From Phycisphaerales bacterium (lineage in GTDB: Bacteria > Planctomycetota > Phycisphaerae > UBA1845), in the NCBI GenBank assembly GCA_020852275.1, contig JADZBE010000038.1:1-64000 (forward strand): 64,000 nt of DNA. The letters are read 5' to 3'. Below the pieces are notes generated by a model that saw only the letters and a program-made list of their open reading frames with translations, was not told where the DNA came from and ran no database searches. The position numbers were made by a program, and so were the translations under genes. This document shows positions 1 to 64,000 of the stretch, in pieces. How positions within the stretch are numbered: position 1 is the first letter of the stretch; the number at the start of each line of letters is the position of its first letter.

Positions 1-102
1 ATGAAGTGGGACGTAGCGCACGCGGAAGGGATGATGAATCTGGTGGCCCTGCGTGAGAGCGGCCAGTGGACCGCCTACTGGAATCGCCGCCGGGCAGCCT
101 GA
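1..102 (+). CDS. C-terminal end of a transposase (5' end outside window)
   Basis: The first frame is open from the window edge to a TGA at 100-102 and gives 33 residues, including GMMNLVALRESGQW and a basic end. A Trp-rich tail built on a 'gAeaMlxLRxlxxSGxW' pattern resembles the C-termini of DDE transposases (ISKra4-like or a related family), just downstream of the catalytic Glu. That is a family resemblance from memory and the family name is uncertain. No terminal inverted repeat is obvious between the stop and the next gene, and the rest of the element lies outside the window, so it cannot be said whether the element is intact. Confidence 0.5.
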   Translation: MKWDVAHAEGMMNLVALRESGQWTAYWNRRRAA

Positions 103-218
103 TGCCACAATCCCTTGCCAGACCCCAAGCCCTGTATCGAAGCGGGGGTCAGGCAAGTCCGCGGACCCGAGACTCGAGCCTGAAGGCTCGTCCCGGATTG
201 GTTAGAAGGGCCGTGCTC

Positions 219-713
219 ATGTCCTTCGCGGTGTTCCTTGTCTGCCCCCTGATCCTGTCGTGGAATAACGCCCCTGCATCCGCTCTATCCGCCGTCCCGG
301 CCGCGTCCGTCCTTGCTACGTCCACCTCCGCCGCGGCGCTGCCCGCGCCGTTCGCGGCGCCTGCTTCCGCCGATCCGGCATGCGCCGTTGCTCCTGTTCC
401 CATGCGCGCCACGTACACATGGACCGGCAACGGGAGCAACGATCGCTGGGACAACATCGCGAACTGGAGCTACGTCGGCGGCGGATATCCGGACGACTGT
501 AACGACGACGCCGTCGTTCCCTTCGTCAGTGGCGGCTACGACGTCGTTCTGATTACGGAATCCATCGACGATCTGACGATGGAGGGCAGCCTCGATCTGA
601 CGGCGGCGTCGGGCGACGACACGCTCACGGTGGACAGCCTGACGATCGTCGGCGGCGTGGTCACGTTCGGCAACGGCACGCGCATCGATACGGTGTCCAG
701 TTGCCAACCCTGA
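219..713 (+). CDS. secreted protein with N-terminal W-x-G-x-N-W type motif, function unknown
   Basis: This is a 164-residue protein. The frame is open from an ATG at 66, but the ATG at 219 is preferred because it begins directly with a signal peptide (FAVFLVCPLILSW, then an Ala-rich stretch). The mature part begins TYTWTGNGSNDRWDNIANW, a pattern shared with the gene at 1920 (TYTFTGENGTQWGVAGNW) and common at the start of planctomycete surface proteins that fold into beta repeats. The rest is Asp/Thr/Val-rich and beta-like (DDTLTVDSLTIVGGVVTFG). It ends soon after one or two putative repeats, so it may be a short or truncated member. It ends 16 bp before the next gene and is probably cotranscribed with it. 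Confidence 0.6.
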   Translation: MSFAVFLVCPLILSWNNAPASALSAVPAASVLATSTSAAALPAPFAAPASADPACAVAPVPMRATYTWTGNGSNDRWDNIANWSYVGGGYPDDCNDDAVVPFVSGGYDVVLITESIDDLTMEGSLDLTAASGDDTLTVDSLTIVGGVVTFGNGTRIDTVSSCQP

Positions 714-729
714 GAGGAGGACTTCAATC

Positions 730-1923
730 ATGGCCCGTTCCTTTGCGATTGCGCGCCCTCTCTGTGTGGCTGCAAGCTTGACCCTGTTCGCAGCAGCCTC
801 TGCACTGCATGCGCAGTTGCCGGGGTTTGAGATCGTGCAGATTACCTCGGACTCGCCCGATGATTCCGGCTCGCAACTGAATAATTGCGGTCAAGTCGTG
901 TTTCGAAAGCGGATCGGGGAAAGCTGGTCAACTTCCGAAATATTCCTGTATGACAACGGCAAAGTGTTTCGTCTTACGAACGATAATAATCGAGACGTGC
1001 ATCCGACGATCGACGACGCGGGAAAAATCCTATGGTTGAGGGGCATTGGTAACGCCGGCGTTACGCAGATCATGGTTTACGAACATGGTGAGGTGTCCGT
1101 CTTCCGGGAAAACGCGGAGGGGGTGTCGGATCCGGTGGGCAACGCTTCTGGAGCGGTTGCTTGGTCAGAGTTCTATGACCGGGGCTGCTGGTCTATCGAT
1201 GGGGACGTGCATCTGTCCGACGGAATGGGTGAGCGGCGCATATCAGATGGAGCCAAGTCGAATCAAAGCCCGCACCTCAACTCCACACAGAAGCTGGTCT
1301 GGACACGTTACGACTTCTGCCCAAACCCTTGGATTTCGAGCATCATGCTCCATAACGGATCAGGTGTGATGGAGTTGACACAGGGTCAGATTCAACCGCA
1401 GTTGCCGGAAATGAACGATTCACTTCAGACTGCTTTTTGGTCTCGCACCGAACAAGGGGGTGATCTCGTGCAGCTCTGGGAAGATGGCGTCATCCATACA
1501 ATATTCGAAGGCGGCGGTCCACCGCACATTAACAACCTGGGAGAGGTACAGTTTACTGACGGAGGATATACGTTTCTCTATAGATCAGGCGACATTATCC
1601 AGGTTACGTTTGAGTATGCAAAGCACGGCGGAAAGGACCTGAATGACTTTACAGAAATGAGCATGGAGGCCGGCAAGGGCTTCCAATCCGATGTCTTCAT
1701 GATGCGTCGAAGCAGAACAGGAGACGCCGACCTCAATCTTCGTGTTGACACTCTTGACTACAAGCGGCTTAATGATTGTTTGAGGGGCCCGGAATGGTTG
1801 GAGCGCAATCGTGAATCTCCGACCGACACGCTTTGCGAATGCCGATTCGTCGATTTGGATGAGGACAATGATGTGGATCTAAAGGATGCTGCGACACTGT
1901 TCAATGCTTTCTCAGGAGAATGA
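730..1923 (+). CDS. secreted beta-propeller-like protein with dockerin-type C-terminus
   Basis: This 397-residue protein starts at an ATG 9 bp after a strong AGAGGAGG (713-720). The N-terminus is a signal peptide ending near LHAQ. The middle (about 35-325) is made of short repeats of the type 'GKVFRLTNDNNRDVHPTIDD', like TolB/WD40-type periplasmic propellers. The C-terminus (about 330-397) carries two EF-hand-like segments, GDADLNLRVDTLDYKRLNDC and VDLDEDNDVDLKDAATLFNA, the dockerin-like tail typical of planctomycete extracellular proteins. Its stop overlaps the next start (ATGA), which implies translational coupling. No enzymatic motif is visible; a surface or extracellular role is inferred. 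Confidence 0.7.
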   Translation: MARSFAIARPLCVAASLTLFAAASALHAQLPGFEIVQITSDSPDDSGSQLNNCGQVVFRKRIGESWSTSEIFLYDNGKVFRLTNDNNRDVHPTIDDAGKILWLRGIGNAGVTQIMVYEHGEVSVFRENAEGVSDPVGNASGAVAWSEFYDRGCWSIDGDVHLSDGMGERRISDGAKSNQSPHLNSTQKLVWTRYDFCPNPWISSIMLHNGSGVMELTQGQIQPQLPEMNDSLQTAFWSRTEQGGDLVQLWEDGVIHTIFEGGGPPHINNLGEVQFTDGGYTFLYRSGDIIQVTFEYAKHGGKDLNDFTEMSMEAGKGFQSDVFMMRRSRTGDADLNLRVDTLDYKRLNDCLRGPEWLERNRESPTDTLCECRFVDLDEDNDVDLKDAATLFNAFSGE

Positions 1924-3095
1924 ACATGGTTGAAAGAATAGCGCACAACGGAAAGTCACTGACGGTTCGTCTCCTATGTACTGCCATCGGGAAAACGTGC
2001 ACGACGTTCGGTAAACTTGCGCTTGTTGTTGGCTTCACGGTTTCCGTAACCTCATTGAGAGCGCAGGTAACCTACACATTTACAGGCGAGAACGGTACAC
2101 AATGGGGAGTTGCGGGAAACTGGAAGCACGGAGTGAATAACGATCCCGGCGTGCCGGGTTCCGCCGACGCCGCCAAGATCCCCAAGAACCTGACCTGTGA
2201 GCTGATCGGAGAAGTAGGGGATGCCTACAATGTGTTTCTGGAAGGCACCACCACGCCGGAGGATGCGGCCGGTGTGCTCAAAATTCAGCAGGGCAGCGTG
2301 CTGAAGCTTCACGGCACGAATGCCGAATCCACGCTCAACGGCACGATCCTGATGACGGCCGCAAGTCCGGCGGACGCCGATCACCCGCCGATCATTGAAA
2401 TCCAGAACGATCACGTATTGCGGAAGAACCCGGGCACCGGCGGGGCCACCGGAATCATTCAAGGCGATGTCCGCGGGATCCTCCGGGGAAGCGACTCTAC
2501 CGACGACCTGACGCTGGGCGTGGAGAACGTCTTTGCTTCCATTGTCGTTATTCGCGGCGACGCGGACATCGAGGTGTCCCTCATCAACCATGGCGTGATC
2601 GACGCGAATCACCCGACGCACCAAGACCCGCAACCGCGCATCACCCTCAAGACTCACCCAAAGTCGGGATCAGGGCAATGGAAGGCGACCAAGGGCGAGT
2701 TGATGGTCGACGTGGGCGTCAGCGGTCCGGGCGAATGGGAAGTCGGGGAGGAAGCGCTGATCCAAATCAACTCCTCTGTTTCGACCGAAACGGGCGGCGT
2801 CATTCGCGCCATTCGCAGCGGCAAGATCGAGGTTAATGCCGAGATCAGCGGCCCCACTGCATGGCAATTAGGGATGGAGTCCGGAGACACCACGCCGGAG
2901 ATCGAAATCAACACCGAATGCACCAACCTCACCGGCTCGTTCAGCATGGCCCGCGGATTGTTTGACGTCAACGCCGACTTCTGCACCTCCGGGCAGGCGG
3001 ACATCTATCGAGACAGTGCGACGTACACAACCACGATCGACGTGGCTCGTCCGCAGACGCCCGTTGTGCTGAAGTTCTCCGGAGGGTGCCCGTGA
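1920..3095 (+). CDS. secreted repeat protein (beta-helix-like), function unknown
   Basis: This 391-residue protein is translationally coupled to the preceding gene through the ATGA at 1920-1923. The hydrophobic stretch LALVVGFTVSVTSLRAQ at about 25-45 looks like a signal peptide with a long n-region. The mature protein opens with TYTFTGENGTQWGVAGNW and continues with Gly/Asn/Ile-rich repeats (GVLKIQQGSVLKLHGTNAES, GEWEVGEEALIQINSS), suggesting a right-handed beta-helix or autotransporter-like passenger. There is no dockerin and no catalytic motif. It shares its N-terminal module with the gene at 219, and the two flank the dockerin protein. The function is unknown. Confidence 0.6.
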   Translation: MNMVERIAHNGKSLTVRLLCTAIGKTCTTFGKLALVVGFTVSVTSLRAQVTYTFTGENGTQWGVAGNWKHGVNNDPGVPGSADAAKIPKNLTCELIGEVGDAYNVFLEGTTTPEDAAGVLKIQQGSVLKLHGTNAESTLNGTILMTAASPADADHPPIIEIQNDHVLRKNPGTGGATGIIQGDVRGILRGSDSTDDLTLGVENVFASIVVIRGDADIEVSLINHGVIDANHPTHQDPQPRITLKTHPKSGSGQWKATKGELMVDVGVSGPGEWEVGEEALIQINSSVSTETGGVIRAIRSGKIEVNAEISGPTAWQLGMESGDTTPEIEINTECTNLTGSFSMARGLFDVNADFCTSGQADIYRDSATYTTTIDVARPQTPVVLKFSGGCP

Positions 3096-3164
3096 CCGGC
3101 GCCTTCATGTGGCGCAGCAAGACTTGGAACTTCGAGTCCCGAGGTTGAAGCGAGGAGATACATC

Positions 3165-4616
3165 ATGTCCACAAGATTTCCTGGAACGCTTTCTTGCGTG
3201 GTAATTGTGTTGGCGCTCACTTCCGCATCACGCGGGCAGGGTGGGCTTTCCCCTGAGATTCTGCTCGAAGAGACCGGATTCGAGCCGACGATAGCGACAA
3301 ATGGCTCAGGGGTTGTGGTGGTCGCGTGGCTGGATCAGAACTGGCCGGGCACCGCGAAGGATATCGAGCGCCGACGTTCGGGCGATCGTGGGCTGAGTTG
3401 GGGCCTCGCAGGGCCACAGGTCAGCGACGGGGGTGCATTGGATCCAACCGTGGCGACCAATCCCGCGAACGGGGATGTCTATTTCGGCTGGCAGACGGGG
3501 AGCGTCAACGGATCGCAGTTCAAGTTCCGCCGCAGTCCCGACGGGTCAGATCTGAGCGTACCATCACAACTCGTCGCATCCTCGGGTAACTCACAAGGGA
3601 TCGACCGTCCTTGGCTGACTGCGTCGGGACCCTCCGTATACTCCAACTGGTATGCGAAGCCGGATTTGCTTTTGCGATTCAAGCGAGGTGTAGTTTAGGA
3701 AGATGAAAGTGTTGACTGGGGCGGAGCTACGGTAACTTATGCGGTTCCAATCGGCGTAGGTGATCGCTTCTTCGGACCGCCAACTCCAATCGCGAAAGGC
3801 AGCGGACCCCATTTGTACTCACTTTCTAAACAAATCCGAAAACTGAGTCCACATTCCGACAACGCCATTCGTGTCCACCACTCCACGGACGAGGGAGCGA
3901 CTTGGGACACGACCGGCTATACGATTACCACCTTTGACAACCATCCCGATGGCTATTCTTGGCCATCCGACTTTGGCCTTTTCAACATGCACATTCTCGC
4001 CGATCCCGCGACCTCCAACGTATGGGCGTTCTACGTGGAGTTCGACAACAGACTGTGCGGCGACCCTGCGGGACAACAAAAGGTCAGCATTCTCAATTGC
4101 CGACGTTCAGTGAACAATGGACATGACTGGAGCGTTCCGGTCCAGAACATCCCCGGCAGCGTCTATTCAACGCTCGCATGCGGCCCGGAAAACTTCGCCA
4201 AGCTGCCGGACGAGCAGGATGATTACGTGTTGGACGGGTTTTTCCGCATTGGTCGAGTCTGGTCGTGCCTGGACAGCGCGGGTCGAATTCACGTCGTCTG
4301 GATGGACAACCGCGAAGGTGTGCATCCGGACCCCCTGACCTATCCACATCGCGATTTCTGGCGCGTCTATCGAAGCGTCAGCTCGGACGGCGGGCTGACG
4401 TGGAGCAGCGTCGTCCTTCCGGTGTCCACGGCAAGTTCTCTTGGAGGATTCGGCAATCCTCACCCGGGGTCTTTCTATCCCCCAGGCGACCATCTGGGCT
4501 GCTGCGCCGATGATCAGTACCTGTACGTCACGTGGCCGGATGCGCGCCACTACGCGGAAATGGCGCCGGACCAGGCCGGGCGCATCTATGTCCGCCGATT
4601 CAATCTGACTCCATGA
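3165..4616 (+). pseudogene. sialidase/BNR-type exo-hydrolase interrupted by an in-frame TAG
   Basis: The ATG at 3165 follows GAGGAG with 7 bp spacing and starts a signal peptide ending near ASRGQ. The frame stops at TAG 3696-3698 (after FKRGVV), but the same frame stays open immediately afterwards (EDESVDWGGATVTYA) until TGA 4614-4616, so one 483-codon gene is split by a single nonsense codon. Both halves carry BNR/Asp-box-like segments (RRSGDRGLSWG, RRSPDGSD, HHSTDEGATWDTTG, YRSVSSDGGLTWSS), as in sialidase-like six-bladed propellers. It could be a real nonsense mutation, programmed readthrough or a sequencing error. Downstream internal initiation at 3813 is possible but would give a protein without a signal peptide. 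Confidence 0.7.
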
Positions 4617-4686
4617 CGGGTGACTTAAGCGACCTTGCACGAGATGCCGTCTGGTAGCCAAGCAACCGCGGAAACTGAGGCATACT

Positions 4687-6003
4687 ATGGGAACGAAGAT
4701 GATAAAGTTAACCGTTTTGATTGCGGGGCTGTCTCCGCTCACAAGCACCTCATGGGCCCAGCTCGCCAACAGCCCGTGGCCGAAGTGGCAGCGGGATTTG
4801 CGCAACAGCGGCTGGACGCCGGCGGTGGGGCCGAGTGAGCCGCGCGTCAAGTGGGCGATCGACTTCCACGGGATCAGCCTGCAGCCCGGTCCGGCCATTG
4901 GCGCCGAAGGCGAATTGTACATCGGCTGGTCCATTTGCTTTCAGCCCAAATTCATTTCCATGGTTCGGGGCGGCTTCTGGAGATGTGCGTGGTTCTCGCG
5001 CGTCAGCACCGAAGGCGATGTGGAATGGGAGCGCCCCCTCTCCGATTACTATGCATCATTTGCAACTTTGGATGCGCGTGACCGCGTCTTCGTCGTGGAT
5101 GGATGGTTCGAGGACCGATACACGGAATCCCATTCGTATGCCTTCACGCGTGACGGGCGGGCCCTCTGGGGACCGCGCAGGAACCCACCTTACTCGAACT
5201 ATTCACTCTCCCACATGACGATTGGACGAGACGGTACGATCTTCTACCCCGATGGGGATACCCTCCGTGCATTCGATCCTGGCAACGGCATAGAGCTTTG
5301 GCATCGATACTTGGGCCAGCAATCTTCAGCTTATGAATGCCCTTCCATCGGAGAGGGTGGAACAGTATTCGTCGCGGGCGACTCCTCACTCCTCGCACTC
5401 GATCCTGGGCAGGGCTCAATTCTCTGGTCTGTCGAGGGCCCACGGCCCTCGGACACCACGCCGACTTCAATCGGCTTGGACGGCACGGTTTACGTCGGCT
5501 TTAATTCGCGCGACGAGTCGCTGCTGACGGCCGTTTCGCCCGCTGGCCAGATCTTGTGGCAGATCGCGCCCGCCGGTCGACCCAGCTTTCCGCCGTCTAT
5601 CGACTCGCGCGGACGTCTCTACCTTCAGACTCGGTCGCCCCTGAATGGCGTGCTCCTGGAGGCGTACAATCGAGACGGGACGCCGCGTTGGGTCACGTCG
5701 ACGCCCGGTAACTACAGCAACGCCGTCGTCCTCGATGGAAATGATAATGTTTATTGCGCCACCCTCGAGGGGTACCCCTGGGTCACAAGCTTGTTTTCCT
5801 ACACCTCGGAGGGCGAATTCCGCTGGGAATTCAGCGAGGCGACCAGTGCGCTGCCGCGCTATCAGGCGCCGGTGATCGGCCCGGACGGCACGATCTATCT
5901 CATGGTGGACGTGGGCGGTTCGGAAGATGACATCATGCGCTTCTACGCCTTCGGTCCCGGCGAAGCGCCGGACCCGGCGTGGGTGGGGCGATTGAAGCCG
6001 TGA
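4687..6003 (+). CDS. secreted PQQ-type beta-propeller repeat protein
   Basis: This 438-residue protein has an ATG preceded by GAGG 6 bp upstream. The signal peptide runs through LTVLIAGLSPLTSTSWAQ. The mature N-terminus, LANSPWPKWQRDLRNSGW, is the 'WP.F..d..rtG..' opening of PQQ-like (Pyrrolo_quin/BamB-like) propellers. It is followed by blades with the recurring pattern 'IGxDGTIYxxxxxxLxAxxPxGxxxW' (IGRDGTIFYPDGDTLRAFDP, IGLDGTVYVGFNS, IGPDGTIYLMVD). No PQQ-dehydrogenase catalytic residues are seen, so it is a structural propeller of unknown ligand. A broken second copy of its N-terminus follows at 6043. Confidence 0.75.
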   Translation: MGTKMIKLTVLIAGLSPLTSTSWAQLANSPWPKWQRDLRNSGWTPAVGPSEPRVKWAIDFHGISLQPGPAIGAEGELYIGWSICFQPKFISMVRGGFWRCAWFSRVSTEGDVEWERPLSDYYASFATLDARDRVFVVDGWFEDRYTESHSYAFTRDGRALWGPRRNPPYSNYSLSHMTIGRDGTIFYPDGDTLRAFDPGNGIELWHRYLGQQSSAYECPSIGEGGTVFVAGDSSLLALDPGQGSILWSVEGPRPSDTTPTSIGLDGTVYVGFNSRDESLLTAVSPAGQILWQIAPAGRPSFPPSIDSRGRLYLQTRSPLNGVLLEAYNRDGTPRWVTSTPGNYSNAVVLDGNDNVYCATLEGYPWVTSLFSYTSEGEFRWEFSEATSALPRYQAPVIGPDGTIYLMVDVGGSEDDIMRFYAFGPGEAPDPAWVGRLKP

Positions 6004-6042
6004 CGGCTTGCTCCCGATGATGGTCAACCTGAGAATTCGAGC

Positions 6043-6264
6043 ATGTGTAGATCGCTCCGCTGGCGCGCCGCAACATTTCTCACCACCGGCCTGCTTGCCG
6101 GGCAGGCCATGGCCCAGCTCGCCAACAGCCTGTGGCCCAAGTGGCAGCGGGACCATCGCGACCGCGGATACACGCCGGCGCTACAGGCCTCTGCCACTGT
6201 CCCGTCCTGGACCGCGATCGCCGCCGGGGGCTTGTCGAGGCGCGCCTTGCGGTCCGTCGCCTAG
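6043..6264 (+). pseudogene. truncated second copy of the PQQ-propeller N-terminus
   Basis: The 73-codon frame begins with a signal peptide and then AQLANSLWPKWQRDHRDRGY, nearly identical to the mature start of the gene at 4687. Similarity ends at about codon 46 (TPA, base 6180). After that the frame reads unrelated GC-rich sequence, and base 6181 is also the end of the opposite-strand gene. This is best read as a paralogue that lost everything but its first ~140 bp in a deletion or rearrangement whose breakpoint is near 6180. A functional short peptide cannot be excluded but has no support. Confidence 0.65.
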
Positions 6265-7305
6265 GTGCGAGGGCAGTTGCTGACCCGGCTGCAGGAGGCG
6301 GGCCGGAGGCGCGTCGCCCCGCTGAGCATCGCCGCGCGGGCCGTCGCCGCGCGGGGCCTCGCCGCGCGGAACCTCGCCGCGCGGGACGTCGCCGCGCGGA
6401 ACCTCGCCGCGCGGGGGTTCGTTGCGCGGACCGTCGCCGCGCTGAGCATCGCTCCGCGGAGCGTTGCGCGGTCCGCTCAGCGCCTCGGCGTTTTCCATGG
6501 CGGCCTGCAGCATGTGCTCCGCGGCGCGCTCCGGCTGCTTCATCGTGATGTACAGGTCTTTCAGCGCGAAGTGAATGGCCGTGCGACCGCCGACATCGTG
6601 CACCTTTCCCAGCAAGTCGCTCAAGATGCGTTCCGCGTGCTCGGGATGCCCTTGGCGCGTGGCGAGTTCGACGATGGACTGGATGGACATGACCAGCGCC
6701 CGCCGCGGGTCGAAGGCCACCTCATGCCAGTTGGACACGTAGCTGAGGCGGCTGTTCTGCATGTCCAGCTCGCGCTGTTCGAGCATGCGGCGGCGCTCGT
6801 CCATCATGCGCTTCATGTCGCTTTCGCGCATGGTAAGGTTCTGGCGGAAGCGCTCCAGCAGCGTGGGTGCGTCGGGCGGAGCGTCGCCGCCTTGTGCGCG
6901 TTTCTCGATTTCCTCGATCTGCCGCCGCAAGTCCGCGATCTCATCGCGCCGCCGTTGCAGTTCGGTCATCAGGCGAACCTCGCGGTCGTCCGCGCCCGGC
7001 TCCTGATCCACGCCGCCGCGGCCCGCGCCGCCCAGGCCGGCGCGATCCAAACCGCCGCCACCCGGACCAGCGCGATCTGGACCAGAGCGGTCCGGACCGG
7101 CGCCGACGGGACCGGCGCGATCCGGCGGCCCCCCCCCTGTGTTTCGGTCGCCCGGCGGCGGCGGCTGCGGCGCGTCCGCGGGACCGGGCTGATTCGGCGG
7201 AGGCTGGAAGCCGTCCAGCTCGTCGGCGCTAACCCATGATCTCGGCATCGTCGTCCAAGCCGCGATCGCCACGCAAATCCAACTCGCCTTCATCCACGTT
7301 TTCAT
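6181..7305 (-). CDS. secreted pentapeptide-rich, coiled-coil protein of the sigma/anti-sigma cluster
   Basis: With the start at 7305 the protein has 374 residues and a signal peptide (MKASWICVAIAAW...SWVSA); the frame is open back to 7344. Order of parts: Pro/Gly-rich region with 'PDRAG' five-residue repeats (about 30-105), a charged coiled coil (LMTELQRRRDEIADLRRQIE and ERRRMLEQRELDMQ), a helical region that could be TPR-like (RALVMSIQSIVELATRQGHP), then a block of about ten 'PRGEV/PRGDA' pentapeptides encoded by 15-bp tandem repeats near 6310-6480. It overlaps the anti-sigma gene by about 77 bp and is third in the minus-strand operon. Its last codons abut the truncated propeller copy, so the C-terminus may be altered. 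The function is unknown. Confidence 0.55.
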   Translation of the reverse strand: MKTWMKASWICVAIAAWTTMPRSWVSADELDGFQPPPNQPGPADAPQPPPPGDRNTGGGPPDRAGPVGAGPDRSGPDRAGPGGGGLDRAGLGGAGRGGVDQEPGADDREVRLMTELQRRRDEIADLRRQIEEIEKRAQGGDAPPDAPTLLERFRQNLTMRESDMKRMMDERRRMLEQRELDMQNSRLSYVSNWHEVAFDPRRALVMSIQSIVELATRQGHPEHAERILSDLLGKVHDVGGRTAIHFALKDLYITMKQPERAAEHMLQAAMENAEALSGPRNAPRSDAQRGDGPRNEPPRGEVPRGDVPRGEVPRGEAPRGDGPRGDAQRGDAPPARLLQPGQQLPSHLGDGPQGAPRQAPGGDRGPGRDSGRGL

Positions 7306-8017
7306 GGAAGTCGCTCCAGGGTTCCAAAAGTTCGATCTCTTCATCCGTCCACTGCGACTCGACGGTCAGCGACGGCGACAAGGGGGCGGTGATTTCCCAT
7401 CCGTTCGAAGCCTCGTGTTGACGCATCGAGGCATCGACCCAGTTCGAGTCCCACTCATCCATAGCAACAAATACCAGGCCCGGCGCGCCGATCGGCGTGC
7501 CCGATTCGATTTCCACCGGATCGTTCTCGACCGCGAAAGCCGTCGCGGCCAGTGCAAACTCGCCGGTCGCTTCTTTGGGATTTTCATTTCCGCCCGCCGG
7601 TGCGGCGCTGTTCACGTCCGCCGTCGGCGCCGCATCGCGCTGCACGAGGATGGGCGGCTCGGCGGGATCGTGTCGCGGCCGCAGGGATCGTTGGGCGATG
7701 ACCACAAACGTCAGGATCGCCGCGGCCGCCAGCGGACCGATCCACCACGCGCGCCGCAATCGCGGCGGCGCCGGCCTCAACGTCGCCGGCATCAACTCGG
7801 CAGGGGGCGTCGGCGGCACGAACACGCGAGGCGCCTTCGCCTGCGCGAGCGGCGCTCCCGCGCGTTGCAAGGCCTCGCCCAGTCGCGCCAGTCGCGCGGC
7901 AGTCGCGGTGCACCGTGCACAGCCCGCCACGTGCGCTCGCATCGGCGCGGGCACCGGCTCGACCGCATCATCGACCAGCCGGGCCATCAATTTTCCTTCA
8001 AACTCTCCGCAGTTCAT
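7229..8017 (-). CDS. anti-sigma factor with zinc-finger (ZAS) domain
   Basis: This 262-residue protein has an N-terminus (about 1-50) with the zinc-binding anti-sigma pattern: Cys3, then HVAGCARC at about 29-36 (H-x3-C-x2-C). A single transmembrane helix (WIGPLAAAAILTFVVIAQ) lies at about 90-110, followed by an acidic C-terminal part (QWTDEEIELLEPWSDF, EGELDLRGDRGLDDDAEIMG) predicted outside the membrane. It starts 11 bp after the ECF sigma gene and should bind and inhibit that factor; the cytoplasmic ZAS domain would hold the sigma factor until a signal reaches the outer part. The signal is unknown. Confidence 0.85.
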   Translation of the reverse strand: MNCGEFEGKLMARLVDDAVEPVPAPMRAHVAGCARCTATAARLARLGEALQRAGAPLAQAKAPRVFVPPTPPAELMPATLRPAPPRLRRAWWIGPLAAAAILTFVVIAQRSLRPRHDPAEPPILVQRDAAPTADVNSAAPAGGNENPKEATGEFALAATAFAVENDPVEIESGTPIGAPGLVFVAMDEWDSNWVDASMRQHEASNGWEITAPLSPSLTVESQWTDEEIELLEPWSDFHENVDEGELDLRGDRGLDDDAEIMG

Positions 8018-8028
8018 CGCCGATCATC

Positions 8029-8541
8029 TCACTCCCGATGACCCGTCAACTCGCGCGACATTGCCGCCTCGAGCGACGCCAGCGCCTTGTGCAGGTTGCT
8101 CTTCACGGTTCCCGAGGGGCATCCGAGGAGGGTCGCGGTCTCCTCGGTGGAAAGACCGAGATAGAACCGCAGCACCGTCACCTCGCGTTGCCGCCGCGGC
8201 AGACGCTCCACCGCATCGCGCACGGCGGCGACGTCCGACTCATTCGCGCCGCCTTCCGTGTTCCGCAGCATCACGTCGTGGACCGAACCGTCCAAGGCGA
8301 GCGGCGCCTTGCGGCGACGGCGCATGAACTCGCGGCACACGCGAACGGCAAACCCGCCGCACCACGTCCACCACGACACGTCCGCGCGGCGAGCCTCGCG
8401 CCGCGACCACGCTCGCAGCATGGCCTCCTGCATCGCGTCCTGCGCTGCCTCGCCGTCGTGCAGCAGGGCGAGGCACAGCCGATACACGCGATGCGAGAGG
8501 TCTTCGAAATCCGGTCCCGTCGTTTGCGACGCGTCAGTCAA
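8029..8541 (-). CDS. ECF-family RNA polymerase sigma factor
   Basis: This 170-residue protein matches the usual ECF length. Region 2 includes the CLALLHDGEAAQDAMQEAML helix and the basic/Trp segment RADVSWWTWCGGFAVRVCRE. Region 4 includes LPRRQREVTVLRFYLGLSTE and the helix-turn-helix LLGCPSGTVKSNLHKALASL. No ATG is available at the right place: the start is TTG at 8541 (TTGACTGACGCG). It is first in an operon with the anti-sigma gene and the secreted pentapeptide protein, so it probably drives a cell-envelope response and its own operon. I could not identify a matching promoter. Confidence 0.88.
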   Translation of the reverse strand: MTDASQTTGPDFEDLSHRVYRLCLALLHDGEAAQDAMQEAMLRAWSRREARRADVSWWTWCGGFAVRVCREFMRRRRKAPLALDGSVHDVMLRNTEGGANESDVAAVRDAVERLPRRQREVTVLRFYLGLSTEETATLLGCPSGTVKSNLHKALASLEAAMSRELTGHRE

Positions 8542-8714
8542 GGCGTCGTTCGCTCACTGTGGGTTGATGGACGATGCCCGGGCGCGGTTCACCGCGGCGG
8601 ACGGAATAGGACGTTTCCATGTACGTTCCGATCATCGACATTTGTAGAGGCGCAGCTCCACATTGGATGCACGGACCGACGAACCTCGGCAGCCCGCAAT
8701 GAGAGGCGAGGCTC

Positions 8715-8804
8715 GTCGTTCCCGCGCAGGCGGGAATCCAGCCCTGTCGTTCCCGCGCAGGCGGGAATCCAGCCCTGTCATTCCCGCGCAGGCGGGGATA
8801 CGGT
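8715..8804. repeat. 31-bp hairpin repeat, three tandem copies
   Basis: The first two units (8715-8745, 8746-8776) are identical. The third (from 8777) begins GTCATTCCCGCGCAGGCGGG and then diverges. Each unit holds the self-complementary core TTCCCGC-gcag-GCGGGAA. There are no spacers, so it is not CRISPR. The same core, again with 31-bp spacing but inverted, recurs at 47866-47989. Confidence 0.85.
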
Positions 8805-8876
8805 TGGCGGCGGGCCAAACGGCACGAATCCAACGGTTTTCCTTGGAAAACTGGACCCCCGCCCGCGTGGGGTGAC
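8777..8876. repeat. composite hairpin element with GTCA/TGAC ends
   Basis: The left arm starts GTCATTCCCGC. Near the centre is a short palindrome, TTTTCCTTGGAAAA. The right arm is CTGGACCCCCGCCCGCGTGG and ends GGGGTGAC. Left and right ends are complementary, as in a small non-autonomous mobile or REP-type element. Close relatives lie at 21188-21290 (inverted) and 22008-22080. Confidence 0.65.
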
Positions 8877-8980
8877 GCGCCAGCGAAGCCGTCCCCAAGA
8901 CGACCGGCACGCTGCCTGCTACGATCACGGTCGGACGCCCCGTGGGACGCGCGAGGCTGATTTCGCGCCGCTGGGCCGCG

Positions 8981-9097
8981 GACGCGTGGCCTGCTTGGAT
9001 TGCGACGCATGGCCTGAACGCGTGGACTGCTTGGCATTGGACGCATGGCCCGCTTGGAATGAAACGCGTGGCTTGCTTGGAACTGGACGAATGGCAT
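8981..9097. repeat. degenerate 23-bp tandem repeat carrying the next gene's start codon
   Basis: Units begin at 8981, 9004 (a 13-bp partial), 9017, 9040, 9063 and 9086, with the shared pattern [G/A]ACGC[A/G]TGGCCTGCTTGGA. The last, partial unit reads GACGAATGGC, and its ATG (9091) is the start codon of the ABC-ATPase. The translation-start region has therefore been copied upstream several times, or the gene start has been captured by an array. Confidence 0.7.
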
Positions 9098-9795
9098 ACA
9101 TCGAACTCAAAGGCGTGACCAAGGCCTACCGCAAGAAGAACCTCGACGTGATGGCGCTGGCGGGCTTGGACATCGCCATCAACCGGGGCGAGTTCGTCGC
9201 GCTGATGGGGCCCAGCGGCTCGGGAAAATCGACGCTGCTCAACCTCCTCGGCGGGCTGGACTCGCCGACGACGGGCACGATCGCCGTCGGCGACACGGAC
9301 ATCGGGCGCATGGCCGAGACGGAACTGACAAGCTGGCGATCGCAGCACGTCGGCTTCATTTTTCAGATGTATCACCTGCTCCCCGTGCTGACGGCCTCGC
9401 AGAACGTCGAGCTTCCGCTGCTGCTGTTCCGCATGAACGGCAAGGAGCGGCAGGAGCGCGTGCGGCTGGCGCTGGACATCGTCGGGCTGGCGGAGCGCAT
9501 GGAGCACAAGCCGAGCCAGCTTTCCGGCGGGCAGGAGCAGCGCGTGGCGATTGCCCGGGCGCTGGTGACCGACCCGGACCTGCTGCTGGCTGACGAGCCG
9601 ACGGGCGATCTCGACGCGGACAGCGCGCATGAAGTGCTCCTGCTGCTCGAACGGCTCAATCAGGAGTTCGGCAAGACCATCATCATGGTGACGCACGACC
9701 ACAAGGCCGCGGGTCACGCGCGACGCCTGCTCCACCTGGAGAAGGGGAAGCTGTTCTCCGACACGCAGAAGGCCGAGACGATGGTGACGTATTGA
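9091..9795 (+). CDS. ABC transporter ATP-binding protein, MacB/LolD-like
   Basis: This 234-residue protein starts at ATG 9091; the frame is open much further upstream, but that part only translates repeats. Walker A is GPSGSGKST (about 38-46), then a Q-loop in [12 protein letters not shown], signature [15 protein letters not shown], Walker [13 protein letters not shown] and a switch His in MVTHDH. The DEPTGDLD and GFIFQ context fits the MacB/LolD/FtsE group, which energises lipoprotein release or peptide/antibiotic export. No permease gene lies on either side, so the partner must be encoded elsewhere. The substrate cannot be assigned. Confidence 0.85.
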
Positions 9796-9906
9796 CGTGG
9801 AGGCGCTCGAGACCGGGGAGCCGTAAGACGCGTCCGCCTTGCCCGTGGAACTCGTCAGACTTCGAGTTTATTGACGCTGCGACAGGGCAGTCCTAACGTT
9901 AAGTGC

Positions 9907-10179
9907 ATGGCGCCATCCGAAATCATTGAGCTTCAGAAGAAAACGCCGTTCAGCGGCCTGCGGATCGTCCTGACGGATGGGCAGTCGTATGACGTGCACC
10001 ACCCGGAGTGCATGTTGGTCTCGCGACGCGTGGTCCATCTGGCGATCTATCCGGGGGCGGATGGTGTCCCGGAAAAGAACGTGTATCTGGACCCTATGCA
10101 CGTCGTCCGAATCGAGCCGCTCCCCGCCGCCAACGGCGACCCGCCGCGCAAGTCAAACGGTCGCAAGAACAAGGATTGA
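9907..10179 (+). CDS. small conserved protein (PFxxLRIxxxDGxxYxVxHPE type)
   Basis: With ATG 9907 the protein has 90 residues; an upstream in-frame start at 9871 would add 12. It reads EIIELQKKTPFSGLRIVLTD followed by GQSYDVHHPECMLV, a pattern seen in a widespread family of short planctomycete and proteobacterial proteins with no known function. The end is basic (PPRKSNGRKNKD). It lies 36 bp upstream of lutB and reads the same way, so it may share its transcript. No catalytic or membrane motif is seen. Confidence 0.6.
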   Translation: MAPSEIIELQKKTPFSGLRIVLTDGQSYDVHHPECMLVSRRVVHLAIYPGADGVPEKNVYLDPMHVVRIEPLPAANGDPPRKSNGRKNKD

Positions 10180-10215
10180 GGAGCGGCCATCGGCTTACGC
10201 CGCCACCTGCACGCC

Positions 10216-11709
10216 ATGCACGAATCTCCCGCAACAACCGCGAGTGCTTCCAACGGGCACGGACTGCCTGCCTTGGACGGTCGGCGCATCGACTTCATGC
10301 CCGGCGTGCGCGCGGCGCTGGCGGATGCGCCGCTGCAGCGCGCGGTCTCGCTGGCGACGCTGAAAAAGACGGACGTTCGCAACGCCTCCTTTGCAAAGCT
10401 CAAGAACGCCGAGGACATCCGCACCCTCGCCGGCCTCATCAAGCAGCACACCCTCGACCACCTCGACCGCTATCTTGAGCAGTTCGTCGCCCACTTCGAG
10501 AAGCTCGGCGGCGTGGTGCATTTCGCGGAGACCGCCGCCGAGGCCAACGCCATCATCTGCCGCATCGCGCAGGAAAACGGCAGCAAGTTGTGCGTCAAGG
10601 CCAAGTCGATGACCACCGAGGAAACGCACCTCAACGCCGCGCTGGAGAAGATCGGCGTGCAGACCGTCGAGACCGATCTCGGCGAGTTCATCGTGCAGAT
10701 TGACCATGACCGCCCCAGCCACATCGTCACGCCGATCATCCACAAGGATCGGTTCACGGTCGCCCGCGCCATGCACCGCGAGCTGGGCGTGCCCTATACG
10801 GAAGACCCGACGGAGCTGACGCAGCACGCGAGGGTGTATCTGCGCGACATCTTCCGCCGCGCCGATCTGGGCGTCACCGGCGTGAACTTCGCCATCGCCG
10901 AGACGGGCACGATCTGCATCTGCACCAACGAAGGCAACGGCCGCCTCTGCACCACGCGCCCGAAAGTCCACGTCGCGCTGATGGGCATTGAGAAGGTGAT
11001 CCCGCGCTTCAGCGACCTCCCGGTGTTTCTCAAGATGCTCGCGCGATCCTCGACGGGTCAGCCGCTCACCGTGTACACGTCGCTGATCAACGGTCCGCGC
11101 CGCGCTTTCGACCGCGACGGGCCGGAGAAACTCCACGTCGTCATCATGGACGCGGGGCGCACGGGCATTCTCGAGCAGGAGGAATATCGCGAAGTGCTGC
11201 GCTGCATCCGCTGCGGCGCATGCCTGAACGGCTGCCCCGTGTATCGCAAGATCGGCGGGCACGCGTATCAGAGCACCTACCCGGGCCCGATCGGCAAGCT
11301 GGTGACGCCGCTGCTGAAAGGACTGGAGCCGTACGCGGACTTGCCGCAGGCGTCGAGCCTGTGCGGCGTGTGCAAGGAGGTCTGCCCCGTTCGCATCGAC
11401 ATCCCCGAGATTCTCGTCAAGCTCCGCCGCGATCAGGTCGGCCGGGGCATCGTCAGCCCCCTGCACCGGCTCGCCTTCCGGCTGGCCGGGTGGACGTTTG
11501 CCAAGCCCTGGCGCTATCGCCTGGCACAACGATTCACGCGTTTCTTTCTCAACATCCATGCGACCGGCGGATACACCTCGACGCTGCCGGTGAAGTCCGC
11601 GACGAAGGTCCGGGACATGGCCGTGCCGCCGGGACCGTCGTTTCGGCAGAGGTGGGAAGCGGGTCTGAGGGACGAGGCTGCTTTGGATTCCGACCGATCG
11701 GGCCAGTAG
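10216..11709 (+). CDS. lutB: LutB/LldF-family lactate-utilisation iron-sulfur protein
   Basis: This 497-residue protein is the usual LutB length. The N-terminal two thirds is a LUD domain (KSMTTEETHLNAALEKIGV, VNFAIAETGTICICTNEGNG). The C-terminal third has two 4Fe-4S clusters, CIRCGACLNGCPVYRKIGG (near 330) and CGVCKEVCPVRIDIPEIL (near 382). In the family, LutABC oxidise L-lactate to pyruvate in the cytoplasm. Here lutC follows after one inserted gene, and no lutA (Cys-rich CCG-domain) gene is present in the window. The substrate is inferred from the family only. Confidence 0.9.
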   Translation: MHESPATTASASNGHGLPALDGRRIDFMPGVRAALADAPLQRAVSLATLKKTDVRNASFAKLKNAEDIRTLAGLIKQHTLDHLDRYLEQFVAHFEKLGGVVHFAETAAEANAIICRIAQENGSKLCVKAKSMTTEETHLNAALEKIGVQTVETDLGEFIVQIDHDRPSHIVTPIIHKDRFTVARAMHRELGVPYTEDPTELTQHARVYLRDIFRRADLGVTGVNFAIAETGTICICTNEGNGRLCTTRPKVHVALMGIEKVIPRFSDLPVFLKMLARSSTGQPLTVYTSLINGPRRAFDRDGPEKLHVVIMDAGRTGILEQEEYREVLRCIRCGACLNGCPVYRKIGGHAYQSTYPGPIGKLVTPLLKGLEPYADLPQASSLCGVCKEVCPVRIDIPEILVKLRRDQVGRGIVSPLHRLAFRLAGWTFAKPWRYRLAQRFTRFFLNIHATGGYTSTLPVKSATKVRDMAVPPGPSFRQRWEAGLRDEAALDSDRSGQ

Positions 11710-11742
11710 AATCAGCGACGTCAGCATCAGGAGGCCTGGCAC

Positions 11743-12291
11743 ATGCTCACCCGCTCGCTCATGACTGCGGAGGATTTCGAGAAGGTCGCGGAATCTGTGG
11801 GTTCATGCGAACTCATACGAGGGGAGGTGGTCACGTTCTCACCCGAAGGTTTCAGACACAGCAGCATTACCGAGTCATCGGCCTTCATCTTGGGGCAATG
11901 GGCCAGATGCACGAAACTGGGACGCGTGCTTTCCGGTGAACCCGGGTTCGTGGTCGCCACCGATCCAGATACCGTCCGCGGCGCCGACGTCGCCTACATC
12001 TCCTTTGCACGAATGCCCAAACAGATCAACCCCGTGGGCTTCTGCAAGCAGCCGCCGGAACTGGTGGTTGAAGTTCTCGGCGAGGGGCAGGGCTGGCCTG
12101 AAGTGCTGGAGAAGGTTGCTCAGTATCTGCACATGGGCGTGGATCGGGTCTGGGTTCTTGATCCGGGCACGCAGCAGTTAAACGTGTTTCGCAAGGACGC
12201 GCCGCCGGTGGTGTATTCGTCCGAGCCGTGGATCGAAGACGCCGAAATCCTTCCCGACTTTCGCGTTCGGGTCAGCGAGTTTTTTGAATAA
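11743..12291 (+). CDS. Uma2-family (DUF820) putative restriction-endonuclease-fold protein
   Basis: This 182-residue protein shows the family pattern in order: SCELIRGEVV (early Glu), HSSITESSAFILGQW, RGADVAYIS (Asp), PPELVVEVLG (Glu-x-Val in the last core strand), then EKVAQYLHMGVDRVWVLDP. These positions correspond to the PD-(D/E)xK nuclease-like core of the Uma2 family, whose members are often multicopy in cyanobacteria and planctomycetes and have no established role. It sits between lutB and lutC; its stop overlaps the lutC start (TAATG at 12289-12293), so it appears fully integrated in the operon. Confidence 0.85.
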   Translation: MLTRSLMTAEDFEKVAESVGSCELIRGEVVTFSPEGFRHSSITESSAFILGQWARCTKLGRVLSGEPGFVVATDPDTVRGADVAYISFARMPKQINPVGFCKQPPELVVEVLGEGQGWPEVLEKVAQYLHMGVDRVWVLDPGTQQLNVFRKDAPPVVYSSEPWIEDAEILPDFRVRVSEFFE

Positions 12292-13070
12292 TGCCGGATG
12301 CACGCAGTGCCATTCTTGATCGCATCCGCCGGGCCGTCGCGGCGGTTCCGTCTCACCGCCGCGCGCCGCTGCCCGACGTTTCGCCGGCGACGCTGCGCCA
12401 GGTGCAGCACGGCGGCGATCTTGTGCAAGCCTACTGCGAGCAGGCGAAGTCGATGGGTCTGATCCCGTCGACAACGTCGGAGTCGGACGTGGGGCGCCGC
12501 GTTGCGGAAATCCTCCGCGGCGAGAATGCGACAAAGCTGGCGTTCGAGCCGAACCTGCCGTGGGAGAGCGCGATCCGCGCCGCATGTCCGGGCCTCGAAA
12601 TTCTCGACCTTGCGCGCGGCGACGAGACATTCTACGGCGTTGATGTCGGCATCACCGGCGCCGTGTGCGCCGTGGCGGAGACCGGCAGCCTTCTCGTGGA
12701 CAACGCCAAGGGGCGCTTCCGCTCGCTGACGCTGATCCCGCCGCTGCACGTGGTCATCATCAAGGCGTCGCAGATCGTGGCCGACCTGGTGGATTTATTC
12801 TTCGCGGGGGGATGTGGATCGACGCCATCCACCGCCTGTTCACCACAAGCATTCGACTCGAATTCGCAAGTTCCCAAACTCAACTCGCAAGAGTCCGCCC
12901 GCTCGTCTCAATCGCACGGCAATTCTCTGCCTCCGCCCTGCGCTGCGGAACTTCCAACAAATCTCACCATCATCACCGGTCCCAGCAAAACCGCGGACAT
13001 CGAGGGCGTTCTGGTCACCGGCATTCACGGGCCCTGCAAGGTCTATGTGCTGGTCATCGCGGAGACCTGA
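12291..13070 (+). CDS. lutC: LutC/YkgG-family lactate-utilisation protein with internal insert
   Basis: This 259-residue protein has an LUD domain with the conserved stretches YGVDVGITGAVCAVAETGSL, LIPPLHVVIIKASQIVADL and, after an insert, NLTIITGPSKTADIEGVLV then GIHGPCKVYVLVI. Family members run about 190-240 residues. Here about 50 residues rich in Ser, Asn and Gln (roughly 172-220, bases 12808-12955) interrupt the loop between IVADL and the TGPSKTADIE motif. The reading frame is preserved on both sides. Translation is coupled to the Uma2 gene (TAATG). It would act with LutB in lactate oxidation. Confidence 0.85.
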   Translation: MPDARSAILDRIRRAVAAVPSHRRAPLPDVSPATLRQVQHGGDLVQAYCEQAKSMGLIPSTTSESDVGRRVAEILRGENATKLAFEPNLPWESAIRAACPGLEILDLARGDETFYGVDVGITGAVCAVAETGSLLVDNAKGRFRSLTLIPPLHVVIIKASQIVADLVDLFFAGGCGSTPSTACSPQAFDSNSQVPKLNSQESARSSQSHGNSLPPPCAAELPTNLTIITGPSKTADIEGVLVTGIHGPCKVYVLVIAET

Positions 13071-13300
13071 CGCGACGGCAGTTCCCACTCATGGGAATGC
13101 CCGAATCTCCCTGACGGTCACTGCTCGATCGACTGCGTGTTGCCCCGCACCGCTTCGCGCCACGGTGCGCTGCGCCGAAAGGCACATTGAAGTTTGAGCA
13201 GCGCAAGAGGCCGAAAGCACCCTCTCGGGGCTGATGCTTCGCAACTCATCCGGCACGGATTCTGCCGCTCCGACTTTGTTTCCCCCACAGGAGATTGCGC

Positions 13301-14500
13301 ATGAAAACTTCTCGATTCTGGAAATGCGGCGCGGACGTCGCTGCCGCGCTCCTGGTCTGCTTCATCCTCTGCGCCGGATGCCCGAACACATCCAATTCGC
13401 CCGACGGCACGACATCCAAGAGCGTGGTGGTGATCGGCTACAACGACCTGGGCATGCACTGCATGAACCAGGACTTCTCGGAACTCATGATCCTGCCCCC
13501 GTTCAACACCTTGCACGCTCAGGTCATCGAGCGTGGGGGGGAGGCGCCGCGGTTGCTTGCCTCCGGCGTTACCGTCTCCTACTCAATCGCCTCCAATACG
13601 ACCTCCCGCGACAAGACGAACTTCTGGACGTACGTCGAGCCGCTCATGGGAGTGCAGCTCGCGCCTGACATCGGGTTGGCAGGCAAGGGCCTGTCAGGGC
13701 ACATGGATCCAACCGGTGAAAACGACTGGTTCGCGCGGGGAATTCCGATCACTCCGCTGGAGGACGATGGATCGGAGAACCCCTATCCGCTGGCGACCAT
13801 TACGGTCGAGCGCGACGCAGTTGCCGTCGCGGACACAATGGCTGTCGTGCCGATCTCGTGGGAAATCAACTGCGATCTGTGCCATGCGACGGAGGGCATT
13901 TCGGTGGCCACGGACATCTTGCGCAAGCACGACGCCCGGTTTGGCACGGCGCTGGAGAACTCGAAGCCCGTTCTGTGTGCCGGCTGCCATGGGGATCCGG
14001 CACTGGGGCTGGATGGCGAGGCGGATGTGTCGAGCCTTTCACACGCGATGCACGGATCGCACGCCTCGCGCATGGAAGGGGCGGGCATCGACAACATGTG
14101 CTATGCCTGTCACCCCGGGCAGCGCACACAATGCCTGCGCGACGTGCATTTCAGCGCCGGCATGACCTGCACCGATTGCCACATTTCAATGGAAGCTGTG
14201 GCGGAGGCGTCCCGCCGACCTTGGGTGGACCTCCCACGCTGCGACGGCTGCCACGGCCGCGAGAATTGGAGCTTTGAGCAAGCCGATACCTTGTATCGCA
14301 ACAGCGTGGGGCATGGGAACGTGCACTGCGAGGCGTGTCATGGAAGCCCCCATGCAATCCTCCCCACGACCGATCCGGCGGACAACGTGCAGTCCGTCCA
14401 GCTTCAAGGACACTCCGGACCGATCGACACCTGCACCGTCTGTCATACCTCGACGCCGGACGAGGGATTCTTCCACCATAGCGGCGGCGAAGGCGACTGA
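13301..14500 (+). CDS. secreted seven-haem cytochrome c lipoprotein
   Basis: This 399-residue protein starts at ATG 13301 with AGGAG 7 bp upstream. A lipobox ends at LCAGC, so export and lipidation are expected. The N-terminal domain (about 35-180) starts VVVIGYNDLGMHCMNQDFSE and has no haem motif. From about 185 there are seven CxxCH motifs: CDLCH, CAGCH, CYACH, CTDCH, CDGCH, CEACH and CTVCH. His-rich segments (SHAMHGSHASRM) can supply distal ligands. It stands alone after lutC with a 230-bp gap; a link to lactate oxidation is possible but only positional. Role: periplasmic or surface electron transfer, partner unknown. Confidence 0.88.
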   Translation: MKTSRFWKCGADVAAALLVCFILCAGCPNTSNSPDGTTSKSVVVIGYNDLGMHCMNQDFSELMILPPFNTLHAQVIERGGEAPRLLASGVTVSYSIASNTTSRDKTNFWTYVEPLMGVQLAPDIGLAGKGLSGHMDPTGENDWFARGIPITPLEDDGSENPYPLATITVERDAVAVADTMAVVPISWEINCDLCHATEGISVATDILRKHDARFGTALENSKPVLCAGCHGDPALGLDGEADVSSLSHAMHGSHASRMEGAGIDNMCYACHPGQRTQCLRDVHFSAGMTCTDCHISMEAVAEASRRPWVDLPRCDGCHGRENWSFEQADTLYRNSVGHGNVHCEACHGSPHAILPTTDPADNVQSVQLQGHSGPIDTCTVCHTSTPDEGFFHHSGGEGD

Positions 14501-14848
14501 TGATGCAAGCGACCGTGCTGCCGAATGGGTTGCGCTCACCCAAGCCTTGAAGCGCCATCCGCGTGGAACCTCCCTTGCGGTGAAAGCCCGCGTCGTAGCC
14601 TGGACCGCCGAGGCGGCGGCGACCGGATGATGCCGCGCTTCCGCCAACGCCGTTCCCAGCCGATTGTCGATCGCTGTTGATTTCGACTGGATCCCCTCCG
14701 GGAGCAGACCATCCTAAGAAGACCAGGCGCTCGTGCGTCAGGACCGGCGCGGCAGGTCGGCCTGATCGTGTCCGCCGACCTCTCATTGCGAAATCACCCG
14801 CCCGGTCGAATAATCCCGGTGCGTTCCGGGAGGTCGGGGAGTCATACC

Positions 14849-17026
14849 TTGTTCGAGCGTCGCCTGCGATTTCTGCTTGTGCTGTTCGGCGCCGCGGCGC
14901 TGGTGCTGCTGGCGCGGCTGCTCCAGCTTCAGGTCGTGCAGGGCGAAGTTTATCGGCAGCACGTGCAGGATCTGCTCCGCGGCACGCGCGAGTCGCTGCC
15001 GTTCGTGCGCGGCGGCATTTTCGATCGGCAGGGCAGGCCGCTCGTCACCGATGCCCCCTGCTGGCAGATTGCGGTGGACTATCGCGTGCTGTCGTACGAC
15101 GCGTCGCGCCTGCGAAGCTGCACGACCGCTTACGGGCTGAAGCGCCGCTACGCCGCCCTCGCGCCCGGCGTGGATCCCGGCGCGGCGTTTGCCGCGGAGC
15201 TCGACGAGATGTGGCGGCGCCTGGCGGAGTTCGGCGAGGCCGATCCGGCCGAGCTGCGCGGCCGCCGGGATCAGATCATCGCGCGCGTGCGCCGCATCCG
15301 CGAGCTGGTCGCGGCGCGGGCGGGGTATGATGATGAAGTCGTCGAGGAGCGATCGGCGCACGCCGTCATCCGCGAGCTGGGCGCGGAGCGTCACGTTGAA
15401 GCGCGCACGCTGTTTCAACGCTACCCGTGGGTTCACATCCAGCCGGCCACCGTCCGCCGCTATCACGACGCCGAGCCGCTGGCCCACATCCTTGGGCGGC
15501 TCGGTCCCGTGGACGCGGGCGATCTGGAGCGCGATCCCCAGGCCGACGACCGCTTCGCCCGGTATCTGCCGGACGAGCGCATCGGCCAGTTGGGCGCGGA
15601 GAAGCTGCTCGACGCGAGCCTGCGCGGCCGCAGGGGAGAGCTGGTGCGCGACCGCAACGGAGACACGGTTCCGGAGGAGTACCTGCCCGCGGAAAACGGG
15701 GAGGACGCGCGGTTGACCCTCCGCGCGGACTTGCAGCAGCGCCTCTACGACCTTTTCGCGCGCATCGTGCCGACGTATCCCGACGTCAGCGGCGGTTGCG
15801 CCGTCGTGCTCAGCGTGGACACGCGGGACGTGCTGGCATGCGTGTCGTACCCGTCCTACGACCCGGCGATGTTTCAGGAGAACTTCACGCAGCTCCGCGA
15901 CGACACCGCCCGGCTGCCGCTCGTCTTTCGCGCCGGCGCCACGCAGTACGCGCCCGGCTCCATCGTCAAACCGCTGATCGGCATCGCCGCACTGGCGGAG
16001 GGAAAGCTCGGCCTCGGCGCCACGGAGCATTGCGCCGGCTATCTCTTTCCGGAGACGCCCGACGCGCCGGCCTCGAAGTGCTGGGAAATCGAGGGCACGG
16101 GGCAGCGCATGCATCACGGCGACGTGGACGTCGTAGCGGCGCTGCGCGGAAGCTGCAACCTCTTCATGTACAAGGTCGGCGAGCGCCTCGGCGTCCGCGA
16201 GATCACCGCCTGGTTCGATCGCGTCGGCATCGGGCGACCTACCGGCGTGGGGCTTGCGGAGGAAGTGAGCGGCATCAACCCGACGCCGGCCTATCTCGCT
16301 TCCCGCGGGCTGCCGCTTACGTCCGGCTACGCCCGCGCTTATGCCATCGGGCAGGGCGAAATCAGCGTCACCCCGCTTCAGGCCGCGAACCTGATCGCGT
16401 GTTACGCCGGCGGTTCGTTTCGCCCGCTGAGGCTGAAGCTCGGCGCGCCGCTCGCCGAGGCCGCGCCGCTGCCCGGCAGCCCCGCGCAGTGGCGCGCCAT
16501 CCGTGAAGGCATGTACGAGGTGGTCAATCATCCGTCCGGCACCGCGCACAAGTACGTCTCGTTTGCCGACGACGGCTACGTTCTGTGCGGCAAGACGGGC
16601 AGTGCCACCGCCCCGGCACGACCGACGCTCTACGCCGTGCCCGCGGAGGATGAAGCCGGCGCCGCCGACGTGTTCTACGTCCCGGCCGGCAGCCGCGCGG
16701 ACGCGCTACAGCGCTTCGAGCTGGCGCATCCGGGCTGGACGGCGAAGACCGACGAGATGGCCGTGGTCAGCACGTGGCCGGCGGACCCTCCACCGCTTCC
16801 GAAACGGCTGTCGCACGCGTGGTTCGGCGGCTTTCTTCAGCCGCGTGGAGCCGGCGGCGAGCCGGATTGGAGCCGCGCGCCGCGCATCGCCTTCGCCGTG
16901 CTCGTTGAGTTCGGGGGCAGCGGCGGTCGCGTCAGCGGACCCGTCGCGGCCGAGTTGTCGCGCGTGCTGCTGGATACGCTGGGGCCGGACCTTGATCCCG
17001 ACGGAGCGCCGCCCGATGCGCCGTAG
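14849..17026 (+). CDS. mrdA: penicillin-binding protein 2 (MrdA-type transpeptidase)
   Basis: The chosen start is TTG 14849, preceded by GGGGAG with 7 bp spacing; it gives MFERRLRF then a TM helix (LLVLFGAAALVLLARLLQLQ). An upstream GTG at 14768 is also in frame. Length is 725 residues. The dimerisation domain follows (RGGIFDRQGRPLVTDAPCWQ). The transpeptidase domain has SIVK (near 371), SCN (near 435) and KTG (near 581). It cross-links peptidoglycan for side-wall growth with RodA, whose gene overlaps its stop. It shows that this lineage keeps a conventional cell-elongation machine. Confidence 0.9.
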   Translation: MFERRLRFLLVLFGAAALVLLARLLQLQVVQGEVYRQHVQDLLRGTRESLPFVRGGIFDRQGRPLVTDAPCWQIAVDYRVLSYDASRLRSCTTAYGLKRRYAALAPGVDPGAAFAAELDEMWRRLAEFGEADPAELRGRRDQIIARVRRIRELVAARAGYDDEVVEERSAHAVIRELGAERHVEARTLFQRYPWVHIQPATVRRYHDAEPLAHILGRLGPVDAGDLERDPQADDRFARYLPDERIGQLGAEKLLDASLRGRRGELVRDRNGDTVPEEYLPAENGEDARLTLRADLQQRLYDLFARIVPTYPDVSGGCAVVLSVDTRDVLACVSYPSYDPAMFQENFTQLRDDTARLPLVFRAGATQYAPGSIVKPLIGIAALAEGKLGLGATEHCAGYLFPETPDAPASKCWEIEGTGQRMHHGDVDVVAALRGSCNLFMYKVGERLGVREITAWFDRVGIGRPTGVGLAEEVSGINPTPAYLASRGLPLTSGYARAYAIGQGEISVTPLQAANLIACYAGGSFRPLRLKLGAPLAEAAPLPGSPAQWRAIREGMYEVVNHPSGTAHKYVSFADDGYVLCGKTGSATAPARPTLYAVPAEDEAGAADVFYVPAGSRADALQRFELAHPGWTAKTDEMAVVSTWPADPPPLPKRLSHAWFGGFLQPRGAGGEPDWSRAPRIAFAVLVEFGGSGGRVSGPVAAELSRVLLDTLGPDLDPDGAPPDAP

Positions 17027-18326
17027 AACCGCCCTGCTTGATCTGACCGCGCCCGGCTGGCTGATCGTGTGCTGCGCGGCGCTGCTGGCGACGATGGGGA
17101 TCGCCACCATCTGGATCGCCGACACGGCCTACAAGCAAGGGCATGACGGACCGGACAACGCGCTGAAGCAGCTTGCCATCCTGCTCGGCGCGAGTGTCCT
17201 GGGGGCGGGCATTCTCAAGCTGGGCTACCGGCGCATCGCGCGGCTCGCGTATCCCTTCTTCTTTCTCTCGCTCCTGCTGCTGATCCCCCCGATCCTGGCG
17301 CGCACGACGCACCAGACGTTTGGCGGACTCGTGCCGATGGTCAACGGCGCGTACCGCTGGATTCGCCTCCCGCTCTTTCAGCTTCAGCCGTCCGAGGTCA
17401 TGAAGATCGGCATGATCTTCGCCCTGGCGTGTTACCTGCGCTATCGCCGCAATTACCGCACGCTCAAGGGGCTGTTGCTGCCGGTGCTGGGCGCGCTGGT
17501 TCCGCTGGCGCTGATCCTGCTCGAACCGGACCTCGGCACGGCCATGCTGATTCTCCCGCTGGTCTTTGTGATGCTCTTCATGGCGGGCGCGAAGACATCG
17601 CACCTGCTGGGGATCGCGGGCGTGGGCTTGCTGCTGGCGCCGCTGGCGTGGTCGAAGATGGAGGGCTATCAGCGCATGCGCATCACCGCGGTCCTGCTTC
17701 AGTCCGATGCCGTGCGCGACGCGATACGCCGCCAGCCTCAGCGCTACGGCTTTCTCGCCTCCCGCCGCGAGGTGGAGTACTGGTCGCGCGACTCGGGGTA
17801 CCAACTGCTGCGCTCCAAGTATGCCGTCGGCAGCGGCGGGCTGGCGGGCGAAGGCTGGGGCGAAGGACCGTTCACCGAATACGCGCTGCTTCCGGAAGGA
17901 CACAACGACTTCATCTTCGCGCTGCTCGCGCATCAGTGGGGATGGCTCGGGTGCGCCGCGGTGATCGCCGCCTACGCGGGACTGGTCGGCGCAGGCGCCG
18001 CCGTCGCGCTGGCCACGAAAGAGCCGTTCGGCCGGCTCGTCGCGGTGGGCATCGTCGCCATGCTCGCCATGCAGGCCGGGCTGAACGTCGGCATGGTCAC
18101 GGGGCTGATGCCCGTGACGGGCGTGACGCTGCCCCTCGTGTCATACGGCGGTTGCAGTCTGCTGATCAACGTGGTCGCCCTCGCCGTGCTCATCAGCATC
18201 TCGCAGCATCGGCCATTCCTGCTGGCAAACCGGCCGTTCAACTTCGCCCTCCGCAGCCGCCGCGCCATCCCCCTCGAACTCGCGAAGCCCCCGCGCGAGA
18301 AGACCGCTTCCGAAACCGCGGCTTGA
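17016..18326 (+). CDS. rodA: RodA/FtsW/SpoVE-family peptidoglycan glycosyltransferase
   Basis: This 436-residue polytopic membrane protein starts at ATG 17016, overlapping the mrdA stop by 11 bp. SEDS signatures are visible: NGAYRWIRLPLFQLQPSEVM, LLEPDLGTAMLILPLVFVML, LLPEGHNDFIFALLAHQWGW and MPVTGVTLPLVSYGG. The loop between the EPDLGTA and EGHNDFIF segments is fairly long (about 190-260), which is common in planctomycete RodA. It polymerises lipid II for lateral wall synthesis with MrdA. Its stop codon lies in the first unit of a 16-bp tandem array. Confidence 0.9.
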   Translation: MRRRTALLDLTAPGWLIVCCAALLATMGIATIWIADTAYKQGHDGPDNALKQLAILLGASVLGAGILKLGYRRIARLAYPFFFLSLLLLIPPILARTTHQTFGGLVPMVNGAYRWIRLPLFQLQPSEVMKIGMIFALACYLRYRRNYRTLKGLLLPVLGALVPLALILLEPDLGTAMLILPLVFVMLFMAGAKTSHLLGIAGVGLLLAPLAWSKMEGYQRMRITAVLLQSDAVRDAIRRQPQRYGFLASRREVEYWSRDSGYQLLRSKYAVGSGGLAGEGWGEGPFTEYALLPEGHNDFIFALLAHQWGWLGCAAVIAAYAGLVGAGAAVALATKEPFGRLVAVGIVAMLAMQAGLNVGMVTGLMPVTGVTLPLVSYGGCSLLINVVALAVLISISQHRPFLLANRPFNFALRSRRAIPLELAKPPREKTASETAA

Positions 18327-18417
18327 GCGAACGTGGGTTCGAGCGAACGTCAGTCGGAGCGAACGCGGGTCCGAGCGAACGTGGGTCCGAGCGAAGGTGG
18401 GTCCGAGCGAAGGTGCG
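18322..18417. repeat. 16-bp tandem repeat, six units, beginning in the rodA stop codon
   Basis: The unit is TCCGAGCGAACGTGGG with a few substitutions. Units start at 18322, 18338, 18354, 18370, 18386 and 18402. The rodA TGA (18324-18326) lies in the first unit. A single hairpin-type GTCATTCCCGC repeat follows at 18427-18452. Confidence 0.85.
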
Positions 18418-18535
18418 ATTCCAGTCCGTCATTCCCGCGAAGGCGGGGATCCATCAGGTTCGAGATGCGGCGGTCCAAGCCTGCGCGGTGGGCGATCCGG
18501 CGGATGCGCAGGTGTGAGTTCAGCGCGAACCCGAA

Positions 18536-18609
18536 AGGCGGCGGTCGGATTCGAACCGACGAATAACGGATTTGCAATCCGTCCCCTTGGTCCACTTGGG
18601 TACGCCGCC
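18536..18609 (-). tRNA. tRNA-Cys (GCA)
   Basis: This is a 74-nt cloverleaf on the minus strand. The acceptor GGCGGCG/CGCCGCC, anticodon stem ACGGA/TCCGT around loop TTGCAAA (anticodon GCA) and T arm GTCGG/CCGAC around TTCGAAT are all perfect. The discriminator base is U, as expected for cysteine. CCA is not encoded. Confidence 0.95.
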
Positions 18610-18957
18610 GGGGTCGCCTGCGGTCCACGGACTCGCTCCCGACCGCGGCGAGACGGGCACTATATCATCGGGCAACCGCTTGTCCACGCCACGAAAACGC
18701 CGGCGAGCAACCGCCTATTCCCGCCGAACCCAGCACGCTGAGCAGCCGCCTGTCCACGCCTTCCTTCCAAGCCGCACCTGGGACGAAGACCAACCCCGGG
18801 CTTAGGCCCGGCCGTCGAATCGTACACTTCACTTGCCGGCCCGGCGCGAGGCGAGGCGTCCGTGCACACATGTTTCCGGACGGTCATCTTGACTCTTGCA
18901 ACACCGCACATTCCAGCGCATCGACAGCCAGCGACTTCCCCGCGACCCGCGCCCATT

Positions 18958-19338
18958 ATGGGTCGGCGAGCCGCGCGGCGACGGCTGCGATCTTCAACCC
19001 CCGTGCACCTGATACCGATGAGCCGTCAGGCGCCAAGCGTTTCCGCGACCCTGCTGAATGCCTCGCCGGACGGTCTGGCGTGCCTGGTTGCTTCGCAAAT
19101 GCGCGCGAGCCTGGCGAGCGGATCGCGCATCGTCGCGGAGTTCAGCATCGGCGAGGTCGCGAAGGTCTTCACGCTGCCGGCGCGGATCGTTTATGTCGAG
19201 CCGGCTTCGCGGGACGACTGCGTGCGAGTCGGCATCGAGTTTGAGGCTGAGGCAGGCCGAGAACGATCGGATCTGGCCGCGGCGCTGGCGAGCGAACAAG
19301 ATGAGCACACACACGGCCACGCTGAACCTGCGACGTGA
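18958..19338 (+). CDS. PilZ-domain protein (short)
   Basis: With ATG 18958 the protein has 126 residues and begins [20 protein letters not shown], a basic RRxxRxxxR stretch like the c-di-GMP-binding N-terminus of PilZ domains. It continues NASPDGLACLVA (the usual [D/N]xSxxG position) and the barrel strand GIEFEAE. A GTG at 18862 would add 32 residues without PilZ features. The gene overlaps the next PilZ gene by 38 bp. Role: probable c-di-GMP effector; target unknown. Confidence 0.6.
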   Translation: MGRRAARRRLRSSTPVHLIPMSRQAPSVSATLLNASPDGLACLVASQMRASLASGSRIVAEFSIGEVAKVFTLPARIVYVEPASRDDCVRVGIEFEAEAGRERSDLAAALASEQDEHTHGHAEPAT

Positions 19339-20086
19339 CGGCATCCTGGATGAAGCCCGCGCCCGCGGATCGCGCCTGACGATTTCCCACCGCAGCCGCG
19401 ACGGCTGGCGACTCTACCCCGGTCAATTCCTGCGCGACGCGGCGGGCGGGGGTGGGCTGTGGGTGCGCGTGAGCGCCGAAGAAAACCGCGAGCTGAGCGG
19501 CGAGGGGGTCCGCGAGGCTCTGACCCCCGGGCAGGAGGTCGGGCTGACCTTCCGCCGCGGGCACAAGAAGTGCATCTGTCACTCGACCATCGAGCACAGT
19601 CGCGCAGACGGCGCCTCCCTCTGCCTTCAACTGGCCACGCCCACGCAGATTCAGGAACTTCAGCGGCGCGTGTTCGAGCGCACGCTTCCTCCTTGCGACA
19701 AGCCGATTCGCGTTCACGTGCGCACGCGCGAGCTTCCCGCCGCGTCGAATGGGCGGATCACGGGCCAGCTTGAAGACATCTCGGCGGGGGGCATGCGCGT
19801 CAGGGCCACGATGAGCGCGCCGATCAGCTTAGGGGCGTCCTACCTGTGCATTCTCGAAGGCGGCTCCTCGCGTCAGGCGCTGGAGCTGGACGCCGTTCTG
19901 CGTCACGCCGAAGCACCGGTGAACGGCACGGCCTCGCTGGGCTTACAGTTCATCGGGATGGAAGCGTCGGCGGCGGGGTATGAGAAGATGCTGGAGCTGG
20001 CGCGCTTCGTGAAGTACCTGCAGCGCTGCGCCTCCCGCGGACCCAGAGGCGGACGACCGATGCCCGGTTCTCACGACGCGCCGTAA
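19301..20086 (+). CDS. YcgR-like PilZ-domain protein
   Basis: This 261-residue protein starts inside the preceding PilZ gene. The N-terminal part (about 1-120) has a YcgR_N-like split-barrel look (LEVE-type strands, ALTPGQEVGLTFRRGHKKC). The C-terminal part (about 130-245) is a PilZ barrel with PIRVHVRTRELP, GQLEDISAGGMRVRA (DxSxxG) and SLGLQFIGM. The first Arg cluster is partly degenerate, so c-di-GMP affinity is uncertain. It was probably cotranscribed and coupled with the upstream PilZ gene. Target: motility, adhesion or envelope machinery, not determinable here. Confidence 0.6.
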   Translation: MSTHTATLNLRRDGILDEARARGSRLTISHRSRDGWRLYPGQFLRDAAGGGGLWVRVSAEENRELSGEGVREALTPGQEVGLTFRRGHKKCICHSTIEHSRADGASLCLQLATPTQIQELQRRVFERTLPPCDKPIRVHVRTRELPAASNGRITGQLEDISAGGMRVRATMSAPISLGASYLCILEGGSSRQALELDAVLRHAEAPVNGTASLGLQFIGMEASAAGYEKMLELARFVKYLQRCASRGPRGGRPMPGSHDAP

Positions 20087-20396
20087 ATCGTCTCACGGAT
20101 TCCCGCCCGCCGCCGCGGCTTCTCGCACCGCACGCCCACCGCACCGCGCCTCGACCGCACCGCGCCCGCAGGGATGCGGGTCCCCCAACCGCAACGCGCC
20201 CTCGATGAACCGCTCGCGCACGACACCAGCAAAACCGCATCCCTACGTACGAGGTTCAGCCATGCCCGTCCGGCGTGCCCGCGACGTCTCGACGGCGATG
20301 CGATACACTGGCCGGCGTTTCTCGACCGGGGAATAGCCCACCCGCGAATTCGATCAGCGTGGACGGATGCGCCTCTCGGAGGCAAGGAGTCAGGTC
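20087..20396. other. 310-bp intergenic region
   Basis: This is GC-rich sequence with several CACCGCACCGCGC-type direct repeats at 20125-20170. No gene, terminator or recognisable promoter was found. A good Shine-Dalgarno (AAGGAG, 20384-20389) for the next gene is at its end. Confidence 0.4.
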
Positions 20397-21155
20397 ATGC
20401 TCACATGTGGACCCAGATGGTTGAAGCTCTTCACCGCCGCGCTCGCCGTGCTTCTGATCGCGCAGGACAAGCCGGCTCCATCGCCGCCCACGGTGGAGTG
20501 GACGTTCGACAAGTGCGAAGTCGGGAAACCGGTCGCGGGGTGGCGGATCGCCGCGACGCGCGGCAGCGACAAACCTGCCAAGTGGCTGGTCGCGGCCGAT
20601 GCTTCGGCGCCCGGCAAACCCAACGTGCTGAAGGTGGAGACGACCGCGGAAGACCAGACGTTCAACCTGCTCATCGGGGAGCAGCTCTCCCTGAAGGACG
20701 TGGATCTGCGCGTCATGCTCCGGGCGGACAGCGGCAAGGTGGATCAGGGTGGTGGACTGCTCTGGCGCTGCAAGGATGAGAACAACTACTACGTCTGCCG
20801 CGTCAATCCGCTGGAGAGCAACTTCCGGGTGTACAAGATCGAGGGCGGCAAGCGAACGCAACTCGGCAGCGCGGACGTGGAAACCAAGACCGGCGAGTGG
20901 CATGAAGTCCGGGCCGTCATGATCGCGAGCAAGATCGAGTGCTTTGTGGACGGGAAAAAGCTCTTGGAAGCGGCTGACGACACCTTCAAAGACGCGGGCC
21001 GCATCGGGCTGTGGACCAAGGCGGACGCGTCCTCCTCGTTCGACAAGGTGATCGCGCAAGCGCCGTCATCGGGCGGGAAAGCCGACGAAGGCAAGACGAC
21101 CGAGAAGCCGGAGGAAAGCAAGACGGGCGAGAAGCCGAAGGAAAGCAAGCCGTGA
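20397..21155 (+). CDS. secreted LamG/DUF1080-like beta-sandwich protein with Lys/Glu-rich tail
   Basis: The ATG at 20397 has AAGGAG 7 bp upstream; an earlier ATG at 20367 has none. Length is 252 residues. The signal peptide is LKLFTAALAVLLIAQ. The mature domain contains VEWTFDKCEVGKPVAGWRI, DVDLRVMLRADSGKVDQGGG, NNYYVCRVNPLESNFRVYKI and GEWHEVRAVMIASKIECFVD, the order of strands seen in concanavalin-like 3-keto-disaccharide-hydrolase (DUF1080) and LamG domains. The C-terminus is a repetitive EKPEESKTGEKPKESKP tail. It probably binds or acts on a glycan; catalysis is not established. Confidence 0.6.
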   Translation: MLTCGPRWLKLFTAALAVLLIAQDKPAPSPPTVEWTFDKCEVGKPVAGWRIAATRGSDKPAKWLVAADASAPGKPNVLKVETTAEDQTFNLLIGEQLSLKDVDLRVMLRADSGKVDQGGGLLWRCKDENNYYVCRVNPLESNFRVYKIEGGKRTQLGSADVETKTGEWHEVRAVMIASKIECFVDGKKLLEAADDTFKDAGRIGLWTKADASSSFDKVIAQAPSSGGKADEGKTTEKPEESKTGEKPKESKP

Positions 21156-21187
21156 CCGACCGGGATGGAACCTGAAGCCGGGCGTGG

Positions 21188-21290
21188 TGCTCGTCACCGC
21201 CGCGCAGGCGGGGGTCCAGACCCCACGGGAAAACTCTGGATTCCCGCCGCCTCGAAAGCAACCGGCTGGATTCCCGCCTGCGCGGGAATG
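21188..21290. repeat. composite hairpin element, inverted relative to 8777
   Basis: It starts GTCACCGCCGCGCAGGCGGG, passes GACCCCACGGGAAAACTCTG and ends CTGGATTCCCGCCTGCGCGG then GAATG, that is, the GTCAC arm first and the CCCGC...GGAATG arm last. It lies in the 335-bp gap between the LamG-like gene and the zinc-ribbon gene, which otherwise holds nothing recognisable. Confidence 0.65.
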
Positions 21291-21489
21291 CCGGGCTTCG
21301 CCTTTCACCACGGACTGGCAAGCTGCATTTGCCCGCCGGCCGGCAACGCATGAAATGTCCATGCGCTCATGAAAACTCCATGCGCTGAAGATCGGCCTGC
21401 GCCGATGCCCCCTGAGTCCCTGTCAGAACCGGTGGTCCAGAGCGGCCGCATGACGGTGGATCGCCGCCCGCGGAGCATGCGACGACCGT

Positions 21490-21849
21490 TCAGCCCGCAG
21501 CGAGCCAGTCCGGTTCGGTCCACCGCAACACTCTCGCCTCGGTGGTGGAGAACATCACGTCGCCGGCGAGGTGCGTGTCGGGTGCGCCGGCGGCGGCGTA
21601 TTCGTATTGCCACGTCTCCGTCGCATTCGGATCCGCCGATGCCGGCGCTTCGATGCGCAGCGGCTCGCCGAGAAGCTTGCGCACCTCCTTCCGCGTCATG
21701 CTGGTGGACAGGCGGCGCCACTGCTCCATCACGGCGGTGACGCGCGTCGCAGAGCGAATCATGCGCCCGCGCAAAGGCCTGCCGCACTGCCGGCAGAACC
21801 GCGCGATGTCAGGACTGTCCGCTCCACACTGCTCACATGATCGGCTCAT
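21490..21849 (-). CDS. small zinc-ribbon protein with SmpA/BamE-like domain
   Basis: With ATG 21849 the protein has 119 residues; the frame is open from a TTG at 21876. The N-terminus holds a double-Cys zinc ribbon, CEQCGADSPDIARFCRQCG. The C-terminal half reads SMTRKEVRKLLGEPLRIEA, then ATETWQYEYA and VMFSTTEARVLRWTEP. That is the 'G-M-t-k-x-e-V-x-x-l-l-G-x-P...W-x-Y' pattern of SmpA/OmlA (BamE-like) folds. There is no signal peptide, so unlike BamE it would be cytoplasmic. The function is unknown. Confidence 0.6.
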   Translation of the reverse strand: MSRSCEQCGADSPDIARFCRQCGRPLRGRMIRSATRVTAVMEQWRRLSTSMTRKEVRKLLGEPLRIEAPASADPNATETWQYEYAAAGAPDTHLAGDVMFSTTEARVLRWTEPDWLAAG

Positions 21850-22007
21850 GGCGCTTCGGCTCGCTCCTTCCGTCAAGGCATCTCACGACTTGACCGAGGG
21901 GGACGCCCGGCCGCGCGACCTCGTGCGCGGCGGGCGTCCCGGGTTGATGCACTAACGCTTTGATCAGCGAATCCAAACCCTGACAGTCCGTGGTGAAAAC
22001 CGATGCG

Positions 22008-22080
22008 CGTCATTCCCGCACAGGCGGGAATCCAGCGTTTTCCCGTGAGTTCTGGACCCCCGCCCGCGCGGAGGTGACGG
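22008..22080. repeat. composite hairpin element (short form)
   Basis: This is the cleanest copy: it begins GTCATTCCCGCACAGGCGGG after GC, continues AATCCAGCGTTTTCCCGTGA, then TTCTGGACCCCCGCCCGCGC, and ends GGAGGTGACG. The ends are inverted repeats (GTCAttCCCGC / GCGgagGTGAC). It lies between the zinc-ribbon gene and the end of the SPFH gene. Confidence 0.7.
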
Positions 22081-22143
22081 GCACTCCGTCTGATTTCAAG
22101 TCTGCCCACGGGCTGCCAAGCCTCCTCTCTACCCGGAGGGCGG

Positions 22144-24228
22144 TCACGTCCTCGCCGCCTTCGGCGCGCCGTCATGCTTGAGCGAATCGCGGACCTCCTG
22201 CCTCAGTTTCGCCGTGGCGGGATTTGATTCGCACATCGCCCCCGCCGCAGGCAGGCCGAGCTTCTCCGAGAGCAACATCGCGAGCAGACCTTCCATGACG
22301 TTGCCGCCCATGACGCCGCCGGATTTCCCGTCGCCGCCGCCCGAGCCTCCAATCACCACCCGCGGCACGAGATCCACGCCGGAGTGCTGGATCGCTTCGG
22401 CGAAGCGCTCCATCACCTGCCGCGTGATCTGGTACTGCGGACCGCCGTAGGCGCGGACCTGCTCCTCGATCGCCACCGCCTGGGCGACGCCGAGGCGCGC
22501 GGTCTTATCCGCCTCGGCCTCGCCGGTGACCCGCGTCCTGGCGGCGTCCGCTTCCGCCAGCGTGCGCGTTCGAGCGCCCTCGGCTTCGGCGAGGGCACGC
22601 ATCTGTGCGGCCTGCTGAAGGGCGCGCTGGTACTCGGCCTTGCCCTGGTTCTCCTGCACGCGGATCGACAGTTCGCTTTCGGTGAGGTGCTGCTGCTGCC
22701 GCGCCTTGGCTTCGGCCTCGCGCAGCTCGCGCTCCTTGACCGCGGCCTTTTCCTGCCGGGCGTAGGTCTCGACCTGCTCCTCGGCGATCTGCCGCTGGCG
22801 AAGCTGCGTGAGGATGTTCTCGATCTTGTCGTCGCCGGCGGAGGACGCCGGCGTGCCGATCAGCACTTCCTCCAGCTCGAGGTTGTAGTGCCCGAACTTC
22901 TCCTGCATCTCCTCGCCCGCGAGCTTCTGGATCATCGCGCGGTCCTGGAGAAGCTGAATCAGCGTGCGCGTCTGTCCAATGTTCTTGAAATACGCGGAGA
23001 CCATCGGGTCCAGCGTCTGCTCGACGAGCTTCTTGACGTCGCCGAAGCGCTGGATCACCAGCGGCGCCTTGCGGTAGTCGATGTGCACGACCACCGACAG
23101 CGGCAGCGACGGCTCGAAGGCGTCCTTGGTAATGAGCGACACTTCCCGCAGGTTCTCGTCGAAGCGGTGCTGGCCGGCTTCGTTGCGAATCCACTTCAGA
23201 ATGAAGTTGGTGGTCGGGATGGCGACAACTTTTCCCGCGTAGGTGTTGAACGCGTACTTGCCGGGCATGAGCGGGTCGGACCACACGCCGCGCTGACCGG
23301 TGCGCACCAGCTCGCCGTGCTTGTATTCGACGCCGGACAGGTCCGCGCCGCGTTCGCCGGTGTACGAGACGACCACGCCGACGCTGCCGACTTCGATCAC
23401 CGTCTTAGGCAACAGCTCAACAGTGGCGAACAGGCGGTTGAGGTAATACGTGCCGTCCACCATCACCTGGAGCTGACGCCCGCGACAGCCGCCGCCCTGC
23501 AAGAACTTCTCCGCGTCCTGAAAGTTGTTGTGGAACGTCTCGGTTTTCGCGGGGTCGTCGCCGACGACCGGCGCAATCAGCTCGCCGGCGGGCAGCGACG
23601 GGCCGTCGTGCACGGTGGCGACGCCGATCATGTCGTCGCTGCCGCGGATGATGACCGGCTCGAATCCTTCGCGCGCGGCGATCTCGGACTGCATGTTCTT
23701 GAAGACGACGTGGTCGTCGCGCTCCAGCGGCAGGTAGTAGAGCTGGTCCCGCGTCACGACGGCGAACTGCGCGATGTTGATGGCGTAGGTGCCTTCGCGC
23801 AGCACGTTGCGCTGCGGACCGCGCTGCCCCCCGCCCGCGAGGAAGGCGCGCACGTCTTCGAAACCCAGCGCGTTGAAGTTGGACGCCAGGGTCTGCGTCG
23901 GCGGCAGGGGCTTTCCGTCGCGCGCGAACACATATCCGATCTGCCCCTGCGCGATGGTCACCAGCGGCATCGAGTGCACCCGGAACTGGAACGGGGTCAG
24001 AAAGTGCAGACCGCCGCGCAAGACGCCGGGCTGAAAACCGGCCTCCCCTTCCAGCGCGATCAGCCCGCTCTCCACCGAGCCTGCGCCGCTCCAGAGCTTC
24101 TCAACGATGCCGATCCGCTTGTTGGGGATGAAGCGGATGCCGCCCAGCCCCGTGATGAGCAGGATCGTCAGAACGAGGAGCAGCCCGCCGACGGTGATCA
24201 ACGTACTGTTGATGCTGGCAAGAAACAT
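22144..24228 (-). CDS. long SPFH/flotillin-like membrane protein
   Basis: With the ATG at 24228 (GGGAG upstream; an earlier in-frame ATG lies at 24243) the protein has 694 residues. There is one N-terminal TM helix (LITVGGLLLVLTILLITGLG), then IRFIPNKRIGIVEKLW, typical of SPFH starts. A central region duplicates short SPFH-like segments, and a band-7 part follows (SLPLSVVVHIDYRKAPLVIQ). Then comes a long Glu/Ala/Arg coiled coil with flotillin AEA repeats (LAEAEGARTRTLAEADAART) and an oligomerisation end with VMERFAEAIQHSGVDLVPRV. Flotillins are usually about 430-550 residues. It scaffolds membrane microdomains; no NfeD partner gene is adjacent. Confidence 0.8.
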   Translation of the reverse strand: MFLASINSTLITVGGLLLVLTILLITGLGGIRFIPNKRIGIVEKLWSGAGSVESGLIALEGEAGFQPGVLRGGLHFLTPFQFRVHSMPLVTIAQGQIGYVFARDGKPLPPTQTLASNFNALGFEDVRAFLAGGGQRGPQRNVLREGTYAINIAQFAVVTRDQLYYLPLERDDHVVFKNMQSEIAAREGFEPVIIRGSDDMIGVATVHDGPSLPAGELIAPVVGDDPAKTETFHNNFQDAEKFLQGGGCRGRQLQVMVDGTYYLNRLFATVELLPKTVIEVGSVGVVVSYTGERGADLSGVEYKHGELVRTGQRGVWSDPLMPGKYAFNTYAGKVVAIPTTNFILKWIRNEAGQHRFDENLREVSLITKDAFEPSLPLSVVVHIDYRKAPLVIQRFGDVKKLVEQTLDPMVSAYFKNIGQTRTLIQLLQDRAMIQKLAGEEMQEKFGHYNLELEEVLIGTPASSAGDDKIENILTQLRQRQIAEEQVETYARQEKAAVKERELREAEAKARQQQHLTESELSIRVQENQGKAEYQRALQQAAQMRALAEAEGARTRTLAEADAARTRVTGEAEADKTARLGVAQAVAIEEQVRAYGGPQYQITRQVMERFAEAIQHSGVDLVPRVVIGGSGGGDGKSGGVMGGNVMEGLLAMLLSEKLGLPAAGAMCESNPATAKLRQEVRDSLKHDGAPKAART

Positions 24229-24931
24229 AAGAGGGTCTCCCATGCGATGTTGAATCCGCGGCCTAAAAGCCCGCGGAGGAAGCACATTCTACGCGTTTGA
24301 ACCTGCGAAGCGACGGTCAGCGCCGAGGGGTTGGCGCGCAAACCTGATGCCGTGCCGGCGGCGCTTCCATCGCGAGAAACGACCCGGCGGACGCGGCGCA
24401 CGGCGCGCGGCAAAGCCCGAAAGCCGTGAGGATCATCCTCTGGGCACGGCCTGATCGTGGTGGAAAGTGAGGGCGGTCTGCGGGGCGTAAAGCCCGCGCG
24501 GAGTTGCATGACACATGGAGACTCTCCAGCGTTCGCCTGCGAGGTGAGCTGACGGGCTCGCTGCGCTGATTCAGCGTTCCGGTTCACCGGAATTCGCCCC
24601 CGCGGTGAAGAGGGTTGCCCCTCCGCGCCGCACTGGTTCCCCCGCTGCCGGACGGCTTGTCGCGCCCGGCATTCGGCACACAGCAGTAACTATGAGAACA
24701 TTATACCCCAAGCAGAGGCAGCAGGCCACTGATTACAAACTATTCGACGATTTGGAACAACTGCTGTGTGCTGTGAGGCTTGCGCGCTGGCATGGGGCTT
24801 GCAGTGAAATGGTCAACGCCATGCAAGGTGCCTCGCTTGCGTTACGAGTTCTGAAACCGGGGTTTCGACGGAACGTCCGTTGCTTGCGCGACGGGTTCTG
24901 ATTGCGACGTTTCAGCCTTTCCCTCGCGCGA
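24229..24931. other. 700-bp region without a convincing gene
   Basis: This region lies upstream of the SPFH gene and downstream of manC, both on the minus strand. Bases about 24690-24880 are clearly lower in GC than the surroundings and hold a weak plus-strand frame from ATG 24692 to 24901 (about 69 codons, basic, no recognisable motif). No RNA gene or terminator is recognised. It could contain the SPFH promoter. Confidence 0.4.
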
Positions 24932-26002
24932 TCAGAGGAACCGGCCCTCGAAGTCCTTGCGGAGCTTGTCGACGAGTTCCTTGATGCCCTGCGCGTCGCG
25001 CTTGGTGCAGATGAGCGTGGCGTCCGGCGAGTGCACGATGACCAGATCATCCACGCCGATGGTGGCGATAAGGTGCTCGTCCTCCGAGACGAGGATGTTG
25101 CCGCGCGAGCCGAGCGTAATGGCGTGCTGGCACGCGGCGACGTTGCCCAGCGGGTCGCTGTCCATCAGCGACTCCAGCGCCGTCCACGCGCCGACGTCCA
25201 CCCAGTTGCAGTCCATCTCAACGACGAGGACGTCGTCGGCGCGCTCCATGATGGCGAAGTCCACCGAGATCTTCATCAGCGTCGGGTAGAGAAGGCGCAG
25301 CTTCTCCGCGCGCTGCGGCGTGTTCCAGCAGCGTCCCAGCTCGCGCAGCGCGTCATGCGAGTGCGGCAGGTGCTTCTTGAGCTGCGCGAGGATCGCGTCC
25401 GCGCGCCAGGCGAACATCCCGCTGTTCCAGTAGTACAGCCCGCTGGAGACGTACTTTGTGGCCACGGCAATGTTGGGCTTCTCCGCGAACTCGTGAACGC
25501 GGAAGACGCGCTCGCGCAGCCGCTCGCCGCGGGCGATGTAGCCGTACCCCGTGTGCGGACTGGTGGGGCGGATGCCGAAGGTGACCAGCGCCTCCGGGTG
25601 CTCGCCGATGCTCTCGAACGCGCTGCGCACCGCGTGCGCGAAGCGGTCGATCGGCGTGATGACGTGGTCGCCGGTGAACACGGCTATGGTGGCCTCCGGG
25701 TCTCGCTCGACGAGGACGGCCGCCCCCAGTCCGATGGCATTGACGGTGTCGCGCCCCATCGGCTCGCCGATGAGATTCTCGCGCGGCAGCTCGGGCAGCT
25801 CCTCGGCCGTCAGGTCAAGCAGCGCCTCGCTGGTAATGACGTGGATCGCCTCCGCGGGCAGAATGGCGGCGGCGCGCTCGTACGACTGGCGCAGCAGGCT
25901 CTTGCCGCCGAAGAGGCGCAGCCACTGCTTGGGTCTGTGCCGCCGGCTCAAGGGCCACAGCCGAGACCCCGCCCCGCCGGCCATGATGAGGGCGTAACGC
26001 AT
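24932..26002 (-). CDS. manC: mannose-1-phosphate guanylyltransferase
   Basis: This 356-residue protein has the sugar-nucleotide transferase core and only a short C-terminus, so it is the monofunctional form without the isomerase domain. The N-terminal nucleotide loop is MAGGAGSRLWPLSRRHRPKQ. Other motifs are GRDTVNAIGLGAAVLVERD, FTGDHVITPID, FGIRPTSPHTGYGYIARGE, FAEKPN, YYWNSGMFAW and WVDVGAWTALESL. It makes GDP-mannose from GTP and mannose 1-phosphate in the cytoplasm for surface glycans. It belongs with the envelope genes that lie upstream on the same strand (glycosyltransferase, 'sulfatases'). Confidence 0.9.
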   Translation of the reverse strand: MRYALIMAGGAGSRLWPLSRRHRPKQWLRLFGGKSLLRQSYERAAAILPAEAIHVITSEALLDLTAEELPELPRENLIGEPMGRDTVNAIGLGAAVLVERDPEATIAVFTGDHVITPIDRFAHAVRSAFESIGEHPEALVTFGIRPTSPHTGYGYIARGERLRERVFRVHEFAEKPNIAVATKYVSSGLYYWNSGMFAWRADAILAQLKKHLPHSHDALRELGRCWNTPQRAEKLRLLYPTLMKISVDFAIMERADDVLVVEMDCNWVDVGAWTALESLMDSDPLGNVAACQHAITLGSRGNILVSEDEHLIATIGVDDLVIVHSPDATLICTKRDAQGIKELVDKLRKDFEGRFL

Positions 26003-26069
26003 AGGCGATCATCGTCCGGGCGCAACTGGGCGGCGTCAAGCGATGCTCACGGCGGGGTGGTGTATCCGT

Positions 26070-26141
26070 TTGCCTGACAGAGCCGCGACCGTCAGCGAGC
26101 GAACCTTGCCTGACAGAGCCGCGACCGTGAGGGAGCGAACC
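26070..26141. repeat. 36-bp direct repeat, two copies
   Basis: Units 26070-26105 and 26106-26141 differ at two bases and contain GACAGAGCCGCGACCGT followed by a GAGCGAACC end. A motif of this type is a frequent dispersed repeat in planctomycete genomes. It lies in the 394-bp gap between manC and the GT39-like gene, which also holds two partial hairpin repeats (GTCATTCCCGC at about 26308 and 26332) and nothing else recognisable. Confidence 0.7.
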
Positions 26142-26395
26142 GCCGTCGCGCTGTGCCGGAATCGGTTCTGGAGGGCGCCGGAGGCATCAACCCCTGCGCG
26201 GGCCGCTTGCAGACGCGAGCGGCTCTAAAAAGCACGCGCCCGCGCGTCGAAACAGTGACACTACCCACGGCAAACCTCTGAGCAATCCGAACGGGGCGCC
26301 CGCGCTCGTCATTCCCGCGCCCACTCCCCGCCGTCATTCCCGCCCGCACGAGGGAGGCCGTGGATGTGCGCCGCTGCAAGTTCGATCTTAACCCG

Positions 26396-29300
26396 TCAGG
26401 GGTCCGTGCGCCGCAGGCCGCGGAGGAAGTCGAGGATGTTCTCTCGTTCTGCCAGCACAAACTTCGCCGGGCCCATGGCGCGGAGGTGATACGTCGCCTG
26501 CGGATGCACGATCTGCGCGAGGATCATGGCCGTGTCCCGTTCCGGCTCGTCGGCGTTGGACGGGCGGTAGTCGCCAACGACTTCCACCCAAAGCACGGGC
26601 AGGTCGTCGATGAGCAAATCCTCCTGCGAGAGGAGCACGGATGATTCGCCGCCCGAGGGGGTGAAGGCCTTCAACCATTTCTGGACGCTCTCGTCCCATG
26701 TGCCGCAAAGTCCTTCTGCCTGTCCCACGGTGATCTTGGCGATCGGGCGATCGTCGCGGTCGGCGGCGAGGACGTAGCCCAGGCGGAAGTTGGGGTTGGG
26801 TTCATCCGGGACGAATGCAGGCCACGGAGCGGGCGTCGTGAACGTGATGTACTCGAGCGCGGGAACCTGCGGCGGCATGCGGTTCGCCAGCGAGCCGGAA
26901 TCGTCAAGGCGTGCGCGCGGAGCCTCGTCCGGCGTTCGCTGCGAGGCCGCATCCTGCGCGCGCTCCGCCGGTTTCTGATCCTCCGGCATGAGCATGTCCT
27001 CGCCCGCATCGGTGCGCGCGCTGCCGATGAACGCGAGGATCATGGCTCGCTGGGCCATCATCTGCGGTCGCGGTCCGGTGGCTTTGACGAGGTACATTCC
27101 CTCCGGCAGCGCGATCACGGCGCCGAGCATCGCGTAGTCGGGCGATGGAGTCGCCCACGTGGGCGGCGCGTACGTGCCCGACGCTTCCGCCAGGATCACC
27201 GGGATGCCCGAGCGGCGTCGCACGGGCGTCGGCGCTTCGCGAATCACCTGCTCATCCAGCACCGTGAAGTCCTTCAGCCAGCGCGCAATCTGCGTGCCCG
27301 GGTCGCCCGATCGCCTCGCTACGTAGGTCACCACGAGCTTGGCGGAGGCGCGCGTCCGGTCCTGCGCGTCGAGGAAATAGCCCTGGCGAAAACCCTCGCC
27401 CGCGTTCTTGGGGGCATACACGTCCCAAGGCGGTTCGAACGCGAACGACACGAATCGGCTCACGCTTTCGCGGTCGCCGGAAGCGGAGGGGCTGATTGAA
27501 TCCCTTGTTGAGGCGCTTGTCGTATCGCCACTGGGATTTGCCTCCGTCGCAACGTCACCCGGCGGCGTCGGGTCGGAGGCCTCCTCGTCCGGCTCTTCGA
27601 CCGTAGATTCCCCATCGGGCGCGGGCGCCGACGCACGGGCCTGCGACCTGGCATCCGCGACCTGCGGCGCGGGCACGTCCGGCGCCGCGATCGGCTCGAT
27701 GCTCTCCGCGCCCATCAGGAAGGCGACGATGGCATCCTGCTCCTCGGCAATGATCTTGCGTTGGCCGAGTGTGACCACGAGTACCGTCGCGCCCGGGTGA
27801 CTTATTTCCGCCACGATCAGCGAGCACGTGCCGTCCGGGTCTTCGGGATCGTCCGAGCGGAACGTCCCCGTCAGCTCGACCATGCGCACCGGCATGGCGT
27901 GAATTCGAAGTTCGGTGCTCGTCGGGGTGAGCCGCTTGCCATCCTCCTCGTCCACGAAACCCGCCAGCCACGGCTCGAACGGGTCAGGATCGCCCGCGGA
28001 ACGAGCCGGGAGCTGGAAAACCCGGACGATGCCGGGGTCTTTGCCGCGCTGTGCATCGCCGAAGTGGAAAGCGGCTCGCAGCGCAGGCGGCGGCTGAGCG
28101 GGAACGAAGGGCTGCCAGTGCGGCGGCGATGTCAGCCGGACGTACTCCAAGTTCGGCAGTATCGCCGGTTTCTCCTCGGCGCCGGACTCGGCGGCATGGG
28201 ATTCGGCAGCTTCCGCGGTACGAGCGTCGCTGCCGGCGAGGCGGTCGCTCCTGCGATTCCTGGCCTCTGCCTCGCGTCGCGCCTGGCGCTCGGCGGTCTG
28301 CGCCGCTTGATCCTTCGCCTTGCCGGGCTTGGCGAGATCGGGCGCTTTCTGCCTGGCCGTCGGATCATTGCGCAGTTGCTCCGCGAGGTTTTGCACGCGG
28401 CTCATCTTCTGCTCGTCGGGATCCAGCGCCTTGCCCTTGTTTTCAAGGCGTTCGCGCATCTTGGCCGGGATGCCCTTCGTGCGCCCGCGATCGGCGAGGC
28501 GCTCCTCGATGCGCGCCTCCAGACCGGTCTTTCCCATGGCGTCGACGAACTGGTCCACGTCCTCGACCCAGGGACTGGCGGATTCGTCGCTGACCACTTC
28601 CCACGTGGCCGCGGTCTTCCAGGACTGAAGGGCAAGGAAGCCGACTACGGCGGCGGCCACGGCACCGCGCGGCAGCAATCCAGGCGCGCCCCGCCAGAGC
28701 ACCGCCAGCAACGTCGCGCCGAGCACCACGAGCATGAAGTAGGACGGCGCCAGAAAACGGCAGTCGATGGGGTCGTTGTTGCCGACCGTCCACAGCACGA
28801 GCATCATGGCCTCGTACAGGATGAAATAGGCGCCCGTCACGAGCATCACGGTTCGCGGCGGTCCGGGTCTCAGGAGCCATGTGCGGACGCTGTCGAGCGC
28901 CGCGCGGCGGCGGACCACGGCGACTCCCGCAAGAATCACCGCCAGCAAGCCCGCGACGGGCAACACCACGCCTTCGCGCTCAATCGGGTGAGTCCCCTTC
29001 AACTCGTTGAGCTGTCCGAAATCCTCCCAGGCGAGGAAGTCGAGGTAAAACGCCCGCGCCATGAATCGCACGTTGTTGTCGAACGTGATGAGCGTTTCGT
29101 CAGCGGGCTTGCGGTCGCGCCAGCGGTCCATGCCGGAGTAGTGCCCGGTGATTCTCTCCGTGCGGATCAACCAGCCGGCGATGGGTCCACCCGCGATGAT
29201 GCAGAAGAGCGCCGCGTGCATGAGTTTGCGCGACCAGGTGTCGTGTCGCGACAGGAGGATCACGACGCCAGCCAGCGGGAGGAGCGTGAAAACCGCCATG

Positions 29301-29911
29301 TACCGGCTCAGCGCCGCGAGGGAGCACACGACTGCCAGCGCGACCAGAAGAGGGACGCTTCGCCGATGCACATACGCCGACGCCAGCGCCACTCCACCGA
29401 TGCCGCAGACGGCGTAGATCACATCCGGGCGCGCTTCTCGGAACAGGTAGTAGATAGGTCCGAAGCAGAGGTAAGCCAGGATGAGCCATCGGCTGGTCCG
29501 AAGACCGAGGAGCCTTGCCAGTCCGTGCACGGCCAGCACGCCGGCCGCAAACGCGAGCGCATTGATGAGACTCGCGGCAGTCCACCATTCCAAACCCAGC
29601 AGCCGCAGGCCGGCCAGCAGGACCGGGTAAATCGGCGCGGATTTCCCGTAAGTCTCGCCGCGCGAGGTGACCAGCCCTTCGCCCTTGAGCAGACTCATCG
29701 CGGCCACGCGATGATCCGCGGTGCGCATGTTCTGGGCTGTGGGCCAATCCCGCAGCGTGCGGAATGCCGCGATGAACACAGCGACGCTCACCACCACGGC
29801 GAGCGCCCAGCCGACCATGCCACGCGAGATGACAAAGCCGGCGCGGGCAGGCTCCTGGTCAGGATGAGCGCTTCCGGTTCCGCGCCTTGAGTTGTCGTCA
29901 GCAGTGACCAT
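26396..29911 (-). CDS. GT39/PMT-like membrane glycosyltransferase with three repeated C-terminal domains
   Basis: This 1171-residue protein has an N-terminal part (about 1-450) with about ten TM helices. A luminal start, ADHRVAAMSLLKGEGLV...GKSAPIYPVLL, and REARPDVIYAVCGIGG are typical of the ArnT/PMT superfamily that uses polyprenyl-phosphate sugars. A charged coiled-coil/low-complexity linker follows (about 470-610). The C-terminal half consists of three divergent copies of one soluble domain of about 140 residues, each running from a 'PPxWxxFxP' start through 'W...F' and a 'G.Y' segment to 'ATGP...M...R..ILAFI'. This domain is unknown to me. It lies downstream of two 'sulfatase' genes on the same strand and is likely to modify surface polymers. 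Confidence 0.7.
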   Translation of the reverse strand: MVTADDNSRRGTGSAHPDQEPARAGFVISRGMVGWALAVVVSVAVFIAAFRTLRDWPTAQNMRTADHRVAAMSLLKGEGLVTSRGETYGKSAPIYPVLLAGLRLLGLEWWTAASLINALAFAAGVLAVHGLARLLGLRTSRWLILAYLCFGPIYYLFREARPDVIYAVCGIGGVALASAYVHRRSVPLLVALAVVCSLAALSRYMAVFTLLPLAGVVILLSRHDTWSRKLMHAALFCIIAGGPIAGWLIRTERITGHYSGMDRWRDRKPADETLITFDNNVRFMARAFYLDFLAWEDFGQLNELKGTHPIEREGVVLPVAGLLAVILAGVAVVRRRAALDSVRTWLLRPGPPRTVMLVTGAYFILYEAMMLVLWTVGNNDPIDCRFLAPSYFMLVVLGATLLAVLWRGAPGLLPRGAVAAAVVGFLALQSWKTAATWEVVSDESASPWVEDVDQFVDAMGKTGLEARIEERLADRGRTKGIPAKMRERLENKGKALDPDEQKMSRVQNLAEQLRNDPTARQKAPDLAKPGKAKDQAAQTAERQARREAEARNRRSDRLAGSDARTAEAAESHAAESGAEEKPAILPNLEYVRLTSPPHWQPFVPAQPPPALRAAFHFGDAQRGKDPGIVRVFQLPARSAGDPDPFEPWLAGFVDEEDGKRLTPTSTELRIHAMPVRMVELTGTFRSDDPEDPDGTCSLIVAEISHPGATVLVVTLGQRKIIAEEQDAIVAFLMGAESIEPIAAPDVPAPQVADARSQARASAPAPDGESTVEEPDEEASDPTPPGDVATEANPSGDTTSASTRDSISPSASGDRESVSRFVSFAFEPPWDVYAPKNAGEGFRQGYFLDAQDRTRASAKLVVTYVARRSGDPGTQIARWLKDFTVLDEQVIREAPTPVRRRSGIPVILAEASGTYAPPTWATPSPDYAMLGAVIALPEGMYLVKATGPRPQMMAQRAMILAFIGSARTDAGEDMLMPEDQKPAERAQDAASQRTPDEAPRARLDDSGSLANRMPPQVPALEYITFTTPAPWPAFVPDEPNPNFRLGYVLAADRDDRPIAKITVGQAEGLCGTWDESVQKWLKAFTPSGGESSVLLSQEDLLIDDLPVLWVEVVGDYRPSNADEPERDTAMILAQIVHPQATYHLRAMGPAKFVLAERENILDFLRGLRRTDP

Positions 29912-29984
29912 CACGATCCGCCTTCATGGGTCATTCATCCGTCCGTCGGCTCTGCCGTCCCCCGATTCCGGGCGACTGGCCTGC

Positions 29985-31382
29985 TTACGGTTTCTCCTCA
30001 TCCTCCTCGCCCTCGGTTTCGATGTAACCCAGCTCCTTGAGCTGATCGACGCGCTGCCGGCGCGCCGGTTCCGCGCGCGCGGGTTTGAAGCGCCGCGCGT
30101 TCTCAGACTGCGCCGCGACGATTGCATCGAGCTGCTTCCGCATGCGTTCCGCTTCCTCCTTGTGCAGCGACGCCACGTCCGTCAGCTCGAAGGGGTCCGC
30201 GGCCAGGTCGAACAGCAGCTCGCCCTTGCCCGGCCGACGGACGAGCCGCCAGCGCTCGCTCGTGAGCGTTCGAATCGTCGAGCCGCTGTTTCCCGGTGTC
30301 TGACTGTAAATGACCCCTGCGGCATCCGGCGGCAGGCTTGAGGCCTGCGCGGAGAACTTCGCCTTCGGCAGCCGGTCGCACGTGGCCAGCAGTTTGGGCA
30401 GGATGTCCACCGTCGAAATCGGCGCCGGCTCGCGCCGCGCGCTGACGCCGGGGATGCGCATCACCAGCGGCACGTGCAACTGCTCCCGCCAGTATCCGCC
30501 GTGGTTAGGCCAGTCGTGCTGCCCCAGTCCTTCCCCGTGATCCGACATGACCACCACGACCGTGCGATCCCAGACGCCGGTCTCCTTGAGGGCGGCCACG
30601 ACGCGGGCGAACTGCTCGTCCACGTAGCGAACCTCGCCGTCGTAGCGGTTGATGGCTTCCTCGCTGTTCCATGCCTTGGCGCCCTTGACGTCGCCTTCCG
30701 CGTGCTGCTTCTCGGCCTTGTCCGCAAACTTCCGCTCCTTCATGTAAGCGCGGAGCGCGTCGTCGCTCTTGAACATGCCGTCGAACGGCGCCGGCGGGCG
30801 ATACGGGGTGTGCGGATCAAAGTAGTGGACCCAGGCGAAAAACGGCGCGTCTTTCGCCTTGGCGAGCCAGGGCAGGAAGCTCGCGTTGGTCTCGTCGGCA
30901 GGGCGCTGGCTGGCGTCCGGCTCGTCCCAGACCTCGAAACCGGCCGACAGCCCCGTCTCGCGCTTGACGGGCGCGGCGCTGACGAACGCGGCCGTGTGGT
31001 AGCCCGCAGATCGCGCGGCTTCCGCGTAGGTCTCGACGTCGTCGGAGAGGACGAGCAGGTTGCGCTCGTGGGTGATGTTGTCGATCAGCCCATGCTCGAT
31101 GGGGTACAGCCCGGTCAGCAGCGAGGCGTGGGACGGCGTGGTGCGCGCCAGCGGGCTGATGCAGCGCTCGAAGAGAATGCCGTCCTTCGCAAGGGCATCG
31201 ATCGCCGGCGTCGTGGCGCGGAAGTAGCCGTAAGCGCCGACGTGATCGGCGCGAAGCGTGTCGATGGACACGAGCAGGAGGTTCAGCGGAGGTTTTTCGG
31301 TCGGCGCGGTTTGCGCCGTGCAGACGGCGGGCAGGAGCGCCAGGAACATGCAGAGACCAAAGGCTCGTCGGCGCAGGGTCAC
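29985..31382 (-). CDS. alkaline-phosphatase-superfamily 'sulfatase' with Thr at the nucleophile position (second of a pair)
   Basis: The GTG at 31382 gives 465 residues starting with a clear signal peptide (MTLRRRAFGLCMFLALLPAV). The frame is open to 31658, but that part mostly translates the 27-bp repeat array. Domain signatures are NLLLVSIDTLRADHVGAYGY (metal Asp pair), LARTTPSHASLLTGLYPIEHG, WVHYFDPHTPYRPP, VVVVMSDHGEGLGQH and a C-terminal KELGYIETEGEEDEEK. The usual C/S-x-P-S-R of formylglycine sulfatases reads T-x-P-S-H. That resembles Thr-nucleophile phospho-transferases and phosphodiesterases of the superfamily, so sulfatase activity is doubtful. Exported; substrate unknown. Confidence 0.75.
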   Translation of the reverse strand: MTLRRRAFGLCMFLALLPAVCTAQTAPTEKPPLNLLLVSIDTLRADHVGAYGYFRATTPAIDALAKDGILFERCISPLARTTPSHASLLTGLYPIEHGLIDNITHERNLLVLSDDVETYAEAARSAGYHTAAFVSAAPVKRETGLSAGFEVWDEPDASQRPADETNASFLPWLAKAKDAPFFAWVHYFDPHTPYRPPAPFDGMFKSDDALRAYMKERKFADKAEKQHAEGDVKGAKAWNSEEAINRYDGEVRYVDEQFARVVAALKETGVWDRTVVVVMSDHGEGLGQHDWPNHGGYWREQLHVPLVMRIPGVSARREPAPISTVDILPKLLATCDRLPKAKFSAQASSLPPDAAGVIYSQTPGNSGSTIRTLTSERWRLVRRPGKGELLFDLAADPFELTDVASLHKEEAERMRKQLDAIVAAQSENARRFKPARAEPARRQRVDQLKELGYIETEGEEDEEKP

Positions 31383-31387
31383 GAACG

Positions 31388-31495
31388 CACCGGTTGCAAA
31401 CCGGTGCCACACCTCACCGGTTGCAAACCGGTGCCACACCTCACCGGCTGGAAACCGGGGCCACGCTTCGCTGATTGGAAGCCGGAGCCGCACCC
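31388..31495. repeat. 27-bp palindromic tandem repeat, about four copies
   Basis: Units at 31388, 31415 and 31442, and a decayed one at 31469, contain ACCGGTTGCAAACCGGT (7-bp stem, 3-nt loop) followed by GCCACACCTC. The first two are identical. The array fills the 121-bp gap between the two 'sulfatase' genes and ends 6 bp before the GTG start of the downstream one, so it would form the leader of its transcript. Confidence 0.85.
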
Positions 31496-31503
31496 CGGTC
31501 CCG

Positions 31504-33156
31504 TCATGGCGATCCGCCGGATGGCTTCTTTCGCTTCGAATCACGTTCCGCCTCTTCTTCATCTTCCGATTCGATGTAACCCAGCCCGTGTAATTCTTCG
31601 CGCCGTTTGGCATCGTTAGCCCCGTCCGACGCCTCCCGTGCCGTGGGACGGCCCGCAAGATATCGTTTCGCCGCGGTTATCTGACTCTCGACCAGCTCCG
31701 CGAGGCGATGCTTGAGCTGAGCCGTCTGCTCTGGTTTTTCCTTGGCCACGTTGTTCAGCTCGAACGGATCCGTCGGCAGGTGAAACAACCGCGCGGTCTT
31801 GTCCTCGATGACGAGCTTCCACTCGCCCGAAACGAGCGTGCGGGCGTCGCGCCGGCCTTGCGGCTCCTGGCCGAACAGATCGACCGGCTCCGTGCGGCTT
31901 AGCGCGTTAGACCCGCGGCACTGCTTGAGGAAAGGCTCCGCCGGAAGACCCGGCATCAGCGCCAGCACGGTCGGCAGCATATCGATGGAACGCATCGCCG
32001 CCGTCACGCGCTGCGCGGATCGGCCCGGAACGTGGATGATCAGCGGGACGTGAAGCTGCTCATCCCAGATCGCGTCGTGCATCACAATGCCGTGCTGCCC
32101 CAGACCCTCGCCATGATCCCCAGTCAGCACGATCAGCGTCCGTTCGTGCAGCCCCGCCTCGCGCAGCCGCGCCAGCAGCGCCTTGACCTGCTCATCCGTG
32201 TAGCGAATCTCGCCGTCGTATCCGTTGACGGCCTTGCGCGTGTCCCATGCCTCTTCGTCGGGCACGACTCGCTTATCGCTGCGCTGCTTCGCAACGCGCG
32301 GGGCCACCTGTCGCTGCGACAGGTGCGCTTCGAGCTTCTCGTCCGTGGTGAACTGGCGATCGTAGGGCGCGGGCGCGTCGTACGGCGCATGCGGATCGAA
32401 GTAATGGATCCACGCGAAGAACGGCTCCGGAGGTTTTTCGCGCAGCCATTCGAGAGCGGCCTCGGTCGTCTCCGCGCCGAGCCGGCGCGCGTGGTCCGGC
32501 TCGCTGAAGTGATCGAAGCCCGAGGCCATGCCCGACTCGCGCTTCAGCGGCGTGGCGCTGACGAAGCCGGCCGTGCGGTAGCCCTGCTCGCGCAGGAACT
32601 CGGCGAGCGTGCGAAGCTGCGGCGTGGAGCTGTAGTTCTGCCCGCCGGGTTTTTCGAGGTTGGAAAGGACGCCGTGCTCGAGCGGATAAACGCCGGTCAT
32701 CAGCGAAAGGTGGCTGGGCAACGTTTGCGCCATCGGCACGAGGCAGCGCGCAAACAAGATCGAATCGCGCGAAAGCGCGTCGATCGTCGGCGACGTGTCG
32801 CGGAAGTAGCCGTAGCAGCCGAGGTGGTCCGCGCGCAGGGTGTCGATCGTGATGACCAGCAGGTTCAGTCGCGCCGAGGCCGCGTCGGGTTTCGGGTCGC
32901 CGGAGGTCGGTTCCTTGGCGTTCGAGGGCGGCTGATCGGGATTCGCCGCGGCGCGATGGGCTTCGCAGACAGGCGGGTGGATGTTTTCGGAGACAGGCGG
33001 GTGGATGCTTGATGAAGGCTGTCGCGAGGCGAATTCCGGCTGGCCGATCGGCGCGGAGGCTTCCTGACGCGAACCGGCTCCGGTAAGGCCCCACGCGGTG
33101 AAGCAAAGCAGCAACGCGCACCCGGCGCGCAGTTCCGTTGTCCAACTCACGAACAC
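31504..33156 (-). CDS. alkaline-phosphatase-superfamily 'sulfatase' with Thr at the nucleophile position (first of a pair)
   Basis: This 550-residue protein has a GTG start (33156) preceded by GGAAGGA. A signal peptide (AGCALLLCFTAWGLTGAG) is followed by a Pro/Ser/His-rich linker of about 65 residues. The catalytic domain has NLLVITIDTLRADHLGCYGY, MAQTLPSHLSLMTGVYPLEHG, WIHYFDPHAPYDAP and LIVLTGDHGEGLGQHGIV, and ends HGLGYIESEDEEEAERD. It is paralogous to the downstream gene. As there, the formylglycine position is Thr (T-x-P-S-H), which argues against classic sulfatase chemistry. It probably acts outside the cytoplasmic membrane on a polymer made by the neighbouring genes (inference). Confidence 0.75.
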   Translation of the reverse strand: MFVSWTTELRAGCALLLCFTAWGLTGAGSRQEASAPIGQPEFASRQPSSSIHPPVSENIHPPVCEAHRAAANPDQPPSNAKEPTSGDPKPDAASARLNLLVITIDTLRADHLGCYGYFRDTSPTIDALSRDSILFARCLVPMAQTLPSHLSLMTGVYPLEHGVLSNLEKPGGQNYSSTPQLRTLAEFLREQGYRTAGFVSATPLKRESGMASGFDHFSEPDHARRLGAETTEAALEWLREKPPEPFFAWIHYFDPHAPYDAPAPYDRQFTTDEKLEAHLSQRQVAPRVAKQRSDKRVVPDEEAWDTRKAVNGYDGEIRYTDEQVKALLARLREAGLHERTLIVLTGDHGEGLGQHGIVMHDAIWDEQLHVPLIIHVPGRSAQRVTAAMRSIDMLPTVLALMPGLPAEPFLKQCRGSNALSRTEPVDLFGQEPQGRRDARTLVSGEWKLVIEDKTARLFHLPTDPFELNNVAKEKPEQTAQLKHRLAELVESQITAAKRYLAGRPTAREASDGANDAKRREELHGLGYIESEDEEEAERDSKRKKPSGGSP

Positions 33157-33612
33157 TTCGTCCTTCCTTGGCCGGCGCGCGATGCAAAAGGGGGTTGTCG
33201 TCGTTTATTCTAGGGCACGAACAAACCTGAGGTCAACCCCGCGTCATGACGGCTTGCAGCATCGCATCATCGGGGCACCAGCGGTCTTTGCGTGCCTGAC
33301 GGGGATCAAGCCGGGGCGCCCTGCGAATCGAGCCGGGGCGCTTTGCCAATCGAGTCGGCTCCCACGCGAATGAAGTCGGTCGTCCGCACGGACCAAGCTG
33401 GATCGTCGTTCAGGAGAATTCGAGTCGCGCGAAGGAGAGTCCGCCGGACGACCAGGTTCAAGACTGGAATGCCACCCTTCGTAACCGAACTCTTCGGCTC
33501 GAATTCTGCGCGGCGAATGTGGCAAGGCCCGCCGCGTGCGTGGTATGCTGCCGGGCATGGAAGTCCACTTGGCGGAAAGCATCGCGTCGCATCCGCGCGC
33601 CCGGCACATCCC
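33157..33612. other. 456-bp divergent intergenic region
   Basis: This region separates the minus-strand 'sulfatase' pair from the plus-strand ligase-like gene and should hold promoters for both. Bases 33307-33356 contain two copies of a short direct repeat (CGAATCGAGCCGGGGCGC type). The long frame that runs through it from 33292 has no homology-like features and is treated as non-coding. No clear promoter consensus was found. Confidence 0.4.
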
Positions 33613-36120
33613 GTGAACCTCATCCTCCGTCGCATTCCGCTTCTGATCCTGCTCGTCGTGGTGGGTCTGCGTCCGCTGATCGGGGAGACGTACGACGCCG
33701 CGCAGGACGTCATTTCATCCGGCGTTTCGCAGCTCGCGCCGGCGATGCCGATGCGGACGCTGGCGATTGACGTGGCGATCCTCGCGGCCGCGGTCGGGGT
33801 GATCGCGCGGCGGGCGTGGACGCGGTCGTATCGGCGGACGGGGCTGGAGTGGGGATTCGCGCTGCTGGTCGTCGCGGCGGGCGTGTCATGCGCGTGGGCG
33901 CAGCAGAAACGCCTGGCCGTCAATGCCTCGATCGACTGGCTGTGCCTGCCGGTGCTGGCGATGGCGCTGGTTCAGGAGGTGACCACGCACCGGCATCGGC
34001 GCGTGCTGCTGGGCGTGATCGTCGCCTCGGCGGCGGCGAACGCGGTGGAGTGCCTCGACGAGGCGTGGTTGTCGTTGCCGGAAACCCGGCGGTTTTACGA
34101 GGAGAACCGCACGCAGTTCTGGCGCGAGCGCGGCGTGCCGCTCGACTCGGCCATGGTGCGCATGTACGAGGCCCGCCTGCGCGCCGGAGAGCCGGACGGG
34201 TTCTTCTATCACGGCAACGTCGCGGGCGGATACCTGGCGATGGTTGCATTGGCGCTGGCGGGGGCTGTCGCCGCGGGGCGGTCGAGGATCCTTGGCGCAG
34301 GCGCAGTCGCGCTGCTCGCGCTGGCGATGTTCCTGACTGGCAGCACGGGGGCGCTCGCCGCCTTTGCGCTGGCCGGGGGCGCATGGGTCGGCGCGTCGGT
34401 GCTTCGGCGATGGCCCCAATGGCGCGAGCTGATCGCGCGACGGCGGCGTGCGGTGTTTCTCGGCGCGTGGTCATGCGTGGCCTTCAGCGCGGCAGCGGTC
34501 GTCGGACACGGGCTGTACCACAAGTCGCTGCCGGGCGCGTCGCTGAACTTCCGCTGGCAATACTGGACGGCGTCGGTGGAGATGATTCGCGACCACCTCT
34601 GGACGGGCGTGGGGCGCGAGAACTTTGGGCGGCACTACGTGCGGTACAAGTCGATCGAAAGCCCGGAGGAAGTGGCCAGCCCGCACAACTTGCTCGTGCA
34701 GGCGGCGGCGGATTTCGGCGTAGTCGGTCTGGCGGGCCTGATGGCGCTGCTGATCGGCGGAAGTGCATGGCTGGCGGGAGTCGCGGGTCCGGGCGGTGGA
34801 CGCGCCGACGACGGCGGACGCGCCGGCTGCGGCGGCTGCGCGAGCGGGACCGCGGCGACGCGCGATCCCCCGCCGGTTGAAGCGCTGAAGAATTCGCCTT
34901 CGCGCCGGACCGTTCTCATTCAATCGCTCCTGCTGGCGCTGGTCATCTTCGGCATCCGTCTGCCGCTGCTCGGCGCGGACAGCGGAGCGTTCATGCTCGT
35001 GCAGTCCTACGTCGCCCTGCCGGTCTGGATCGCTGCGTTTCTGCTGATTGCGCTGCCCGGAGCTTCGGCGGAAAAGATCCCGACAACGCGACGAAACACC
35101 GGCGAGTGCGCGGCGATGGAGCCTCGCCCGGCGGCAGCGCTCTTCATGTTCGCCGGCGCCTGCGCCGGGCTGGCCGCTTTTGTGATTCAGGATGCCGTCA
35201 ACTTCGCGCTCTTCGTGCCCGCGTCGGCGACGACGGCGCTGGCTTTGTACGCATTCGCCGCTTCGTCGCGGCACGCGCGGACGGCTCCTGCGGCGCCGAG
35301 TTCACCCGCCGGCGGGCAGGCTCGACCCGCGCACACAACGCCTCTCACGCGCGGGACTTTCTTACTTTTGACGCCGGCGATCCTGATCCTCCTCGGCTGC
35401 ACGGCGTGGCAGACATGGGTCGTGGCCCGGTCGAACCGCGCGCTCGCCGAAGCACGAGAGCTGGCCAGGCGCTGCGTGCCAGGGGCCGAGGTCGTTCAGG
35501 ACGCGCCAAGGCGGAACGGCGTGGAGGATGCGGTGCGGCACGTTCTGGAGAGATTCAGCGATGCGGCGCGGATGGATGCGTGGGATCCAACGCCGTGCCT
35601 GGAGCAGGGCGAGTGGCTGGCAGCGCTGTGCACCCGCGGCGCTCTGCCCGCTTCGCCGCAGGGGTTCGATCAAGTCCGCGCGGCACTGGATCAGGCCAGG
35701 CGGCGCGACCCTGCCCGCGCGGAGATTTCGCGGCGCATCGCCCGCACCGAGCTGGCGGCGGCCTCTCGGCTGGCCGCTGAATCCACGAAGCCGCGGACCC
35801 AACAGGCGGAGCACCTGATCCGCGCTGTGGAAGCTGCCCAGCGTGTGGTTCAACTCTACCCTTCGGACCCCTCTGCGTGGCGACTCCTGGGCGAGTGCCA
35901 GATGCAGGCCGGCGACGCTTCGAGTGACCCCGAAGCATGGAAAGCAGCGGAGGCGAGCCTGAGCCGCTCGCTCGACCTCGATGCCGCCCGCCCCGCGTGG
36001 GAGGTGATCCGCCGCTTCAGCGACGCAGAACGCGGGGCGATTGAACGGCTGCGGGAAGCGGTTCAGGGGGAGCTCTCCGGCGTACCGAAGCCCAGCCCCG
36101 GCGGACCCGATGGCGGCTGA
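33613..36120 (+). CDS. O-antigen ligase-like (Wzy_C) membrane protein with C-terminal helical-repeat region
   Basis: The GTG at 33613 starts directly at MNLILRRIPLLILLVVVGLR. Length is 835 residues. There are about ten to twelve TM helices. The Wzy_C/WaaL-type core has a large loop with FYHGNVAGGYLAMVALALAG, LNFRWQYWTASVEMIRDHLW and TGVGRENFGRHY, then SPHNLLVQAAADFGVVGLAG. The last 220 residues (after about 610) are soluble and Ala/Arg-rich with TPR-like helices (QAEHLIRAVEAAQRVVQLYP, AWKAAEASLSRSLDLD). Members of this family join O-antigen or other glycans to a carrier, or glycosylate proteins. No waa/wzx genes are adjacent. Confidence 0.7.
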   Translation: MNLILRRIPLLILLVVVGLRPLIGETYDAAQDVISSGVSQLAPAMPMRTLAIDVAILAAAVGVIARRAWTRSYRRTGLEWGFALLVVAAGVSCAWAQQKRLAVNASIDWLCLPVLAMALVQEVTTHRHRRVLLGVIVASAAANAVECLDEAWLSLPETRRFYEENRTQFWRERGVPLDSAMVRMYEARLRAGEPDGFFYHGNVAGGYLAMVALALAGAVAAGRSRILGAGAVALLALAMFLTGSTGALAAFALAGGAWVGASVLRRWPQWRELIARRRRAVFLGAWSCVAFSAAAVVGHGLYHKSLPGASLNFRWQYWTASVEMIRDHLWTGVGRENFGRHYVRYKSIESPEEVASPHNLLVQAAADFGVVGLAGLMALLIGGSAWLAGVAGPGGGRADDGGRAGCGGCASGTAATRDPPPVEALKNSPSRRTVLIQSLLLALVIFGIRLPLLGADSGAFMLVQSYVALPVWIAAFLLIALPGASAEKIPTTRRNTGECAAMEPRPAAALFMFAGACAGLAAFVIQDAVNFALFVPASATTALALYAFAASSRHARTAPAAPSSPAGGQARPAHTTPLTRGTFLLLTPAILILLGCTAWQTWVVARSNRALAEARELARRCVPGAEVVQDAPRRNGVEDAVRHVLERFSDAARMDAWDPTPCLEQGEWLAALCTRGALPASPQGFDQVRAALDQARRRDPARAEISRRIARTELAAASRLAAESTKPRTQQAEHLIRAVEAAQRVVQLYPSDPSAWRLLGECQMQAGDASSDPEAWKAAEASLSRSLDLDAARPAWEVIRRFSDAERGAIERLREAVQGELSGVPKPSPGGPDGG

Positions 36121-36369
36121 CAATCTGTCAGAAGGCGTGCTGCCCCGGCGGCCTGCGATGCCAAGATTGCAGCGGCAACGGGGGCAGAGAGTCCGTGCCG
36201 GATACCGGGGAGCCTGCTCTATCCTGTTTATGGGAAACAAGTTACGCTACGCAAACGGCAGCCGGTGAGCGTCGCTGTCGACGGCACATGGGTTGCATCG
36301 CGGGGGGACGGGAGAGGTGCGTTTTGACTTTTGCGATACTCCGGTTTTTCGTGCAGGAGGACTGACGAC

Positions 36370-36666
36370 GTGGCCAAGCTGAACATCAAGCCCCTCAACG
36401 ACAAGATCATCGTCAAGCGGCTGGAGGCGGAGGAGAAGACCGCGGGGGGCATCGTCCTTCCCGACACGGCCAAGGAGAAGCCGAAGCGCGGCATCGTCCT
36501 GGCGGTGGGAACGGGCAAGCTGCTGGACGATGGCACGCGCAGCCCGATGCAACTGAAAGTCAACGACGAGGTCATCTTCACCAGCTACGCCGGCAGCGAC
36601 ATCAAGATGTCGGGCACGGAGTATCTGATCATGGACGAGTCGGACGTGCTGGGCGTGATCGGGTAG
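36370..36666 (+). CDS. groES: co-chaperonin GroES
   Basis: This 98-residue protein has a GTG start at 36370 with AGGAGG (36355-36360). It reads MAKLNIKPLNDKIIVKRLEA, the mobile loop EEKTAGGIVLPDTAKEKPK, then GIVLAVGTGKLLDDG and DEVIFTSYAGSDIKMSGTEY. It forms the heptameric lid of the GroEL chamber. No CIRCE inverted repeat is seen in the roughly 100 bp upstream, so HrcA control is not supported. It heads a four-gene unit: the next gene begins 3 bp after its stop. Confidence 0.97.
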   Translation: MAKLNIKPLNDKIIVKRLEAEEKTAGGIVLPDTAKEKPKRGIVLAVGTGKLLDDGTRSPMQLKVNDEVIFTSYAGSDIKMSGTEYLIMDESDVLGVIG

Positions 36667-36669
36667 GCG

Positions 36670-37134
36670 ATGTCCTTAAGCCCGGATGACTACCGCGAGG
36701 GCGCTCCGACACGACTTGAAGAGGCGAACCAATTGTATGGATCGGAGAAATGGGTCAGCACCATCTATCTTGCGGGCCGCGCGGTCGAAGCTTTGTTTCG
36801 CTGTCTGCTGCTCGGGCAGGGGAAGTCGCTCGAAGTCGGCCATGACCTAAGATCGCTGCTGAAAAGAATGGGTGAGGTCCTGCCCGACACTCCGGGGACC
36901 TTCAACATCGAAGACGCGGTGAATCAGATTGCCGCTGTTTGGAAGAATGATCTGCGGTTTTGCGGCGAAGCACGGATGGCTCGCATTCTGAAACAGGCTG
37001 GACGAACAAGGAGGATCGGGTCCATGTCCGTGAAAGGGGATCCGCTCAAGGCGAATGCGAGGGTTGTTCTGGAAGCATGTGAGAGGATCGTCGCTCGGGG
37101 AGAGCCAATATGCAGACGCTTCAAGACAGGCTAG
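36670..37134 (+). CDS. HEPN-like domain protein between groES and groEL
   Basis: This 154-residue protein has an ATG only 3 bp after the groES stop. The N-terminal helices read RLEEANQLYGSEKWVSTIYL then AGRAVEALFRCLLLGQGKSL and VGHDLRSLLKRM. That is the order seen in HEPN domains (an amphipathic 'a.a....y..A...A..AE...ra.l' helix pair followed by 'HdL..Ll'). The RNase motif R-x4-6-H is absent, so nuclease activity is not expected; a ligand-binding or scaffold HEPN is more likely. It overlaps the next gene by 25 bp. The function is unknown; its position suggests cotranscription with the chaperonin genes. Confidence 0.55.
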   Translation: MSLSPDDYREGAPTRLEEANQLYGSEKWVSTIYLAGRAVEALFRCLLLGQGKSLEVGHDLRSLLKRMGEVLPDTPGTFNIEDAVNQIAAVWKNDLRFCGEARMARILKQAGRTRRIGSMSVKGDPLKANARVVLEACERIVARGEPICRRFKTG

Positions 37135-37388
37135 CGCAAATCGTCCGGACCCGGCTGAAAGGTGAAGCCGACCTTGAAACTCTGCCCAACGAGCACGTCT
37201 GCGGACATGTGATCTCCCCTCTGTTCATGGATCTCGATTACCAGGATCGTAGAAGGATCATACGAAAGGCGTTGGACGAAGCAATCGAAGAGGGCATCCT
37301 GGTTCCATCAGACCAGCCGCTCATCAGTACGCTCTTGACCTATACCCCGGCCGAGTGGTCCGTCGTTTTGACCGACATCAAAGATTGA
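37110..37388 (+). CDS. small BolA/IbaG-like protein between groES and groEL
   Basis: This 92-residue protein starts 25 bp inside the HEPN-like gene. The stretch [20 protein letters not shown] then [11 protein letters not shown], followed by [17 protein letters not shown], follows the BolA/IbaG pattern 'vVs..F.g....rhr.Vy..L......i..l.......TPaEw'. The His that normally follows Arg in the helix-turn ('RH') is Arg here, but HVCGH just before could offer other metal ligands. BolA proteins work with monothiol glutaredoxins in Fe-S transfer. The assignment is tentative. It is followed after 31 bp by groEL. Confidence 0.45.
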
Positions 37389-37419
37389 AACCGTTTTTCC
37401 CATTGAGGAGTTTGACCGT

Positions 37420-39090
<1,671 letters not shown>

Positions 39091-39186
39091 GGAATTGCGA
39101 ATGCCGAATGCGAATGGCGAATAGCGAAGAGGGCATCTGGCGCGATGAGCGCTGGGTGAATCGCCGATTGCAGCGCGGGATTGATG

Positions 39187-39230
39187 ACGACCCTTGCGGA
39201 CTTGGCTTCCGCAAGGGTCGTTTGCATTTT
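39187..39230 (+). terminator. rho-independent terminator after groEL
   Basis: A perfect 14-bp stem (39187-39200 with 39208-39221; ACGACCCTTGCGGA and its complement) has a 7-nt loop, followed by TTGCATTTT. It should end the groES-HEPN-BolA-like-groEL transcript. Confidence 0.85.
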
Positions 39231-39305
39231 AGTGCGGTCGTTGGCGCGGGGAGTGGAGCTCGCCGGGGATGCGGTGTTGACGAGATGTGGCTTTGCTCGC
39301 ACGGG

Positions 39306-40355
39306 TTAATCACAGGCGCCGGCCGCGATGAGGTCGCCGGACCCTTCGCGTCGGCGCGTCGCGGGCCACGACTTGTCAGGAGCGTACCACTCGTCCAGCA
39401 CGCGCTGAAACTCGGCGGTTGTCGTCGCGCGGATGAACGCGTCGCGCACGGCCAGTCCGCCGGGGTGCAGCTCGGAATACTTGATGCCGAACTTGCGCAT
39501 GACATGGCCGGCTTTTTGTTCGCCGACGTGGTCCACCGTTTCGCGGAAGTGCTCGGCAATGACGCGTCCCTGATCGGGGACGGACGGCGGAGGGGGCAGC
39601 GGCTCGCCGCGCCAGAGGGCGACGCAGTCCGCGAAGATCCACGGATTCCCGATGCACCCGCGCGCGATCGTCACGCCGTCCACGCCCGTCTCGCGCATCA
39701 TGCGAACGCAAGCCGGAGCATCGAACAGATCGCCGCTGCCCAGGATCGTGCGCCCACCCACGTGGCGCTTCACTCGGGCGAGGAATGCCCAGTTGCTCGC
39801 CCCGACGTATTTCTGCCGGACCGTGCGCCCGTGCACGGTGACCGCGGAGGCGCCCAACTCGAACGCCCCGTCGAGAATGGTGAAGAAGCTCCGCTCGCTT
39901 TCGGGCGAGTCGTCCATGCCCCGGCGCATCTTGACCGTCACCGGGTGCGTCCGCCCGACGGCCTCGATCACGTGCCGAACGATTTCGATCGCCTGCGCCG
40001 GCTGCGAGAGCATGTACCCGCCGCGGCATCGCCCCAGCACCTTGCTCACCGGGCAGCCGAAGTTGATGTCGATGACGTCGTACCCCGCCTGCGCCATCGC
40101 CGCCGCCGCCGGTGCGAAAACGTCCGGGTCGCTGCCCATGAGCTGCCCGCCGACGGGGTGATCGTCCGGCGGCACATCCATCACCACGCGCTGCTTTTTT
40201 CCGCGCTGGAGCACGAGCTTGTCGAGCACGACTTCGTTCAGCGCGTACGACGCTCCGCAGCGCCGCGCGATGCGGCGCATCGGCAGATCGCTGTACCCGC
40301 TCAGGGCGGCCTGCACGAAAGGATGAGCGAGTTGAACACGACCGATGTCAAGCAT
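39306..40355 (-). CDS. dus: tRNA-dihydrouridine synthase (DusB-like)
   Basis: This 349-residue FMN enzyme is a TIM barrel. It shows PFVQAALSGYSDLPMRRIAR, GYDVIDINFGCPVSK (catalytic Cys in NFGCPV), VTVKMRRGMDD, ASAVTVHGRTVRQKY, ILGSGDLFDA and DGVTIARGCIGNPW. It reduces uridine to dihydrouridine in the D loop of tRNA using NADPH. The C-terminal helical region is present (HVMRKFGIKYSELHPGG). It is 33 bp downstream of aroC on the same strand, so they probably form an operon. The subfamily (DusB rather than A or C) is a judgement from the motif style. Confidence 0.88.
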   Translation of the reverse strand: MLDIGRVQLAHPFVQAALSGYSDLPMRRIARRCGASYALNEVVLDKLVLQRGKKQRVVMDVPPDDHPVGGQLMGSDPDVFAPAAAAMAQAGYDVIDINFGCPVSKVLGRCRGGYMLSQPAQAIEIVRHVIEAVGRTHPVTVKMRRGMDDSPESERSFFTILDGAFELGASAVTVHGRTVRQKYVGASNWAFLARVKRHVGGRTILGSGDLFDAPACVRMMRETGVDGVTIARGCIGNPWIFADCVALWRGEPLPPPPSVPDQGRVIAEHFRETVDHVGEQKAGHVMRKFGIKYSELHPGGLAVRDAFIRATTTAEFQRVLDEWYAPDKSWPATRRREGSGDLIAAGACD

Positions 40356-40388
40356 ATGGATTCGCGCGGCGGGGGGATTGACTCGTCC

Positions 40389-41579
40389 TTACATCGCACG
40401 CGCGGCGCGGAGAAACCCGTCGTACGCCGCCCGCACTTCCGTCATCGTGTCGCCGCCGAACTTATCGAGGAACGCACGGGCGATCTCGAAGGCGACCGCG
40501 TTCTCCACCACGACGCCGGCGGCGGGGACCGCGCAGACGTCGCTGCGCTCGTAGTCCGACCGCTGCGCCTCCTTGGTCATCAGGTTGACGCTGTCCAGCC
40601 CTTTCAGCAGCGTGCTGATGGGTTTCATGGCCGCGCGGAGAATGATGGGCTGCCCGTTGCTCATGCCGCCTTCAATGCCTCCGGCGCGATTGGATCGGCG
40701 CGCAAAGCCCAGAGCCGACGAGTTCCGCAGCGTGGGATCGAAGTCGATCTCGTCATGCACGCCGCTGCCCGGAAGCGCCGCCGCCGCGAAGCCCGCGCCG
40801 ATCTCCACGCCCTTGATCGCCTGGATCGATCCGACCGCCTGCATCAGCCGCCCGTCGAGCTTGTCCTGCCACCTCATGCAACTGCCCAGCCCCGGCGGCG
40901 CGTTGAACACGCGCGCCTCGACCACGCCGCCGAGCGTGTCCTGATCGACCTTGGCCTGGTGGATCGCTTCGATCATCGCCGGCGCCGCGGCGGCGTCGGG
41001 GCAGTACGCCTCGTTCGCGTCGCGCGAGGCGCGCAACTCCGCAGACGTGAGCGTCGCCGCGACTTGTGCCTGCACGCCGCCGATGGCTGACACGAAGCCT
41101 ACGACGTCGATATCGAACTCCCGCAACACCTGTCTAGCAACAGCGCCGGCGGCCACGCGCGCCGCCGTCTCCCGCGCCGACGCGCGCTCCAGCACGTTGC
41201 GGCAGTCGGTCGTCAGCCACTTGAGGCTCCCCGGCAGGTCCGCGTGTCCGGGGCGGGGGTGATGCACGGGTGGCGCCGTGTCAATGCGACAATCACGGTT
41301 GCTGATCTGCACGGCGATCGGCGAGCCGAGCGTAACCCCGCCGCGCAGACCGGACAGCACTTCCGCCCGATCCTGCTCGATCTTCATACGCCCGCCGCGA
41401 CCATAGCCCCCCTGCCGCCGCATGAGTTCAGCGTTCACGCCCCCGATGTCGATGCGCAGCCCGGCCGGCATCCCCTCGATCAGCGCGATCAGCGCACGAC
41501 CGTGCGATTCTCCGGCGGTTTGGCACGTCAACTGGGCCACGAGCCGTGGATCATACTCGGCGGCGGCGGACATGGGCAT
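40389..41579 (-). CDS. aroC: chorismate synthase
   Basis: With the ATG at 41579 (a second ATG is two codons on; the frame is open to 41645) the protein has 396 residues. Signature regions are TAGESHGRALIALIEGMPAG, RRQGGYGRGGRMKIEQD, HHPRPGHADLPGSLKW, ERASARETAARVAAGAVARQ, GGIEGGMSNGQPI and RSDVCAVPAAGVVVENAVAF. It converts 5-enolpyruvylshikimate 3-phosphate to chorismate with reduced FMN, the last common step of aromatic biosynthesis. It sits directly upstream of dus; no other aro genes are near. Confidence 0.95.
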   Translation of the reverse strand: MPMSAAAEYDPRLVAQLTCQTAGESHGRALIALIEGMPAGLRIDIGGVNAELMRRQGGYGRGGRMKIEQDRAEVLSGLRGGVTLGSPIAVQISNRDCRIDTAPPVHHPRPGHADLPGSLKWLTTDCRNVLERASARETAARVAAGAVARQVLREFDIDVVGFVSAIGGVQAQVAATLTSAELRASRDANEAYCPDAAAAPAMIEAIHQAKVDQDTLGGVVEARVFNAPPGLGSCMRWQDKLDGRLMQAVGSIQAIKGVEIGAGFAAAALPGSGVHDEIDFDPTLRNSSALGFARRSNRAGGIEGGMSNGQPIILRAAMKPISTLLKGLDSVNLMTKEAQRSDYERSDVCAVPAAGVVVENAVAFEIARAFLDKFGGDTMTEVRAAYDGFLRAARAM

Positions 41580-41913
41580 GGCTTGCTCGAATCCAGCTGA
41601 AAACCGTGCCGGCAAGCGGGGCGCTGCGGTCGTCCGACCGGGCATCGGAGAGGGTCGCAGGGCAACGCGACGGCAGACCCGCGGAATTTACTGCCGCACC
41701 TTGCCGGAAAGGTGGTGCGGAACTAAATTGCAACGTCCGCAAAACCGATGGGTATGAAGTTCATGGGCATCGTGAGCTTGGATGAAGCCCTGTTGTAACC
41801 AGCGAAGCTTGACTTGGTCGATCTTGGCTGATTCGGTCGATAATTTTCAAGAGCGTTCATCAACGCGCGACCTTTGTAAGCGCGGTTTGGGGATCAACAG
41901 CAAGGAGCGGAGT
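41580..41913. other. 334-bp divergent intergenic region
   Basis: This region lies between aroC (minus) and the small lipoprotein gene (plus). The stretch about 41700-41880 is lower in GC and likely holds the promoters. A TTGACTTGG at about 41812 followed by GATAATTTTC about 24 bp later is suggestive, but the spacing is too long to call a promoter. No gene is seen. Confidence 0.35.
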
Positions 41914-42138
41914 ATGGCAAGGCGCGGCTTGAGCATGCGGTGGGTGAGGTGGGTGGCGTGTGTCGCGGCAGGCGGCGGCGTGTTCCAAGTCAGCGGCTGC
42001 GATCCGGCCGTGCGCGACACTCTCCTCGCCGGGCTGCAGACCACCACGAGTTCGTTGGCCGACACGCTGATCTCGGCATTCTTCATCAGCCTGGATGACG
42101 AATCCAGCGGGACCACTGACGGGTTGACCACGACGTAA
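41914..42138 (+). CDS. small lipoprotein, function unknown
   Basis: This 74-residue protein has an ATG 6 bp after AAGGAG (41902-41907). The signal sequence has a lipobox ending VSGC, so the mature lipoprotein is only about 46 residues. It reads CDPAVRDTLLAGLQTTTSSL then ADTLISAFFISLDDE, one amphipathic helix, and a Thr/Gly-rich end. Peptides of this make-up ('CDP.vr..v..gl...s..l...li.aff.sl') occur in many planctomycete genomes, from memory. It is followed by a strong terminator at 42235. Compare the even smaller lipoprotein at 42430. Confidence 0.65.
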   Translation: MARRGLSMRWVRWVACVAAGGGVFQVSGCDPAVRDTLLAGLQTTTSSLADTLISAFFISLDDESSGTTDGLTTT

Positions 42139-42234
42139 GTCGCTTCCCGGTTCGCTCCGACGGCGCAACTCGGCGCATCCGCGCGCAGGCAGTGCGGCGG
42201 GGGCGACCTTGGCGACGCGATACGATGACTTCGA

Positions 42235-42276
42235 GGCCCGGTTCGCGCTTGGCGCGGGCTGGGCCTTTTTTTTTTC
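42235..42276 (+). terminator. rho-independent terminator
   Basis: A 14-bp stem (42235-42248 with 42252-42265, with a few G-T pairs; GGCCCGGTTCGCGC on the 5' side) has a TTG loop, followed by eleven T. It is the strongest terminator in the window and closes the small lipoprotein transcript. Confidence 0.92.
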
Positions 42277-42429
42277 ACCGTTCCAGGCAGGCAGCAGTTT
42301 GACTACGGCGGGGTCGCGCGGCGCCCGAGGCAGAAGGCGCCAGAGACGGATGGGGCGCAAGACAGATGGCGCCCGAGGTTAATGTCGCGGCGCGGCACCG
42401 GCGATCGTGCTTTCCACGGAGAAGACGCC

Positions 42430-42624
42430 GTGAGAACCAGCGTCCGCAGGCTCAAACTGCGCGGTCGGCGCCTGTCCATGCGCCGGCTTGTCGTCTGCGC
42501 GCTGCTCCTGCCTGCTTCGGGGTGCATCAGCTCCGACGTGTTGGCCCGAGCGTTCGCGGAGGACCTTGCGGCTGCCGTGGCCACGGTCGTGCGATTCTGG
42601 CTCCTCGAAGCTGCAGGACCGTGA
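42430..42624 (+). CDS. very small lipoprotein, function unknown
   Basis: From the GTG at 42430 the product has 64 residues; an ATG at 42478 would give 48. The signal peptide RRLVVCALLLPASGC ends in a lipobox. The mature part is only about 33 residues (CISSDVLARAFAEDLAAAVA then TVVRFWLLEAAGP), one amphipathic or partly hydrophobic helix. Its architecture copies that of the lipoprotein at 41914, 290 bp upstream: Cys, a short polar start and a single helix. No ribosome-binding site is strong. It may be a structural lipoprotein like the small envelope lipoproteins of other Gram-negatives. Confidence 0.45.
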   Translation: MRTSVRRLKLRGRRLSMRRLVVCALLLPASGCISSDVLARAFAEDLAAAVATVVRFWLLEAAGP

Positions 42625-42758
42625 GCGCGGCCCCTCGTCGCACGGCACGAGCGGCGCTTGTCCGCGAACTTGAACGTGCAGGGACACCCCGGCGAACTTC
42701 TTCTGCAAGGGGAGAATTGCTCGCTCGACCGCCTCCACGGCTCGGCGAGCACGCCAGA

Positions 42759-42820
42759 CCGTGCCACCCGCCCGCGCCACCCGCCAGTCCACCCTCCCGC
42801 GCCACCCGCCAGTCCACCCG
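42759..42820. repeat. 25-bp tandem repeat, two full and one partial copy
   Basis: Units 42771-42795 and 42796-42820 (CCCGCGCCACCCGCCAGTCC then ACCCT or ACCCG) are identical except for the last base. A partial copy precedes them. It lies in the gap before the DUF4920 lipoprotein gene. Confidence 0.8.
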
Positions 42821-42935
42821 CTTGCGTCAAGCGCCTTCCGCCCAGCCCGCTTCGCATGGCCTTGGCGGAGCCGCGCTTTCCGCTATGCTCTTATGGAGAA
42901 TAGGGTCGGGAGTACAAGAAAGGAGCCAAACGGAG

Positions 42936-43433
42936 ATGTGTCGAACGTTGATTGCCTGCGCCGTGGGAGCATCGGCCATGCTGCTTGCCGGGTGCGCCGG
43001 GACGGCGAACCATGTGGACTTCGGCGAGCCGTTCCAGTCGTCAGGAGGCGCTGAACTGAGCGTGGCCGACGTGCTCGCGCAGCCGGACGCGTACAAGGAC
43101 AAGACCATCCAGGTCACGGGAACGGTGGCCGAGGTGTGCAAGATGCGCGGATGCTGGATGTCTCTGGCCAGCGAGAAGGAAGGCCAGACGCTGTTCGTGC
43201 GATTCACCTGCCCGATCGAGGGGCGTCTCATTCCGATGGAAGCCGTGGGCCTTCAGGCGAGCGTGCGCGGCACGCTGGTTATTGAGGAAGTCTCCGAGCC
43301 ACAGGCGCGCCACGTCGCCGAGGATGCCGGCAAATCGCCGGAGGAAGTGGCCAAGATCGTCGGACCGCAGAAGCAGGTGCGCATCGCCTCGCCCAGCGCG
43401 CGCGTCATGGGGCTCAAGCCCGCGAAGAGCTGA
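42936..43433 (+). CDS. lipoprotein with DUF4920-like domain
   Basis: This 165-residue protein has an ATG downstream of AAAGGAG. The signal peptide has lipobox LLAGC. The domain (about 40-125) reads LSVADVLAQPDAYKDKTIQV then TGTVAEVCKMRGCWMSLASE and LFVRFTCPIEGRLIPMEAVG. The VCxxxGCWM motif and the later FTCP Cys are the hallmark of DUF4920/OB-fold-like periplasmic proteins, often linked to metal or redox chemistry but of unproven function. It is flanked by tandem repeats on both sides and there is no operon partner. Confidence 0.75.
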   Translation: MCRTLIACAVGASAMLLAGCAGTANHVDFGEPFQSSGGAELSVADVLAQPDAYKDKTIQVTGTVAEVCKMRGCWMSLASEKEGQTLFVRFTCPIEGRLIPMEAVGLQASVRGTLVIEEVSEPQARHVAEDAGKSPEEVAKIVGPQKQVRIASPSARVMGLKPAKS

Positions 43434-43614
43434 GCAGAGAAGAGGCGGACGCAGGGCCCCCGTCAGGCACCGGCTGTGGCGGGAATATCTTGGGGGGGAT
43501 GTCGGCGCGTAGCGGACTTGGATCAGCGAAAGCCGCCCGCCAGAACACGGATCCGCTGCCGCGTACCCGTGCCGCCCGCTCTGGGCCTTCTCCGCACGTT
43601 GCCCGTGCCCACGC

Positions 43615-43692
43615 TGTGCTCCTGCGGTGCGGTGCGCTTGCGGGGCTGCGCCCTTGCCGGGCTGCGCTCCTGCCGGGCTGTGCTTCTTCCGC
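43615..43692. repeat. degenerate 16-bp tandem repeat
   Basis: Clear units are 43645-43660, 43661-43676 and 43677-43692, with pattern GCTGCGCTCCTGCCGG; more decayed units precede them. The array ends close to the stop of the universal stress protein gene. A 7-bp inverted repeat (CCCGGGC/GCCCGGG) follows at about 43699-43720, overlapping that stop, and may help end its transcript. Confidence 0.6.
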
Positions 43693-43709
43693 GATGCGCC
43701 CGGGCCGCC

Positions 43710-44174
43710 TCAGCCCGGGCTGTCTTCCGAGGCCTTCATCGGAACCATCAACACGGGGCACGGCGCGTGCTCCATGACGGCCTTGCTTACTGAGCCGAGG
43801 AAGATGCGCGTGACGACGCCGCGCGCGTGCGTGCCGATGACGATCAGGTCGATGTGCTGCCGGCACGCGTAGCGCGTGATCTCAGAGACCGGCGAGCCAA
43901 CGCAGGCTTCCTTGAAGATGCTCAAGGTGCATCCCGCCATCGTCTCCGCCGCGAAATCATCCAGAGCTTTTCGCGCCTGCCCCTCGTCCGGCGGAAGCGC
44001 CAGAACGCCCATGCCGATGTCCGGCGCGGGAAAGGGCTGCACCTCCGGCGTCATCACGTGCAGGAGGTGCAGCGAGGCTCCGTACATCTCCGCCACGGAG
44101 CGTGCGAAGGGCACGGCATGGCGCGAAAGCGGAGTGAAATCCGTCGGCAGCAGGACGTTTCGGAATCGGATCAT
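43710..44174 (-). CDS. universal stress protein (UspA family)
   Basis: The ATG at 44174 (GAGGGA upstream) gives 154 residues; the frame is open further but the extension has no sense. It reads RFRNVLLPTDFTPLSRHAVP, SLHLLHVMTP, CVGSPVSEITRYACRQHIDL and IVIGTHARGVVTRIFLGSVS followed by KAVMEHAPCPVLMV. The G-x2-G-x9-G-S type ATP-binding pattern appears as GTHARGVVTRIFLGSVS, close to the ATP-binding subclass but with Ala-Arg in the loop. It is a cytoplasmic stress-associated protein, monocistronic here. Confidence 0.88.
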   Translation of the reverse strand: MIRFRNVLLPTDFTPLSRHAVPFARSVAEMYGASLHLLHVMTPEVQPFPAPDIGMGVLALPPDEGQARKALDDFAAETMAGCTLSIFKEACVGSPVSEITRYACRQHIDLIVIGTHARGVVTRIFLGSVSKAVMEHAPCPVLMVPMKASEDSPG

Positions 44175-44631
44175 GTGAGGTTCCCTCAAACCGGTGCTTC
44201 CCCCTTCAGATTGTACAACCCGCACGTGCACCTTGTCGAAACGGCCATGCAGGGGGACTACGGCATGGGTCTCGAGTGCAGTTGACCCTTGCCCGCGGTA
44301 CGGGTTCGAAAGAGGGTCCCTTGCCGGCGCTACGGGTTCAGAACCCGAAGCGCAAGCGAGGGCGAAACGGGGATCCCATGGTTCCGCGTGAGCCTGTGAA
44401 AACGAAGCGCCGCCCCCGGATGTCGGTTCGGCGACGCCCGGCTCGATTCCCAAAAAGCGCGACCCCGCGCATCGGACGGATCCGACGCGCGGGGTCGTCG
44501 AGGTTTTCCACGGCCTTGAGCTTGCGGCCCCAAACCTGAGGTTGTGAACCTCAAGTCCGCAGGCTCGATCATTCAAGGCTTAGCGGGTCGCCTTCGCACG
44601 CGAGCGCGAATGCGCCGCCGCGGCGCCGTCG
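44175..44631. other. 457-bp intergenic region
   Basis: This region holds two imperfect copies of a CCTTGCC..CG..TACGGGTTC repeat (about 44285-44335), followed by GAAGCGCAAGCGAGGG, a motif known as a dispersed repeat in planctomycetes. A small hairpin, GAGGTTGTGAACCTC, is near 44537. No coding frame is convincing. Confidence 0.45.
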
Positions 44632-46974
44632 TCATGGGCAGCCCACCTGCCTCGGGTTGACGCAGCCGGCCGGGTCGTCGAGCGACACGGTGTGCGTCCC
44701 GACAAAACAGCAGCGATTCAGCTTGCCCCGTCGACCGGAGATGGTCACGTCGTTGGGCACGCCGTCGATGCTGATGACGACCACCTCTCCGCTGTGGCTC
44801 TCGTTGACGAGCACCACCTTGGAGATGATGGTGCCGTTGCTGCGGCACTTGCCGGTCAGCTTGACGATGTCTTCGCACGGAATGCCGCCCCCGCCGCCGC
44901 AGTCCGTCGCGCTAACCTTGAAGCCGTCAATGGCCGACTCAGTGACCGAGTCGTTCGGGTTGTCCACGGCGCTGAAGCGCACCTTCACCGTCGCCGTCGG
45001 CGCGACGAAGTCGGCCACGCGGAAGCCATGCGACACCCAGCCGTCGAAGTGCCCGAGGCTCTCGACGGTGGTCCACGACGTGCCGTTGTTGTTGGAGACG
45101 GCCACGGTGAGCCGGTCAACGTCGCGGTCGTCGTTGCTGAACCAGCGATCGTAGCTGATCGAGTAATCCCGCCCGTCCGAAAGATCGAGCGTCGGCGAAA
45201 TCAAGTGCGTCGGACCGCCGTCGACGTCGGAGTTGCCCGAGCGGTTGGCGGTGAGGTAGCACATTCCGGAGCCGTCGCCGTCGCTGGTCGGATCGCCGCG
45301 CGAGCCGTCGCCGGCGGGAACGCCGCGCTGCCACGCGCCGTCGGAGAGGTTTTCATTCTGCACCGTCCAGAGCTTGTCGGTCTGGAAGTTGTCCTCGAAC
45401 GCGATCGTCTCGTTGACCACGCTGTACGAGTAGGTCGTGCCGGGAGCGTCCAGCGGGTCGCTGACCTCGATGCCGCCGTCGGACGTGGCCGTCACATAGA
45501 GCTGAACGGTCTGCCCGCACGATCCGCCGGGAATCGTCCCACGGTAGTTGCCGCCGGAGGGCGCCATGCCCGTCTCCGTGAAGTTGCCGCTGCCGCCGAA
45601 GCGGTAGAACAGCGAGATGTCCCCGGAGAACGTGTCGCCGATCTCCTCCACGGAAGCGTCAATGTTGACGCTCTGCCCCGGCGGAACGACGTCGGGCACG
45701 TTGAGGATCGCGACGCGCAGCGCGCGGCTGATCCACTCCGCGTGGAGCAGCGCGGCGGGCAGGTTCTCCTCGCACGTCGGAATGATCTGCTCCTTGGGCA
45801 GCAGGAAGCCGTACTGCCCCGTGTCGCGCAGCTCGATGGTGAGCGCCATGATCTTGCGCTCCGCGAGGTTCGCGCCGTACACCCAGTCCACGGACACGCC
45901 GGACGCGGGATAGATCGTGGTGTAAATCGGTCCAAACACATAGTTCATGCCGTGCACGCCGCGGATCAGCGACGACATCTGCCCGGTCAGGTCGTTGAAC
46001 TCGGCGTCGTCCGGACAACGGGCGCTGGTGTAGCCCCAGGGGTACATGACGAGTTGCGAGAAACTGTGGTAGTCGAGGTAAGCTCTGACGCGGGAGTTGT
46101 TGAGCACGACGTCGCGCATGGCCTGCGTCTCAGGCTCGGAGAACGCGCTGGGTCCGCGGTAGGTCTCGCCGTTGGGATCGCCGCTGCTGCCCTCGCCGCC
46201 CCATCCATAGCCCCAGTTGCGGTTGAGGTCCACGCCGAACGATCCGCCCCCGTTGTTGCGCCGGTTCTTGCGCCACATCCGGTCGCCGGACCATGTGTAT
46301 GCATACCCGTCCGGGTTCATGCTCGGCACGATGAGCCACTCGACGTTGTCCAGCAGCCGGGTGGCCTGGCTGTCGATGCCGTAGTTGCGCAGCAGCCAGT
46401 CGGCGACGTACATGGGCACGGGGATGTTGATCCACTCGCGCGCGTGCTGCCCGCCGTGGTAGAAGATGATGGGCTTGTTCGGCGGACCGCCGGGACTGGT
46501 GATGCGCATGGCGTAGATGTCGCGGTTCTCCACGGTGTTGCCGACATCCACCACGGTCACGAAGCCGGGGTAGGTCGCCGCCAGAGTGTTCATCTGCGCG
46601 ATGACCTGGTCCAGCGGGCGATAATCATCGAAGAAGGCCGACGCCGCGCGCTGCTCGTAATTCTCCGCCACGAGCGGGCCAAGATCGCCAACCACCACCT
46701 CGTGACGGAAGCCCCACTGGTCGAGCTGCGCCAGCTCGGCGGGCGAGACCTCAACGTCGAGCGGCGCCGCCGAGGACGGCGGGTTGCACGCCATCGTCGT
46801 CCACGTCCCTCCGGTCAGCGCGGTGAAGCGCGCCCAATCCGTCGGATTCGTAAGATCGATACGAACCCACTTGTGCCCTTCGTATGTCAGCCGGTCCGCT
46901 AACGCCGGACTCAGCGCCGCCCCGAGCAGCAGCGCCGGCACGAGTCCCATCATGATTCTCTGTCCACGGAACAT
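44632..46974 (-). CDS. secreted M14-family zinc carboxypeptidase with C-terminal binding modules
   Basis: The ATG at 46974 has AAGGGAG upstream; 780 residues. Signal peptide MMGLVPALLLGAALSPALA. A short pro-region is followed by the M14 domain (about 120-430). Zinc ligands lie in GGQHAREW (His/Glu near 177-180) and YHSFSQLVMYPWGY (His near 303), and the catalytic Glu in TIELRDTG (near 381). A beta-sandwich like those of immune-inhibitor-A type proteins follows (ISPTLDLSDGRDYSISYDRW). A last domain of about 80 residues is bounded by cysteines (CEDIVKLTGKC ... DDPAGCV) and recurs in the protein at 57578. It is an extracellular protease for peptide scavenging. The TM-free, lipobox-free ends imply release. 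Confidence 0.88.
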   Translation of the reverse strand: MFRGQRIMMGLVPALLLGAALSPALADRLTYEGHKWVRIDLTNPTDWARFTALTGGTWTTMACNPPSSAAPLDVEVSPAELAQLDQWGFRHEVVVGDLGPLVAENYEQRAASAFFDDYRPLDQVIAQMNTLAATYPGFVTVVDVGNTVENRDIYAMRITSPGGPPNKPIIFYHGGQHAREWINIPVPMYVADWLLRNYGIDSQATRLLDNVEWLIVPSMNPDGYAYTWSGDRMWRKNRRNNGGGSFGVDLNRNWGYGWGGEGSSGDPNGETYRGPSAFSEPETQAMRDVVLNNSRVRAYLDYHSFSQLVMYPWGYTSARCPDDAEFNDLTGQMSSLIRGVHGMNYVFGPIYTTIYPASGVSVDWVYGANLAERKIMALTIELRDTGQYGFLLPKEQIIPTCEENLPAALLHAEWISRALRVAILNVPDVVPPGQSVNIDASVEEIGDTFSGDISLFYRFGGSGNFTETGMAPSGGNYRGTIPGGSCGQTVQLYVTATSDGGIEVSDPLDAPGTTYSYSVVNETIAFEDNFQTDKLWTVQNENLSDGAWQRGVPAGDGSRGDPTSDGDGSGMCYLTANRSGNSDVDGGPTHLISPTLDLSDGRDYSISYDRWFSNDDRDVDRLTVAVSNNNGTSWTTVESLGHFDGWVSHGFRVADFVAPTATVKVRFSAVDNPNDSVTESAIDGFKVSATDCGGGGGIPCEDIVKLTGKCRSNGTIISKVVLVNESHSGEVVVISIDGVPNDVTISGRRGKLNRCCFVGTHTVSLDDPAGCVNPRQVGCP

Positions 46975-47262
46975 CACGACCACTCCCTTCTGGCAGGTAT
47001 GCCGAAACCGGACGCCGATACCGCGCCGCTCGTCGCGGCGCATGTCCCCCTGGCCGGCGACCGGGTCGATGCCTTGGGCGAGAAACCACCGCATTATAGC
47101 AAAAGCCGCGCGCTCCTGCCAACGCGAATTCGCATGTTGCCGGCAGGGGGGGCTGGCCGAGGATTTTGGCAATTCAGTGTCGAGCTGCGCCGGGTTCGAT
47201 CTCGTCCAGTGAGAGTCGGCCTATTCTCCGAGGTCGAGGCAAACCGATCCGTGAAGCCGATT

Positions 47263-47457
47263 CAGCTTGATCTTCGAATCAGCTTCAGCCTGATCCCCGC
47301 AGCATCGTCAGCCCGATCCCCGCAGCATCGTCTGATCCCAGCATTATCGCCAGCCTCATCTTCGTATCAGCTTCAGCCTGATTCCCGCATCATCGTCTGA
47401 TCCCCGCATCATCGTCAGCCTGGTCCCCGAAGCAGCGTCAGCCCGATCCCCGCAGCG
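47263..47457. repeat. 23-bp tandem repeat, about nine units
   Basis: The unit pattern is CAGCCTGATCCCCGCAGCAT followed by CGT. Two units lack the first four bases (19 bp, starting CTGATCCC). Several units carry T/A changes (ATTCCCGCATCATCGT), so the array has been diverging. It is non-coding on both strands. Confidence 0.8.
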
Positions 47458-47618
47458 GATCCACGTGAGTAGCCCTGGGCGCAGCCCCCGGACTCTCTGC
47501 GTCCGTGACACCGACCGGCTGAAGCCGACCCCCCCCCAAGCGGACCCGCGAGCAGGGCCACCAGCCAACCCGCGAGCCGGGCCACGAGCCGGCCCACGAG
47601 GGCGCTGCCGGAAACACC

Positions 47619-47702
47619 GGTCGCGCCGTCAGGAACGTCGGTGGCGCCGTCAGGAACGTCGGTCGCGCAGGCAGGAACGGCGGTGGCGCAGGCCTTGCGA
47701 GC
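47619..47702. repeat. 21-bp tandem repeat, four units
   Basis: Units start at 47619, 47640, 47661 and 47682, with pattern GGT[C/G]GCGCCGTCAGGAACGT and a final C. The period is a multiple of three, so minus-strand frames read a seven-residue repeat, but no start, signal or domain supports a gene. Confidence 0.85.
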
Positions 47703-47865
47703 GCATTGGCCTGATTCCGCGGCACTCCCAAGTAAGGGCGCAGCCGGGAACGGCAACAGCGACTGTGCCGAAGCGACCGCGAAGGTGCGGGGTCGAAGCG
47801 CATGGGTCGGTGCTTACCTGCGCCGTCACCCCCGCGCAGACTGGGGTCCAAGGCGCCCCGGCAGA

Positions 47866-47989
47866 TGACTGGATTCCCGACCGCGCGGGAATGACGAGGC
47901 TTGGCTCCCGCCTCCGCGGGAGTGACGAAGCTTAGCTCCCGCCTCCGCGGGAGTGACGAAGCTTGGCTCCCGCCTCCGCGGGAATGACG
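47866..47989. repeat. 31-bp hairpin repeat, about four copies, inverted relative to 8715
   Basis: Each unit holds CTCCCGCCTCCGCGGGAGTG or TTCCCGACCGCGCGGGAATG followed by ACGA. Three units share the linker AAGCTTGGCT or AAGCTTAGCT. Core and spacing match the array at 8715-8804 read on the other strand. A right arm of the composite element (GTCACCCCCGCGCAGACTGG) begins just upstream at 47825. Confidence 0.8.
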
Positions 47990-48126
47990 GGTGCGGCGGG
48001 CTCTCACCACGTCCTGCTCGGATGCGGTTTCCCAAGCCCACTTGCTGGGGATTACCCCATGAGGAAGGTTGACAAAGCGCGGCCTCCGTCTACGCTGCCC
48101 TATTCTGAGACTCAGTCTCAATTTCA

Positions 48127-49392
48127 ATGTCTACCCTCAACACAGGCGGGATTTCTGGGATGACGCGATTCCTCTCGTCGCTTTCTTGGTCCGCACTTTG
48201 TCCCCATCGCTGGTGGTCGGCTTGGCGCTCTTCCAAGGGCGAACCTGCGCGGTCCGAGACGGATCCGACCGGCTCGCCCTGCCCGGAGACCTCCGTTTGC
48301 CCCGGGAGCGTCGTCGAGTTGACACTCGAGGCGCCGCTGGCCGCGTCCGGCGTGGTGCGCGCGGCGCTGGGGTTCGTCTTCGTATACTTCACCATTGCGG
48401 CGGCGCACCTGCTGATGGTCGCGGTCAACACGCTGGACGAGCGATTCAGCGCCCTCCGCTACCAGTCTGACGGCGTGGAGGCGCGTTGGCTGGGAGACGC
48501 CCCGCTCGCGGAAGAAATCGACGCATTGCGGCGGCGCGGCGGCGCCGTTGCAGCGGCAAGGACATCGCAGCCGCTACGCATGTTGCCCGTGTCGCCATTC
48601 CTGGTCGGCGCGGCTGCCGGTCTGATCCTGTCTGGTTTCGCGCTGCTGTTGATCTCACGGCGGGTGCGCAGTGATGCACTACAGACGATCATGGGCGTGT
48701 TCGCGGGGCTGAGCATCTGGACCGGGGGCGTGGAGTATGGCCTGGTGATCGCCAGCCGATCGCTGGGCATTGCGAAATCCGTGGCGCCCTACGACGGGCG
48801 GATCGTGGGCTGCTTCGGCGAGTATGTTCTGCTGAAGCACACGTGGGGCATCCTCGTGGTCGTCTGCGCGTATCTTCTGTTTCTGGAGTCGAACCGCTGC
48901 CCGGTGTTCGTCTGGTTTCGCCGCCGCCTGCCGCTGATGCGCGGCGCGGTGGCGTGCGGGCGAGTCGAGAACTACGCGCCGCGGGTCGCGTTTGAGTACG
49001 TGACGATCACGTGGACGTTTTACGTGCTGCTCTTGTGGGCCTATGACCCTCTGGTGTTCGGCGTCCGCGGAATGCTGACACATGCTCTGTTCTTTGGCTC
49101 CTTCGGCGTTACGGGGTGGCTCGTGGTGAAGCTCTGCCGGCAGCGCGGGCACGGACCGGCCTTGCGCTACGCGATCGGCGTGGGCATCGTCGCATGGACG
49201 CCGGTGGAGATCGCGGCCAAGTGGCGTCTCTTCGAGCAGCCCTGGTGCCTGCTTCAACCGACGACAGCGCTGGCCTTCTTCGGGGGCACGGCGCTGAGCA
49301 CAGGGCTGGTCGTGCGGGAGGTGCGCCGGTCGAGGCGCAAGCCGCAAATGGCGACGGCACTCCGTGCCCTGGCACTGGCGGCTGAAGCGTAA
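48127..49392 (+). CDS. polytopic membrane protein of unknown function
   Basis: The 421-codon frame from the ATG at 48127 is used; the first ~60 residues are Ser/Trp/Pro-rich and unlike the rest, so the real start may be downstream. There are about eight TM helices: LGFVFVYFTIAAAHLLMVAV, SPFLVGAAAGLILSGFALLL, LQTIMGVFAGLSIWTGGVEY, HTWGILVVVCAYLLFLE, ITWTFYVLLLWAYDPLVF and others. Two cytoplasmic charged segments (RYQSDGVEARWLGDAPLAEE; WFRRRLPLMRGAVACGR) are present. I do not recognise the family. It stands alone between a repeat-rich gap and the LOG gene. Confidence 0.55.
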   Translation: MSTLNTGGISGMTRFLSSLSWSALCPHRWWSAWRSSKGEPARSETDPTGSPCPETSVCPGSVVELTLEAPLAASGVVRAALGFVFVYFTIAAAHLLMVAVNTLDERFSALRYQSDGVEARWLGDAPLAEEIDALRRRGGAVAAARTSQPLRMLPVSPFLVGAAAGLILSGFALLLISRRVRSDALQTIMGVFAGLSIWTGGVEYGLVIASRSLGIAKSVAPYDGRIVGCFGEYVLLKHTWGILVVVCAYLLFLESNRCPVFVWFRRRLPLMRGAVACGRVENYAPRVAFEYVTITWTFYVLLLWAYDPLVFGVRGMLTHALFFGSFGVTGWLVVKLCRQRGHGPALRYAIGVGIVAWTPVEIAAKWRLFEQPWCLLQPTTALAFFGGTALSTGLVVREVRRSRRKPQMATALRALALAAEA

Positions 49393-49676
49393 CGAGCTGC
49401 GTGGGCGCTGCGGGCAGGAAGTGGGCTGCGGAGGGGTTGTGCTGGATCGTGTCAGTCGGTTGCACGGCGCTGAAACTGCCGACGCGTGCTACCCGAGAGC
49501 AGTCGCGGTTGAGGCTCCCCGGTCCGGCGCGGACGCCAAATCGTGCCATCCAACCGACGCGGAGCTGTGTCACCCACATCCCAGTCCAGAACAGGGTCGC
49601 CCTGCCCCACCCGCTGCCGCGCCCGCTGCCGATGCGACTTTGACCGCTGTTCCGGTGACGGAGGGGTTGGAGTACA

Positions 49677-50597
49677 ATGTTCGCTTTTCCTTCCGCGCGA
49701 CGAGTGTTGGAGCCGGCCTGCCGGTCGCGCGAAGTGAGGTGGACGTTGGAGCCGGACCTACAGAAGATGCTGGGTGCGATCTTGGCTTCGCCGACGTATC
49801 GGTTGGCGGAGGCGGACGCGGACTTTCTTGCGCGTCCGGAGCTTCGGCCAGTGCGGCTGCAGCTCGAAGCGATCAAGCCGGAGCTGGCGCAGCAGGAACA
49901 CGGCATCGTTTCGACGATCGTCGTGTTCGGGTCCACGCGGATCGTTGAGCCTGCGTCAGCGGAAGCGCGGCTGCTGGCGGCACGGATTCGTCTGGAAGAG
50001 GAGCCGGGACGGGCGGATCGGGCGCGGGACGTGCGCATCGCGGAGCGACTGCTGGCGAAGGCGGCCTATTACGAGCACGCGCGCGAATTCGCCCGGATGG
50101 TGTCCTCTTCCTGCCAGGTGCAAGGTCACCGCGAGTTCGTGATCGTCACGGGCGGCGGGCCCGGCATCATGGAGGCGGCCAACCGCGGGGCGTTTGACGT
50201 TCGCGCGAAGTCGATTGGGCTGAACATCACGCTGCCGCACGAGCAGGCGCCTAACCCATACATCACGCCGGAACTGTGCTTCAAGTTCCACTACTTCGCG
50301 ATCCGCAAGATGCACTTCCTGATGAAGGCGAAGGCGCTGGTCGCGTTCCCCGGCGGGTTCGGCACGCTGGATGAACTGTTCGAGACGCTGACGCTGATTC
50401 AGACGGGCAAAACCCCGCGCGTGCCCGTGATCCTGTTCGGGCGCGGCTACTGGGAGAAGATCATCGACTGGCGCGGATTGCTGGAGGAAGGCGTGATCGA
50501 CCCCGATGACTTGGGCCTGTTCGAGTTCGCCGAGACGCCGGTCGAGGCATGGGAGCGGATCTGCGCGTTTTACGGCATGGACGGCGGGAATCGTTGA
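49677..50597 (+). CDS. LOG-family (Lonely-Guy-like) nucleotide phosphoribohydrolase-type protein
   Basis: This 306-residue protein is of the long LOG type with about 100 residues before the Rossmann core. The core shows IVSTIVVFGSTRI, REFVIVTGGGPGIMEAANRG, then PGGFGTLDELFETLTLIQTG, the PGGxGTxxE active-site motif, and FGRGYWEKIIDWRGLL. LOG enzymes release bases from nucleoside monophosphates; many bacterial members are uncharacterised or miscalled lysine decarboxylase. Its TGA overlaps a TTG that can start the SNF2 gene (TTGA at 50594-50597), so the two may be translationally coupled. Confidence 0.85.
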   Translation: MFAFPSARRVLEPACRSREVRWTLEPDLQKMLGAILASPTYRLAEADADFLARPELRPVRLQLEAIKPELAQQEHGIVSTIVVFGSTRIVEPASAEARLLAARIRLEEEPGRADRARDVRIAERLLAKAAYYEHAREFARMVSSSCQVQGHREFVIVTGGGPGIMEAANRGAFDVRAKSIGLNITLPHEQAPNPYITPELCFKFHYFAIRKMHFLMKAKALVAFPGGFGTLDELFETLTLIQTGKTPRVPVILFGRGYWEKIIDWRGLLEEGVIDPDDLGLFEFAETPVEAWERICAFYGMDGGNR

Positions 50598-53500
50598 CGG
50601 CGTGCAAGCTGCATTGTCTGTGGACGGGGATGGAACTCCACGTGTGGGGCGAAGGCCTGCCCACGCCCGCTCCCGAGGAACCGGCCGCGCCGGCCGGCGG
50701 ATCGGGCGCGGCAGGCGATGCAACTCGCCCCGCTCCTCACCCCTTTGCACTGGACGACGCTCCATTGCGGTCCGCGCTGGGGGAAGTCAGCAACGTCTTG
50801 TGGGTGCAGGACCTGCCGGCTTCGAGCCTGCTGCTGCGGCTTCCCAGCGTCGCCGGGGCGCCGCTGCCCAGCGAGGATTCCCGGGGGGGGGCGTCAGGTG
50901 CGGGGATTGCGTTGCAGACGTGGCGCACCCCGACGGTCGTCTTCAAGTCTGACGATGCGCTGGAATGGCTGCTGAGCCTGTCTCAGCTTCCCCATGCAGC
51001 GGCGACCGAAACCGCCAGTGCGCAGTTCTGGGGACGGCTGGCTCGAAGGGTGGTCGCGTTCCCCGCGCGGCAACGGTTCGCGCCGGACCTGGTTCGCGCC
51101 GGGGCCGGGACGTTTGAAGGCTGGTGGCGCGCCATCCTCGACGATCAGGACCGCACGGAGCTGCTCCGTTTTGCACAATCGATGCCCGCTGAGTGCCGCT
51201 GCTGGATTCCAGTGGATGAGCGAGAGCCGCAGCCGCTCGAGCTCGTCGAGGGCTTCCTGCGCGCCATGGTCGATCAGCTCGTCCGCGACTGCCTTAAGGG
51301 AGATGAACTGGCCGAAGCCGTGTTGGATCAGGCGCGGGAGGCGCCTTCGCCCCAGGCACGGTGGCTGGCGACGCTCGTGGGGGAAGATCGCGTTCTTGCT
51401 GGATCAGCCGAGGAGCAGAACGAGACTCACAACCGCGTCCGCCACTGGCTGGCGAGTCTGGATCCCAGCGGCTCGACGCACCGTTTCCGCACGCTCCTGC
51501 GGCTGCACGCGCCCGCCGCGGGCGAACCTTCCGCGGCCGAAAACGGTGGGGATTGGTTGCTGACATTCCATCTCCAATCGATCGAGGCCACCGACGTAGT
51601 GATCAACGCCGACGCGGTCTCGGCGCACATGCCGACGTCTGCGGCCCTGCTGGGGCGTCCCGTGGAGGATCTTGCCGAGCGCTTGCGCAACGATCTGGCC
51701 GTGGCCGCGCGACATTTTGAGCCGCTTCGGGCTGTGCTGGAGCAGCCGCCGCCGAGCGCGTGCGGACTGAGCCTTGGCGAGGCTTATCAGTTCCTGCGGC
51801 ATGTCGCGCCGCTGCTGACGCTGGAGGGCCTGGCGATTGAAACGCCGGAATGGTGGGGCCGGCGGCGGCCGAGGCTGGGCTTGAGGATGCGCCTGCGACC
51901 CGCGCAGGAAGCCGCATCGGTGGGGAGAGCCGGCGCGATCCGCGAATCGCCTGCACCTGACGATGCGACCGCGCCGGCGCGGGCGACGCTGGGCATCGAA
52001 TCGCTGGTGACGTTTGACTGGCGGCTGGCCGTGGGCGAGGAGAGTGTTTCGCCGGATGATCTTCGGCGCTGGGTGGAGTCTCAGCAGCCTCTCGCACGCG
52101 TCGGCGGCGAGTGGATGGAGGTTGACTCGGAGGCGATCCAGGAGGCGCTGGGTTTTCTCGATCGCCATGAAGCGACCGAAACCACGCTGACCGAGGCGCT
52201 GCATCGCGCTTTCGTCGTGGAGACGTCCCCGCGGGCGCTCCCCGTGCTGGACGTCGAGGCCGAGGGCTGGCTCAGCGGTCTGATCGCGGGTGAAGGACCG
52301 GGGCAGTCGTTCAGGATGGTCGCGCCGCCGGCGGGATTCGTGGGCACGTTGCGCCCGTATCAACTTCGCGGCGTCTCGTGGCTGGACTTCCTCGATCGGC
52401 ACCGCCTCGGCGCCTGCCTGGCGGACGACATGGGTCTGGGCAAGACGATTCAGCTTATCGCGCTGCTGCTGCACGAGCGCGCGGCGGGCGCGGCCGTGGC
52501 GCCGACGCTGATCGTGGTGCCCATGTCGGTCGTGGGCAACTGGCAGCGTGAACTCAACCGCTTCGCGCCTTCGCTGAAGGTCATGGTGCATCACGGGCTG
52601 GAGCGGCTATCCGGCGACGCCTTCGTCGAGGAAGTCGCGCGGCACGACGTGGTGATCAGCACCTATGGCTTGGTGCATCGGGATCTGGAGCATCTGGTGC
52701 GCGTGGCGTGGCACCGCACCGTGCTCGATGAGGCGCAGAACATCAAGAACCCGTCGGCGAAGCAGTCCATCGCGGTGCGGCGGCTGGTGACGGCGCGGCG
52801 CGTCGGGCTGACGGGCACGCCGATCGAGAACCGGCTGGGCGAGCTGTGGTCGATCATGGACTTCCTCAACCCCGCGCTGCTCGGGTCCGCGGGCGAGTTT
52901 CGCCGCGTGTTCGCCTCGCCCATCGAGCGACACCGCGACGAGTCGAGCGCCGGACGCCTGCGCAAGCTGATTCGCCCCTTTGTGCTGCGCCGGGCGAAGT
53001 CGGACCCCGAAGTGGACGTGGACCTGCCCGAAAAGCTGGAGATGAACGTGTACTGCAACCTGACGCGGGAGCAGGCCGCGCTCTATGAGCAGGTCACGTC
53101 GCAGATGCTCGGGCGGATCGACCAGGCCGGCGGCATTCAACGGCGCGGGCTGGTGCTGACGGCGATCATGCGGCTCAAGCAGATCTGCAATCATCCGGCG
53201 CAGTTCCTTGGCGAGAAAGGCGCCGCGGCGGAGCGGAGCGGCAAGTGCGACCGGTTGCTGGAGATGCTCGAAGAGGTCGTGGCGGAAGGCGATCACGCGA
53301 TTGTCTTCACCCAGTTCCGGCAGATGGGCGAGCTGCTGGTGGGCCTGATGGCGCCGCACCTCGACCGCCCGATTCTGTTCCTGCATGGCGGCACGCCGGA
53401 GCCGAAGCGCCGCGAGCTGGTGGACCAGTTCCAGGCGGCGGATGAACGGCATCCGGTGCTCGTGCTCTCGCTCAAGGCCGGCGGAGTCGGGTTGAACCTG

Positions 53501-53779
53501 ACGGCCGCGAATCATGTGTTCCACTTCGATCGCTGGTGGAACCCGGCGGTGGAGGACCAGGCGACGGACCGGGCGCACCGCATCGGCCAGTCGCGGAAGG
53601 TGCAGGTTCACAAGTTCGTCTGCGTGGGCACGCTCGAGGAGCGGATCGACGCCATGCTGATGCACAAGAAGGACCTGGCGGACCGCATCATCGGCGGCGG
53701 AGAGGAGTGGCTGACCGAGCTTTCGACGGACCGACTGCGCGAATTGTTCCGGCTCTCGCAGGATGCGGTGTCGGACTGA
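50594..53779 (+). CDS. SNF2/HepA-family DEAD/DEAH-box helicase
   Basis: Start TTG 50594 is preferred over ATG 50630 because the residues between them, KLHCLWTGMELHVWGEG, match the 'lHg.Wl...l.lWaE' opening of bacterial SNF2 helicases; 1061 residues. The N-terminal half (SNF2_N-associated) is poorly conserved. Motif I is ADDMGLGKTIQLIALLLHER (near 615), motif II VLDEAQNIKNPSAKQ, motif III LTGTPIENRLGELWSIMDFL, motif V VLSLKAGGVGLNLTAANHVF and motif VI DQATDRAHRIGQSRKV. It is an ATP-driven DNA translocase, perhaps remodelling RNA polymerase or aiding repair; specific role unknown. There is no SWIM zinc-finger partner nearby. The stop lies in a tandem repeat. Confidence 0.9.
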   Translation: MTACKLHCLWTGMELHVWGEGLPTPAPEEPAAPAGGSGAAGDATRPAPHPFALDDAPLRSALGEVSNVLWVQDLPASSLLLRLPSVAGAPLPSEDSRGGASGAGIALQTWRTPTVVFKSDDALEWLLSLSQLPHAAATETASAQFWGRLARRVVAFPARQRFAPDLVRAGAGTFEGWWRAILDDQDRTELLRFAQSMPAECRCWIPVDEREPQPLELVEGFLRAMVDQLVRDCLKGDELAEAVLDQAREAPSPQARWLATLVGEDRVLAGSAEEQNETHNRVRHWLASLDPSGSTHRFRTLLRLHAPAAGEPSAAENGGDWLLTFHLQSIEATDVVINADAVSAHMPTSAALLGRPVEDLAERLRNDLAVAARHFEPLRAVLEQPPPSACGLSLGEAYQFLRHVAPLLTLEGLAIETPEWWGRRRPRLGLRMRLRPAQEAASVGRAGAIRESPAPDDATAPARATLGIESLVTFDWRLAVGEESVSPDDLRRWVESQQPLARVGGEWMEVDSEAIQEALGFLDRHEATETTLTEALHRAFVVETSPRALPVLDVEAEGWLSGLIAGEGPGQSFRMVAPPAGFVGTLRPYQLRGVSWLDFLDRHRLGACLADDMGLGKTIQLIALLLHERAAGAAVAPTLIVVPMSVVGNWQRELNRFAPSLKVMVHHGLERLSGDAFVEEVARHDVVISTYGLVHRDLEHLVRVAWHRTVLDEAQNIKNPSAKQSIAVRRLVTARRVGLTGTPIENRLGELWSIMDFLNPALLGSAGEFRRVFASPIERHRDESSAGRLRKLIRPFVLRRAKSDPEVDVDLPEKLEMNVYCNLTREQAALYEQVTSQMLGRIDQAGGIQRRGLVLTAIMRLKQICNHPAQFLGEKGAAAERSGKCDRLLEMLEEVVAEGDHAIVFTQFRQMGELLVGLMAPHLDRPILFLHGGTPEPKRRELVDQFQAADERHPVLVLSLKAGGVGLNLTAANHVFHFDRWWNPAVEDQATDRAHRIGQSRKVQVHKFVCVGTLEERIDAMLMHKKDLADRIIGGGEEWLTELSTDRLRELFRLSQDAVSD

Positions 53780-53810
53780 GCGGGTGCGGTGTCGGACTGA
53801 GCGGATGCGG
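53763..53810. repeat. 21-bp tandem repeat spanning the SNF2 stop codon
   Basis: Units 53763-53783 and 53784-53804 ([A/G]TGCGGTGTCGGACTGAGCG then G) differ at one base, and a 6-bp partial third copy follows. The TGA in each unit means the stop codon has been duplicated. Confidence 0.85.
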
Positions 53811-53887
53811 ATCTTGCTTTGCAGGCTGAGGGGGTAGGAAACGGCGGGAAGGCCACGGCCCTTGCCTCTCGACCGCGAAGGGGAGGA

Positions 53888-55336
53888 ATGAAACGCCTGC
53901 TGATGATCGCCACCGGCGCCTACCCGCCTTCGCGCGGGCCTGGTCCGCTGCGCGCGCTCGGCTTTTCGCGTCACCTCCCCGAGTTCGGCTGGGAGCCGGT
54001 GGTTCTGACGCTGCGCGCGGAGCAGCTTGGCCCTTCCGCCGACATGAGCCTCTGGGAACGCATACCCTCGCACGTTGAAGTACACACAGTTTCCGCGCCG
54101 GAATATTGGTTTCGTCGCCGGGCGTCGGCCGGTCAGCGTCCCAGCGAGCCGGATCTTTCCCAAGCGACCCGTGAAATCGCCGACGGCGAAGCACGCCGCC
54201 AGAATGCCGACGCCGCTCGGCAGGCCTTGCGTGGCGCGCCCCAGACCGTCAGTGCGAGCGCTCGCGCGATTGCCCTGTTGAGACAGGTGGGTTTGAGCAT
54301 CTTTGGACCGGAGATATATCCCGGCTGGTTGCTGGCGTCGGCGTTGAAGGCGAAGTCGCTGGCGAGCGAATGTCACGCGCTGTTCAGCTCGAGTCCGCCG
54401 TTTCAGAACCACATCGCGGCGCGGTGGGTGGCGCGGATGACCGGGCTGCCCTGGGTGGCGGACTTTCGTGATCCCTATGCCATCGGGACTTGGCACGTCA
54501 GGTCGAATCGGGTTGGCCGAGCGCGGGCGGTTCGACGGGAGATCCGCGTCTTGCGAACGGCGAGTGCCGTGGTAGTCACGACGGATGCGATGCGGGATCT
54601 GTACCTGCGTGAGGTCGCGGGACTTTCTGATCCTCGGATTCACGTCATCTCCAATGGGTACGATGAAGACCAGCGCGAGCGGGCCGACCGCATTCTCGCC
54701 ACGATCCGCCCTGATCCGACTGCCCCGCTTGCGCTGCTTCACGCGGGCATCTTTTATAGTGACGAGACGCTCGAAGGGTTGTGCAAGGCGATGCGGCTGC
54801 TGATCGACGAAGGGCGCGCGGCCCTCGGCGATTTTCAGATCGAACTGGTGGGCGACGTGCAGAACGCGCATCAACGGATCATCCAGCAGCATGGGCTGGC
54901 GCCCTGCCTTGCTTTGCCCGGACGCGTTTCGCAAAGCGAGGCGCTGGAGCGCATGTGCCGCGCCGACGTGCTGCTCGTCGAGGCCGGCGAGAACATCGCT
55001 CATTATGCGATTCGGGCGAAGCTCTTCGAGTACATGGTCGCGCGCCGGCCTGTGCTGGGGCTGATCGAAGACGGGCCGACCGCGGAGTTGCTGCATCGGA
55101 CGGGAATGGGTATTTGCATACGGTCGCAGGACTCTCGAAAGGTGGCGGACACGGTGTTCGCGTGGTTGCAGGAGAAACGGCGGGGCGCGAACTTCACGAA
55201 GGATCGCAAGCCTGCGGCGGAATTTGATCGCCGCCGACTGACTGGGAAGCTGGCGGAGATTGTCGATTCGTGCCAAACTTCCCTCGCGCCCATCGCCTCG
55301 GCGCCGCACGCTCGGCGTCCGGATTCTGAGTCGTAG
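53888..55336 (+). CDS. glycosyltransferase family 4-like protein
   Basis: This 482-residue protein has an ATG directly after AAGGGGAGGA. It reads MKRLLMIATGAYPPSRGPGP then LRALGFSRHLPEFGWEPVVL, the usual GT4 opening, WVADFRDPYAIGTW, IHVISNGYDEDQ, the donor domain LALLHAGIFYSDETLEGLCK, and the EX7E-like region LVEAGENIAHYAIRAKLFEY followed by MVARRPVLGLI. It transfers an activated sugar to a surface or extracellular glycan in the cytoplasm. Directly upstream of an asparagine synthetase-type gene (33 bp gap), an arrangement typical of exopolysaccharide loci. Confidence 0.85.
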   Translation: MKRLLMIATGAYPPSRGPGPLRALGFSRHLPEFGWEPVVLTLRAEQLGPSADMSLWERIPSHVEVHTVSAPEYWFRRRASAGQRPSEPDLSQATREIADGEARRQNADAARQALRGAPQTVSASARAIALLRQVGLSIFGPEIYPGWLLASALKAKSLASECHALFSSSPPFQNHIAARWVARMTGLPWVADFRDPYAIGTWHVRSNRVGRARAVRREIRVLRTASAVVVTTDAMRDLYLREVAGLSDPRIHVISNGYDEDQRERADRILATIRPDPTAPLALLHAGIFYSDETLEGLCKAMRLLIDEGRAALGDFQIELVGDVQNAHQRIIQQHGLAPCLALPGRVSQSEALERMCRADVLLVEAGENIAHYAIRAKLFEYMVARRPVLGLIEDGPTAELLHRTGMGICIRSQDSRKVADTVFAWLQEKRRGANFTKDRKPAAEFDRRRLTGKLAEIVDSCQTSLAPIASAPHARRPDSES

Positions 55337-55369
55337 CGGAAGCGAGCGGAAATCGGGGCATGAGCGGCA

Positions 55370-57313
55370 ATGTGTGGAATCTGCGGTGTTTTTGACTATG
55401 CATCGGGCAGACCAGCGGAGCGGGACCGGATCGGTCGGGCCCGCGCGCTGATGCGCCACCGGGGTCCGGACGACTCCGGCGAGTATTTCGCGGATTCGTG
55501 CGGTGTTGCGCTTGGCCACACGCGGCTTTCCATCATAGACGTTGACGCCGGCCACCAGCCCCTCTGCAACGAAGACGAATCGGTATTCGTTGTTTTCAAC
55601 GGCGAGATATACAATTTTCATGAATTGCGGGCTTTTCTTCTGTCGCGGGGCCACCAATTCCGGACGCGCTGCGACACCGAGGTTCTGGTACACTTGTATG
55701 AGGAACGCGGCGACGATTTTGTCCGGGAACTGCACGGTGATTTTGCATTCGCGCTATGGGATGAGCGAAGGCGGAAGATGATCCTGGCGCGCGATCGTTT
55801 GGGCGTTAAACCGCTGTACTATTGCGATCGAGGGGGACGGCTGGCGTTTGGCAGCACCCTTCCGGCAACGCTCGCCTCCTGCGACGTCCCCAGGGACATC
55901 GACCCGCATGGCCTCTTCTGCTACGCGACGTTTCAGACGATTCAGGCGCCGCTCACGATCTACCGCGATGTCCGCAAGCTGCCGCCCGGTCACGTGCTTC
56001 AGGTCAGCGCGGCGGGTGTTTTGACCCCCCGCCCGTTCTGGGATTTCGACATGGCCCCGGAGGATGCGTGCCCGTTCCCGGAGCGGTCCATTGAGCTTGG
56101 GGGGTTGCTGCGCAATGCCGTCCAGCGACAGATGATCGCCGACGTGCCCATCGGCGCATTTCTCAGCGGAGGCGTGGATTCCAGCGCGGTTGTCAAGCTG
56201 ATGCACGATGCATCCGGCTCCGGACTTGCGACATTCAGCATCGGCTTTGCGGAGTCCGCGTATGACGAATCCCCCTTCTTTCGACGCTTCTCCACGCTGC
56301 TTGGCGTGGACCACCATGAGGTTTTGTTTGAGCCGCGCCTGCTCGACGACGCGGTTCAAATCGTGCGGATGTTTGGCGAACCGTGCTCCATCGGGTCGGC
56401 GTTTCCCCTGTATCATCTGGCGAGATGCGCGGCCCAATCCGTCAAGGTAGTGCTTTCCGGAGACGGTCCCGACGAGGTTTTTGCGGGATACGAGCAGCGA
56501 TATCGGCATCTGAGGCGACTGGTGACCTTGCAAACCGCTTGTCCGCGCCCTCTTCTGGGCGCGCTGGACCATGTCCTCGGCAGACTGGAAGCTGCCGGAA
56601 CTCCCTCTCCAACCGCCAACGGGTTGCGGCGATTGCGCAAGGCGACCCATGCGGCGCGATTGCAGCGCTGTGACTGGCTGCCCTTCCTGGCCATGAACCG
56701 GACTGCGTCCACGGCTCCCGCCGCGCTTCTCTCGCCGGACGTAATTCGGCAGGTGGATCAGCCGCTCCCCTATGTCCAGGCTTTCGAGCGGTACGCCGGA
56801 TCGCGCGATTGGATGACGCCCTTCGTTTACGCCGACATCCGGACAATGTTGCCGGATGAAATGTTCATGAAGTTGGACAGCATGACCATGGCGCATTCCA
56901 TTGAAGGGAGAGTGCCGCTGTGCGATCATCGCATTGTCGAATTCTCCGGGCGATTGCCTTCACGCATGAAATTTCAGGGTGGGCTTGGCAAGCGGATATT
57001 CCGCAGCGCCGTCGCTCCCCTGCTGCCACGGGAGATCCTCGCGCGCCCGAAGGTCGGGTTCCGGGTGCCCTTCAACGAGTGGTTTCGGGGCGGGCTTGCG
57101 CCGCTGGCGGCGGGGCTGACGGAATCACCGGCGATCACGTGCTCGGGACTGTTCAACGTGGCGGCCGTGCGGCGCGTCGTGGATGAACATGCCTGCGGGA
57201 AGAACCATTACGGAGCCGTGCTTTGGTCGCTGGCGGCGTTTGACCTCTGGTGGCGGGCGCTGCACCGGGAAACGACGACGACTCCCGCCTCCCCTTCCGC
57301 TTCCATCGGGTGA
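55370..57313 (+). CDS. asnB: glutamine-hydrolysing asparagine synthetase-like amidotransferase
   Basis: This 647-residue protein starts MCGICGVFDY, leaving Cys2 as the N-terminal nucleophile after Met removal. The glutaminase domain shows MRHRGPDDSGEYF, GHTRLSIIDVDAGHQPL and NGEIYNFHELR. The synthetase domain has the PP-loop FLSGGVDSSAVV (near 265), then VVLSGDGPDEVFAGYEQRYR and MAHSIEGRVPLCDHRIVEF. It ends with a Thr/Pro/Ser tail. Family members make asparagine, but those next to glycosyltransferases usually belong to the polysaccharide- or exosortase-linked branch and may amidate sugars; both are possible here. Confidence 0.85.
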   Translation: MCGICGVFDYASGRPAERDRIGRARALMRHRGPDDSGEYFADSCGVALGHTRLSIIDVDAGHQPLCNEDESVFVVFNGEIYNFHELRAFLLSRGHQFRTRCDTEVLVHLYEERGDDFVRELHGDFAFALWDERRRKMILARDRLGVKPLYYCDRGGRLAFGSTLPATLASCDVPRDIDPHGLFCYATFQTIQAPLTIYRDVRKLPPGHVLQVSAAGVLTPRPFWDFDMAPEDACPFPERSIELGGLLRNAVQRQMIADVPIGAFLSGGVDSSAVVKLMHDASGSGLATFSIGFAESAYDESPFFRRFSTLLGVDHHEVLFEPRLLDDAVQIVRMFGEPCSIGSAFPLYHLARCAAQSVKVVLSGDGPDEVFAGYEQRYRHLRRLVTLQTACPRPLLGALDHVLGRLEAAGTPSPTANGLRRLRKATHAARLQRCDWLPFLAMNRTASTAPAALLSPDVIRQVDQPLPYVQAFERYAGSRDWMTPFVYADIRTMLPDEMFMKLDSMTMAHSIEGRVPLCDHRIVEFSGRLPSRMKFQGGLGKRIFRSAVAPLLPREILARPKVGFRVPFNEWFRGGLAPLAAGLTESPAITCSGLFNVAAVRRVVDEHACGKNHYGAVLWSLAAFDLWWRALHRETTTTPASPSASIG

Positions 57314-57577
57314 ATTCCCTTATTGACGAAAAGACTTTGATCCGATAAATACCACAGAACGTTTCAAGTCAAAAAGACTCTGAACGCCTCAAATCGGGAA
57401 GGTTTGCGCTGACTCCGGAAGTTTCGGAAGACGCGACCGGCTGGACCAGCCGGGCTGAACGTGCGGCGCCGGCGTCGGCCGGAGCGGGTTGGTGACCCGG
57501 CCTCACGTGTTGCGGCGGGCATGCCGTGCCTCTCGGGCTCCCCCTTGAATGTTGGACGCGGGAACCGGGAAGCACAG

Positions 57578-59908
57578 ATGCACAACAACACATCTTCGGA
57601 TCGGGTCACAATTCACCACTCTCTTCGCGCGCATGTTCTTGGCGCCGCGCTCATCGGGCTGGCATTCTTCATCGGTGGACTCAGGCCCGACGGCAACTGC
57701 CACGTCAACAACGACAACAATTCCTGCGACCCGGGCGACGATGTTTGCCAGGATGTCGGTCCGGTCGTGACCATTGATCCGCTGACGGGCGCGTTCCTGC
57801 TTGACGGCCGGCCATTTCTTCCCGTGGGCTTCTGGGGATTTTACAGTTCGCCGCCGTGCGGCGTGAACCTCGACTGCGAATTTCCACCTTGCGTGAACGA
57901 TAATGGGAACTGGTCCTGCGAGTGGGAAGCGTATTGCGGCGAAGTCTATGACTGGAGCGTCTACTCCTCTTTCAACGCCTTTGTAAAGGGTCCGGACAAT
58001 TCCTTTGACGAAGGACGTGAACGCTACGGGATCATTCAGTTTCTCCAGACGAGCCGCAGTTGTCAGTACGTGGGGGATTGGTGTGACGAGCCGGGCATTG
58101 CCGCCTGGGAGGTCGTCCACGAGCCTAATTTGCCTGTTAGAGACTGCGACGGCGAGCACTTCCATGAGCTTGCGGAGGCTATTGCAGGGCGCGACCCGTG
58201 CGGTCGACCCGTGTTCACGACGCCCTCGGGAGGCGGAATCAGCGACGGCGAAGCCAACGACCTTGGTGATTATGCGCCGTACATTGACTTTGCCGCATTG
58301 CAGGCAGGATATACGGTTCCCCATTTTCGTGCCGCGCGATGCGGAACGACAACCCAGCGGGGCTATGACATCCTCAACCCGCCCGGTCAGCTCCGCACGA
58401 AACCGGCGCTCTCGATCATCCGGATCAGCGGCTACCAGCCGTGTCGCTTCCTGCATACTTATCGGGAGCCCACGTATGCCGAGCTGCGCGTGCAAGCTTT
58501 TGACGCGCTGATCCATGGCGCGCGCGCGATCATGTTTTACCCGTTCGACGCAGGAATCAGCGGAGATCCGTGGGGCCGCGGACCGGCGACCTATAATGTG
58601 GAGGATTCCCCGCCTCACCTCGCGAATCTCCAGGCTATTGGGGCGGAGCTGATCGCCATGCAGGACATTTTCGCGTCCCCTCTTGCCGGCGACATCACCA
58701 TCCATGCCGATGCGCATTGCCGCGACCGAGAGGAACCCTGCATGGATTGTCAGGCGTGGGAGGTTTCCGCCCCGGAAGGCTCCACGACCCAGATTATCTG
58801 CGCCAATGTGGCGGAACAGCCAAGCGCCTATTTCAGCTATAAGATCGGGGGAAACAGCCGTCCCTTGCCGGTTGCCCAGTCCCGACTGAAAGTTGATCCC
58901 GACGACGCCAACGAAACGCCGATGCTCGTGCCCGCTTCGTTGCCGCAGGATCCCGAGTGGGACTGCGACGATGACAACGACCCCGTCGGCTGCAAGACGA
59001 TCACCGACTCGACGGTGATGGTGCAGGACATTTACACCGGCGAGGAGGCGGGTCGGCGGCAACTTCAGTATTTCCTGACGCAGTTCAGCTTCCGGGTTGC
59101 GCAGCTTGTCGATCCCTGCGGCGATGGCAACAAGGACCGTAAAGTGTCCGTGACATTGTATGTGGACGACCTGCGCGACGACTCGCCGCATTCTCCGGTG
59201 AGAACATGGAAAGTGCGCGTCCCTGAGCCGGGGCAGTACGAGTTGGCGATCGATCCGCCCCAACTCATCGAACCGACGCGCCGCTACTTCATGATCGTTC
59301 GCTCCGTGTGCGGATCTGTAAGCCTGTTTTCGTACTTTGGCAACGTCGGCGCACAGGCGATCGACCGCGTGCATCCGCCGCGCAACGGCGTGTATCCGCC
59401 GCTCATCCAGGGCCGGTCGCTGGAAGACGTGTCGATTGCGATCACTCCGCAGACTTCGTTGCCGATATCCGGGTACTGCGAATACCGGGATGCGAATGAT
59501 TCCGGCACATTTCATGCGCTTGACGGCGCGGCGCCTGCCATAGAAGCTGATTTTGCCGCCTACGCGGTGCATCGCTACCAGCTCTATCGTGGAACGTTTG
59601 ATGACTGCAATGCCGACGGCGTTCCTGATGACTGTGGAGACGCCTGCTTGGATTTCAGCGAGTTGAGCATCCGCTGTCTGGATTCTCAGACGGTGGAGGT
59701 GACCGTGACACTTGCCGATTCCGCGCGATCAGGCGAGTGCGTGACCGTGAATGTAAATGGCATCGAGCACTCGGCGGTCATTGAAGGGAACCTGGCGATG
59801 ATCGTCACGGACAGCAGCGCCGGTCCGATTGATGAGGCCCGGCTGACATGTCCCGAGAATTGCGGGCTGGCCGTTCAGCAGAAAAGCTGCAGCGAGCCGG
59901 CGCCCTGA
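57578..59908 (+). CDS. secreted glycoside-hydrolase-like protein with planctomycete-type C-terminal domain
   Basis: With the ATG at 57578 the protein has 776 residues; the frame is open from 57461. The hydrophobic stretch VLGAALIGLAFFIGGLR is a signal peptide or anchor. A (beta/alpha)8-like part (about 55-380) has GAFLLDGRPFLPVGFWG, CDEPGIAAWEVVHEPNLPV (possible acid-base Glu) and RVQAFDALIHGARAIMFYPF, as in GH5/GH-A-type enzymes. A beta-rich region and a DCNADGVPDDC calcium motif follow, then the Cys-bounded last domain (CLDFSELSIRC ... LTCPENCG) that the carboxypeptidase at 44632 also carries. Many Cys suggest disulfides. The substrate is unknown. Confidence 0.65.
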   Translation: MHNNTSSDRVTIHHSLRAHVLGAALIGLAFFIGGLRPDGNCHVNNDNNSCDPGDDVCQDVGPVVTIDPLTGAFLLDGRPFLPVGFWGFYSSPPCGVNLDCEFPPCVNDNGNWSCEWEAYCGEVYDWSVYSSFNAFVKGPDNSFDEGRERYGIIQFLQTSRSCQYVGDWCDEPGIAAWEVVHEPNLPVRDCDGEHFHELAEAIAGRDPCGRPVFTTPSGGGISDGEANDLGDYAPYIDFAALQAGYTVPHFRAARCGTTTQRGYDILNPPGQLRTKPALSIIRISGYQPCRFLHTYREPTYAELRVQAFDALIHGARAIMFYPFDAGISGDPWGRGPATYNVEDSPPHLANLQAIGAELIAMQDIFASPLAGDITIHADAHCRDREEPCMDCQAWEVSAPEGSTTQIICANVAEQPSAYFSYKIGGNSRPLPVAQSRLKVDPDDANETPMLVPASLPQDPEWDCDDDNDPVGCKTITDSTVMVQDIYTGEEAGRRQLQYFLTQFSFRVAQLVDPCGDGNKDRKVSVTLYVDDLRDDSPHSPVRTWKVRVPEPGQYELAIDPPQLIEPTRRYFMIVRSVCGSVSLFSYFGNVGAQAIDRVHPPRNGVYPPLIQGRSLEDVSIAITPQTSLPISGYCEYRDANDSGTFHALDGAAPAIEADFAAYAVHRYQLYRGTFDDCNADGVPDDCGDACLDFSELSIRCLDSQTVEVTVTLADSARSGECVTVNVNGIEHSAVIEGNLAMIVTDSSAGPIDEARLTCPENCGLAVQQKSCSEPAP

Positions 59909-60069
59909 CGAAAGAGAGGGAGTTCTGCCTGCCGCCGCGGGAGACAATTGCGGACGGCGCCCTCTGGCATTATCCTGTGGCATGTCCGAGTGGATACTGT
60001 CAAATCAGTAACCGCCAGCATGGATTTACCCTCGGAGCGCCGCGGGATCCTTGCACCGCAATCGAGAGC

Positions 60070-60579
60070 ATGGCCAGACTGCCGTCGCAACATCAGGATC
60101 GCATCGTGTCCGGCGCCGCGTGCGGCGTGCTGACCGTGAGCGACACGCGCACGCAGGCGACCGATGCCGGCGGAGCGCTGGTTCGTGAATTGCTTGTCAA
60201 ATCCGGCCATCGGGCGTGGGCTTATGAAATTGTGCGCGACGAGCCGGATCTTGTCGCGTTTCATGTGTCGCGGTGGTGCGAGGATGCAGCGTGTGACGCG
60301 GTGCTGGTCACCGGTGGGACGGGGTTTTCGGCGCGGGACACGACCTATGAAGCCATCAGCGCGCTGCTGGAGCGGCGGATGGACGGGTTTGGGGAGTTGT
60401 TCCGATCGCTGAGCTTTCAGGAGATCGGCGCGGCTGCGATGTTGTCGCGGGCGCTGGCGGGTGTGCGCGGCGGGACGGCGGTGTTCTCCATGCCGGGATC
60501 GCCGGCGGCGGTGCGACTGGCGATGGAGAAACTGATTTTGCCCACGCTGGGGCACCTGGTGTGGCTGCTGAGGCATTAG
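60070..60579 (+). CDS. moaB: molybdopterin adenylyltransferase (MoaB/MogA family)
   Basis: This 169-residue protein has its ATG at 60070, chosen because homology starts there; an upstream in-frame ATG at 59848 would add 74 residues that overlap the previous gene's end. It reads CGVLTVSDTRTQATDAGGAL, VTGGTGFSARDTTYEAISAL (the TGGTG-x3-RD motif) and VFSMPGSPAAVRLAMEKLIL. It adenylylates molybdopterin before molybdenum insertion. No other moa/moe genes are in the window. Confidence 0.88.
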   Translation: MARLPSQHQDRIVSGAACGVLTVSDTRTQATDAGGALVRELLVKSGHRAWAYEIVRDEPDLVAFHVSRWCEDAACDAVLVTGGTGFSARDTTYEAISALLERRMDGFGELFRSLSFQEIGAAAMLSRALAGVRGGTAVFSMPGSPAAVRLAMEKLILPTLGHLVWLLRH

Positions 60580-60598
60580 GCGCTTCAGAGGGTTCATG

Positions 60599-60706
60599 CA
60601 GCAGCTCAGAGAGCTGCTGGACCGGTGGCAGCTCGGAGAGCTGCCCCACCCCTGCTTGACTGCCCCACCCCTGCTTGACTGCCCCACCCTTGCATCGCTG
60701 CCCCAT
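60599..60706. repeat. two hairpins and a 19-bp tandem array between convergent genes
   Basis: Hairpin 1 is 60599-60619 (CAGCAGCTC/GAGCTGCTG). Hairpin 2 is 60627-60645 (GGCAGCTC/GAGCTGCC). Both have 3-nt loops and no T tract. Then CTGCCCCACCCCTGCTTGA repeats at 60641, 60660 and 60679 with a partial copy at 60698. Lying between convergent moaB and the GH38-like gene, the hairpins could act as two-way terminators. Confidence 0.75.
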
Positions 60707-60714
60707 CCGATCAC

Positions 60715-62949
60715 TCAGCGGATGGCCTGACTGCTCAGTCGCGAAAGCCGTCGCTCGCGGAGTTGGCGGGCGCGGGGGCTGTCAAGGTGGACGAGAAAGG
60801 GGCTATTCCAACTGGACAGGAGGGAGCGCGCGTCCATTTGCGGGGCGGCACAGATCCGGAAGCGGAACCTCAGGCGTCCGGGGGCAGCGGGCGGGAAGTT
60901 GACGTACCAGTAATTATGATAAAGACATACGGCCAGCTCGCCATTTGTTGGATCGAGTCCGCGCCCCCACTTGCCGGTGTTGATGCCGCCGAAGTGAATC
61001 ACCGGCGCGTCGGGTGAATGAAACGCAAGGCTCGTCCCGTCGCGCCACCGCATCTCGACGCCCTGCTGCACGACGTGCCAGTCGCGGCACGCTCCGGGAA
61101 GCTCGTCCAAACCCGGTCGATGCCAAAATCCGCCGGATTCAGCCCATACTTCGTCCGGTTTGGCCTGCGGACGCCAGACAAGGAAACATGCGTTCGGCGC
61201 TTCCACATACTCCTTGACGCCCGAAAGGAGAAATTCGTGCATGCGACCGTCGCGCCAGGTTCGGCGCGTCACGCTCAGACCCCGCCAGCCGGGCGCTTCC
61301 AGTGAGCATCGCGCGGCACTCCACAACTCACATTCCCTGTGCTCGATCGCGCCGATGCGGGCCTCCACACGATCCCTGCGAATCGACGAATCGCCGTGCC
61401 GCAACTGCTGCCGCGTGCCGCCCAGGGTTTCAACCACGACAAGAGGAAAATTCGTTGCACGCGCCGCAGCATTCGCCGACGCGTTGCAATGCGCCTCGAA
61501 CGTCATCGGTTGAAAACCCGATCGGCGCAGCGCAACCAGGGGATCGCCCGCCGGCCTGGCCCATGTGATGAGCGAGGCCATCGCCTGCGGCTCCTTGGGC
61601 ACGACCACCCATGCGCGCGCGGCGGCGGCATTTGGTTGAAAGAGCACCTCGCCGCTTTCGGGAAAATCCTCGCGCGGGACCTGCGTCACCACATACTGAG
61701 CAGTTGTGCATTGCGGTGGAAAAAGAATGCAACCGTCGCCCTTTGCCAAATCGCACAGCACGTCTTCAGTGAGAAACCCAACTTCCTCGGCCGCGCGGTG
61801 AGCGATAAGCGATTTGTCCGCCCATTGTCGCTTGGAGTCCGGCGCTTCGGGTTCGCCGACGCAGCGCCAGCTTCCAAACGTGTGCTCCAGATACATCCAG
61901 ACGTCGCGCTGGACGGCGTCAAACGTCGTGCCGTCGTGCTTGGCAGTGGCAGGTATCAAGGGTTCGATCGCGCGCAGGGTCCGTCGTGCCTCGTAGGCCC
62001 GCCGCAACTCCAAGGGCGCGCTGGTCTGTCCGTCGGACCACCAGTCAGGCCAGGGACCTGTGTGTTCCGGGAAGGGCGCCCCGCACTGCTCCAGGGCGTC
62101 GAAGAACTCATCGATGGAGGCGGAGACGAACTCAAGTGATTCGACCGTGAGGGGCTCGCCATCCTGCAAACGCGGCGCGCCAGTCCGCGCGCCGCCGCTG
62201 CCTGCAGCGGTCGCTCCGCGCCTGGCGCTGTTCTCACGCCATGCGCGGCTCATCTCGGCCATCCACGGAGCGGCCAGACCGTTGTCGTCGAAAGTGCCAC
62301 ACCCTTGGAGAAGGCACACGGGCAAAGCGTAGTTTGTGCGACGCAGGTCATCCACAAGTTTCTGGGCGCCGCCGCAGAAGGCCTCAAAGCCGCGGTGCAT
62401 CCCATACACGTTGGCGCGGAGGTACTCATATCCGTTGAAGACGAGAATGCGCCCGCCGCCGGGCCCGCGCCAGGAGAACGCGTTGGGTCGCGCGAACGGC
62501 GTGCCGCCGCGCTCGTCGTTGATGGCGAAGGCCATGCGTTTCACACCCACTTCGCAGAGCAGATCGGGCATGCAGGCGTTGACGCCGTTGACGTCGCATT
62601 GCATGGCCGATCGCAGCGGGATGCCGTGCGCATCGCAGAACGCGCGGGCGTAACGCAACATGCGGCGGAAGTCCTCGGCGTCGAGGTGGTCCGAGCCGTT
62701 GAGGAAGGTCGCGGTCAAGGCGATGCGGCCCTGACGGGCAAGTTCGAGGAAGCCATCCGGCAACGGCGAGCCGCGGCGCAGCGCTTCGTCGATCATCCAG
62801 AAGCACTCGACGTTCCAGCGGTATTCCGGGTCGCGCCGCGCGAACCCGACGGACCGCTCGATGTTGCGAATCTGGTGCCGCCCGACCTCGTCGCGCGGAT
62901 GCGTGTAGCCGGGGTCGCTGTGCGAATGCTGGATGAGAAAGACCTTCAT
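60715..62949 (-). CDS. GH38-like (alpha-mannosidase N-terminal type) hydrolase
   Basis: This 744-residue protein starts at ATG 62949 and directly gives VFLIQHSHSDPGYTHPRDEV, the H-x-H-x-D metal-binding start of GH38-like (including DUF5054-type) enzymes. FWMIDEALRRG, ITATFLNGSD-like segment ALTATFLNGSDHLDAEDF and SAMQCDVNGVNACMPDLLCE (candidate nucleophile Asp) follow. The second half is beta-rich. There is no signal peptide, so it acts in the cytoplasm or by another route. It could process mannosyl or other alpha-glycosides. The frame extends to 63093, but the extra N-terminus lacks support. Confidence 0.7.
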   Translation of the reverse strand: MKVFLIQHSHSDPGYTHPRDEVGRHQIRNIERSVGFARRDPEYRWNVECFWMIDEALRRGSPLPDGFLELARQGRIALTATFLNGSDHLDAEDFRRMLRYARAFCDAHGIPLRSAMQCDVNGVNACMPDLLCEVGVKRMAFAINDERGGTPFARPNAFSWRGPGGGRILVFNGYEYLRANVYGMHRGFEAFCGGAQKLVDDLRRTNYALPVCLLQGCGTFDDNGLAAPWMAEMSRAWRENSARRGATAAGSGGARTGAPRLQDGEPLTVESLEFVSASIDEFFDALEQCGAPFPEHTGPWPDWWSDGQTSAPLELRRAYEARRTLRAIEPLIPATAKHDGTTFDAVQRDVWMYLEHTFGSWRCVGEPEAPDSKRQWADKSLIAHRAAEEVGFLTEDVLCDLAKGDGCILFPPQCTTAQYVVTQVPREDFPESGEVLFQPNAAAARAWVVVPKEPQAMASLITWARPAGDPLVALRRSGFQPMTFEAHCNASANAAARATNFPLVVVETLGGTRQQLRHGDSSIRRDRVEARIGAIEHRECELWSAARCSLEAPGWRGLSVTRRTWRDGRMHEFLLSGVKEYVEAPNACFLVWRPQAKPDEVWAESGGFWHRPGLDELPGACRDWHVVQQGVEMRWRDGTSLAFHSPDAPVIHFGGINTGKWGRGLDPTNGELAVCLYHNYWYVNFPPAAPGRLRFRFRICAAPQMDARSLLSSWNSPFLVHLDSPRARQLRERRLSRLSSQAIR

Positions 62950-63179
62950 GGCGAATCGTTGCGGATGATAGGGGAAGGTCGCGAAGGGGCAAGGCGACGT
63001 CGAAAGACGCGTATTCGTTGCGTCCGACGGCGCATGAAACCGGCGACCCAGCAGCTCCGCAATGAGTACAGGGCAACGCACGCGGGCGGGCAACCGCTTC
63101 GTTGCAAGTGCCTCGAAGGCGGTGTGCGGAACTCGCTTCCTTACGGGCGCGTCTCAGAAAGACCCGGTCGCCCGATCGC

Positions 63180-64000
63180 TCAGGACTGAAGAGAGGGCAA
63201 CTGGAAGAGGTCCACGCTCTCGTCGATGCGCGCCTGCCACTTGTCGCAGTCCCTCTCCAGCACCTGCTCCAGCGCGAGCACGGCGCGGACGTCGAACTGC
63301 CGACCGGCTCCGCCCTTCAACTCCGCCACGGCTTCCTCGATGGAGCGTCGCTGGCGATAGACGCGGTCGGTGGTCATGGCGTCGAAGGCATCGGCCACGA
63401 GCAGGACGCGCGCGCCGATGGGGATCTGGTCCGCCAGAAGTCCGTCGGGCATTCCGGAACCGTCGAAGTACTCGCGCTGGTGTCGGATGATGAGCACCTC
63501 GGATTCGAGGATGCGCAGACATTCGACGATGCGCGTGCTGATGAAGGGCACTTGCGCGATGATGGTCTGCTCCAAGGGCGTCAGCGGTCCGCGCTTCAGG
63601 AGGACGCGATCGGGGATGCCGACCTTGCCGATGTCGTGCAGCAGGCCGGCGTTGCTGACGGATTTGACCGTGCCCTGTGCGCACCCGAGCTGCCGCGCGA
63701 TTTCGCCGGCGTAGAAAGAGACGTTGACGGAATGCCGGGCCGTGTAGGGATCCTTTTCGACCAGAGCCTGACCCAGGCAGGTGATGCTCTGACCGTACAC
63801 GTCACGCGCGAGCGCCTTGAGCACGGCGATGCGCTTCTGAAGCGATTCAATCTGGTCGGCTTGCAGCGGCGCCGGCTCATCCTCCGCGTCCAAGCCGGCG
63901 GCGGCGCAGACGACGGTGTTGCGCCCGCGTCGCTTGGCGGTGTACATGGCGCGATCGGCCAGATCGAGCAGGTCCGCGGCGTTCTGCACGCGTGCATCCT
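63180..64000 (-). CDS. GGDEF/HD-GYP two-domain c-di-GMP protein (5' part outside window)
   Basis: The frame is open to the window edge. The first residues, VQNAADLLDLADRAMYTAKR then RGRNTVV, are the C-terminal end of a GGDEF domain (A-D-x-A-[ML]-Y-x-A-K-x-x-G-R-N). After a linker comes an HD-GYP domain: DPYTARHSVNVSFYAGEIAR, LLHDIGKVGIPD and HQREYFDGSGMPDGL. The last is a variant of HHExxDGxGYP with Gln in place of the second His and Met in place of Tyr, and with a Gly-Ser in the middle. HD-GYP domains hydrolyse c-di-GMP. Whether the GGDEF part is active cannot be seen. It may share signalling with the two PilZ genes at 18958-20086. Confidence 0.85.
   Translation of the reverse strand, partial: DARVQNAADLLDLADRAMYTAKRRGRNTVVCAAAGLDAEDEPAPLQADQIESLQKRIAVLKALARDVYGQSITCLGQALVEKDPYTARHSVNVSFYAGEIARQLGCAQGTVKSVSNAGLLHDIGKVGIPDRVLLKRGPLTPLEQTIIAQVPFISTRIVECLRILESEVLIIRHQREYFDGSGMPDGLLADQIPIGARVLLVADAFDAMTTDRVYRQRRSIEEAVAELKGGAGRQFDVRAVLALEQVLERDCDKWQARIDESVDLFQLPSLQS

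Follow-up and report, generated by a model that had tools for sequence, protein, structure and literature searches.

A planctomycete PMT_2-like membrane glycosyltransferase with three tandem copies of a domain of predicted Mog1/PsbP-like fold and a possible role of its tail in docking

Eukaryotic PMTs combine a membrane glycosyltransferase with an extracytoplasmic soluble domain, the MIR domain, which is a beta-trefoil and lies within a loop between membrane helices. A different fold is found in the Mog1p/PsbP-like proteins (PsbP, CyanoP, LpqN, Apa, MTC28, Eag/SciW, DcrB and Mog1), many of which are soluble and situated at a membrane surface. LpqN is described as acting with MmpL3/MmpL11 (PMC7458404), Eag chaperones stabilise the transmembrane domains of effectors (PMC12881460), a PsbP/MOG1-like protein of the T6SS is proposed as an adaptor (PMC3482391), and Ran and Nav1.5 are given as interaction partners of MOG1 (PMC4763225). 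The planctomycete gene analysed here connects such a domain with a membrane enzyme. Our best reading is a PMT_2-like GT-C enzyme that has recruited and multiplied a Mog1/PsbP-type domain, with about an even chance that this domain docks it to partners in the cell envelope.

The window is a stretch of 64,000 nucleotides from a Phycisphaerales genome of 5.05 Mb in 43 contigs. The gene and its parts are as follows.

26396..29914, minus strand: whole gene, GTG at 29914, likelier start ATG at 29911, stop at 26396, 1171 aa
28505..29911, minus strand: membrane part, PMT_2/GT-C-like, residues 1-469, assigned from hydropathy, sub-threshold PMT_2 similarity and conserved residues
28163..28504, minus strand: probable tether, residues 470-583, 114 residues, charged, assigned from the sequence
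27689..28162, minus strand: domain copy 1, predicted Mog1/PsbP-like, residues 584-741, 158 aa, assigned from AlphaFold2 and fold matches
27011..27475, minus strand: domain copy 2, residues 813-967, 155 aa, grouped by tree with the single domain of two orthologues
26399..26863, minus strand: domain copy 3, predicted Mog1/PsbP-like, residues 1017-1171, 155 aa, assigned from AlphaFold2 and fold matches

The GTG is the first start codon of the frame and the ATG the codon right after it, the latter being the likelier true start; the extent 26396-29911 given in a first-pass annotation of this DNA was correct. A GC3 of 0.82 against a GC2 of 0.50 supports coding, as do orthologues from two congeneric genomes that are about 52% identical across the membrane part. 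Searches with the whole protein returned nothing useful from PDB sequences and no match to phage families.

By hydropathy, residues 1-469 contain about 11 transmembrane helices, and in an 11-helix layout with the N-terminus inside, the positive-inside rule fits most loops (the helix bounds were set by hand). GT-C enzymes are multi-pass membrane proteins with an odd number of helices, their first loop and C-terminus being extracytoplasmic. On account of this layout and of a lipobox-like motif that is frequent in free relatives of the tail domain, we infer a cytoplasmic N-terminus and a periplasmic C-terminal tail. The protein had been taken for a membrane glycosyltransferase in the first pass, and it is indeed PMT_2-like, although neither it nor either of its two orthologues reaches the curated cut-off of PMT_2 (PF13231) at 26.1 bits: the window protein scores 11.1 bits (E 0.46; 21.4 bits in the genome search), the orthologues 20.6 and 21.0 bits (E 4-5e-4). 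In the source genome, 21 matches to PMT_2 reach E <= 0.001, and this gene is among the weakest of them. A profile made from the three orthologous membrane parts found nothing useful among PDB sequences and matched in 10 of 298 genomes of the class, three of which belong to this genus. All ten aligned membrane-part sequences share the arginines R203 and R385 as well as an acidic position 163, whereas D66, identical in all three orthologues, is out of register with the Asp of the eight distant homologues; in GT-C enzymes an acidic catalytic residue is expected in the first extracytoplasmic loop. The best reading of this part is that of a PMT_2-like GT-C glycosyltransferase, a putative enzyme whose catalytic competence we call no more than putative because of the sub-cut-off score and the misaligned D66. 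What it shares with PMT_2/ArnT-like GT-C enzymes is the weak profile similarity and, with eight planctomycete homologues, R203-Y and R385; what sets it apart, besides its low score, is the long C-terminal multidomain tail. The tail domain was detected in none of the eight distant glycosyltransferase homologues.

Residues 470-583 probably form a flexible tether between the membrane part and this tail, in which three tandem homologous copies of one domain occupy the C-terminal 588 residues, with linkers of 71 and 49 residues between them. In BLASTP, the copies are 27-29% identical to one another (E 8e-10 for copies 1 and 2, 2e-22 for 1 and 3, 4e-19 for 2 and 3), and their Smith-Waterman scores lie 15-31 SD over shuffles, with no shuffle out of 1000 equalling any pair. 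The three divergent C-terminal repeats described in the first-pass annotation are thus real, if somewhat longer (158, 155 and 155 aa) than the approximately 140 residues assumed. Of the motifs suggested for their starts and ends a loose form was recovered, not exact patterns across the three copies, which begin with PPHWQPF, PPWDVY and APWPAF and end with LGQRKIIAEEQDAIVAF, ATGPRPQMMAQRAMILAF and AMGPAKFVLAERENILDF, respectively. Each copy retains the W, W and G that are invariant in a 23-row family alignment.

AlphaFold2 modelled copy 1 with a mean pLDDT of 92.9 and a pTM of 0.88 and copy 3 with 87.7 and 0.84; the same homologues were fed to both predictions, which are not fully independent. 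In Foldseek (best E 4.9e-6 for copy 1 and 8.5e-6 for copy 3) PsbP topped both searches, followed at lower rank by CyanoP, Eag, LpqN, MTC28, Apa and DcrB. VIA-align gave best Z scores of 12.2 for copy 1 and 11.9 for copy 3, and its rows at Z 9-12 were mostly Mog1/PsbP-fold proteins, LpqN (Z 11.2 and 11.5), EagT6 (Z 11.5 and 11.3) and Mog1 itself (Z 9.7-10.8) included. A Mog1p/PsbP-like fold predicted over the whole domain is well supported for copies 1 and 3, with about 115-143 aligned residues; the structure prediction and fold search, which had been recommended at the outset, gave the same fold for these two copies, and different folds for the parts were not seen. By sequence, copy 2 belongs to the same family as copies 1 and 3. 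The domain is therefore Mog1p/PsbP-like in its predicted fold and at the same time a sequence family of its own: identity to the described members does not exceed 16% in the Foldseek rows, no Pfam sequence match was found, and the domain is here arranged as a tandem array on a multi-pass enzyme. Three other candidates were set aside. A TiME soluble domain at Z 5.5 is below the trusted level and was not used, an exosortase-associated EpsI-like domain was dropped in view of no Pfam match, and for an MIR-like or carbohydrate-binding domain there was no Pfam match and the predicted fold does not fit. The analogy to MIR domains that had been drawn for the tail fails on the fold, which is predicted as alpha/beta, and on the placement, as the three copies form a C-terminal tail.

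The proposal of docking follows from what Mog1/PsbP-fold proteins such as PsbP, LpqN and Eag do: they attach to membrane assemblies or to hydrophobic segments. The PMT_2-like enzyme would bear a flexibly tethered periplasmic tail of three beads, and these would be non-catalytic docking modules that keep the enzyme beside envelope partners, the number of copies serving either to raise avidity or to bind several partners. The same structural neighbours may, alternatively, point to domains that hold a polyprenyl-linked donor, a nascent glycolipid or a lipidated partner. LpqN and EagT6 are found at Z values of about 11-11.5 and START lipid-transfer domains at about 5-7, and a TMM lipid mimic was used in the analysis of LpqN (PMC7458404). 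The parallels would be LpqN with trehalose monomycolate, which is a proposed pair, and Eag with transmembrane helices, which is a known one. The fold by itself shows no function, however, and PsbP is to our knowledge not a lipid binder; we consider this handling of lipids or hydrophobic segments rather improbable. Binding of a glycan or protein acceptor by the three domains, which would feed it to the active site, is to be weighed as well. The topology would place the tail on the same membrane side as the presumed active site, and binding modules are often raised in repeat number. A sugar-binding, MIR-like role is conceivable, but nothing found here supports it. The top fold matches for copies 1 and 3 feature no prominent carbohydrate-binding module, and the free relatives have no glycan-gene context in 17 loci judged by eye. 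We therefore assign acceptor binding a low probability and regard it as more likely that the tail holds partner proteins rather than sugars. Docking is accordingly preferred to these readings, and to the fusion of a mere passenger considered below, with confidence that is about evenly balanced.

The domain is widespread. A four-row profile found it in 39 of 60 relatives, and when a 28-row profile was run on a sample of 392 genomes of the phylum, 217 contained it; the survey covered Planctomycetota plus plasmids, with no match on the latter, and all 17 named domain loci belong to Planctomycetota or Phycisphaerae/Phycisphaerales. None of 28 members scanned matched PsbP, DcrB, Lpp-LpqN or another such Pfam family at E <= 1, the best E in the Pfam scan being 0.08 with hits scattered among unrelated families. 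NCBIfam gave no family match for these 28 either; an NAD(P)H dehydrogenase subunit (E 0.0023) was hit by one member only and taken as chance. The domain profile retrieved nothing useful from PDB sequences, and a literature search on planctomycete Mog1/PsbP proteins found no paper on this domain family, which seems to be uncatalogued. The domain that the first-pass annotation did not recognise is in fact without a curated family, but it is no longer an unknown one: it has become a testable family, present in over half of the sampled planctomycete genomes, for which Pfam and NCBIfam hold no model.

Its members are mostly single-copy lipoproteins or secreted proteins. Of 82 distinct domain ORFs, 40 have a lipobox-like motif by a loose definition, and more than one copy is present in four of the 82, namely three copies in the window protein and two in each of three others. 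Five long ORFs were scanned for further partners, and the domain was found as a C-terminal add-on of an SGL lactonase (two proteins) and of a PD40 propeller (one protein). The lactonase fusions are those at L105:2493-4325 and L108:3979-5586, where an SMP-30/gluconolactonase domain has the family domain at its C-terminus. The source genome itself encodes a single-domain paralogue on contig C26 (sequence E 4e-13), which has the same domain as the glycosyltransferase and falls into the same clade (see below), but which, like other planctomycete single-domain lipoproteins, carries a lipobox and a linker instead of a glycosyltransferase and has one copy. By eye, the neighbourhoods of free relatives at the 17 named loci share no polysaccharide theme, which we count against the docking reading. 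Two different single-domain family lipoproteins are encoded side by side at L074:1157-2648, L075:3047-4597 and L076:5605-7235, in the latter two cases downstream of a succinyl-CoA-ligase-like gene (named by eye). At L079, L081, L083 and L084 the single-domain gene is divergent from a J-domain gene, after which come a small membrane protein and an SDR-like gene (all by eye).

Among the 82 distinct domain ORFs, at least five transmembrane peaks before the domain are present only in three glycosyltransferases of this genus. The fusion itself is well supported, and within the genomes searched it was seen in this genus alone. We know of no other bacterial membrane glycosyltransferase with such an architecture, and a literature search for a glycosyltransferase with a PsbP-type tail found nothing relevant. 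The two orthologues have one domain, in comparison to three in the window protein. In an 87-domain tree the glycosyltransferase-borne copies lie within a clade of 10 rows (support 100/99), whose other members are single-copy proteins from this genus plus one from the same family. Within it, copy 2 joins the lone domain of the orthologues (98/82), and copy 1 pairs with copy 3 (100/93); a 21-row tree has the same two groupings at 84/81 and 87/89. The 21-row tree is also compatible with a joint clade of all three window copies (p-AU 0.124), so that copies may have been lost in the orthologues or gained in the window protein. We assume that the glycosyltransferase acquired its tail by capturing a free domain of the lipoprotein type and that the copy number then shifted between one and three.

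A comparison of the two orthologues gives a dN/dS of 0.36 for the domain, 0.48 for the linker and 0.13 for the membrane part, values that rest on few changes and give a weak sign of selective constraint on the domain. The looser constraint on the domain than on the membrane part was counted against docking. It would be in agreement with a domain that was joined by chance, as a spacer or as a near-neutral decoration, and so would the variable copy number and the identity of just 27-29% between the copies; the retention of the invariant W, W and G in all three copies and the confident folds predicted for copies 1 and 3, however, speak against such a passenger, which we consider very unlikely.

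For the favoured docking role, the first candidates for partners would be two sulfatase-like enzymes encoded upstream. A related gene pair is present elsewhere in the genome.

29985..31658, minus strand: sulfatase-like (alkaline-phosphatase superfamily) gene, PF00884 E 1.6e-47, motif TTPSH
31504..33156, minus strand: second sulfatase-like gene, PF00884 E 3.1e-48, motif TLPSH
L137:3851-7149: second sulfatase-like plus PMT_2-like pair, 4-bp overlap, no tail domains

The nearer gene sits 70 bp upstream of the glycosyltransferase, and its true start is probably at 31349 or 31562. In true sulfatases the formylglycine derives from a Cys or Ser in a C/S-x-P-x-R motif; neither neighbour has either residue at this site, where both carry Thr. 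Their Thr-x-Pro-Ser-His motif resembles that of nucleotide pyrophosphatase/phosphodiesterase-type enzymes, and Pfam Phosphodiest likewise matches both (E 5e-19 and 8e-14). Because of the Thr, phosphodiester or phosphotransfer chemistry appears likelier for both neighbours. The order sulfatase-sulfatase-glycosyltransferase is the same in both orthologous loci. A fourth congener (94% complete) has no glycosyltransferase, and the closest sulfatase-like match there, at 48% identity, is no nearer than a different paralogue that all four congeners possess. Because this genome lacks the glycosyltransferase as well as any closer sulfatase-like match, the three-gene cassette seems to be gained and lost as one unit in the four genomes. 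A search of the source genome with one of the two sulfatase-like proteins gave 12 matches; on contig C42 a sulfatase-like gene (43% identical) overlaps a tail-less PMT_2-matching gene by 4 bp, and the pairing of sulfatase-like and PMT_2 genes therefore recurs. ManC (24932-26002) and Wzy (33292-36120) were rejected as functional clues, as neither is near the orthologues, and this absence was counted against docking as well. In a wider model, which we rate as less likely than not, the large planctomycete Mog1/PsbP-fold family would be a general periplasmic docking module, and its capture and tripling by a GT-C enzyme would build a scaffolded envelope-glycan complex with the two Thr-type alkaline-phosphatase-superfamily enzymes.

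The fold is already known; new are a family that is uncatalogued by sequence and an unusual architecture that is confined to one genus and adds to those of bacterial membrane glycosyltransferases. The natural series of zero, one and three copies allows the effect of an accessory domain on a GT-C enzyme to be tested. The reach of these findings is moderate, given a known fold and a fusion in one genus.

Two further features of the window were noted. An ORF of 815 residues at 57461-59908 gave no Pfam match at E <= 0.01; its vicinity contains genes of the glycosyltransferase 4 type and others resembling asparagine synthetase, the latter named by eye. At 31389-31459, in the space that separates the coding regions of the two sulfatase-like proteins, a 17-bp palindrome-like element is present as three near-copies in tandem with a spacing of 27 bp; none of 100 shuffles gave as many matches, and the array looks like an intergenic repeat element.
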